Part shown: piece by piece, positions 1 to 33,418 of the stretch | How positions within the stretch are numbered: position 1 is the stretch's first letter | How the letters are laid out: each line of letters opens with the position of its first letter | Assembly (NCBI GenBank): GCA_029821265.1 | Contig: JALGTR010000011.1 | Location: 1 to 33,418, forward strand | Source: Candidatus Zipacnadia bacterium | Lineage (GTDB): Bacteria; Armatimonadota; Zipacnadia; Zipacnadales; UBA5352 | Length of the DNA: 33,418 nucleotides | Direction of reading: 5' to 3' | Program-made: the position numbers and the translations under genes | The notes under the pieces: generated by a model | What the model saw: only the letters and a program-made list of their open reading frames with translations | Database searches by the model: none | Told to the model about the DNA's origin: nothing

Positions 1-1
1 C

Positions 2-838
2 GGCCTGTCACTTGCGGCCGCGCGAGGCGAGCCGCAGGGCGGGAGCAGCCATCCCCGGCGCTGGCTGTGCTGGTCGGCCGCGGTGGCGATGCTGGCGGCG
101 ATTATCGTCGCCGGGGTAGGCCTGCAAGCGCAACTGCTGGCACTGCGGGGCAAGCAGGAGATCGGGCGCGGGCGCTACCAGTTGGCGATGACCTGGCTGC
201 GCCGGGCGGCGGAGCTGGACCCGCTGGACGCTGAGATCGTCGAGGACCTCGCGCAGGCGACGGCGGCGTCGCCGCTGGGTGGCCTTGAACGCGCGGTGAC
301 GCTCCGGCTGCAGGCGGCCGAGCTGAATCCGACGAAGGCGGGCAACTACCTCGCGCTGGCGTATCTCTACCGCGAGCTGGGCGACCTCCAGTCGGCGGTG
401 AACGCCGCACGGCGGGCGCTGGAGGTGCACCCCGGCTACGCACGGGGGTACGTAGTGCTTGCGCAGCTTCAGGAGCAGATGGGCCTCGAGCAGCAGGCGC
501 TGGAGACGTGGCGGGCGCTCGAGCGTGTCTATCAGTCGCCGGTCGGCCAGTACCAGGCGGTCGAGGGGCCGACGGACGTCTCGTGGGCCTACGGGTGGGT
601 GGCTCTGGGCCAGTCCGCCGAAGAGCGTGGAGAGCCTGACGAGGCCGCGCGGTACTACGAGCGGGCCGCTGAGCTTGCAGGAGGATACGCGCAGCGCCAG
701 CGAAGGCAGGAGGAGGCCCTGCGCGCGATCGGGGCCTTCAATGAGCGCGAGGTGGAGGAGGCCGAGGCGCTTGCCGAGGAGGCCCGCGCCGGGCTTGAGC
801 GCATAGAAGACGCACGAGATGGGCGGGATGACCGATGA
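2..838 (+). CDS. C-terminal part of a membrane-anchored TPR protein (5' truncated)
   Basis: The reading frame is open to the left edge of the window, so the gene starts outside it; the first internal start codon is the GTG at 83. The translated end begins with a basic stretch, then a hydrophobic segment around bases 62-130 (WLCWSAAVAMLAAIIVAGVG) that looks like a final transmembrane helix. This is followed by about four or five TPR-like helical pairs, such as YLALAYLYRELGDLQSAVNA, and a Glu/Ala/Arg-rich helical tail. TPR domains bind proteins or peptides. A membrane segment leading straight into TPRs is common in O-antigen ligase/Wzy-type proteins, so that is a possible identity, but the diagnostic membrane part is not visible. 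The stop overlaps the aroQ start (ATGA), suggesting translational coupling. TPR content is well supported; the family is not. Confidence 0.7.
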   Translation, partial: GLSLAAARGEPQGGSSHPRRWLCWSAAVAMLAAIIVAGVGLQAQLLALRGKQEIGRGRYQLAMTWLRRAAELDPLDAEIVEDLAQATAASPLGGLERAVTLRLQAAELNPTKAGNYLALAYLYRELGDLQSAVNAARRALEVHPGYARGYVVLAQLQEQMGLEQQALETWRALERVYQSPVGQYQAVEGPTDVSWAYGWVALGQSAEERGEPDEAARYYERAAELAGGYAQRQRRQEEALRAIGAFNEREVEEAEALAEEARAGLERIEDARDGRDDR

Positions 839-1275
839 TCGTTGCGGTAATACACGGCCCGAACCTGAACCTGCTCGGCGTGCGCGAGCCGGAGGTATAC
901 GGGAAGACGACGCTGGAGGAGATCAACGGCAGGATCGAGGAGCTTGCCGGGGAGCTGGGGATCGAGGTGATGATCTGCCAGCACAACTCGGAGGGCGACC
1001 TGATCGACGCCATCCAGGAGGCCGGCTGTGAGGCGGACGGGATCGTGATCAACCCGGCCGGGTATACGCACACATCGGTGGCGATCCACGACGCGCTCAA
1101 GGCTGTCCCGATCCCGGCGATCGAGGTGCATCTGAGCAACATCCTCGCGCGCGAGGACTGGCGGCACCGCTCGATGACCGCGCCGGCCTGTGAGGGCATC
1201 ATCGGCGGTCTCGGCGTGGACAGCTACCTCCTGGCGGTGCGTGGAATCGTGGCGCTCGTGGAGGCCCGGCGATGA
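835..1275 (+). CDS. aroQ: 3-dehydroquinate dehydratase, type II
   Basis: This 146-residue protein has the length and motifs of the dodecameric type II dehydroquinase, which converts 3-dehydroquinate to 3-dehydroshikimate in the cytosolic shikimate pathway. Visible signatures are GPNLNLLG at residues 8-15 with Arg17 and catalytic Tyr22 in the flexible lid, QHNSEGDLIDAI from 49, INPAGYTHTSVAIHDAL from 72, catalytic His99 in EVHLSNI, and REDWRHRS. All family catalytic residues are present. The ATG overlaps the stop of the upstream TPR gene, and its own TGA overlaps the ATG of the downstream peptidase. The three genes are therefore probably translated from one message. An aroQ-peptidase-efp order is common in Firmicutes-like genomes. 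Confidence 0.97.
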   Translation: MIVAVIHGPNLNLLGVREPEVYGKTTLEEINGRIEELAGELGIEVMICQHNSEGDLIDAIQEAGCEADGIVINPAGYTHTSVAIHDALKAVPIPAIEVHLSNILAREDWRHRSMTAPACEGIIGGLGVDSYLLAVRGIVALVEARR

Positions 1276-2324
1276 CCTCGGAGCGGTTGACCGCTGTCCG
1301 CCAGTGGATGGAGGCCGAAGGGCTCGATGCGATGCTCGTGTCGGCCGCGCCAAACGTGCGCTGGCTCACGGGATTCTCCGGCGAGGGACTGCTGGTGATC
1401 GATTCAGGCGCGCTGATCTGCACCGACAGCAGATACGCACTGCAGGCGGGCGAGGAGGCGCCGGGGATCGAGTGCGTGGCAGATGGTAACCACCTTGAGC
1501 AGGCCATCGTCCGCCTGCAGGCGGCCGATCACGAGCGGATTGGCTTCGAGGCCGGGGCTGTCACATATGCGAACTGGCAGACGCTGAACGAGCGGCTTGA
1601 CGGTGCGCTGGAGCCCTGCCCGGATCGGATCAAGCACCTGCGGGCTGTCAAGGACGAGGGCGAGATAGAGCTGATCGAGCGCGCGGCGACGATCGCGGAC
1701 GCGGCATTCACCGAATGGCGCGAGGCACTTCGGCCCGGCATTACGGAGCGCGAGGCGGCGTTTGAGCTGCAGCGCCTGATGGTGCTGGGTGGGGCTGAAG
1801 GGGCGTCGTTCGAGATCATCGTGGCCTCCGGGCCGAACGGCGCGAAGCCGCATGCTCGGCCGAGCGAACGCGTGATCGGCGAGAGCGAACTCGTTGTGGT
1901 CGACTGGGGTGCGGTGGTGGAGGGATACTGCTCGGACTGCACGCGGACAGTGCTGACGGGCGCACCGGACGATCGGCAACGAGAGGTCTGGGAGGCCGTC
2001 CGCGAGGCGCAGCGGGCGGCGCTGGCGGAGGTCAGGCCGGGCGCGGATTGCCGGAAGATCGACCAGATCGCGCGGGACGCGCTGCGTGAGCATGATCTGG
2101 CCGAGTATTTCGGGCACGGCCTCGGGCACGGTGTCGGCCTGCAGGTGCACGAGCTCCCGAGGCTCAGCCAGAGCAGCGAGGACACGCTGGAGGCCGGTAT
2201 GGTCGTGACGATCGAGCCCGGCGTCTACATCGAGGGCTGGGCGGGGGTGCGCCTCGAGGAACTTGTGCTGGTCACCGACGACGGCTCGCGGGTACTCACG
2301 CGGGCACCATATGACCTGACGTAA
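1272..2324 (+). CDS. M24B family metallopeptidase (Xaa-Pro aminopeptidase/dipeptidase)
   Basis: This 350-residue protein has the creatinase-like N-terminal domain (to about residue 125) followed by the pita-bread M24 catalytic domain. The expected metal ligands are visible: the Asp in VVVDWGAVVEGY, the second Asp in CSDCTRTVLTG, the His in FGHGLGHGVGLQVHE, the Glu in VTIEPGVYIEGW and the Glu in GVRLEELVLV. Enzymes of this group release N-terminal residues before proline or split Xaa-Pro dipeptides in the cytosol. The length fits the short bacterial forms (YqhT/PepQ/YpdF-like), which lie upstream of efp in many genomes. EF-P also deals with proline, but a functional link is only suggestive. 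The start overlaps the aroQ stop by four bases. Substrate choice between aminopeptidase and dipeptidase cannot be read from sequence. Confidence 0.93.
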   Translation: MTSERLTAVRQWMEAEGLDAMLVSAAPNVRWLTGFSGEGLLVIDSGALICTDSRYALQAGEEAPGIECVADGNHLEQAIVRLQAADHERIGFEAGAVTYANWQTLNERLDGALEPCPDRIKHLRAVKDEGEIELIERAATIADAAFTEWREALRPGITEREAAFELQRLMVLGGAEGASFEIIVASGPNGAKPHARPSERVIGESELVVVDWGAVVEGYCSDCTRTVLTGAPDDRQREVWEAVREAQRAALAEVRPGADCRKIDQIARDALREHDLAEYFGHGLGHGVGLQVHELPRLSQSSEDTLEAGMVVTIEPGVYIEGWAGVRLEELVLVTDDGSRVLTRAPYDLT

Positions 2325-2375
2325 CGCCGTCGGTCGCAGACGATCCGCCGGCCCCGACCCGGGACCGGGCGACCT

Positions 2376-2404
2376 TTGACTTTTCGCGGGGAATTAAGTA
2401 TCCT
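2376..2404 (+). promoter_or_regulatory. Sigma70-type promoter for the efp-acc-nusB-xse-dxs run
   Basis: TTGACT at 2376-2381 and TATCCT at 2399-2404 are separated by 17 bases, close to the housekeeping consensus. They lie in the 154-base gap after the peptidase stop and about 75 bases before efp. This is the only clear promoter seen before the long same-strand run that follows. Confidence 0.65.
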
Positions 2405-2410
2405 GTGGGT

Positions 2411-2456
2411 CACCCCTGCGGGGCGGCAGGAGAGGCCGCGATTCAGCGCAGGGGTG
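2411..2456 (+). other. Two-tier inverted repeat in the efp leader
   Basis: CACCCCTGCG at 2411-2420 is the exact reverse complement of CGCAGGGGTG at 2447-2456. Inside the loop, GCGGC at 2423-2427 can pair with GCCGC at 2435-2439. The transcript from the promoter at 2376-2404 would carry this nested hairpin almost from its first bases, ending 7 bases before the efp Shine-Dalgarno sequence. No T-tract follows, so it is not a standard terminator. A role in translation control or RNA stability is possible but unproven. Confidence 0.45.
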
Positions 2457-2478
2457 CTGCAAGAAGGAGGCTGAAGAG

Positions 2479-3042
2479 TTGATCACCCCCAACGATTTTC
2501 GGCCGGGGCTGACGATTGAGCTGGACGGCCGTGTGCTGCAGGTGGTGAAAGCCGACCACCACAAGCAGGGCCGCGGCGACGCCATCGTCCGAACCCGGCT
2601 GCGTGACCTTGAGACGGGCGATCTGTTCAACAAGACATTCCGCTCCAACGAGAGCATCGAGACCGCGCATGTGGATCGCCGCGACTTCCAGTTTCTCTAC
2701 AGCACCGGGGAGACGTACGTCTTCATGGATATGGAGACGTATGAGCAGCGCGAGCTGACGAAGGAGACTCTCGGCGAGAATGTGAAGTGGCTCAAGGAGG
2801 GCGAAACGGTCCAGTTCGCTCTCTACAAGCAGAACATCGTCGATATGAGCGTAGGCAAGACAGTTGACCGTCGCGTGGTGCAGACTGATCCGGGGTTGCG
2901 AGGGGACACCGCGCAGGGCGGAAGCAAGCCCGCAACGATAGAGGGCGGTGCGGTGGTGCAGGTGCCGCTATTCGTCCAGACGGGCGACGTCATCCGCGTT
3001 GACACGCAAAGTGGCGAGTATGTCAGCCGCGTCGAGAGCTGA
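2479..3042 (+). CDS. efp: Translation elongation factor P
   Basis: This 187-residue protein matches EF-P in length and in its three beta-barrel domains: KOW-like N-terminal domain to about residue 65, middle OB domain, and C-terminal OB domain. EF-P binds stalled ribosomes between the P and E sites and speeds peptide bonds at polyproline. The start is TTG at 2479, chosen because a strong AAGGAGG (2464-2470) sits 8 bases upstream and the family N-terminus (ITPNDFRPG) begins right there; the next in-frame Met is far inside. The domain I loop reads KQGRGDA, with Arg32 at the tip where E. coli has its modified lysine in PGKG. The gene leads a closely packed run with accB 17 bases downstream. Confidence 0.97.
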   Translation: MITPNDFRPGLTIELDGRVLQVVKADHHKQGRGDAIVRTRLRDLETGDLFNKTFRSNESIETAHVDRRDFQFLYSTGETYVFMDMETYEQRELTKETLGENVKWLKEGETVQFALYKQNIVDMSVGKTVDRRVVQTDPGLRGDTAQGGSKPATIEGGAVVQVPLFVQTGDVIRVDTQSGEYVSRVES

Positions 3043-3059
3043 TCGAGAGGACAGGGCGC

Positions 3060-3539
3060 ATGCAGATAGACAGGGACGCGGTGCAGCGGGTTATTGAGCT
3101 GCTCGCCGAATCGGAAGCGGGCGAGATCGAGATCGAGGACGGCGAGACCAGCGTCCGGGTCCGATCCGCCGCGGCGGTCTTCGACGAGTCGGCTGCTTCG
3201 CCCACGCCTGCCGGCGAGGAGCTGCCCGAGGGTGGGGCGCCGGGGCTGGAGCCGGTTGAGGCGCCGATGAAGCCGGAGGAACCCGAGGGCAAGATCGAGT
3301 ACGTCGTCGCCGGCCTGGTGGGACTGTTCCACCGCGGTCGCACGCCCGATGAAGAGCCGATGGTCGAGATCGGCGACAACGTCTCCGAGGGCCAGGTTAT
3401 CGGGACGATTGAGGCGCTGCGCAAGCTCACCGATGTGGTGTCCACTGTCGACGGGGAGGTCGTGGACGTGCTGGTGGCGGACGGTGAGGCGGTGCAGTAC
3501 GGGGACCGGCTCTTCGCCATCCGCGTCGAGGAGGCGTGA
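3060..3539 (+). CDS. accB: Biotin carboxyl carrier-like protein lacking the usual biotinyl lysine
   Basis: This 159-residue protein has the AccB layout: N-terminal helix and strand (residues 1-35, ending SVRVRS), an acidic Pro/Ala/Glu linker (40-75), and a biotinyl/lipoyl domain (78-156). AccB carries CO2 on biotin for acetyl-CoA carboxylase in fatty acid synthesis. The attachment hairpin normally reads EAMKMMNEI. Here an ungapped alignment gives EALRKLTDV, with Arg121 (CGC, 3420-3422) at the biotinyl-lysine position and Lys122 next to it. The following segment (DGEVVDVLVADGEAVQYGDRL) is typical. The protein may be unbiotinylated, modified on the shifted Lys122, or a regulatory homologue like the plant BADC proteins. 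accC lies downstream with one small gene between. Family assignment is firm; carrier activity is doubtful. Confidence 0.88.
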   Translation: MQIDRDAVQRVIELLAESEAGEIEIEDGETSVRVRSAAAVFDESAASPTPAGEELPEGGAPGLEPVEAPMKPEEPEGKIEYVVAGLVGLFHRGRTPDEEPMVEIGDNVSEGQVIGTIEALRKLTDVVSTVDGEVVDVLVADGEAVQYGDRLFAIRVEEA

Positions 3540-3543
3540 GGGC

Positions 3544-3909
3544 ATGGCGGACAGGCGACGGCGCACCGGATTCGTGCTGGTTGAGCTGCTCCTGGTCGTC
3601 GCGATCATCGCGCTGCTGTTAGCGGGCTATTACGGGCTGAGCAACCGGCCCGCCGCGAGCAACGAGGTGAAGCAGTCGGTGCCGGCGCGCTCGATTCAGA
3701 AGGCGAAGAGCGTCGAGTGCGCCAACAACCTGAACCAGTTGCGCCAGCTCATCCAGATCGAGGTCATCGAGACAGGGGAGTATCCACAGCAGTTCAACCC
3801 TGGCAGCCAGGGCGGGATCGGCACCTGCCCGGTCTCCGGCAAGCCGTACCAGTACGATCCGAAGACGGGCCGGATCTGGTGCACAACGCCCGGCCATGAG
3901 AACCTGTAG
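3544..3909 (+). CDS. Small prepilin-like protein (type IV pilin/pseudopilin N-terminus)
   Basis: This 121-residue protein starts at the ATG 4 bases after accB. Its N-terminus is a class III prepilin signal: basic leader MADRRRRTG, then FVLVELLLVVAIIALLLAGY. Cleavage would fall between Gly9 and Phe10, leaving Glu at mature position 5, as prepilin peptidase requires. The hydrophobic helix is followed by a polar spacer and a short globular tail with Cys53, then a two-cysteine end (TCPVSGKPYQYDP, RIWCTTPGH) typical of small type II secretion/competence pseudopilins. It would be inserted in the inner membrane and could join a pilus or pseudopilus. No other pilus or secretion gene is in the window, so its position inside an acetyl-CoA carboxylase operon is odd. 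It may be an orphan minor pilin. Confidence 0.82.
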   Translation: MADRRRRTGFVLVELLLVVAIIALLLAGYYGLSNRPAASNEVKQSVPARSIQKAKSVECANNLNQLRQLIQIEVIETGEYPQQFNPGSQGGIGTCPVSGKPYQYDPKTGRIWCTTPGHENL

Positions 3910-3954
3910 CGAACACGTTGATTGACGATAGACCGCACGCACGGAGCGGAGCGC

Positions 3955-5316
3955 ATGTTTGACAAGATTCTGGTGGCCAATCGCGGTGAGATCGCCTGTA
4001 GGATCATCCAGGCGTGCCGCGAGCTTGGCATCGCCACCGTCGCCGTCTACTCGGAGGCGGATAGAGACGCCCTGCACGTTCGCATGGCCGACGAGGCCAT
4101 CTGCATCGGCGCAGCGCCGAACACATCGAGTTACCTCAACGCCGCGAATATCCTCAGTGCCGCGGTTATCGCCGGCGCCGACGCCATCCATCCCGGCTAC
4201 GGCAACCTGTCGGAGGACCCGAACTTCGCGGAGGCCATCGAGGGCTGCAAACTCACCTTCATCGGTCCGTCCGCGGAGGCGATCGCGCGCGTGGGCAATA
4301 AGGCCGAGGCCCGCAAGACGATGCGCGAGGCCAACGTTCCCGTGGTGCCGGGCAGCCTCGATGGGATTCGCGACGCTGCCGAGGCGAGGGAGATTGCCCG
4401 CGAGCTTGGCTATCCGGTGATGGTCAAGGCCGCCGGCGGCGGCGGTGGACGCGGGATTCGCATTATTCACAATGACGAACAGATGGCGGAGGCGGTTGAG
4501 CGGGCGTCGTCGGAAGCGAGGAGCGCCTTCGGCAACGGCGATCTTTACATCGAGAAATACATGGAGGATCTGCGCCACGTGGAGGTGCAGATCCTCGCGG
4601 ACAAGCACGGCAACTGCATACACCTCGGCGAGCGCGACTGCTCGGTGCAGCATCGGCATCAGAAGCTGCTGGAGGAATCGCCGTGCCCGGCGGTGAGCAG
4701 CTCTTTGCGGCGCCGGATGGGTGAGGCCGCGATCCGCGCGGCGCAGGCGGCCGGATACACGAACGCCGGAACGGTCGAGTTCCTGCTTGATACGCGCGGG
4801 CGGTTTTACTTCATCGAGATGAATGCACGACTTCAGGTTGAGCATCCGGTGACTGAGATGCTTACCGGCATCGACATCGTGCGCGAGCAGATTCGCATCG
4901 CCGCCGGCGAGCGCCTGCGGCACGAGCAGGGGGGAATCTGGTTCGAGGGCCACACCATGGAGTGTCGGATCCTCGCCGTCGATGGCGATCGGGGCTTTAT
5001 CCCCTCACCGGGCGAGATTACGCGCTGGGAGTTCCCCTCCGGGCCCGGCATCCGCGTGGACAGCGGGGTGGCGGCCGGCTCGGTTGTCTCAACGCACTAC
5101 GATCCGATGATCGCGAAGGTCATCTGCTGGGACGAGGACCGCGATAGCGTGATTGAACGGATGCGGGCGACCCTGCGCGGCAGTCGGATTGAGGGCATCA
5201 AGACGAGCATTCCGTACCACCTGCGATTGCTGGGCAACGCCTACTTCCGACGTGGAGAGGTCACGACGCAGTTCATCCAGCGGCGGCTGCCGATACCTCA
5301 GGGAGGCGGACGGTAA
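3955..5316 (+). CDS. accC: Biotin carboxylase subunit of acetyl-CoA carboxylase
   Basis: This 453-residue protein matches biotin carboxylase end to end. The ATG at 3955 gives the family start (MFDKILVANRGEIA) after a GGAGCGGAG stretch; a start at 3922 would add an unusual extension. Biotin carboxylase uses ATP and bicarbonate to carboxylate biotin on AccB. Functional residues align with E. coli AccC almost one to one: Lys116, Lys158 before the GGGGGRG ATP-grasp loop, His208, Lys237, Glu275, Glu288, Arg292, Glu296 and Arg338. Several near-invariant flanks differ: GYGNLSED for GYGFLSEN, ECRILAVDGD for ECRINAEDP, and QHRHQK for QRRHQK. The enzyme thus looks active but diverged, next to an AccB lacking the biotin lysine. 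The carboxyltransferase genes accA and accD are not in the window. Confidence 0.95.
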   Translation: MFDKILVANRGEIACRIIQACRELGIATVAVYSEADRDALHVRMADEAICIGAAPNTSSYLNAANILSAAVIAGADAIHPGYGNLSEDPNFAEAIEGCKLTFIGPSAEAIARVGNKAEARKTMREANVPVVPGSLDGIRDAAEAREIARELGYPVMVKAAGGGGGRGIRIIHNDEQMAEAVERASSEARSAFGNGDLYIEKYMEDLRHVEVQILADKHGNCIHLGERDCSVQHRHQKLLEESPCPAVSSSLRRRMGEAAIRAAQAAGYTNAGTVEFLLDTRGRFYFIEMNARLQVEHPVTEMLTGIDIVREQIRIAAGERLRHEQGGIWFEGHTMECRILAVDGDRGFIPSPGEITRWEFPSGPGIRVDSGVAAGSVVSTHYDPMIAKVICWDEDRDSVIERMRATLRGSRIEGIKTSIPYHLRLLGNAYFRRGEVTTQFIQRRLPIPQGGGR

Positions 5317-5484
5317 ATGGTGGACGACAGCAGGGACTTCTGGCGGTGCACTGCGGGCAGCGTGTTTGGCTTCGCGTTGGCCCTCGTATGGATCTACCAC
5401 GGCTTCGGCGATTTCCTGATCGCCGCGCTGCTCACCATCCTCGGCGGGGCGGCCGCCTGGATGATCGGGAAAATCTTCGCTTAA
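5317..5484 (+). CDS. Small DUF2273-like membrane protein
   Basis: A 55-residue ORF starts at the ATG immediately after the accC TAA, with no intervening base. It has a short polar N-terminus with Arg, two hydrophobic segments (about residues 13-28 and 33-51) and a Lys near the end (MIGKIFA). This matches the small DUF2273 membrane proteins that lie between accC and nusB in Firmicutes-like genomes, usually beside Asp23/AmaP envelope-stress proteins. Here no Asp23-family gene is adjacent. Presence as a gene is supported by the abutting start, two-helix pattern and position; function is unknown, perhaps a membrane anchor. Confidence 0.75.
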   Translation: MVDDSRDFWRCTAGSVFGFALALVWIYHGFGDFLIAALLTILGGAAAWMIGKIFA

Positions 5485-5496
5485 GGGTGTATTTCC

Positions 5497-5970
5497 GTGC
5501 CTGAGGGCGCACGACGCAGAGGACGTGAGCTGGCGCTTGCAATCCTCTTCCAGGCGGATGTTGCACAGCTTCGTCCCGGTGAGGCCGTCTCGCGGCTGGG
5601 CGACACGATGGATATCCTCGCCGAGATCTGGGAGATGCCCGCCGACGAGCGGCGCAAGCTGCGCCCGGAGATAGAGGAGTTCGCAGTGCGGCTGGTGGAG
5701 GCGTACTTCGTGCGGGCCGAGGAGATCGACGAGGCGGTCGAGCGGCTTGCGCGCGACTGGACCCTCGAGCGCATGCCCGCGACCGATCGGAACGTGCTGC
5801 GCGTGGCGGCGGCGGAGCTGCTCGGCGTGCCGCAGACGCCGGTGAGTGTGGTCTTCAACGAGGCTGTCGAGCTGGCGAAGCTCTACGGAACTCCCGCGTC
5901 CGGGAAGTTTGTCAACGGCGTGCTGGCAAGCCTCGCGCGTGAGAAAGGCCTCGTCTCGGAGAAAGCGTGA
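5497..5970 (+). CDS. nusB: Transcription antitermination factor NusB
   Basis: This 157-residue all-helical protein has NusB hallmarks: basic N-terminal RRRGRELALAILFQADV, then in the second half WTLERMPATDRNVLRVAAAELL, TPVSVVFNEAVELAKLYGT and SGKFVNGVLASLAR. NusB binds boxA RNA with NusE (ribosomal protein S10) and supports antitermination of rRNA transcription. The start is GTG at 5497, with AAGGG about 9 bases upstream, overlapping the end of the DUF2273 gene. The TGA overlaps the GTG start of xseA. Placement after accC and before xseAB is a common bacterial arrangement. Confidence 0.96.
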   Translation: MPEGARRRGRELALAILFQADVAQLRPGEAVSRLGDTMDILAEIWEMPADERRKLRPEIEEFAVRLVEAYFVRAEEIDEAVERLARDWTLERMPATDRNVLRVAAAELLGVPQTPVSVVFNEAVELAKLYGTPASGKFVNGVLASLAREKGLVSEKA

Positions 5971-7358
5971 ACGGTGTGCGACAGCGCCCGGCGGCCGACG
6001 GGCTTTCTCTTTCCGTCTCCGAACTGACCGCCTACATCAAGCGGCTGATCGAGCGCGACGAGGTGCTCAGTCAGATCTCGGTCCACGGGGAGATCTCAAA
6101 TCTCGCTTCCCCGCGCTCGGGGCATCTGTACTTTTCGCTCAAAGACGAGGCCAGCCAGCTCAGATGTGTTTGCTTCCGTGGCGACGCCTGCCGGCTTGGG
6201 TTTGCGCCGGAGGACGGCCAGCGGGTCGTCGCACACGGCAGCATTGGCGTCTACGAGCCGCGTGGTGAGTACCAGCTCGTCGTGCGATCGATGCGTCCCG
6301 ATGGCGCCGGGGAGCTGGCCGAGGCGATCGCAAAGCTGCGCGCGAAGCTCGAGGCCGAGGGGCTTTTCGAGCCGTCGCGCAAGCGTCCATTGCCGAGGTT
6401 CCCGAGGCGGATCGCGCTGGTCACATCCCCGACCGGCGCGGCCGTTCGCGACCTGATCACCGTTATCTCGCGCCGCTACCCGCCCGCCGAGATCGTAATC
6501 GTCCCGGCCGTCGTGCAGGGAGAGGCGGCGCCGGAGAGCCTCGTGCAGGGGCTGCGGCGCGCGGCTGAGCTGTGTGAGCCGGATGTGATCGTCATCGGTC
6601 GCGGCGGGGGATCGCTCGAGGACCTCTGGGCGTTCTACGACGAGAGGGTCGTGCGTGCCGTCTTCGCCAGCCCCGTGCCGGTGGTGAGCGCCGTCGGTCA
6701 CGAGACCGACGTGGCGCTCACGGACGAGGCGGCGGACCTAAGGGCCCCCACGCCCTCGGCCGCCGGCGAGCTGGTCGTTCCCGACGTGCGCGATCTTCTG
6801 GCGGAGCTTGACCGCACGGGGCAGCGTCTGTGCTCGCTGCTCACCGAGCGGCTCAGCCTCGGTGAATCGCGGCTTCAGGCGCTATGCGAGCGACCGGTCC
6901 TGTGCCGGCCGACGTCGATGGTCGAGCAGCGCTGGCAGCGGCTCGATGACGCATCGATGCGCGTGGTGCGAGCCGCGGATGTGGGTGTCGAACGCATGCG
7001 CACGCGACTGACCGAATCGGCGCTGACGCTTCGGGCGCTGGATCCGCGAGTGCGCAGACGCCTCAGCGCGCTGGATGATCGCCGGCAACGGATCGTTGAG
7101 GCCGAGCGACGCGCAAAGGATGCGCTCAAGCAGCAGTCGCTGCGCTACGAGGCGCGTCTGAGGTCGATTGAGGCCTCGTTGCGGGCGCTCGATCCGACGG
7201 CCGTGGTGCAGCGCGGGTATGCGCTTGTGTGGAACGATCAGAACCGGCTTGTGCGCAGCGTTCAGCAGGTGGAGCGCGACGAAAGCATACACGCCTCGGT
7301 CGCCGACGGCGAGATCGCCGCTCGCGTGACGGGCATACGAGTCAGAGAGGCCGATTGA
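5967..7358 (+). CDS. xseA: Exodeoxyribonuclease VII large subunit
   Basis: This 463-residue protein is close to the usual XseA length. It begins with the OB-fold domain (LSVSELTAYIKRLIERD, then VHGEISNLASPRSGHLYFSLKD). The catalytic domain follows, with IALVTSPTGAAVRDLI, RGGGSLEDLWAFYDE and VSAVGHETDVALTDEAADLRAPTPSAAGEL. A long helical arm rich in Arg and Leu and a C-terminal segment with RGYALV complete it. With XseB it forms exonuclease VII, which degrades single-stranded DNA from both ends in the cytosol. The start codon is GTG at 5967, overlapping the nusB stop; the xseB start overlaps its own stop. This tight coupling suits the fixed stoichiometry of the complex. Confidence 0.97.
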   Translation: MNGVRQRPAADGLSLSVSELTAYIKRLIERDEVLSQISVHGEISNLASPRSGHLYFSLKDEASQLRCVCFRGDACRLGFAPEDGQRVVAHGSIGVYEPRGEYQLVVRSMRPDGAGELAEAIAKLRAKLEAEGLFEPSRKRPLPRFPRRIALVTSPTGAAVRDLITVISRRYPPAEIVIVPAVVQGEAAPESLVQGLRRAAELCEPDVIVIGRGGGSLEDLWAFYDERVVRAVFASPVPVVSAVGHETDVALTDEAADLRAPTPSAAGELVVPDVRDLLAELDRTGQRLCSLLTERLSLGESRLQALCERPVLCRPTSMVEQRWQRLDDASMRVVRAADVGVERMRTRLTESALTLRALDPRVRRRLSALDDRRQRIVEAERRAKDALKQQSLRYEARLRSIEASLRALDPTAVVQRGYALVWNDQNRLVRSVQQVERDESIHASVADGEIAARVTGIRVREAD

Positions 7359-7609
7359 TGGCTGACGAGAGGCGCGAGATCGAAGAGCTGGGCTTCGAGG
7401 AAGCCCTGCAGGAGCTCGAGCAGATCGTTGAAGAGCTCGAGAGCGGACAGGTCGATCTGGAGCAGATGCTCGACCGCTTCGAGCGGGCGATGGCGCTGCG
7501 CAGACACTGTGCGAAGCTTCTGACCGAGGCGGAGACGCGCATCCAGCAGCTCGTAGATGAGGAGGGCACAACCGAGGCGTTCGCGCCTGGTGACAGCGAT
7601 GCCGATTAA
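7358..7609 (+). CDS. xseB: Exodeoxyribonuclease VII small subunit
   Basis: This 83-residue protein has the helical hairpin of XseB: FEEALQELEQIVEELESGQ, then DLEQMLDRFERAMALRRHC, then the LTEAETRIQQL segment. The small subunit binds the long arm of XseA and is required for exonuclease VII activity. It overlaps xseA by one base (TGATG) and its 3' end overlaps the proposed dxs start by 11 bases. Length and sequence are ordinary for the family apart from a short acidic tail. Confidence 0.95.
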   Translation: MADERREIEELGFEEALQELEQIVEELESGQVDLEQMLDRFERAMALRRHCAKLLTEAETRIQQLVDEEGTTEAFAPGDSDAD

Positions 7610-9479
7610 ACTTGAACAGATCAAGTCGCCCGCTGATCTGAAGGGTCTCCGTCCGTCGGAGCTGCAGGCGCTTGCCAGACAGATTCGCGAGAAGATCATA
7701 CAGACCGTCTCCAAGACCGGCGGCCATCTGGCGTCGAACCTCGGTGTGGTGGAGCTGACGCTGGCGCTGCACACGGTGCTCGAGACGCCACAGGACAAGA
7801 TCATCTGGGACGTCAGCCATCAGTGCTACACGCATAAGCTGCTGACCGGCCGGCAGGATGAGTTCAATACGCTGCGGCAGTACGAGGGTCTGGCCGGGTT
7901 CACCAAGCGCAACGAGTCCGAGCACGACCCATTTGGCGCCGGACACGGCAGCACGTCGATCTCAGCCGCGCTGGGGTTTGCGAAGGCGCGGGATCTGCGC
8001 GGCACCGACGAGAAGATCGTCGCGGTGATCGGCGACGGCGCGCTGACTGGAGGACTGGCCTTCGAGGGGCTGAACGCCGCCGGGCACCTTGGCGCAGACA
8101 TGACCATTGTGCTTAACGACAACGAGATGAGCATCGCCAAGAACGTCGGCGCGCTCTCGTCGCACCTGGCGATGCTGCGTGCGAACGTCACACCGACGAT
8201 CCGCAGGGCCCGCGAGGACCTGACACGGATGCTCGAGCGCCTGCCGATGGGGCAGTCGATGGTCATGGCCATGGATCGGTTCAGTGACGGTGTGAAGGGC
8301 ATGGTGATCCCGGGAATGCTCTTTGAGCACCTTGGCTTCACCTACCTCGGACCGATCGACGGACATGACATCCTCGATCTGATCGACATCCTCGAGCAGG
8401 CCGTGCGGCTGCCCGGCCCGGTGGTGGTACACGCGCTGACGACCAAGGGCAAGGGCTACCGCCCGGCGGAGGAGGATCCGCGGAGCTTCCACAGCGCGTC
8501 GCCGTTCGATATTAGCACTGGCAGGTCCGAGCGGGTGCGCGAGAGGCCGACCTACAGCGCGGTGTTCGGCGACGCGCTCTGTCGCGCCGCCGAGGAGGAT
8601 GACTCGATCGTGGCGATCACCGCCGCGATGCTGGACGGAACCGGCGTCGAGTGCTTCAACCGCCGCTTCCCGTCGCGGACCATCGACGTGGGGCTCGCGG
8701 AGGAGCATGCTGTGACCTTCGCCGCCGGTCTGGCGGCGGCGGAGATGAAGCCCGTGGTCGCGGTCTACTCCACCTTCCTGCAGCGCTCCTACGACCAGAT
8801 CATCCACGATGTCTGCCTGCAGAACCTGCCGGTCGTCTTCGCACTCGATCGCGCGGGGGTGGTCGGTGACGACGGGCCCACGCACCACGGAGTCTTCGAT
8901 ATCGCGTATATGCGGCACGTCCCGAATATGACCGTGATGGCGCCCCGCGACGAGGCCGAGCTTCAGGACATGCTCTTCACCGCACTGAGTCTCGGGACGC
9001 CGGCGAGCCTGCGCTATCCGCGCGGTGAGGGTGAGGGAGTGGAGCTGGATCGGGAGCCTGAGGCCCTGGAGGTCGGGAAGGCCGAGGTCATGCGGGAGGG
9101 CGAGGATCTGGCGATCCTCGCTGTGGGGACGATGGCACACCGGGCAATGGAGGCCGCGGAGGAGCTGGCGACGGAGGATATCGACGCTGCGGTCGTGAAC
9201 GCGCGCTTCATCAAGCCGCTGGACGAGGACCTGATCGTGCAGATGGCGCGCAGGACCGGTCGACTCGTGACCGTTGAGGAGGGCGTGCTGGCGGGCGGCT
9301 TCGGCGCAGCGGTGCTGGAGCTGCTGGCCGACAACGGTCTCGACGGCACGAAGGTGGAGCGTCTGGGCATTAGCGATGAGTTCGTGGAGGCCGGGGCGCC
9401 AGAGATCCTCCTGGGGAAGTATGGCCTCAACCCGGCGGGGATCGCGGCGGCGGCACGACGGGTGATGAGCAGCGACTGA
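7599..9479 (+). CDS. dxs: 1-deoxy-D-xylulose-5-phosphate synthase
   Basis: This 626-residue thiamine-diphosphate enzyme condenses pyruvate and glyceraldehyde 3-phosphate, the first step of the non-mevalonate isoprenoid pathway. Visible signatures are HLASNLGVVELTLALH, HKLLTGRQDEFNTLRQ, GHGSTSISAALG and the ThDP/Mg motif GDGALTGG ending in LNDNEMSI. The transketolase-type pyrimidine-domain glutamate is in DVGLAEEHAVTFAAGLA, followed by the C-terminal transketolase domain. The ATG at 7599 (MPIKLEQIKSPADLK) gives the normal family start and lies inside the end of xseB; a GTG at 7590 is an alternative. The residue before the first conserved His is Ser (DVSHQCY, usually DVGHQ), a mild deviation. 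xse-dxs linkage is widespread in bacteria. Confidence 0.96.
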   Translation: MPIKLEQIKSPADLKGLRPSELQALARQIREKIIQTVSKTGGHLASNLGVVELTLALHTVLETPQDKIIWDVSHQCYTHKLLTGRQDEFNTLRQYEGLAGFTKRNESEHDPFGAGHGSTSISAALGFAKARDLRGTDEKIVAVIGDGALTGGLAFEGLNAAGHLGADMTIVLNDNEMSIAKNVGALSSHLAMLRANVTPTIRRAREDLTRMLERLPMGQSMVMAMDRFSDGVKGMVIPGMLFEHLGFTYLGPIDGHDILDLIDILEQAVRLPGPVVVHALTTKGKGYRPAEEDPRSFHSASPFDISTGRSERVRERPTYSAVFGDALCRAAEEDDSIVAITAAMLDGTGVECFNRRFPSRTIDVGLAEEHAVTFAAGLAAAEMKPVVAVYSTFLQRSYDQIIHDVCLQNLPVVFALDRAGVVGDDGPTHHGVFDIAYMRHVPNMTVMAPRDEAELQDMLFTALSLGTPASLRYPRGEGEGVELDREPEALEVGKAEVMREGEDLAILAVGTMAHRAMEAAEELATEDIDAAVVNARFIKPLDEDLIVQMARRTGRLVTVEEGVLAGGFGAAVLELLADNGLDGTKVERLGISDEFVEAGAPEILLGKYGLNPAGIAAAARRVMSSD

Positions 9480-9534
9480 GGCATTGACCGGCCGGGCTGA
9501 TTGGCCGGGATGGCGCACAAGGAGTGGTCGGCAG

Positions 9535-11037
9535 ATGTCAATGGGCAGCATGAGGCGCGTGATCCTACGCACCGGCGCCCTGATCGTGCTTGCGTTTCTG
9601 GCGGGTGCGTGGCTGGCCGTCGCGCAGGACGACGGCCCCGGGCAGGCGGAGTTCAACCAGGGCGTGGAGTTCTATGAGCAGGGCCAGCTTGAGCAGGCAC
9701 GAAACGCGTTCCAGGCGGCCCTGGAGGTCCGGCCCGACGATGCGACCGTGCTGACATGGCTGGGTCTGGTCTCGCTGAAGCTCGGTGACACGCAGGCGGC
9801 GATCGCGCAGCTCGAGCGGGCGATCGAGCTTGATCCCGACTACAGGGTGAGCTACAACAACCTCGGGAACGCCTACCTCAAGGTTGGCGACCTCGCGAAG
9901 GCGCAGGCGATGTACGAGAAGGCGCTGGAGCTTGACCCCGAGTACTTCGATGCGCAGTACAACCTGGCCAACGTCTACGCTCGGCAGCAGCAGTACGAGC
10001 AGGCCTTCAACGCGTACAATCGGGCGCTGGAGCTTCGTCCGGACGATTTCGACGCCCACCGCTACTTCGGGCATGCGCTGCGGCGGGCCGGTGAGATCGA
10101 GAAGGCGATCCGCGAGTTTGAGGCCGCGCGTGCAATCAGACCGGATGATCCGACGGTTCTGACGACGCTGGGCACGCTCTACGCGAAGTCCGGCAAGCCC
10201 GAGGCCGCGATCGACGCCTACCAGGCCGCGCTGGAGGCCGATCCAGATCTCGCAGCAGCGCATGTGGGCCTTGGGCTGGCACTCTACAACAGCGGGGAGT
10301 ATCAGCAGGCGATCGAGCACTGGCAGAATGCGGCGGAGCTGGACGAGACGAGCTTCCCGGCGCGCTACAATCTCGGGCTGGCATACGCGGCGCTCGACGA
10401 CTATGAGCAGGCTGCGGAGGCCTACCGACAGGCGCTGGCGTTGCGGCCGAATGACGCAAACACGCTCAACAACCTTGGCTGGGCGCTGTATGAGCAGGAT
10501 CAGGCAGAGCAGGCGGCGGAGTATTTCCGCCAGGCGATTGCGGCCAACCCGAAGCTGCGGGTCGCGCACCTGAACCTCGCCCTGGCGCTGGAGAAGGCGG
10601 GGAAGAAGGACGAGGCCCTCGCTCAGTGGCGCAAGGCAACCGAGCAATTCCCGCAGATGGCGGCGGCGCACGTGGGGCTGGCGAACCTGCACTACGAGCG
10701 CGGGGAGTTCGACGCGGCACTGAGCGGCTATCTGCGCACACTGCAGCTTGATCCCGAGAACCTCGAGGCACACAACAACGCAGGTCTCATATACCTGCGG
10801 CAGAACAACTTGACGGAGGCGGTCGTTCACTTCCGGGCCGCGCTGAAGGCGAACCCGAACTACGTGCCGGCGCTGAACAACCTTGGTGTGGCGCTCGAGA
10901 AGCAGGGCGAGATCGAGTCGGCCCTGGAGCACTATCGCAAGGCCGTGAGCATCCAGCCCGACTACGTGCCGGCCAGGCGGAACGTGGAGCGTCTGGAGCG
11001 CAGGCTCGGACAGCAGACGGAGACCCAAAACGGGTAG
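9535..11037 (+). CDS. Exported protein with 13 tandem tetratricopeptide repeats
   Basis: This 500-residue protein starts at the ATG at 9535, about 10 bases after AAGGAG (9519-9524); Met codons a few residues later are alternatives. Residues 1-31 look like a Sec signal peptide: Arg-Arg, then a hydrophobic core [17 protein letters not shown], with likely cleavage before QDDG. The rest is 13 consecutive 34-residue TPRs in almost perfect register, each with the Trp/Asn-Leu-Gly...Ala-Tyr pattern and ending LDPxx or RPDD, then a short basic tail. Such arrays form superhelical binding surfaces; in the periplasm or at the cell surface they scaffold protein complexes. It follows dxs by 55 bases and precedes nadK by 10. 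No enzymatic domain is visible and the partner is unknown. Confidence 0.9.
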
Positions 11038-11047
11038 CGAGGGTACT

Positions 11048-11926
11048 ATGGCGCACCGCGTCGAGCGCGTTGGGATCATCACCGCGCTACACAAATCGAG
11101 GGCGAAGGACGCGACCTGTCGGGCGGTCGGCCTGCTCGAGCAGGCCGGGGTCGAGGTCGTGGTGACAGAAGAGCTGGCCGAGGCCTGCGCGCTGAGCTGC
11201 ACGCCCTGCAGTGACATCATCGCGGCCGAGCCCGACCTGATGCTGGTGATGGGAGGGGACGGCACCTTTCTGTCGGCAGCGAGGATGATGGCGCCGACCG
11301 GGGTGCCGCTTCTCGGCGTTGACCTCGGCGGCTTCGGCTTCCTCGCCGAGGAGGAGCCGGATCGCGCGCTGGCGGAGATCGATCGGCTCCTGGCCGGTGA
11401 CTTCGAGGTGGAGGAGCGCATGATGTTGCGCGTCTGCCTCTCGCGCGAGGGCGAGATCCGCGAGCAGTTCCTTGGGCTCAACGACGCGGTCATGGCGACG
11501 GGCAGCTTCCGGCGCATCGTCCGCCTGAGCGTGCGCGTTGACGGTCAGCACGCCGCGGACTTTGCGGCAGATGGCCTCATCGTGGCGACCCCAACCGGCT
11601 CGACCGCCTACTCACTGTCCGCGGGCGGTCCGATCGTCGATCCGAAGGTGGAGGCGCTGCTGGTCACGGCGATCTGCCCTCACACGCTGCATACACGGCC
11701 GCTGGTCGTCCGGGAGGACTCGCAGCTTCACATCACCGTGGAGCCGTCGCACCAGCCGAGGGAGGAGCTTGCGCTGACCGTGGACGGGCAGGAGACCGCC
11801 AGGCTGCAGGGCGCCGACGAGATCCAGGTTTGTCGCGCGGACTGCCGGGCGCGTCTCGTGCAGCTCGGACGCCGCACGTTCTACGACAAGCTGCGCACAA
11901 AGCTTCGATGGGGGGAGGCACGCTGA
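11048..11926 (+). CDS. nadK: NAD kinase
   Basis: This 292-residue cytosolic enzyme phosphorylates NAD to NADP using ATP or polyphosphate. The family motifs are in order: [12 protein letters not shown] with the catalytic Asp, then a [10 protein letters not shown] segment where most members have NxGxLGFL. LNDAVM follows (usual NExxI/V), then [22 protein letters not shown] and [12 protein letters not shown]. The C-terminal beta-sandwich ends with [17 protein letters not shown], typical of bacterial NadK. Length is normal. The start ATG lies 10 bases after the upstream TPR gene stop with GCGAGGG just ahead. nadK followed by recN is a classic bacterial gene pair. Confidence 0.96.
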
Positions 11927-11967
11927 CGGCTGCCTGAAGCGCAGCGGGGTGGGGCCGCCCATAAGAG

Positions 11968-13719
11968 ATGCTTCGCGAGCTGAGGATCGAGAATTTCGCG
12001 CTCATCGACCAGTTGCAGGTGAAGCTGGGGCCGGGCCTGATCGCGCTCACCGGCGAGACCGGCGCGGGGAAGTCCATCATCGTCGATGCCCTGAACGCTG
12101 CCCTGGGTGAGCGAATCACCTCCGACTTCATCCGCACCGGGGCCGATCGCGCACAGGTCGAGGCGGTTTTCGATCTGAGCGATGCTCCCGCCGCCGCGGA
12201 GCGGGCGAAGGCAGTCGGCCTCGAGGCCGACGGTGAGATCGTCCTGAGTCGCACGATCGCGTCGGGGCGCAGCTACTACAGGCTCAATGGTGAGTCCTCG
12301 ACCATGGCCGACCTCCGGGCCATCGGCGAGCACCTCGCGGATATTCACGGCCAGCACGAGCATCAGTCGCTGATCCACGAGCGGCACCATCGCGACTTTC
12401 TCGATTCGTTTGGCGGCCCCGATCATCGGGCGCTTATTGATCGCTACCGCGAGGCCTGGGACGAACTGCGCGAGGCGCGCGCTCGCAGACAGCAGATCGC
12501 CACCGACGAGCGCACGCGGGCTCAGCGGCTGGACCTTCTGCGCTTCCAGGTGCGTGAGATCGACGAGGCTCGCCTCGAGCCTGATGAGGACGAGAGGCTC
12601 GTCGCCGAGCGTGAGCGCCTGATGCACTACGAGAAGCTGCGCGACGGGATCGTCGAGGCATACGCGGCGCTGGAGGGTGAGGGCGAGTCCGGCGCGATCG
12701 AGCTGCTGCGGCTCGCGCAACATAACGCTGAGGAGCTGGCGGAGATCGACGCGCAGCTCGGGCAGCTGGCGAGTGATCTGGTGGAGGCAGTGGGCAGGGC
12801 TGAGGATGCTGCGCGCGCGATGCGGTCCTACCTCGAGGCGATGGAGGAGGACCCCGAGCGGATCGACGAGGTCGAGGCGCGGCTGAACACAATTGCCGGC
12901 CTCAAGCGTAAGTATGGCGACAGCGTGCGCGAGATCCTCGAGCATCGTGATCAGGCACAGGCCGAGATCGATGCCCTGGAGAGCGCCGAGCAGAGCGCGG
13001 AGGAGTTGGAGCGACGCATCGCGAAGCTCGAGCGGCAGGCCGGGGAACATGCCGAGCGGCTGTCGGAATCGCGGCGGGAGCTTGCCGGGCGGCTGGCCGA
13101 GCGGGTGGAGGCCGAGCTGCGCCCACTTGGGATGGAGCGCGCGCGCTTCGCGGTGCAGGTCGAGGCGGATGCCGACGACGATGGCCTGCCCGACGCGGAG
13201 GGGCGCCGCTGGGCCGCGGACGCGGGCGGTATCGATCGCGTTCGGTTCATGCTCAGCGCGAATCCCGGCGAGGAGCTGCGGCCGCTCTCGGCCGTGGCCT
13301 CGGGCGGAGAACTCTCGCGGGTGATGCTAACCTTCAAGTCGATCAACGCGGCGGGCAGCCGCGTGCCGACGATCGTCTTCGACGAGGTGGACGCCAACAT
13401 AGGTGGGCGCACCGCGCTTGCGGTCGCCGAGAAGCTCGTCGCGGTCTCCGCGCACGCGCAGGTGCTGTGCATCACACACCTGCCACAGATCGCCTGCCAC
13501 GCCGACCGGCAGATCCAGGTCACAAAGCGGGTGGAGGGCGAGCGGACGGTCATCGACGTGGACGAACTGACCGAGGAGGAGCGCGTGCGGGAGATCGCGC
13601 GCATGATGGGGGAGAGCGACACGGCGCAGGCTGCGCGCGAGCATGCCGCAGAGATGTTGCGGAATGCGGAGACGACACGTGCGCGAGTGCGCGCCGGGAC
13701 CCAACCGAGAACCGCGTAG
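11968..13719 (+). CDS. recN: DNA repair protein RecN
   Basis: This 583-residue SMC-like ATPase takes part in double-strand break repair. It shows the start MLRELRIENFALIDQL and Walker A GETGAGKS. The HGQHEHQSL segment follows, then a long Glu/Arg/Ala-rich coiled coil in two arms (roughly residues 150-400). The ABC signature lies in LSAVASGGELSRVMLTF, Walker B in PTIVFDEVDANIGG, and the His switch in ITHLPQIACHADRQ. Length is a little above E. coli RecN (553). The ATG at 11968 places the canonical N-terminus first; only a weak purine stretch (AAGAG) precedes it. It follows nadK by 41 bases, as in many genomes. No SOS box was evident by eye. Confidence 0.96.
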   Translation: MLRELRIENFALIDQLQVKLGPGLIALTGETGAGKSIIVDALNAALGERITSDFIRTGADRAQVEAVFDLSDAPAAAERAKAVGLEADGEIVLSRTIASGRSYYRLNGESSTMADLRAIGEHLADIHGQHEHQSLIHERHHRDFLDSFGGPDHRALIDRYREAWDELREARARRQQIATDERTRAQRLDLLRFQVREIDEARLEPDEDERLVAERERLMHYEKLRDGIVEAYAALEGEGESGAIELLRLAQHNAEELAEIDAQLGQLASDLVEAVGRAEDAARAMRSYLEAMEEDPERIDEVEARLNTIAGLKRKYGDSVREILEHRDQAQAEIDALESAEQSAEELERRIAKLERQAGEHAERLSESRRELAGRLAERVEAELRPLGMERARFAVQVEADADDDGLPDAEGRRWAADAGGIDRVRFMLSANPGEELRPLSAVASGGELSRVMLTFKSINAAGSRVPTIVFDEVDANIGGRTALAVAEKLVAVSAHAQVLCITHLPQIACHADRQIQVTKRVEGERTVIDVDELTEEERVREIARMMGESDTAQAAREHAAEMLRNAETTRARVRAGTQPRTA

Positions 13720-13779
13720 CCACCACGGCCCGCGGGGTGCCAACAGCCGGTAGGGCAGGAGATTATGAGAGGGATCGTC

Positions 13780-13983
13780 ATGCCGAAAGTGAAGATCGAC
13801 GCGGAGCGGTGCAAGCAGTGCATGCTCTGTGTCGAGTTCTGCCCGAGAGATTCGTTGAGGATCTCCGAGCGCACGAACCTGAAGGGCTACCATCCGGTCG
13901 AGCAGTGTGACGAGGAGAGCTGCACGGGGTGCGGCATCTGCGCCCTCGTGTGTCCGAGCGTGTGCGTCGAGGTGTACCGATGA
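13780..13983 (+). CDS. korD: Ferredoxin-like delta subunit of 2-oxoacid:ferredoxin oxidoreductase
   Basis: This 67-residue protein has two [4Fe-4S] motifs: CKQCMLCVEFCP near the start and CTGCGICALVCP near the end, separated by the usual loop. It is the electron-carrying subunit of a four-subunit 2-oxoacid:ferredoxin oxidoreductase. The ATG at 13780 (MPKVKIDAERC) follows AGAGGGA with good spacing; an ATG at 13765 five codons upstream has AGGAG only 3 bases away and is less likely. Its TGA overlaps the ATG of the alpha subunit, and the delta-alpha-beta-gamma order matches VorDBAC/KorDABC operons. The gap from recN holds no clear promoter. Confidence 0.92.
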   Translation: MPKVKIDAERCKQCMLCVEFCPRDSLRISERTNLKGYHPVEQCDEESCTGCGICALVCPSVCVEVYR

Positions 13984-15071
13984 GTCAGCAGCGACGAAAG
14001 GTTTTCATCTCCGGGAACGAGGCGACCGCAGAGGGTGGAATCGCGGGAGGCTGCCGACATTTCTTCGGCTATCCTATCACCCCTCAGAACAAGATCCCCG
14101 AGTACATGGCCGAGGAGCTGCCGAAGATCGGCGGCGTCTATCTGCAGGCCGAGAGCGAGGTTGCCGCGATCAATATGGTCTATGGCGCTGCCTCTGCGGG
14201 AGCGCGGGTGATGACGACTTCGTCGTCGCCCGGGATCGCGCTGATGCAGGAGGGGTTGTCGTACTGCCTCGGCTCGGAGCTGCCCTGCGTGCTGGTGAAT
14301 ATGGTGCGCGGAGGGCCGGGCCTGGGGAATATCGGCCCCGCGCAGTCAGACTACTGGCTGGCGACCCGCGGCTGCGGGCACGGCGACGGGCGTTGCATCA
14401 CGCTCACGCCGTACTCGGTCCAGGAGCTGCACGACTTCACCGCCGGTGCGTTCGAGATCGCGGATCGCTACCGCAACCCGGTAATGGTGCTGGCAGACGC
14501 AATCCTCGCGAGCATGATGGAGCCGTGCGAGCTGATTCCACGAAGGGATCTGCCCGCACCGGATCGTCCGTGGGCGGTGGGCCCACATGATCCGGACCAG
14601 CGCGAGCGCAACATCGTCAACTCGTTGTGGGTGGAGTTCGACGTGATGGAGGCCGTCAGCCAGCGGCTCGAGGAGCGCTACCGGCAGGCGGCGGAGGAGA
14701 TTACCGACTGGGACGAGTTCGGCTCCGACGAGCCCCAGGTGATGATCTGCGCCTACGGAATCTCCGCGCGCATCTGCGAGAGCGCGGTCATGCAGGCGAA
14801 CGACGAGCTCGGCATTCGCACGCGCCTGATTCGTCCGAAGACCGTCTTCCCGTTCCCGACCGAGCCGATCCGAAGCTGGGCCGAGCGGGTGGACGCGGCG
14901 CTGGTCGTCGAGCTGTCGATGGGGCAGTTCGTCGAGGACGTGCGGCTGGCCGTGGAGGGGCGCTGCCCGGTCGATCTGCTCGGCCGCGCAGGAGGGAATG
15001 TGCCGACCGTCGGCGATGTGGTCGAGAAGATCCGCGAGGCGGCGCTGAGAGCCGGCGTCGCACGCGTGTGA
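13980..15071 (+). CDS. korA: 2-oxoacid:ferredoxin oxidoreductase alpha subunit (KorA/VorB type)
   Basis: This 363-residue protein has the pyrimidine-binding domain of 2-oxoacid:ferredoxin oxidoreductases. It shows FISGNEATAEGGIAGGCR, FFGYPITPQNKIPEYMA, LQAESEVAAINMVYGAASAG and TTSSSPGIALMQEGLSY. MVRGGPGLGNIGPAQSDY and ATRGCGHGDGR follow, then a C-terminal domain ending with the VELSMGQFVEDVRLAV segment. The complex oxidatively decarboxylates a 2-oxoacid with CoA to acyl-CoA and CO2, reducing ferredoxin, or runs in reverse in reductive metabolism. The motifs resemble VorB (branched-chain 2-oxoacids) at least as much as the 2-oxoglutarate form; substrate is not settled. The start is the ATG at 13980 overlapping the delta subunit stop; an earlier in-frame start would run into that gene. 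Confidence 0.93.
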   Translation: MSQQRRKVFISGNEATAEGGIAGGCRHFFGYPITPQNKIPEYMAEELPKIGGVYLQAESEVAAINMVYGAASAGARVMTTSSSPGIALMQEGLSYCLGSELPCVLVNMVRGGPGLGNIGPAQSDYWLATRGCGHGDGRCITLTPYSVQELHDFTAGAFEIADRYRNPVMVLADAILASMMEPCELIPRRDLPAPDRPWAVGPHDPDQRERNIVNSLWVEFDVMEAVSQRLEERYRQAAEEITDWDEFGSDEPQVMICAYGISARICESAVMQANDELGIRTRLIRPKTVFPFPTEPIRSWAERVDAALVVELSMGQFVEDVRLAVEGRCPVDLLGRAGGNVPTVGDVVEKIREAALRAGVARV

Positions 15072-15102
15072 GCGATCCCTGCGGGGATTGAGGAGCATTG
15101 AG

Positions 15103-15882
15103 ATGGCAGAGGCGAAGCTGATCAACCCGTATCCGAAGGGTCTCACCGAGGTCGAGATGCGCTACTGCCCGGGCTGCACACACGGGACAGCGCACCGGCT
15201 GGTGGCCGAGGTGCTCGAGGAACTCGACATCATCGACCGCACTGTGGCTATCGCGACGGTGGGCTGTTCGGTGTACGCCTACGAGTATTTCAACACCGAT
15301 GCGGTCCAGGCGGCGCACGGACGCGGCCCCGCGGTGGCCACTGGAATCAAGCGCGTGCAACCCGAGACGGTGGTCTTCAGCTATCAGGGGGACGGCGATC
15401 TCGCGTCGATCGGGATGGCCGAGGTGGTCCACGCCGCCGCCCGCAGCGAGAATATCACGATCATCTTCATCAACAACGCGGTCTTTGGGATGACGCAGGG
15501 ACAGATGGCGCCCACGACGCTGCTGGGGCAGAAGACGACGACCTCGCCACAGGGTCGCACGGTAGAGGCCGCCGGCTACCCCATCCGCATCTGCGAAATG
15601 CTCGCGACGCTCCCTGGCGCCAGCTTTCTCGCGCGCGAGGCGCTCACCACCCCTGCGCGCATCCGCTCGAGCAAACGCTCGATCAGGCGCGCATTCGAGA
15701 CGCAGCTCGCCGGCGCGGGGTTTGCACTGGTCGAGCTGCTGAGCATCTGTCCCACCTGGTGGCGCATGGACCCGCTCGAAGCGATCCGCCACGTCGAGGA
15801 GAAGATGATCGACTACTATCCGCTGGAGGTCTTCCGCGACCGCCTCGCCGAGGAAGACGAAGGAGGCGATACGAATGCGTGA
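15103..15882 (+). CDS. korB: 2-oxoacid:ferredoxin oxidoreductase beta subunit (KorB/VorA type)
   Basis: This 259-residue protein is the thiamine-diphosphate-binding subunit. It has the cysteine pair CPGCTHG near the N-terminus, a region around VGCSVYAYEYFNTDAVQAAHGRGPAVATG, and the ThDP motif GDGDLASIGMAEVVHAAARS ending with FINNAVFGMTQGQ. APTTLLGQKTTTSPQGR follows. The ATG at 15103 is preceded by AGGAG (15091-15095) at 7 bases; a TTG at 15088 is a poorer choice. The PTWWRM segment near the C-terminus is normal for the family. It lies 31 bases after the alpha gene and overlaps the gamma gene by 8 bases. Confidence 0.93.
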   Translation: MAEAKLINPYPKGLTEVEMRYCPGCTHGTAHRLVAEVLEELDIIDRTVAIATVGCSVYAYEYFNTDAVQAAHGRGPAVATGIKRVQPETVVFSYQGDGDLASIGMAEVVHAAARSENITIIFINNAVFGMTQGQMAPTTLLGQKTTTSPQGRTVEAAGYPIRICEMLATLPGASFLAREALTTPARIRSSKRSIRRAFETQLAGAGFALVELLSICPTWWRMDPLEAIRHVEEKMIDYYPLEVFRDRLAEEDEGGDTNA

Positions 15883-16420
15883 GGAGCTCTTCATGGCGGG
15901 TCTGGGCGGGCAGGGCGTGAACCTCGCGGGCCAGCTCATCGCGAGGGCCGGGATGGACATCGGACTGAACGTCTCATGGTTCCCGATCTACAGCCCGGAG
16001 GTGCGGGGCGGATACTCCACCTGCACGATCGTCCTCACCGATGGGCGGGTCGGCAGCCCGACCTCCGAACATCCGACCTCGATGATTCTGATGGACCCAA
16101 CGGCGGTCGAGAACTTCGCTGCGCCGCTGGTGCGGGGCGGCTTGATGGTGGTTAACAGCTCATTGGTGCCAGAGCGGCCGGAGGGGGATTTCCGGGTGCT
16201 GATGGTGCCCGCGAACGATATCGCCGCCGAGATAGGTAACGAACGAACAGTCAACATGGCGCTGATCGGAGCGTGGGCGGCCGGTACGGGTCTGATGGAC
16301 GTCGAGGACGTGGCGGGGTCACTGCGCGCGATGCTACCAGAGCGCCATCATCGGCACATGCCCGACAATGAGAATGCACTCAAGCGCGGCGCGGAGATCG
16401 GGGAAACCGCGCGGCTTTGA
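15875..16420 (+). CDS. korC: 2-oxoacid:ferredoxin oxidoreductase gamma subunit
   Basis: This 181-residue protein shows the gamma-domain signature GLGGQGVNLAGQLIARAG at residues 10-27, then SWFPIYSPEVRGGYSTCTIVL and a C-terminal NMALIGAWAAGTGL segment. The gamma subunit helps bind CoA and stabilises the alpha-beta core. The ATG at 15875 has a strong AGGAGG (15861-15866) 8 bases upstream and sits within the end of the beta gene. It closes the four-gene operon; 59 bases separate it from the translin-family gene, which may share the transcript. Length is normal. Confidence 0.92.
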   Translation: MREELFMAGLGGQGVNLAGQLIARAGMDIGLNVSWFPIYSPEVRGGYSTCTIVLTDGRVGSPTSEHPTSMILMDPTAVENFAAPLVRGGLMVVNSSLVPERPEGDFRVLMVPANDIAAEIGNERTVNMALIGAWAAGTGLMDVEDVAGSLRAMLPERHHRHMPDNENALKRGAEIGETARL

Positions 16421-16479
16421 TGCAGTGCGCCGTGTGTTGCAGCTTGAGCCGGCCCAGCCACTGAGGAGAGATCGAGCCG

Positions 16480-17163
16480 ATGCTCCGTAAGATAGATCAG
16501 TACGCAGATGAGGCTCGCGAGCAGCTTGAGCAGATCCACGTGGACCGCGAGCAGGCATACACCACTTCGCGCGAGGTGGTGCAGGCGGCATCGGCCACGA
16601 TCAAGGCCGTCCACCGGGGGGACTTCGACGAGGCACGCGAGCAGGTCGCGCACACCCGAGAGTTGCATGATCAGATGATGGCGGCAGTTGCGGCGAGCCC
16701 GGTGATCGGCTACTCGGGCTTCGTCGGTGATGCCGCGCGTGAGTACGCCGAGGCGGCCCTGGTGCTGGCGCTGATCGCTGACAGCGAGCTACTGGGGCCC
16801 ACAGAGATCGGCGTGGATCACGCCGACTGGCTGAACGGCCTCGGTGATGCGGTGGGTGAGCTGCGCCGCCATGTGCTGGACCTGATCCGGCACGATGAGG
16901 TCGACGAGGCCGAGAAGTACCTGGAGATGATGGACGAAATATACCAGACGATCATGAGCTTTGATTACCCGCAGGCGGTGACGAAGGGTCTGCGCACACG
17001 CTCGGATCAAGCCCGAGGAGCCGTTGAACGCACGCGCGGTGACCTGACGAACGCGCTGCGTCAGTCACGGCTCGAGCGCCGGATGCGCCAGCTTGAGGAG
17101 GCACTGGGGTCGGACGATGAGCCGTCGGCGGGCCTGGAAGACTTCAAACGCGATCGACCTTGA
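16480..17163 (+). CDS. Translin/Trax family protein (putative RNA-binding or RNase)
   Basis: This 227-residue protein is predicted all-helical. Its motif order matches the translin fold: an N-terminal helix, REVVQAASATIKAVHRGDFDEA, and GYSGFVGDAAREYAEAALVL. WLNGLGDAVGELRRHVLDLI, YLEMMDEIYQTIMSFDYPQA and LRTRSDQARGAVERTRGDLT follow. In eukaryotes translin and Trax form the C3PO endoribonuclease; the EYxEA helix carries catalytic acidic residues of Trax, and Glu88 and Glu91 occupy that position here. Archaeal homologues assemble octamers around RNA. Start ATG at 16480, with GAGGAG in the 16463-16468 area. Its stop overlaps the -35 of the rplU promoter. Such proteins are sometimes misannotated as haloacid dehalogenase. 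Family call is good; RNase activity is inferred. Confidence 0.83.
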   Translation: MLRKIDQYADEAREQLEQIHVDREQAYTTSREVVQAASATIKAVHRGDFDEAREQVAHTRELHDQMMAAVAASPVIGYSGFVGDAAREYAEAALVLALIADSELLGPTEIGVDHADWLNGLGDAVGELRRHVLDLIRHDEVDEAEKYLEMMDEIYQTIMSFDYPQAVTKGLRTRSDQARGAVERTRGDLTNALRQSRLERRMRQLEEALGSDDEPSAGLEDFKRDRP

Positions 17164-17188
17164 CGGGGCCGGCGGGTTGCGTTACAAT
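17160..17188 (+). promoter_or_regulatory. Sigma70-type promoter of rplU-rpmA
   Basis: TTGACG at 17160-17165 and TACAAT at 17183-17188 are 17 bases apart, a near-consensus housekeeping promoter. The -35 hexamer overlaps the stop codon of the translin gene. Transcription would begin about 17195, giving a leader of roughly 85 bases before rplU. Confidence 0.75.
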
Positions 17189-17198
17189 ATACGTCCGG

Positions 17199-17240
17199 CA
17201 GTTGATGGCGCGAGACTGTGCGCCGTCGACTGTTTCTTTT
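17199..17240 (+). terminator. Hairpin plus T-tract in the rplU leader (attenuator candidate)
   Basis: Bases 17199-17211 can pair with 17220-17232 in a continuous 13-bp stem (two G-U pairs) closed by an 8-base loop. It is followed at once by TTTCTTTT (17233-17240). This is the shape of an intrinsic terminator, yet it lies just downstream of the rplU promoter and upstream of the rplU start. It could end upstream transcripts, or act as an attenuator in an autogenous L21 leader; ribosomal-protein leaders upstream of rplU are known in Firmicutes. Confidence 0.6.
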
Positions 17241-17278
17241 GGCTTGTGTGGTTTGCACGATTGCGAAGGAGCAGGGCC

Positions 17279-17593
17279 ATGTACGCGATAGTTGAAGTCG
17301 GCGGGCGCCAGCACATGATGCAGCCCGATCAGGTCGTGAAGGTGGATCGCCTCTCCGCCGAGCCCGGCGAAGAGATCACGCTCGACAAAGTTCTCGCGAT
17401 CAGAGACGATAGTGGTGAGCTGCGCGTGGGCCGGCCGTACATCGACGACGCGTCGGTCAAGGCCCGGGTGGTGCAGCAGGGCCGCGACCGGAAGGTCACT
17501 GTTGTGAAGTACAGGGCGAAGAAGCGCTACCGCCGCAAGATCGGGCATCGGCAGCACTTCACGGCGCTGAAGGTTGAGGATATCACGGGCTGA
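17279..17593 (+). CDS. rplU: 50S ribosomal protein L21
   Basis: This 104-residue protein has the L21 start MYAIVEVGGRQHMMQ, the central PGEEITLDKVLAI segment and the basic RNA-binding end YRAKKRYRRKIGHRQHFTALKVEDI. L21 binds 23S rRNA and contacts L20. The ATG at 17279 is chosen over upstream in-frame codons because AAGGAG (17266-17271) lies 7 bases ahead and the family starts exactly there. It leads rplU-rpmA-obgE, a conserved order. No prp (ysxB) protease gene sits between rplU and rpmA, consistent with the unextended L27 downstream. Confidence 0.97.
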   Translation: MYAIVEVGGRQHMMQPDQVVKVDRLSAEPGEEITLDKVLAIRDDSGELRVGRPYIDDASVKARVVQQGRDRKVTVVKYRAKKRYRRKIGHRQHFTALKVEDITG

Positions 17594-17652
17594 CCGGCGC
17601 CGGACGCACGCAATCTTTTTGAGTACGCTTCAATGGACGGGAGCTGGCACAG

Positions 17653-17922
17653 ATGGCTCATAAGAAGGGAATGGGGTCAACCCGAAACGGGCGAGACTCC
17701 CGAAGCAAAAGACTGGGAACCAAGCGCTTCGAGGGCCAGCAGGTGAAGGCCGGCGGCATCATCGTGCGCCAGCGCGGCACCAAGTTTATGCCGGGGCGTA
17801 ACGTGGGCCTCGGCAGCGATGACACGCTTTTCGCCAAGGCCGACGGGTTCGTGGAGTTCGAGCAGAAGGGCAGGAACAAGCTCGTTCACGTCTGGCCCGA
17901 AGAGGCCGAGGTGGCCTCCTGA
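17653..17922 (+). CDS. rpmA: 50S ribosomal protein L27
   Basis: This 89-residue protein begins directly with [20 protein letters not shown], the unextended form whose N-terminal tail reaches the peptidyl-transferase centre. The central [15 protein letters not shown] and [11 protein letters not shown] motifs complete the match. Firmicutes often carry an extra N-terminal segment cut by Prp; it is absent here. A GGGAG stretch lies about 10 bases before the ATG. The gene ends 37 bases before a strong terminator hairpin. Confidence 0.97.
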
Positions 17923-17958
17923 CAGGAGCGCCATGGCGCGCCAATGCGGTTTCGATGA

Positions 17959-17991
17959 CTGCCGGCACCCGCGAGGTGTGCCGGCAGTTTT
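17959..17991 (+). terminator. Intrinsic terminator between rpmA and obgE
   Basis: CTGCCGGCAC (17959-17968) is perfectly complementary to GTGCCGGCAG (17978-17987) around a 9-base loop, and TTTT follows at 17988-17991 with a further TT shortly after. It ends the rplU-rpmA message, with partial read-through being the likely route to obgE 33 bases downstream, since no separate obgE promoter is evident. Confidence 0.85.
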
Positions 17992-18023
17992 CGTTGGCAG
18001 CATTCAAGACCGGGGAGTGACCG

Positions 18024-19331
18024 ATGAGCAACTTCATCGATGAGGCGGAGATCACCGTTCGCGCGGGGGATGGCGGTGACGGTGTTGTGAGCTTCCGACG
18101 CGAGGCGTTCGAGCCCCGGGGAGGGCCGAACGGCGGCGACGGCGGCGACGGGGGCAACGTCTATCTCGAGGTCAAGGACGACATGCGCACGCTGCTGGAT
18201 TTCCAGTACCGCAATGTCTTCAAGGCCGAGCACGGGCGAATGGGCACGTCGAAGAAGCATCGCGGGCGCAACGGGCAGGATATGATCGTGCCCGTCCCGC
18301 CCGGCACCGTAGTGTACGACCTCGACCTCGGTCAGCAGGTCGCGGATCTCACCGTCGGCGGACAGCGGATGCTGGTTGCGCGTGGCGGTAAGGGCGGTCG
18401 CGGTAACGCCTCCTTCGCCACGCCCAGCCGGCAGGCGCCGCGCTTCGGCCAGCGTGGCGCTCCAGGCGAGGAGCGGCATCTGCGGCTGGAACTGAAGTTG
18501 CTTGCGGATGTGGGCATCATCGGCTACCCGAACGCCGGCAAGTCGAGCTTTATCGCCCGTGTGTCGGCCGCGAAGCCCGAGGTGGCGGCGTATCCTTTCA
18601 CCACGCTGCAGCCGAACCTTGGCGTGGTCCAGTTCGAGGACTTCACGACCATGGTGATCGCCGACATGCCCGGGCTTATCGTCGGCGCCCACGAGGGCGT
18701 GGGCCTTGGCGACCAGTTCCTGCGGCACATCGAGCGCACGAAGCTGCTGCTTCACATGCTCGATGCGAGCGCCCTCGAGGGTAGGGACCCGCTCGAGGAC
18801 TTTCGCGAGATCAACCATGAGCTGAAGATGTATAACGAGCAGCTCGCGGAGCTTGAGCAGATCGTGGCGCTGAACAAGATGGATCTGCCGCAGGCACGAG
18901 AGAACGAGCCGGAACTTCGCGCAAAGCTGGAGGCGGAGGGTTACGCCGTCTTCGCGATCTCGGCGGCCACCGGCCAGGGGATCGACCCGCTGCTCGATCA
19001 CATGCGCGAACGCCTCTTCGCTCACGGGCACGAGGTCGAGCGCGAGGCGCCGGAGGAGGCGGAGATGGAGCTGGAGATCCCGCCGCTGCCGTGGCGGAGC
19101 ATGTCGGTCCGGCGCGTGGACAGCGAGACGATGGAGGTCAGCGGCACACGGATCGAGCGACTCGCCGCAACGGTGGACATGGAGGCCGACGAGGCCGTCG
19201 CCTGGTTCCAGCAGCAGCTTGAGGAGCAGGGCGTGATGAAGGCGCTGCGCGAGGCGGGCGTCGAGGAGGGCGACACGGTGGTCATCGGCAACGTGGAGTT
19301 CATCTACACCACCCAGCCGCCGAGGAAATAG
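18024..19331 (+). CDS. obgE: Obg family GTPase (ObgE/CgtA)
   Basis: This 435-residue protein has all three Obg domains. The glycine-rich N-terminal Obg fold spans residues 1-157 (FIDEAEITVRAGDGGDG, GGPNGGDGGDGGNVYL, ARGGKGGRGN). The G domain carries G1 GYPNAGKSS, the TTLQPNLG switch, G3 DMPGLI, G4 NKMD and G5 SAAT. The C-terminal OCT domain contains EEGDTVVIGNVEFIY. Obg binds the 50S subunit and links ribosome assembly to GTP/ppGpp status. The ATG at 18024 follows GGGGAG at good spacing. The gene is separated from rpmA by a terminator. Confidence 0.97.
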   Translation: MSNFIDEAEITVRAGDGGDGVVSFRREAFEPRGGPNGGDGGDGGNVYLEVKDDMRTLLDFQYRNVFKAEHGRMGTSKKHRGRNGQDMIVPVPPGTVVYDLDLGQQVADLTVGGQRMLVARGGKGGRGNASFATPSRQAPRFGQRGAPGEERHLRLELKLLADVGIIGYPNAGKSSFIARVSAAKPEVAAYPFTTLQPNLGVVQFEDFTTMVIADMPGLIVGAHEGVGLGDQFLRHIERTKLLLHMLDASALEGRDPLEDFREINHELKMYNEQLAELEQIVALNKMDLPQARENEPELRAKLEAEGYAVFAISAATGQGIDPLLDHMRERLFAHGHEVEREAPEEAEMELEIPPLPWRSMSVRRVDSETMEVSGTRIERLAATVDMEADEAVAWFQQQLEEQGVMKALREAGVEEGDTVVIGNVEFIYTTQPPRK

Positions 19332-19374
19332 CTCCGCGCGTGTCGATTTGCGGCTCTACCCGCCCTGAGGAGCA

Positions 19375-19403
19375 TTGCCGCTGCTGGGGGTTTGGAGTAT
19401 AAT
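19375..19403 (+). promoter_or_regulatory. Sigma70-type promoter upstream of the IscU/NifU gene
   Basis: TTGCCG at 19375-19380 and a perfect TATAAT at 19398-19403 are 17 bases apart in the obgE-iscU gap. The transcript would have a leader of about 50 bases. No clear binding site for an iron-sulfur regulator (IscR or similar) was recognised next to it. Confidence 0.75.
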
Positions 19404-19459
19404 GCATGCGCTTAAGACACGTGGCCTGACGTGAATACCCGTCGGCGAGAGGGCTATTG

Positions 19460-19912
19460 ATGCAATACTCCGAGAAGGTCATTGAGCACTTCCAGAACCC
19501 GCGCAATGTCGGCGTCCTCGAGGACGCCAACGCCGTCGGCGAGGTCGGCAACCCTCGTTGCGGCGACATAATGAAGATCACAATGCGCATCAATGACGAG
19601 ACCGAGGTCATCGAGGACATCAAGTTCCAGACCTTCGGCTGCGGTGCCGCGATCGCCGTCAGCTCGATCCTGACTGAGCTGGTCAAGGGAAAGACCGTCG
19701 AGGACGCGCTTGAGGTGAGCAACAAGGACGTCGTCGAGGAGTTGGACGGTCTGCCGAACATCAAGATGCACTGCTCGGTCCTCGGCGAAGAGGGCATCGC
19801 CGCCGCCGCGAAGGACTACTACGAGCGGCACCCCGAGAAGACCCCGCCGGCGAATCTCGAGCCGAAGATCAAGCGGCTTGAGGCGCTGGACGCGCACGAA
19901 CACGAGGAGTAG
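19460..19912 (+). CDS. iscU: IscU/NifU-type iron-sulfur cluster scaffold
   Basis: This 150-residue protein matches the IscU/NifU N-terminal scaffold: YSEKVIEHFQNPRNVG, then GNPRCGD with Cys34 and Asp36, FGCGAAIAVSS with Cys61, KGKTVEDAL, and KMHCSVLGEEGI with His104 and Cys105. These residues assemble a transient [2Fe-2S] or [4Fe-4S] cluster for transfer to apoproteins. A charged tail of about 25 residues follows the domain; there is no C-terminal NifU Fe-S domain. ATG at 19460 is chosen over a TTG one codon earlier. No cysteine desulfurase (iscS/nifS) gene is adjacent, so the sulfur donor must be encoded elsewhere. Clients in this window could include the ferredoxin-like KorD and other Kor subunits. 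Confidence 0.94.
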   Translation: MQYSEKVIEHFQNPRNVGVLEDANAVGEVGNPRCGDIMKITMRINDETEVIEDIKFQTFGCGAAIAVSSILTELVKGKTVEDALEVSNKDVVEELDGLPNIKMHCSVLGEEGIAAAAKDYYERHPEKTPPANLEPKIKRLEALDAHEHEE

Positions 19913-19914
19913 CA

Positions 19915-20817
19915 GTGGGGAGGATCCCCGACACCGCGCACGGAGTCGACGCGGAGCTGCTGGCGTCACTGGACTCCATGGAGCTGCGCGCGCGCACGAT
20001 GGTGGAGGGGCACTACTCCGGGCAGCACCGCAGCCCCTACCGCGGCGCGTCGATTGAGTTCGCCGACCACCGCCCCTACACGCACGGTGACGAGCTACGC
20101 CACCTCGACTGGCGGCTGTATGGCCGCAGCGACCACCTCTTCATCAAGCAGTACGAGGCCGAGACGAATCTCACGCTCCACCTGCTGCTGGACGCCTCGG
20201 CCTCGATGGCCTACCCGGAGAGCGGTATCACCAAGCTCACCTGCGCCTCGTGGCTGGGCGCAGGGCTTGCCTACCTCGCCTGGCGCCAGCGCGACGCTGT
20301 CGGGCTGAGCGTCTTCGACGTGAAGATGCGCCACCATCTCGCCCCCATGAGCCGCAAGGGTCACCTCCAGCGCATTTTCGACACACTTGAGGGCGTCGAG
20401 GCCAGTGGCGAGGGCTCGGTCGGCGAGGCGCTGCTGTCGATCGGATCCACGCTCCAGCGACGCGGTCTCGTGGTGGTTCTGTCCGATCTGCTCGGCGATC
20501 CGCGCGACATCCTACGCGCAGTCGGGGTGCTCAGGCATCGCGGCCACGATCTGATCTTGCTGCAGGTGCTCGACCGCGGTGAGATCGACCTTGGGCTGCG
20601 CGGTCCGGCGATCGTCGAGGATATGGAGACCGGCGAGCGGCTCGCAACCGATGCGGCCGAGGTTCGGGACGAGTACGGTGAGGCGATGCGCCGTCACGTC
20701 GACCGCATCCGCGATGGCTGCGTCCGACATGGGATCGATCACCAGCTTTTCGTGACCGACCGACCCTTCGGCCCGGCTCTGGTGAGCTACCTGGCGCGTC
20801 GGCGTCGGCGCCGATAG
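19915..20817 (+). CDS. DUF58 domain protein with von Willebrand A-like fold
   Basis: This 300-residue protein carries the DUF58 core: HRSPYRGASIEFADHRPYTHGDE, then LRHLDWRLYGRSDHLFIKQY and ETNLTLHLLLDASASM, where DASAS forms the first part of a metal-binding MIDAS site. A vWA-like alternation of strands and helices follows, with VVVLSDLLGDP. DUF58 proteins usually work with MoxR-family AAA ATPases and membrane Bat-type proteins, thought to act in chaperone-like or metal insertion roles. Neither partner is next to it here. The start is GTG at 19915, two bases after the IscU stop and 6 bases after GAGGAG. The basic C-terminus ends in an Arg run. Family call is firm; role is open. Confidence 0.9.
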   Translation: MGRIPDTAHGVDAELLASLDSMELRARTMVEGHYSGQHRSPYRGASIEFADHRPYTHGDELRHLDWRLYGRSDHLFIKQYEAETNLTLHLLLDASASMAYPESGITKLTCASWLGAGLAYLAWRQRDAVGLSVFDVKMRHHLAPMSRKGHLQRIFDTLEGVEASGEGSVGEALLSIGSTLQRRGLVVVLSDLLGDPRDILRAVGVLRHRGHDLILLQVLDRGEIDLGLRGPAIVEDMETGERLATDAAEVRDEYGEAMRRHVDRIRDGCVRHGIDHQLFVTDRPFGPALVSYLARRRRRR

Positions 20818-20881
20818 CCCCCGCACGCCCTGAGGCGGGCGAAGTGCGTCTCCGTGCCGGGGGCGCGAGCGCGCGGCTGAT

Positions 20882-20911
20882 TTGACTTTCACCCGCGGCC
20901 TGTGTTACGCT
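20882..20911 (+). promoter_or_regulatory. Probable promoter of the DUF151 gene
   Basis: TTGACT at 20882-20887 and TACGCT at 20906-20911 are 18 bases apart in the 176-base gap between the DUF58 and DUF151 genes. The -10 is one of the weaker ones in this window. An imperfect GC-rich inverted repeat (20817-20864) precedes it. Confidence 0.5.
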
Positions 20912-20993
20912 TCACGCTGCTGTCGCTGTCACCGCGTGCCCTGACAGCGGACGGCTGGCAGGCAGCAGGGAGGGGCGGAGGAGGCGTGTACGC

Positions 20994-21470
20994 ATGGTGC
21001 GCATGACAGTGCACAAGGTGGGGATCCACCCCAGCCAGAAGGCGCTCGTTATCCTCGCCGATGACGAGGAACGCCGCCTGCTGCCGATTATTATCGGCAT
21101 GTTCGAGGCGCAGGCCATCGCGATGGGCATCAGCGGTGAGGATATCGGCCGGCCGCTGACGCATGACCTGCTGCTGTCGGTGATCAACGAGCTCGAGGGC
21201 GAACTCGAGCGCATCGAGATCACGCGGCTGAGTGACACGACGTATTATGCGCTGCTTCACATAGTGCGCGACGGCGAGCGGCTGAAGATCGACGCCCGCC
21301 CGTCGGACGCCATTGCGCTGGCGCTGCGGGCCAACTGCCAGATATACGTTGCCGAGGAGGTCCTCGACGTGGCGGCGGTCGTCCCGGAAAGCGTCGTCGA
21401 TGAGGAGAACCTCGAGAAGTTCAAAGACCTGGTCGATAAGATCGACCTTGACGAGGACTCACTCGAGTAA
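20994..21470 (+). CDS. DUF151 (bifunctional nuclease domain) protein
   Basis: This 158-residue protein fits the DUF151/BFN family: VGIHPSQKALVILADDEE, LLPIIIGMFEAQAIAMGI, RPLTHDLLLSVINELEG, LKIDARPSDAIALALRANCQIYV and a final acidic helix. Members include plant and bacterial nucleases with DNase and RNase activity, but most bacterial versions are uncharacterised. The ATG at 20994 follows GGAGGAGG (20977-20984) at 9 bases; an ATG at 21003 would also give a family-like start. Length is usual. Confidence 0.92.
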   Translation: MVRMTVHKVGIHPSQKALVILADDEERRLLPIIIGMFEAQAIAMGISGEDIGRPLTHDLLLSVINELEGELERIEITRLSDTTYYALLHIVRDGERLKIDARPSDAIALALRANCQIYVAEEVLDVAAVVPESVVDEENLEKFKDLVDKIDLDEDSLE

Positions 21471-21519
21471 TACGGGAGGCTCACGCCCCGGCGCATCGCA
21501 CACCTCGATTGCCATTACT

Positions 21520-21541
21520 GGCCCGGGGGGTACCCGGTGCC
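21520..21541 (+). other. GC-rich hairpin between the DUF151 and UPF0182 genes
   Basis: An 8-bp stem with one bulged T can form here (GGCCCGGG against CCCGGTGCC) with a 5-base loop. No T-tract follows. It lies in the 108-base gap after the DUF151 stop and may end transcription weakly or be incidental in GC-rich DNA. Confidence 0.3.
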
Positions 21542-21578
21542 GCGAATCAGTCGTAGATGAAGTGGAGGACTCTCTTCT

Positions 21579-24500
21579 GTGGACACGTCCAATCGCTGGC
21601 TACTGTACGTGCTTGTCGCTATCGTCGCGCTGGTTCTTATCGGCAAGGGCCTCACGCTCTACACCGACCTTTTGTGGTTCGACTCGTTCGACCTGGCGGC
21701 GGTCTGGGGGACGATGTTCTGGACCAAGCTCGGTCTGGGGCTGGTTGTCGGCGTGGCGTTCTTTGCGTTCCTCTACGCAAACCTGCGCTACGCCCGGAGG
21801 CCGCTGCCGAGTGACGTGACGTTTATCGGCAGGCGGCTGCTGCCCGAGGAGGAGCGGGAGCAGATCGAGCAGTACGCCGACAGAGCGCTGCTGGTATTCT
21901 CGCTGGTTGGCGCACTCATGGCTGGGATGCTCGCCAGCGCCCACTGGCTGGAGTGGCTGCAGTTTCTCAACTGGGTTCCCTTCGGCAAGACCGATCCGAT
22001 CTTCGAGATCGACGCGGGCTTCTACGTCTTCCGTTTGCGTTTCATCGAATGGGTCTGGCGGTCGATCTACTACGCGCTGATCGTCACCTTCGTGGTCAGC
22101 GTGCTGGTTCATCTCTACCAGGAGGCCATTCGGCTGGTCGGTAGCAACATCCAGGCGATCCCGCGGGCCCGTACACACGCGCTGGGTCTGCTCGGCGCGG
22201 CGCTGCTGGTGAAGATCTACGGCTACCGGCTCGCGATGTTCAACCTGCTCTTCTCGACAAGCTCCAGCGCATTCCAGGGCGGGGCGGGCTGGACCGATAT
22301 CAATGCGCGGCTGCCGGTCCTGTGGATTCTGATGGTTGCGGCGCTGGTCTGTGCGGTCATCGCCTTTGTGGCCATCAAGACGCGCAACTATAAGCTTCCG
22401 GCCGGCGCGGTCGGCGGGCTGCTGCTGCTGAGCTTCCTCGGCGGCACCGTATACCCGCTGGCGATGCAGAAGCTGGTTGTTGTGCCGAACGAGCTTGACA
22501 AGGAGCGCAAGTACATCGAGCGCAACATCGAGGCGACGAACTACGCCTACGGTACCCACATGGTCAAGGAGCGGGTGTTCGACGTCGAGGAAGACCTCGA
22601 CGCCAACATGATCGAGCGGAACTGGGCGACAATCGAGAACATCCGCCTGTGGGACCACCGACCGCTGCAGCGCACCTACAACCAGGAGCAGGCCATCCGC
22701 GCCTACTACAACTTCCCGGATGTTGACGTCGATCGCTACGTGGTCGATGGGCGTCTGCGGCAGGTCATGCTGGCGCCGCGACAGCTCAACGCGGACAAGA
22801 TCCCCGGCGCCCAGCAGTGGGTGAACATGCATTTGAAGTACACCCACGGCTATGGCCTCGCGATGTCCCCGGTTAACGAGATCAGCGCCGAGGGCCTGCC
22901 GAATTACTGGATTGGCGACATCCCCCCGCGCGTGCGCGAGGGGCTGCCGGAGATCACGCAGGCGGGCGTGTACTACTCGGCGAGCATCCGGCCCCGGCTG
23001 ATCGAGATTACCAGTCCGCCCGAGACGCCCCTGACCACGCAGCAGGAGCAGGCGCCGCAGGAGCCCGAACCTGGCCCCGGGGGCGGACAGCCGCGTGACG
23101 GCCCCAACCAGCCGCGTCGTGGCTACGGCGGTGTGCCCGGCGACATCACCACCCAGGACTTTGTCATCGTCAACACGCAGGAGCCTGAGGTACACTACTC
23201 GACCGCCGGCGACGATGGCGTCGTGGAGACCACCCACTACGACGGCACCGGGGGCGTGCAGCTAACGAACTTCTTCCGCCGCTTCGCGTTCTTCGCGCGG
23301 TTCTTCCCGGACGTGCGCATTCTGTTCACGAACCAGCCGACCTCTGAGAGCCGCATCCAGATCGAGCGGACGGTCCCCGAGCGCATGCAGGCCGTGGCAC
23401 CGTTCCTGATGTACGACCCCGACCCGTACCTGGTGGTCGATGATGACGGCACGCTCAAGTGGATCGTCGACGCGTACACGATCTCAGGCAAGTATCCGTA
23501 CTCGCATCCGCTCCGGCGACTCGGCCGCGTGCCCGCGCCGCTGGGGAACTACTTCCGCAACTCGGTCAAGGTCGTCTGCGACGCATTCAATGGCACCCCC
23601 GAGTACTATGTGGTCGATCCCGAGGATCCCCTGGTGCGCTGCTACCAGAAGATCTTCCCCACGCTCTTCAAGCCGATCGACCAGATGTCGGACAACCTGC
23701 GCAAGCACCTGCGCTATCCGCAGCTACTCTTCGCCATCCAGGCCGGCGCCTACGCCGACTACCACATGAAGGACCCGGGCGTCTTCTACTCCAAAGAGGA
23801 CCGCTGGGCGATTCCGCCGGAGATCTACTCATTCGGCCGCAGGCAGATGGAGGCCTACTACGTCGTCATGCAGCTTCCGGGCGCCGACAAGCCCGAGTTC
23901 CTCCTCATGATGCCGTTCGTGCTCCAGGGCCAGGAGGAACGCGTGATGGTGGCGTGGATGGCGGCACGGTGCGATGAACCCAACTACGGGGAGCTGCTGG
24001 TCTACAACTTCCCGCGCGAGACGATCTACGGACCGTGGCAGATCGAATCGCGGATATCGCAGAACGCGGAGATATCCGAGCTGATCACTCTGTGGAGCCA
24101 GGCCGGCTCGCGAGTGATCCGCGGCAACCTGCTGGTGATACCGCTCGAGAACTCGCTGCTCTACGTGGAGCCGCTGTACCTCGAGGCCGAGGACACGGGT
24201 CTGCCTGAGCTGCGCCGGGTCATCATGGCCTACGGTGACAACATCGTCTGGGGCCGCGACCTCGAGACAACGCTTGCGAAGCTCTTCGGCGCCATCAACG
24301 TGCGGGAGACCACCGCCGAGGAGGGCGGCGAGCAACCGCCGACGGTGTCCGGCGTGGCTGGTGGTGAGGAGATATCGCCCGAGGTCATAGAGACGCTCAG
24401 GCAGATGCTCGACCGCGTCATGCGCCTCGACCGCGAGGCCGAGGAGGCGCGGGCGCAGGGCGACATCGCCACCTATGTCGAGAAGAACGCGGAGCAGTCA

Positions 24501-24584
24501 AAGGCGCTCCAGGAGCTCGAACAGCGGATCGAGTCTGAGGCGGCGGGCGTTCATGCCGATGCCGCCGAGACCCCGGCTCCGTGA
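21579..24584 (+). CDS. UPF0182 family large membrane protein
   Basis: This 1001-residue protein matches the UPF0182 (COG1615) family in length and layout. The N-terminal third has seven hydrophobic segments, near residues 7-27, 47-67, 107-125, 165-185, 205-221, 250-270 and 278-298. Family-like motifs include LLWFDSFDLAAVWGTMFWTK, EIDAGFYVFRLRF and KERKYIERNIEAT. The large C-terminal part, probably outside the cytoplasm, contains NIRLWDHRPLQRTYNQ, THGYGLAMSPVNE, YTISGKYPYSHP, FNGTPEYYVVDPEDPL and RYPQLLFAIQ. A Pro/Gly/Gln-rich linker interrupts it near residues 485-520, and the end is an acidic coiled-coil-like helix. Function is unknown. Start GTG at 21579 with GGAGGA (21564-21569) 9 bases ahead. 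Confidence 0.93.
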   Translation: MDTSNRWLLYVLVAIVALVLIGKGLTLYTDLLWFDSFDLAAVWGTMFWTKLGLGLVVGVAFFAFLYANLRYARRPLPSDVTFIGRRLLPEEEREQIEQYADRALLVFSLVGALMAGMLASAHWLEWLQFLNWVPFGKTDPIFEIDAGFYVFRLRFIEWVWRSIYYALIVTFVVSVLVHLYQEAIRLVGSNIQAIPRARTHALGLLGAALLVKIYGYRLAMFNLLFSTSSSAFQGGAGWTDINARLPVLWILMVAALVCAVIAFVAIKTRNYKLPAGAVGGLLLLSFLGGTVYPLAMQKLVVVPNELDKERKYIERNIEATNYAYGTHMVKERVFDVEEDLDANMIERNWATIENIRLWDHRPLQRTYNQEQAIRAYYNFPDVDVDRYVVDGRLRQVMLAPRQLNADKIPGAQQWVNMHLKYTHGYGLAMSPVNEISAEGLPNYWIGDIPPRVREGLPEITQAGVYYSASIRPRLIEITSPPETPLTTQQEQAPQEPEPGPGGGQPRDGPNQPRRGYGGVPGDITTQDFVIVNTQEPEVHYSTAGDDGVVETTHYDGTGGVQLTNFFRRFAFFARFFPDVRILFTNQPTSESRIQIERTVPERMQAVAPFLMYDPDPYLVVDDDGTLKWIVDAYTISGKYPYSHPLRRLGRVPAPLGNYFRNSVKVVCDAFNGTPEYYVVDPEDPLVRCYQKIFPTLFKPIDQMSDNLRKHLRYPQLLFAIQAGAYADYHMKDPGVFYSKEDRWAIPPEIYSFGRRQMEAYYVVMQLPGADKPEFLLMMPFVLQGQEERVMVAWMAARCDEPNYGELLVYNFPRETIYGPWQIESRISQNAEISELITLWSQAGSRVIRGNLLVIPLENSLLYVEPLYLEAEDTGLPELRRVIMAYGDNIVWGRDLETTLAKLFGAINVRETTAEEGGEQPPTVSGVAGGEEISPEVIETLRQMLDRVMRLDREAEEARAQGDIATYVEKNAEQSKALQELEQRIESEAAGVHADAAETPAP

Positions 24585-24595
24585 CGTTCGTTGTG

Positions 24596-24629
24596 GGTGA
24601 CCGGCAGGCTTCCGGGCCTGCCGGTCACC
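24596..24629 (+). other. Perfect 14-bp hairpin after the UPF0182 gene (terminator-like, no T-tract)
   Basis: Bases 24596-24609 are the exact reverse complement of 24616-24629, with a 6-base loop TTCCGG. It begins 12 bases after the UPF0182 stop codon and ends about 125 bases before the HAD gene. The position suggests transcription termination or 3' end protection, but the next bases (GTCGACACTG) are not T-rich. Confidence 0.6.
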
Positions 24630-24755
24630 GTCGACACTGCGCGCACCCGTACCGGTCCGCGCGAGCTCGCGCCCCCGGCTCTGCGGTTCCGGAAACCGCT
24701 GCCATCCGCGAGTGACCCGGCGCAGGGCACCTTCCGGGCCTCGCCAACTCATGAT

Positions 24756-25460
24756 ATGAGCACACAGCCGACGCCACAGATCCTGACGGACTTCGAGCCC
24801 GCGGCGATCGACGCGGTCATCTTCGACTTCGACGGCACGCTGGCGGAGACGAACATCGACTTCGCGCTGATGCGCCAGCGGGTGCTCGACCTCGCCCGCG
24901 AGTGGGGTCTCTCCGACCACCTCGACGCGAAGCGGTACATCCTCGAGATCGTCGATCAGTCGCTTGAGCTGCTCGACCATCCGGCGGAGAAGGCGCGCTT
25001 CCGGGCGGCTGCCGAACAGGCCATGCAGGAGGTCGAGCTGCTCTCGACCACCGTCGCGGTCCCCTTCCCCGGCGTCGTCGAGACGCTTGCACAGCTCCAG
25101 CGCTGCGGACGACGCGTGGGGATCATCACGCGCAACTGTCGCGCTGGCGTGGCTTCCGTGATGGAGCGGCACCCGCTGGCACACGAGGTGCTGCTTACGC
25201 GCGATGATGTGGAGCTGGTCAAGCCCGATCCGGCGCACCTGCACGAGGCGCTTGAGGCCCTCGAGGTCGAGCCGGATGCGGCGCTGATGGTGGGCGACCA
25301 CATCACCGACATCGAGGTGGGACACGCCGCCGGGACGTGGACGGCAGGGGTGCTCACGGCGAAGACCACGGCAGAGGAGTTCGAGGAGGCCGGGGCGCAC
25401 ATGCTCCTCCCCTCAGCGGCATACGTCGCGGACGTCCTGTGCCTGCCCGAGAAGGAGTGA
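24756..25460 (+). CDS. HAD family hydrolase (phosphatase-like, subfamily IA)
   Basis: This 234-residue protein has the four HAD motifs: I FDFDGTLAETN with nucleophile Asp24 and general acid Asp26, II the Thr in IITRN, III the Lys in LVKPDP, and IV GDHITDIEVG. A helical cap lies between motifs I and II (about residues 30-100), typical of the phosphoglycolate phosphatase-like group. Substrate cannot be deduced. The ATG at 24756 is chosen as the start just before the family domain; longer frames open from 24591 run through a hairpin and lack support. Its stop is followed two bases later by the HypE-like ATG, whose Shine-Dalgarno sequence lies inside this gene. The two products may act together. 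Confidence 0.9.
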   Translation: MSTQPTPQILTDFEPAAIDAVIFDFDGTLAETNIDFALMRQRVLDLAREWGLSDHLDAKRYILEIVDQSLELLDHPAEKARFRAAAEQAMQEVELLSTTVAVPFPGVVETLAQLQRCGRRVGIITRNCRAGVASVMERHPLAHEVLLTRDDVELVKPDPAHLHEALEALEVEPDAALMVGDHITDIEVGHAAGTWTAGVLTAKTTAEEFEEAGAHMLLPSAAYVADVLCLPEKE

Positions 25461-25462
25461 CC

Positions 25463-26482
25463 ATGGAGAACCGGTTTCCCGTCGGCAAGCTCGAGCCGGA
25501 GTTTCTCGCCACGCTCCTGCACGATCTGACGATCGACGATCCGAGCGTCATCGTCGGGCCGGGTATCGGCAGAGACGTCACGGTGCTCGAGTGGGGCCGT
25601 GATGACCTCTACCTGATCGCCAAGACCGACCCCATCACCTTTGCGACTGACGAGATCGGCCACTACGCGGTCAGCGTAAACACCAACGATGTCGCGACCT
25701 CCGGTGGGGTGCCGCGCTGGTTTCTCGCCACCCTCCTCCTGCCCGAGGAGGGGAGTGACGCTCACCTCACCCGGACGATCTTCAAGCAGCTTAACGAGGC
25801 CTGCCGGAAGCTCGGCATTGCGCTCGTCGGCGGGCATACCGAGGTCACGTGGAACCTCGACCGCCCGGTGCTCGTGGGCTTCATGCTCGGAGAGGTCCGG
25901 AAGGATCGGCTTGTCACGAGCGAGGGCGCCCGGGTCGGTGATGCGCTGCTGCTGACCAAGGGCGTCGCTGTGGAGGGCACGTCCATCATCGCGCGCGAGA
26001 TCGGCGAGGAACTTATCGAGCGCGGCTTTGACGAAGAGACCGTCCGGCGCGCTGCGAATATGCTCCATGAGCCCGGCATCAACGTGCTACAGGAGGCGCA
26101 GATCGCGATCGAGGCCGGGGACGTCCACGCGATGCACGACCCGACCGAAGGCGGGGTTGCGACAGGACTGCATGAACTGGCGATCGCCAGCGGGGTAGGA
26201 ATTGCGGTCGCGCTTGAGGACATCCCGATCTTCCCGGAGACCGAGGCATTCTGCGACGAGCTTGGGCTGGAGCCGCTCGGGTTGATCGCCTCTGGATCAC
26301 TCCTGATGGCTGTCGCTGCCGACGATGCCGACGCCATCATCACCGCCTGTCGGGATGCGGGGATCGAGTGCGCGCGGATAGGCGACTGCGTCGAGCCGGC
26401 TGAGGGTGTGAGGATCCGACGCGGCTCCGACTGGTTCGATCTACCACGCTTCGACCAGGACGAGATCGCGAAGCTCTTCTGA
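25463..26482 (+). CDS. HypE/PurM-like (AIR synthase-related) protein
   Basis: This 339-residue protein belongs to the AIR synthase/HypE/ThiL/SelD superfamily. It shows the ATP-binding N-terminal domain (AKTDPITFATDEIGHYAVSV, then NTNDVATSGGVPRWFLATL and GGHTEVT). The C-terminal AIRS domain carries LLLTKGVAVEGTSIIARE, MHDPTEGGVATGLHELAIAS and LIASGSLLMAV. It most resembles HypE-like proteins annotated as hydrogenase expression factors. True HypE ends with a cysteine that carries the carbamoyl/cyano group; this one ends EIAKLF with no terminal Cys. No hydrogenase genes are nearby. It is therefore more likely an ATP-dependent enzyme of unknown substrate than a hydrogenase maturase. Start ATG at 25463 after GAAGGAG. 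Confidence 0.88.
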   Translation: MENRFPVGKLEPEFLATLLHDLTIDDPSVIVGPGIGRDVTVLEWGRDDLYLIAKTDPITFATDEIGHYAVSVNTNDVATSGGVPRWFLATLLLPEEGSDAHLTRTIFKQLNEACRKLGIALVGGHTEVTWNLDRPVLVGFMLGEVRKDRLVTSEGARVGDALLLTKGVAVEGTSIIAREIGEELIERGFDEETVRRAANMLHEPGINVLQEAQIAIEAGDVHAMHDPTEGGVATGLHELAIASGVGIAVALEDIPIFPETEAFCDELGLEPLGLIASGSLLMAVAADDADAIITACRDAGIECARIGDCVEPAEGVRIRRGSDWFDLPRFDQDEIAKLF

Positions 26483-26540
26483 GCCTCTCGGACTGCGAAC
26501 AACCGATCGCAGGCGGACGTTTTCGCCACCGGTGATAGTG

Positions 26541-27386
26541 ATGCGACTCGCGCGCGCGGTCACACTGCTGCTTCTGGTCGGGGCCCTCGTATCCTGCTCT
26601 GTGGCGCAGGAGGCGGCTCCGATCGCGCCGGAGCCGTTCAGCTTCGTTGTCTTTGGCGACTGCCAGCCGGGCGAGCGCGAGTGGAGCCCCGTGATGATGG
26701 CGATTGCCACCGAGGTGGGCCAACTCGATGTGGCGTTCGCGATCGGAACCGGCGATTACATCAACGGCTCATCGAATCAGTCCACCGTTCGACGCCAGTG
26801 GGAGGGCTTCTTCCACGCGATCGCGCCGCTGCAGGCCCATCGGACCATACCCGTGGCGCTGGCGCCCGGGAATCACGACATCATGGGCATGAGCGCGAAC
26901 GCGCAGATCTTCGTTGAGCACTTCAAGAAGCTCTACCGGTCCTTCGACTACGGCGGCTGCCACTTCATTCTGCTCAACACCGAGACAGCCGGCTCGGCCG
27001 GTCGCATCGACGGCCAGCAGCTCGAATGGCTGAAGCAGGACCTCGCGGCCAGCGCGGACGCGAGGTTCACCTTCGTCGCGCTGCACCGTCCGCTCTTTCC
27101 GGTGGACGGGCATGTCGGCTCATCGCTCGATCTTCACCCCGAGGAACGCGACGCCCTGCATCGGCTGTTCGTCGATAGCGGCGTGGACTGCGTGTTCTCG
27201 GGCCACGAGCACCTCTACAACCATCAGGAGAAGGACGGCATCCACTACTTCATCGCCGGCGGAGCGGGGGGCCCGCTGTACGTCCGTCGGGCGCACGGTG
27301 GGTTCCACCACTACCTGCTGGTGAGCGTCGGCGAGGACGAGTATACCGTTGAGCCCCGCGAGGTGACGGCCACGCAGGGCGGCTGA
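26541..27386 (+). CDS. Calcineurin-like metallophosphoesterase lipoprotein
   Basis: This 281-residue protein has an N-terminal export signal with a lipobox: hydrophobic core TLLLLVGALVSC, with LVSC placing the lipidated cysteine at residue 19. It should be anchored to a membrane on the outer side. The metallophosphoesterase motifs are in order: FGDCQ, GTGDYI, GNHD, LHRP and GHEHLYNH, supplying the two-metal ligands. Substrate is unknown; relatives hydrolyse phosphomonoesters, diesters or nucleotides. The ATG at 26541 is preferred; in-frame GTG codons at 26532 and 26538 are possible. No good Shine-Dalgarno sequence is seen. It lies 58 bases after the HypE-like gene and 8 before the Gfo/Idh gene. 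Confidence 0.9.
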   Translation: MRLARAVTLLLLVGALVSCSVAQEAAPIAPEPFSFVVFGDCQPGEREWSPVMMAIATEVGQLDVAFAIGTGDYINGSSNQSTVRRQWEGFFHAIAPLQAHRTIPVALAPGNHDIMGMSANAQIFVEHFKKLYRSFDYGGCHFILLNTETAGSAGRIDGQQLEWLKQDLAASADARFTFVALHRPLFPVDGHVGSSLDLHPEERDALHRLFVDSGVDCVFSGHEHLYNHQEKDGIHYFIAGGAGGPLYVRRAHGGFHHYLLVSVGEDEYTVEPREVTATQGG

Positions 27387-27394
27387 GAGGAGCA

Positions 27395-28432
27395 ATGACC
27401 ATGGGCGAGACGGGCCAGGAGCAACTCGGTGCAGCGATCAACGCCTGCGGCTGGGTAGCACACGAGCACGCGAAGGCCTACCTCAGGAATCCGCACACCC
27501 GCATCGTCGGCGTCACCAGCCGCACGAGGGAGAGCGCCGAGAAGCTGGTCGCGGAGCTTGGCCTCGACTGCCGCATCTATGATGACTACGACGCGCTGCT
27601 GGCCGACGACGAGGTTGACATCGTCTCGGTAACCACACCGAACTTCCTGCATGCATCGGACGCCATCGCGGCCGCTCAGGCCGGGAAGCACATCTGCCTC
27701 GAGAAGCCCGCAGGCATCAACGAGGAGGAGCTGGACGAGCTCGGAGCAGCGGTCGAGAAGGCGGGCGTGACGAGCGTGGTGAGCTTCGTGCTCCGCTGGA
27801 ACCAGCAGGTGATCAACATCAAGAACCTCGTGCAGCGCGGCGCTCTGGGCGAGCTGTTCTATTGCGAGACCGACTACTGGCACGGGATGGGCGATGTCAT
27901 CCGCGCTGATCGCTGGATCGCGAAGAAGGACCTCGCCGGGAGCGCGATGCTCACCGGTGGCTGCCACGCGGTGGACATGGCGCGCAACTACATGGGCGAG
28001 GTGGCGCGTGTCAGCGCGCACTCGCACAGCAATCCGTCGCTGGGCCTCGAGTATGACCCCGCGACGGTGTGCATCGTTGAGTGGGAGAGCGGGGCGATCG
28101 GCAAGATTTCGTCGATTCTCGAGATCGTATCACCGTATCGGTTCAACGTGAAGCTGATGGGGAGCGAGGGGACGGCGCTGGGCAACGAGGTGTACAGCCG
28201 GTGGCTGGCGCCCCAGCAGCAGGATTACTTCGAGATCCCCTGCATCGAGCCATCCAGCGGTGATGTGGAGCATCACCCGTTCCAGCAGGAGATAGACCAC
28301 CTGGTGGAGTGCATCCTCGCAGGCCGCGACTGCGTGCCGAACATCGCCGACGGTATCCGCACAAGCCGGGTCTGTCTCGCCGCCGATCGCTCCGCGGCGA
28401 ACCGGGGCGCGCCCGAGGAACCCAACTACTAA
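27395..28432 (+). CDS. Gfo/Idh/MocA family oxidoreductase
   Basis: This 345-residue protein has the NAD(P)-binding Rossmann domain and the Gfo/Idh substrate domain. The EKPAG motif with catalytic-type Lys is present (HICLEKPAGINEEELDEL), as are TTPNFLHASDAIAAAQAGK before it, and GGCHAVDMARNYMGEV in the substrate region. The nucleotide loop reads INACGWVA, with Ala at the first Gly position of GxGxxG. The family oxidises or reduces sugars, inositols and related polyols; substrate is unknown. Start ATG at 27395 after GAGGAG. It converges with the - strand zinc-ribbon gene, with 10 bases between stops and no terminator hairpin recognised. Confidence 0.92.
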   Translation: MTMGETGQEQLGAAINACGWVAHEHAKAYLRNPHTRIVGVTSRTRESAEKLVAELGLDCRIYDDYDALLADDEVDIVSVTTPNFLHASDAIAAAQAGKHICLEKPAGINEEELDELGAAVEKAGVTSVVSFVLRWNQQVINIKNLVQRGALGELFYCETDYWHGMGDVIRADRWIAKKDLAGSAMLTGGCHAVDMARNYMGEVARVSAHSHSNPSLGLEYDPATVCIVEWESGAIGKISSILEIVSPYRFNVKLMGSEGTALGNEVYSRWLAPQQQDYFEIPCIEPSSGDVEHHPFQQEIDHLVECILAGRDCVPNIADGIRTSRVCLAADRSAANRGAPEEPNY

Positions 28433-28442
28433 GCGGCGTCGC

Positions 28443-28853
28443 TCAGTGCGTCCGCCCGTCGAGCTGCCGCCGGATCTTGCGGAAACGCTTCTTGTCCGGG
28501 TTCAGCTCCAGCGCGCGATCCACGGCCTCCCGGGCGTCATCGGGCCGACCGACACGCGCCAGGCAGACGGCGAGATTGCCCCATGCATCCGCGAAGTCCG
28601 GCTCGAGCTCGATCACCTTCTCAAGCTGCTCAATGGCCGGCCCCCATTTGCGCTCGTACATGCGCGCGAGCGCAAGGTCGTAGCGCGCTGCGGTGTCGTC
28701 GGGATTCTCGCGCACCCGCTGGGCATACTCGGCGGCCATCTCGCGAACAGCCTGCGGGGTATCCGCATCGTCAGTGGCGAGACTGGCGCCGCACTCGGGA
28801 CAGGACTTTGCGTCGGCGTCCGTCTCGGTGCCACAGACCGGGCAGTTGGCCAT
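28443..28853 (-). CDS. Zinc-ribbon and TPR protein
   Basis: This 136-residue protein opens with a zinc ribbon, Cys4-x2-Cys7 and Cys18-x2-Cys21 (ANCPVCGTE and KSCPECGAS). A linker and about two to three TPR units follow (AARYDLALARMYERKWGPAI, then DAWGNLAVCLARVGRPDDA) with a basic end. It is probably a cytosolic adaptor. It is the only clear - strand gene in the window. Its start is preceded on the - strand by GGAGG close to the ATG. It is divergent from the pseudokinase gene, which carries the same zinc-ribbon plus TPR combination; the two may be related by duplication or act together. Confidence 0.88.
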   Translation of the reverse strand: MANCPVCGTETDADAKSCPECGASLATDDADTPQAVREMAAEYAQRVRENPDDTAARYDLALARMYERKWGPAIEQLEKVIELEPDFADAWGNLAVCLARVGRPDDAREAVDRALELNPDKKRFRKIRRQLDGRTH

Positions 28854-28994
28854 GGTTAGCCTCCATCAGCAGTGCAACCTGGCATGTGCAGGTACGTTCG
28901 ACGCGTTCGCGAGGACTCCTCCGCGGGAAGGCGCGCGCGGCCCCGTGGCGAAATCTCAGCCATCGGATATCACCCTTTCTGCAGGCGTGAGACC

Positions 28995-30698
28995 ATGGCC
29001 GAGCATCGCTCAAACGAGGACGTTGTGCACGTGGGGCCCTACCTGGTGCAGGATGTTGTGGGCTCGGGGCCGCACGGCACCGTCTTCGCCGTCGTCCACG
29101 AAGAGAAGCGCCAGCGGCTGACGCTCAAGCGCTTCCACGAGCCTGCGCGACGGGCCCCCGGTCGCGCCTTCAACCGCATCGCCCGGGTCGTCATGGCCCT
29201 CAGCCACCCCGCGATCGCGGACGTGTCCCATGTCGTCATGCACGGCGATCACGTGGCGCTGATCGGCGAGTATGTGGACGCGCGCACCCTCGCCGAGACG
29301 CTGCAGGAGGAGGGCGCGCTCGACCCATACGAGGTCGTGGCGCTCGGACGGCAGATCTGCATCGGCCTGATGTACGCCCACCAGCGCTGCGTCTACCATA
29401 CGAGCCTGCGGCCCGAGAATATCTTCCTGATGCCGGACGGGAGCGTGCGCATCACGGACTTTGCGATCGTGGCGCTCTACGGCCATTCGGTGCGCAGGCG
29501 TCCACGCTACACGGCACGACACGAGGTCTTCCTCGCGCCCGAGTTCGTCGAAGGCGGGGTGCTGCATCCGGCGTCGGACATCTACAGCCTCGGCGTGCTT
29601 CTCTACGCAGCGCTTCGGGGCGGGGTGCCCGTTTCGACCTCCGCATCCCCGGGGCAGAGTCGGTTTTCATACCTCGAGGTCGAGGGAGGGCCGAATGTCG
29701 GGCCGGTGCAGGAGCAGATCGACTTTGGTGATCTGCCGGACGCCACGCCGCCTCAGCTGCGGGCCGCGATCGTGGCCGCGACCTCGCCGGAGATCTCCGA
29801 CCGGCCGGGCAGCGTTAACGCGTTCGTCGACCTGCTCAAGCAGGCGCCGACGCGGTCGAACCTCTCCCGGCTGGCTCGTAGAGAGAGCCGCGAGCTCGAG
29901 CGTGGTCCCGTTGCCCCGGGCCCCAGCGTTCGGGTCTGCACTGCCTGCAGGCGTCCTGTCAGCCCTGCGGGCCGCGTCTGTCTGGCGTGCGGCCTCGTTC
30001 TGCGCGAGGTGCAGGAGGAGGACGAGGTGGTGGATTACTTCCAGAACCACGGCCGCCGGCTGCTGGCCAAGCGCGATCTGGTCGCGGCCGAGAAGGCCTA
30101 TCGCCGAGCACTGGAGCGCCATCCGGGCGAGGCGTGCCTGCACAACGAACTGGGCGACGTCCTGGCCGTCGGCAACCGCTTCAAGGAGGCCGTCGAACAG
30201 TATGAGGAGGCGTTGCGGCTGGATCCCGAGAACGACGACGCGTGGCACGACCTCGGGGTGTCACTGGCGGCGCTTGGGCGACGCAGGCGCGCGGCTGAGG
30301 CACTGCAGAAGGCTTCGGAATTGAGCGATCGCGACGAGGTGCGGCTTTCGGCGCGGATCCACCTTGGAGCGATTGCGGCCGAGGAGGGCCGCGTGACCGA
30401 GGCGATCGAGATCTGGGAGGATGTGCTGCGCGAGGATCCGGGGCTCATTCCGGTGCGGATGGCCCTTGCCTCGACATACGCCTCGCACAGCCGATATGAG
30501 GAGGCGGAGGAGCACCTGCTTGCAGTGCTCTCGATCGAACCGGGTCTGCGTGAGGCCGAGAACCTGCTTGCACGCATCAGGGAGCGCCAGCAGCTCGAGC
30601 ATGCCGACGCGGACACGAGCATCGGCCTGATGGACGATCTGGGGGGCGGCGCGGCCTACATCGGCCCCGGCTTCAACTGGGTGCGCCTGCTCCGTTAG
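28995..30698 (+). CDS. Predicted pseudokinase fused to zinc ribbon and TPR domains
   Basis: This 567-residue protein has a Ser/Thr kinase-like domain (about residues 15-285), a zinc ribbon (Cys315, Cys318, Cys329, Cys332) and at least four TPRs (about 350-530). The kinase fold is intact: GSGPHG loop at 23-28, Lys45, Asn142, Asp155, APE at 181-183, and the Asp195 and Arg270 scaffold residues. The catalytic loop reads HTSLRPEN, so the HRD aspartate is Ser137. The alpha-C glutamate position is Ile62, and DFG is DFA. It is probably catalytically dead or strongly altered, and acts as a sensor or scaffold. ATG at 28995 is the best start (MAEHRSNED); an upstream in-frame start at 28872 would add an Arg-rich stretch with no known domain. 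No transmembrane segment is seen. Confidence 0.85.
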   Translation: MAEHRSNEDVVHVGPYLVQDVVGSGPHGTVFAVVHEEKRQRLTLKRFHEPARRAPGRAFNRIARVVMALSHPAIADVSHVVMHGDHVALIGEYVDARTLAETLQEEGALDPYEVVALGRQICIGLMYAHQRCVYHTSLRPENIFLMPDGSVRITDFAIVALYGHSVRRRPRYTARHEVFLAPEFVEGGVLHPASDIYSLGVLLYAALRGGVPVSTSASPGQSRFSYLEVEGGPNVGPVQEQIDFGDLPDATPPQLRAAIVAATSPEISDRPGSVNAFVDLLKQAPTRSNLSRLARRESRELERGPVAPGPSVRVCTACRRPVSPAGRVCLACGLVLREVQEEDEVVDYFQNHGRRLLAKRDLVAAEKAYRRALERHPGEACLHNELGDVLAVGNRFKEAVEQYEEALRLDPENDDAWHDLGVSLAALGRRRRAAEALQKASELSDRDEVRLSARIHLGAIAAEEGRVTEAIEIWEDVLREDPGLIPVRMALASTYASHSRYEEAEEHLLAVLSIEPGLREAENLLARIRERQQLEHADADTSIGLMDDLGGGAAYIGPGFNWVRLLR

Positions 30699-30731
30699 AC
30701 CTCGCAGAAAAAGATTGCACAAGCAACTGTC

Positions 30732-30761
30732 TTGTCATCGGCACCGCCTCGAAGCTATAAT
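30732..30761 (+). promoter_or_regulatory. Sigma70-type promoter of the ABC exporter
   Basis: TTGTCA at 30732-30737 and TATAAT at 30756-30761 are 18 bases apart. The leader of roughly 100 bases before the ABC gene contains two small possible hairpins (30783-30807 and 30808-30825), neither followed by a T-tract. Confidence 0.7.
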
Positions 30762-30868
30762 GGACTGACTTGCGGGGAAGGTGGGGAACGCGGGTCGGCC
30801 GGTCCCCCTGAAGAGGACTTTTCAGCCCTGCCTGATGTATGGACGGGCGGGGTTTGGGAGAGACAGCA

Positions 30869-32719
30869 ATGAGGCATGGATGGCGCGGTCATCACCACGC
30901 GAAAGACCGCGATGAAGAGCAGGTTGAGCCCTTATCGATAAACGATCGCCGAATGCTGGGCTGGTTCGCGCGGCATCTCGGACCTCACTGGCCAACACTG
31001 CTTCTCGGGCTCATCAGCATGCTCGTGGCAACCGCGGCGGGCCTTTACGCCCCGCAGGTGCTGCGAAGGATATTCGATGACGTTATCCGCGACCGGAATC
31101 TGCAGCCCCTCCCGACACTTGGATGGCTGCTCATCGGCGCGTACTTCGCCCAGCAGGCGTTCAGCGCGATGCGGATGAACGTCATGCACCGGCTCGGGCA
31201 GCGCTTCGTGCTCGAGGTGCGGCTCAACGCCTACAGGCACCTGCTGAAGCAGTCGCTGTCATTCTTCGAGGCGCGCCGTACCGGAGACATCATGTCGCGC
31301 GTGTCCAACGACGTGAACACCGTCGAGGATATGGTCGTGCATGGTGTCGACACGATCATCACCGATTCGCTGACGGTGATTGGCACTATCGCGATCATCC
31401 TGGTGATGAACTGGAAGCTCGCGCTGATCGGCATGGCGCCGCTGCCGATCTTTCTGGCCGGCGTGGTCATCTTCGCGCGGATCATCAGGCCGCTTTACGA
31501 GCGGATTCGCGAGGAGCTTGGCGACATCAACTCGCGCCTTCAGGAGAGCCTTGAGGGGATCCAGGTCGTCAAGGCCTTCAACCGCGAGGACTACGAGTAT
31601 GAACGCTTCGAGCGCGACAGCACCGAGTACTATCAGGCCTCGGTGAAGGGCATCTGGCTGTGGTCGACGTTCTTCCCTGCGATGGGCTTCATGACGACTC
31701 TCGGGCTCATCGGCGTCATCTACTTCGGGGCGCGGATGACCACCACGGGCGACGCGTCCCCCGGTCAGATTGTGGCCTTCCTGGCCTATATGCAGAGCTT
31801 CTACAACCCGATTCGGAGCCTCGTTCGCGTGCACAATGTCTTCAATCGCGCGCTGGCGTCTCTCGCGCGTATCTTCCAGCTTCTCGACGAAGAGCCGGCG
31901 ATCCAGGAGAAGGAGGACGCGATCGAGCTCGGACCGCTCGAGGGCCATGTCGAGCTCGAGAACGTGACCTTCCGCTACCAGACGGGCGAGATCGTCCTCC
32001 GCGGGATCTCGGTCGAGGCCGAGCCGGGGGAGACGGTGGCGATCGTCGGTCGCTCCGGCGCGGGCAAGACCTCGCTGGTTAACCTGATTCCTCGCTTTTA
32101 CGATCCGATAGAGGGCCGCGTACTCGTGGACGGGTACGATGTGCGCGACGTCAAGCTCGATTCGCTGCGCAGGCAGATCGGCATCGTGCTGCAGGATACC
32201 TTCCTGTTCAACGATACGGTGCGCGAGAACATCCGCTACGGCCGCCTCGACGCAACCGATGAGGAGATCGAGGAGGCGGCCCGCCGCGCATACGCCACCG
32301 AGTTTATCGATGAGCTTGAGAATGGCTTCGAGACGCTCATCGGCGAGCGTGGCGTGAAGCTCTCGGGCGGCCAGAAGCAGCGCATCGCGATCGCCCGCGC
32401 GCTGCTCGCGGATCCCCGCATCCTGATCCTCGACGAGGCGACCTCGCTGGTGGACACGCAGGCCGAGCAGCTCATTCAACGCGCGCTCGATGAGCTGCGC
32501 CACAACCGGACGACCTTCGTCATCGCGCACCGGCTCTCCACGGTCCGCGACGCCGATAAGATCATCGTGATCGAGGGTGGCGAGATCGTGGAGGAGGACA
32601 GCCACGAGGAACTGATGCAGCGGAACGGCGTCTACGCCGAGATGTACAACCGACAGTTCCGCCTCGAGGACATCTGGTACGGTGAGGAGAGTCGCCCGGG
32701 TGGCCCGCCCACCTCGTAG
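30869..32719 (+). CDS. ABC exporter, fused membrane and ATPase domains (ABCB/MsbA type)
   Basis: This 616-residue half-transporter has an ABC transmembrane domain with six helices (about residues 30-315), including the conserved segments TLLLGLISMLVATAAGLYAP and FFEARRTGDIMSRVSNDV. The ATPase domain follows, with Walker A GRSGAGKT, Q-loop VLQDTFLFNDTV, signature LSGGQKQRIAIARAL, Walker B ILILDEATS and switch IAHRLSTV. It would work as a homodimer exporting lipids, peptides or drugs; substrate is unknown. The ATG at 30869 is preferred because GGGAGA lies 7 bases upstream; an ATG at 30839 lacks a Shine-Dalgarno sequence. A His-rich stretch (RGHHHAK) lies near the N-terminus. It is 21 bases before the DUF4175-like gene. 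Confidence 0.95.
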   Translation: MRHGWRGHHHAKDRDEEQVEPLSINDRRMLGWFARHLGPHWPTLLLGLISMLVATAAGLYAPQVLRRIFDDVIRDRNLQPLPTLGWLLIGAYFAQQAFSAMRMNVMHRLGQRFVLEVRLNAYRHLLKQSLSFFEARRTGDIMSRVSNDVNTVEDMVVHGVDTIITDSLTVIGTIAIILVMNWKLALIGMAPLPIFLAGVVIFARIIRPLYERIREELGDINSRLQESLEGIQVVKAFNREDYEYERFERDSTEYYQASVKGIWLWSTFFPAMGFMTTLGLIGVIYFGARMTTTGDASPGQIVAFLAYMQSFYNPIRSLVRVHNVFNRALASLARIFQLLDEEPAIQEKEDAIELGPLEGHVELENVTFRYQTGEIVLRGISVEAEPGETVAIVGRSGAGKTSLVNLIPRFYDPIEGRVLVDGYDVRDVKLDSLRRQIGIVLQDTFLFNDTVRENIRYGRLDATDEEIEEAARRAYATEFIDELENGFETLIGERGVKLSGGQKQRIAIARALLADPRILILDEATSLVDTQAEQLIQRALDELRHNRTTFVIAHRLSTVRDADKIIVIEGGEIVEEDSHEELMQRNGVYAEMYNRQFRLEDIWYGEESRPGGPPTS

Positions 32720-32740
32720 CCGGGACCGGAGGCTGGCGAT

Positions 32741-33418
32741 GTGAGCGCCGAGAGAACGCGGCTTGACGCGGCTCTCCGCCCCTACGTTCTGAGGCGGCGC
32801 GCCATTGCGGCTGCCGCCGGACTGCTGCAGGGCATTGCGCTCGCCGCTCTGGCGCTGACCGTCGCGATCGTCGTCGCCGGACCGGGCGTTCTTGACGCCC
32901 CTGAGGTTCGCCTCGCGGCCCTCGTTGCGCTGCTGACTCCCACGGCAATCCGCTCGTGCAGCCGTGTGCGGCCGATCGAAGCCGCGCTGGCCATCGAGCA
33001 CGCATTTCCGTTCCTCCAGGATCGCGTCGCAACGGCCGTGGAGATCACACATGGGCCCGCTGGCCGGGGGGCATGCTCCGAGACGCTGTGCAGGCGCGTG
33101 GTAGCGGAGGCCACCGAGGCCCTGCGCGATCTGCCGCTGGCGCGGGCGCTCGACCGCCGGCCGCTGGTCGCCGCAGCGATCGCCGCCCTCGCATCGATCG
33201 TCCTCGTCGTCGCCGCATGGGCGCTCATTCCGCCGCGCACCCCTGAGACGTACGTGCCTGCGGCCGCGGTGATCGCCGAGCCCGCCGGGCCTCCGCCGCA
33301 GCCACCGGCCATCCTCGACCTTGCAGTTACCGTTGCGCCTCCGCAATACACCGGCCTGCCCGAACGGCGCATCGAGGGCGCAGCCGAGAGCGTCCGGGCG
33401 CTCGCCGGCAGCCAGGTC
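32741..33418 (+). CDS. DUF4175-like membrane protein, 3' truncated by the window
   Basis: An open frame starts at GTG 32741, 8 bases after CGGAGG (32727-32732), and runs to the window end without a stop (226 codons). Hydrophobic helices lie near residues 21-48 and 142-164. Between them is a helical segment with AALAIEHAFPFLQDRVATAV, resembling the DUF4175 pattern of 'IExxxPxLxdRLxtAv'. After the second helix come a Pro-rich linker and an extracytoplasmic segment with VAPPQYTGLPERRIEGA. The order fits the large uncharacterised DUF4175 membrane proteins, which often sit near DUF58 and MoxR genes; a DUF58 gene lies 12 kb upstream here. Gene status is well supported, family moderately. Confidence 0.75.
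   Translation, partial: MSAERTRLDAALRPYVLRRRAIAAAAGLLQGIALAALALTVAIVVAGPGVLDAPEVRLAALVALLTPTAIRSCSRVRPIEAALAIEHAFPFLQDRVATAVEITHGPAGRGACSETLCRRVVAEATEALRDLPLARALDRRPLVAAAIAALASIVLVVAAWALIPPRTPETYVPAAAVIAEPAGPPPQPPAILDLAVTVAPPQYTGLPERRIEGAAESVRALAGSQV

Follow-up and report, generated by a model that had tools for sequence, protein, structure and literature searches.

We found that the AccB encoded beside accC in the window (the whole 33,418-nucleotide stretch of Candidatus Zipacnadia bacterium DNA analysed here) has an arginine at the position where AccB proteins take biotin on a lysine, while a second AccB, encoded elsewhere in the same genome assembly, has an intact site. Judged from its sequence by this defining residue, the accC-linked protein, here termed AccB-R, is no functional carrier. 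Probably it is one product of an ancient AccB duplication and has become, in the operon, a non-carrier subunit with a scaffolding or regulatory role towards AccC, in the manner of the plant BADC proteins, with the unlinked copy (AccB-K) carrying the biotin.

The accC-linked AccB and its genomic setting

The accB-R open reading frame encodes 159 amino acids and holds VIGTIEALRKLTDVV (coordinates of this and the neighbouring features are given in Table 1). The original prediction that Arg121 takes the place of the biotinylated lysine in the hairpin EALRKLTDV was confirmed by the translation and by the codon, CGC. The next residue is Lys122 (AAG, 3423–3425) and the preceding one is Leu120 instead of methionine, so that the MK pair required for biotinylation is missing from the hairpin turn. 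Since CGC and AAG differ at three bases, no single miscall within 3420–3425 would account for Arg121, and sequencing error was rejected as an explanation because the loss of the lysine also recurs in separate assemblies, including every linked copy sampled from the window's order (see below). In profile searches AccB-R matched PF00364 with 41.7 bits (cut-off 22.1) and the BCCP family TIGR00531 with 93.5 bits, which is below the curated cut-off of 115.2. This second match spans nearly the whole protein and includes its N-terminal part.

Table 1. Positions in the window of AccB-R, its attachment site and the genes around it
Feature	Position	Strand	Basis and remarks
efp, elongation factor P	2479..3042	+	Profile matches; 17 nt upstream of accB; this position is conserved in much of the phylum
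AccB-R, the accC-linked AccB paralogue that lacks the lysine for biotin	3060..3539	+	Translation, PF00364, TIGR00531, orthologues, fold
Biotinyl hairpin EALRKLTDV, residues 118–126	3411..3437	+	Translation, alignment; model strands 113–119 and 122–127
Arg121 (CGC), biotin-attachment position	3420..3422	+	Codon; alignment with other AccBs, where this Lys is invariant
Small prepilin-like single-TM protein, GFVLVE motif, C-terminal CPVSGxxYxYDP..GxxxCTTPGH	3544..3909	+	Conserved between linked accB and accC
accC, biotin carboxylase	3955..5316	+	Profile matches; no other was found in the assembly

The plus-strand gene order is aroQ, a pepP-like peptidase gene, efp, accB, the prepilin-like ORF, accC, nusB and xseA, and the short gaps between efp and accC (4 to about 45 nt) make co-transcription of these genes likely. 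The peptidase, EF-P, AccB, the pilin-like protein and AccC were also assigned by profile searches. As originally noted, accC lies close to accB on the same strand, with the pilin-like ORF between them. Of 54 loci aligned from related genomes, 52 have a pilin-like gene immediately after the linked accB, as does most of a wider sample, and its C-terminus (CPVSGxxYxYDPxTG...CTTPGH) recurs at this position across Armatimonadota. Several members are devoid of the prepilin GFxxxE motif and keep the TM segment and the cysteine-containing C-terminus; the member in G059 looks lipoprotein-like and is still found between accB and accC. The protein went undetected in a few lineages that retain AccB (G052, G092–G095, G205 and G206), and a fold search returned weak pilin matches only. 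At the head of the cluster, the EF-P loop-tip residue that is modified in E. coli, Lys34, has Arg32 as its counterpart in the window (KQGRG), and the sampled loci, which were not deduplicated by genome, are evenly split there, 30 with R and 30 with K. A genome search for EarP, whose control was uninformative, gave no match.

Both genes that the original prediction had proposed to look for in the genome, a second accB (expected there to encode EAMK) and birA, were found. The second AccB, with an intact EVMKLFNEI, is encoded on contig C114, unlinked to accC, and judged by sequence the genes next to it are those for homoserine dehydrogenase and threonine synthase; the single BirA is a partial ORF cut by the end of contig C309. 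A PF03099 match on contig C181 was discarded as a BirA candidate, as it reads as an LplA-type lipoate ligase with gcvH adjacent. The remaining PF00364 matches, named from sequence, are a lipoyl E2 (L002), GcvH (L006) and RND/HlyD adaptors (L004, L005, L007, L008). One AccC was found in the assembly, and the sole carboxyltransferase found is an AccD-AccA fusion of 603 amino acids with zinc-ribbon-like cysteines near its start (G000 contig C5, L226:1512-3323); with these as the full set detected, a second carboxylase system was rejected as the reason for the extra AccB. The inventory thus points to two AccBs for one biotin carboxylase, only one of them able to carry biotin, in an assembly whose completeness (92.6%, in 362 contigs) makes a further, unseen AccC or AccB possible.

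Two AccB copies across Armatimonadota

Among public genomes, MAGs of candidate division WS1 / Candidatus Zipacnadia are the closest to that of the window, and Zipacnadia is treated within Armatimonadota (PMC10290634). A first sample took in 61 genomes, starting with the family and widening to the phylum, and almost every one of them has two AccB genes. The unlinked copy has lysine at the attachment position in 58 of 58 cases. The linked copy, which occupies an efp-accB-pilin-like-accC cluster, has another residue in 46 of the 54 sequences aligned (lysine in 8; otherwise R 26, G 14, S 3, T 1, D 1, H 1). None of the 36 linked copies sampled within the window's order has lysine; they have R, G or S there and in every case leucine instead of the preceding methionine. 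Arginine is also present in each of the seven other genomes of the same family where a linked copy was found. As for genomes with no linked copy detected, four (G003, G005, G010 and G030) were also without a detected accC, which indicates missing sequence, and in G022 the contig stops just past the pilin-like ORF; G058 was found to have a linked copy after all, with ETLG.

It had been suggested that conservation of the Arg-Lys pair be checked among relatives. The loss of the lysine proved to be shared, but both the arginine and the lysine after it vary: the linked set has K, R, N, Q, M, V, L or I directly after the attachment position, with lysine in 20 of the 54 copies and in only about half of those from the window's order. 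Extending the sample over the phylum gave 116 linked copies in total (for a few of which accC was not seen in the stretch covered). Of these, 70 have a residue other than lysine (R 31, G 25, T 4, D 4, S 3, N 2, H 1). The 46 that keep lysine belong to outer Armatimonadota, often with ESMK, and may yet accept biotin, so this paralogue probably did not start out as a non-carrier. In other phyla, accC-linked AccBs have lysine in 49 of 49 cases.

In a first tree, built with the attachment column left out, the unlinked AccBs formed one group (SH-aLRT 96). The linked set was set apart from the rest with a support of 97 in a larger tree but 12 in the first, so that its monophyly is likely but not proved. 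About 14–16 changes between Lys and non-Lys were counted on the linked-copy tree, although the alignment is short and the strongly supported branches force only three. A reasonable reading of these sequences is that accB was duplicated early and that the operon copy then lost its lysine several times independently.

Two further differences were seen in the alignments. The BCCP 'thumb' is shortened in several outer linked copies (e.g. G047–G050, G052, G055, G057 and G058 in L222), some of which keep the lysine, hinting that contacts were altered before the biotin site was lost. In unlinked AccBs of the window's order (e.g. L201:1679-2131) the usual V-E-Y-G-Q is replaced by V-E-A-D-Q, whereas the linked copies keep V-x-Y-G; it looks as if the paralogues had split the ancestral contacts.

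Constraint, fold and the probable role of AccB-R

Close pairs of linked copies gave dN/dS values of 0.17–0.34, a sign of purifying selection and within the range of the Lys copies (0.08–0.48). The N-terminal segment with its invariant Glu22, the VGxF strand, the G and V of the core and the C-terminal V-x-Y-G are all kept in the linked copies, while the attachment residue is free to vary. AccB-R is predicted to adopt the flattened beta-barrel fold of BCCP: in the AlphaFold model the barrel is confident (block-mean pLDDT 93–98 over residues 81–159) with Arg121 at the hairpin turn. Among solved structures it is matched best by Arabidopsis BCCP1, by E. coli BCCP (1bdo; rmsd 1.0 Å, TM 0.89 over the target) and by the BCCP of the E. 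coli BC-BCCP complex 4hr7. The structural alignments show 28% identity with 1bdo and 33% with Arabidopsis BCCP1, and a sequence profile of the linked copies found the BCCP of 4hr7 as its best match, over almost the full length.

The loss of the lysine in the linked AccB and in all relatives sampled from its order suggests that this protein probably helps to assemble or regulate the enzyme instead of carrying biotin. Probably, AccB-R is free of biotin in vivo and bound to AccC and/or AccB-K, with an assembly or regulatory role. The unlinked AccB-K (C114, EVMKLFNEI) would then be the biotinylated carrier, and AccB-R, whose normal site could not accept biotin, would act as a non-carrier subunit. 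Presumably made together with AccC, and having both a BCCP-domain fold and the AccB N-terminal segment, it would bind AccC and perhaps AccB-K too, and in binding may control how acetyl-CoA carboxylase is assembled, its subunit stoichiometry or its activity, in parallel to plant BADC. In E. coli, an AccC dimer binds four AccB, and an imbalance between AccB and AccC disturbs biotinylation and fatty-acid synthesis (PMC3896788). Among the three readings initially put forward, a BADC-like regulatory subunit appears to fit best with the second AccB, the single AccC, the conservation and the selection described above. The idea of a replaced AccB held in one part, namely the existence of a second AccB with MK here and in nearly every relative, and failed in the other: both copies are retained under selection, so the second did not displace the first.

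The main rival reading makes the linked AccB an autoregulator of the accBC transcript, or a decoy tuning the availability of BirA or AccC, through its N-terminal segment. The N-terminus of E. coli AccB autoregulates accBC transcription, and the effect of AccB/AccC balance on biotinylation reported in the same work lends this rival further backing (PMC3896788). The N-terminal segment of the linked copies is conserved and their gene sits inside the operon that would be controlled; the barrel, however, is conserved as well as the N-terminus, and a purely N-terminal role needs no barrel. We consider this explanation unlikely. We give still less credence to a tether in which AccB-R and the pilin-like single-TM protein hold AccC at the cytoplasmic membrane, comparable to the envelope docking of plant acetyl-CoA carboxylase. 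The near-constant position of the pilin-like gene and the retention of its TM segment where GFxxxE is lost would suit such a role, and plant ACCase is reported to be docked to a membrane (PMC7712654). Against this, a pilin-like insertion would leave the C-terminal domain extracytoplasmic and away from AccC, the gene order may be simple operon inheritance, and the protein has weak fold matches and is undetected in the lineages listed above despite the presence of AccB.

That AccB-R is a carrier biotinylated on the shifted Lys122, or on another lysine, is very improbable. Lys122 itself and the lysines at the same position in relatives are compatible with it, but many non-Lys relatives have N, Q, R or M at this position (e.g. 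EALRN in G008, G012 and G028), a variability on which the shifted-lysine reading fails; moreover, MK has become L-R/G/S order-wide in genomes that have a canonical carrier. Least credible of all is a decaying, functionless duplicate, for although a residue essential for biotin carriage was lost repeatedly, the gene is kept beside accC with an intact frame in nearly all genomes sampled from the phylum, and this retention together with the dN/dS values led us to reject a pseudogene.

Comparison with plant BADC and other carboxylase subunits

Plant BADC proteins are BCCP homologues that carry no biotin and are reported either to act as a glue between BC and BCCP or to be inhibitory; the choice between an inhibitor and an assembly glue is disputed, and BADC is described as unique to plants (PMC11926652). 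AccB-R resembles them as a BCCP homologue lacking the biotinylated lysine that is found beside a biotinylatable BCCP and a biotin carboxylase. BADC proteins are recognized as BCCP homologues (25–30% identity to BCCP) without the biotinylation motif, in place of which AccB-R has EALRKL, and a biotinylatable BCCP is encoded in the same organism, here the EVMKLFNEI AccB of C114. AccB-R differs in being bacterial, encoded in an accBC operon and equipped with the bacterial AccB N-terminal segment, and in belonging to a distinct set of Armatimonadota paralogues of which many outer lineages keep the lysine. As the linked copies form an Armatimonadota set in the AccB trees, an origin independent of plant BADC is expected. 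On the likeness in sequence and predicted fold, we regard AccB-R as BADC-like in anatomy; we do not class it as BADC, and common descent is not expected. The broader proposal, of a bacterial acetyl-CoA carboxylase with a dedicated non-biotinylated AccB as a structural or regulatory subunit, which arose through a duplication spanning the phylum and repeated site loss in the operon copy as an analogue of BADC independent of plants, possibly with a co-encoded membrane-anchored partner, seems to us slightly favoured. No report of a bacterial BADC-like or non-biotinylated AccB was found in the literature searched, which covers few subscription journals.

With the AccB/BCCP family of TIGR00531, AccB-R shares a nearly full-length match that includes the N-terminal segment, the fold seen in 1bdo and 4hr7, and the proximity of accC, and it departs from that family in scoring under the curated cut-off and in the absence of the attachment lysine and the methionine before it. 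The non-catalytic subunit of actinobacterial acyl-CoA carboxylases of the Thermobifida fusca type is not a BCCP paralogue and belongs to a different carboxylase architecture. That subunit is reported to help in assembling a bacterial biotin-dependent carboxylase (PMC7835884), and a 'glue' comparison with such a non-catalytic subunit has been drawn for BADC (PMC11926652).

Bacteria thus appear to repeat the plant experiment, the operon AccB having lost its site in seemingly several lineages and the unlinked AccB having kept it, and the question of inhibitor versus glue becomes testable with small bacterial proteins. The same pattern is a warning for annotation, in that many Armatimonadota probably have their biotin carrier in an AccB other than the one encoded near accC.
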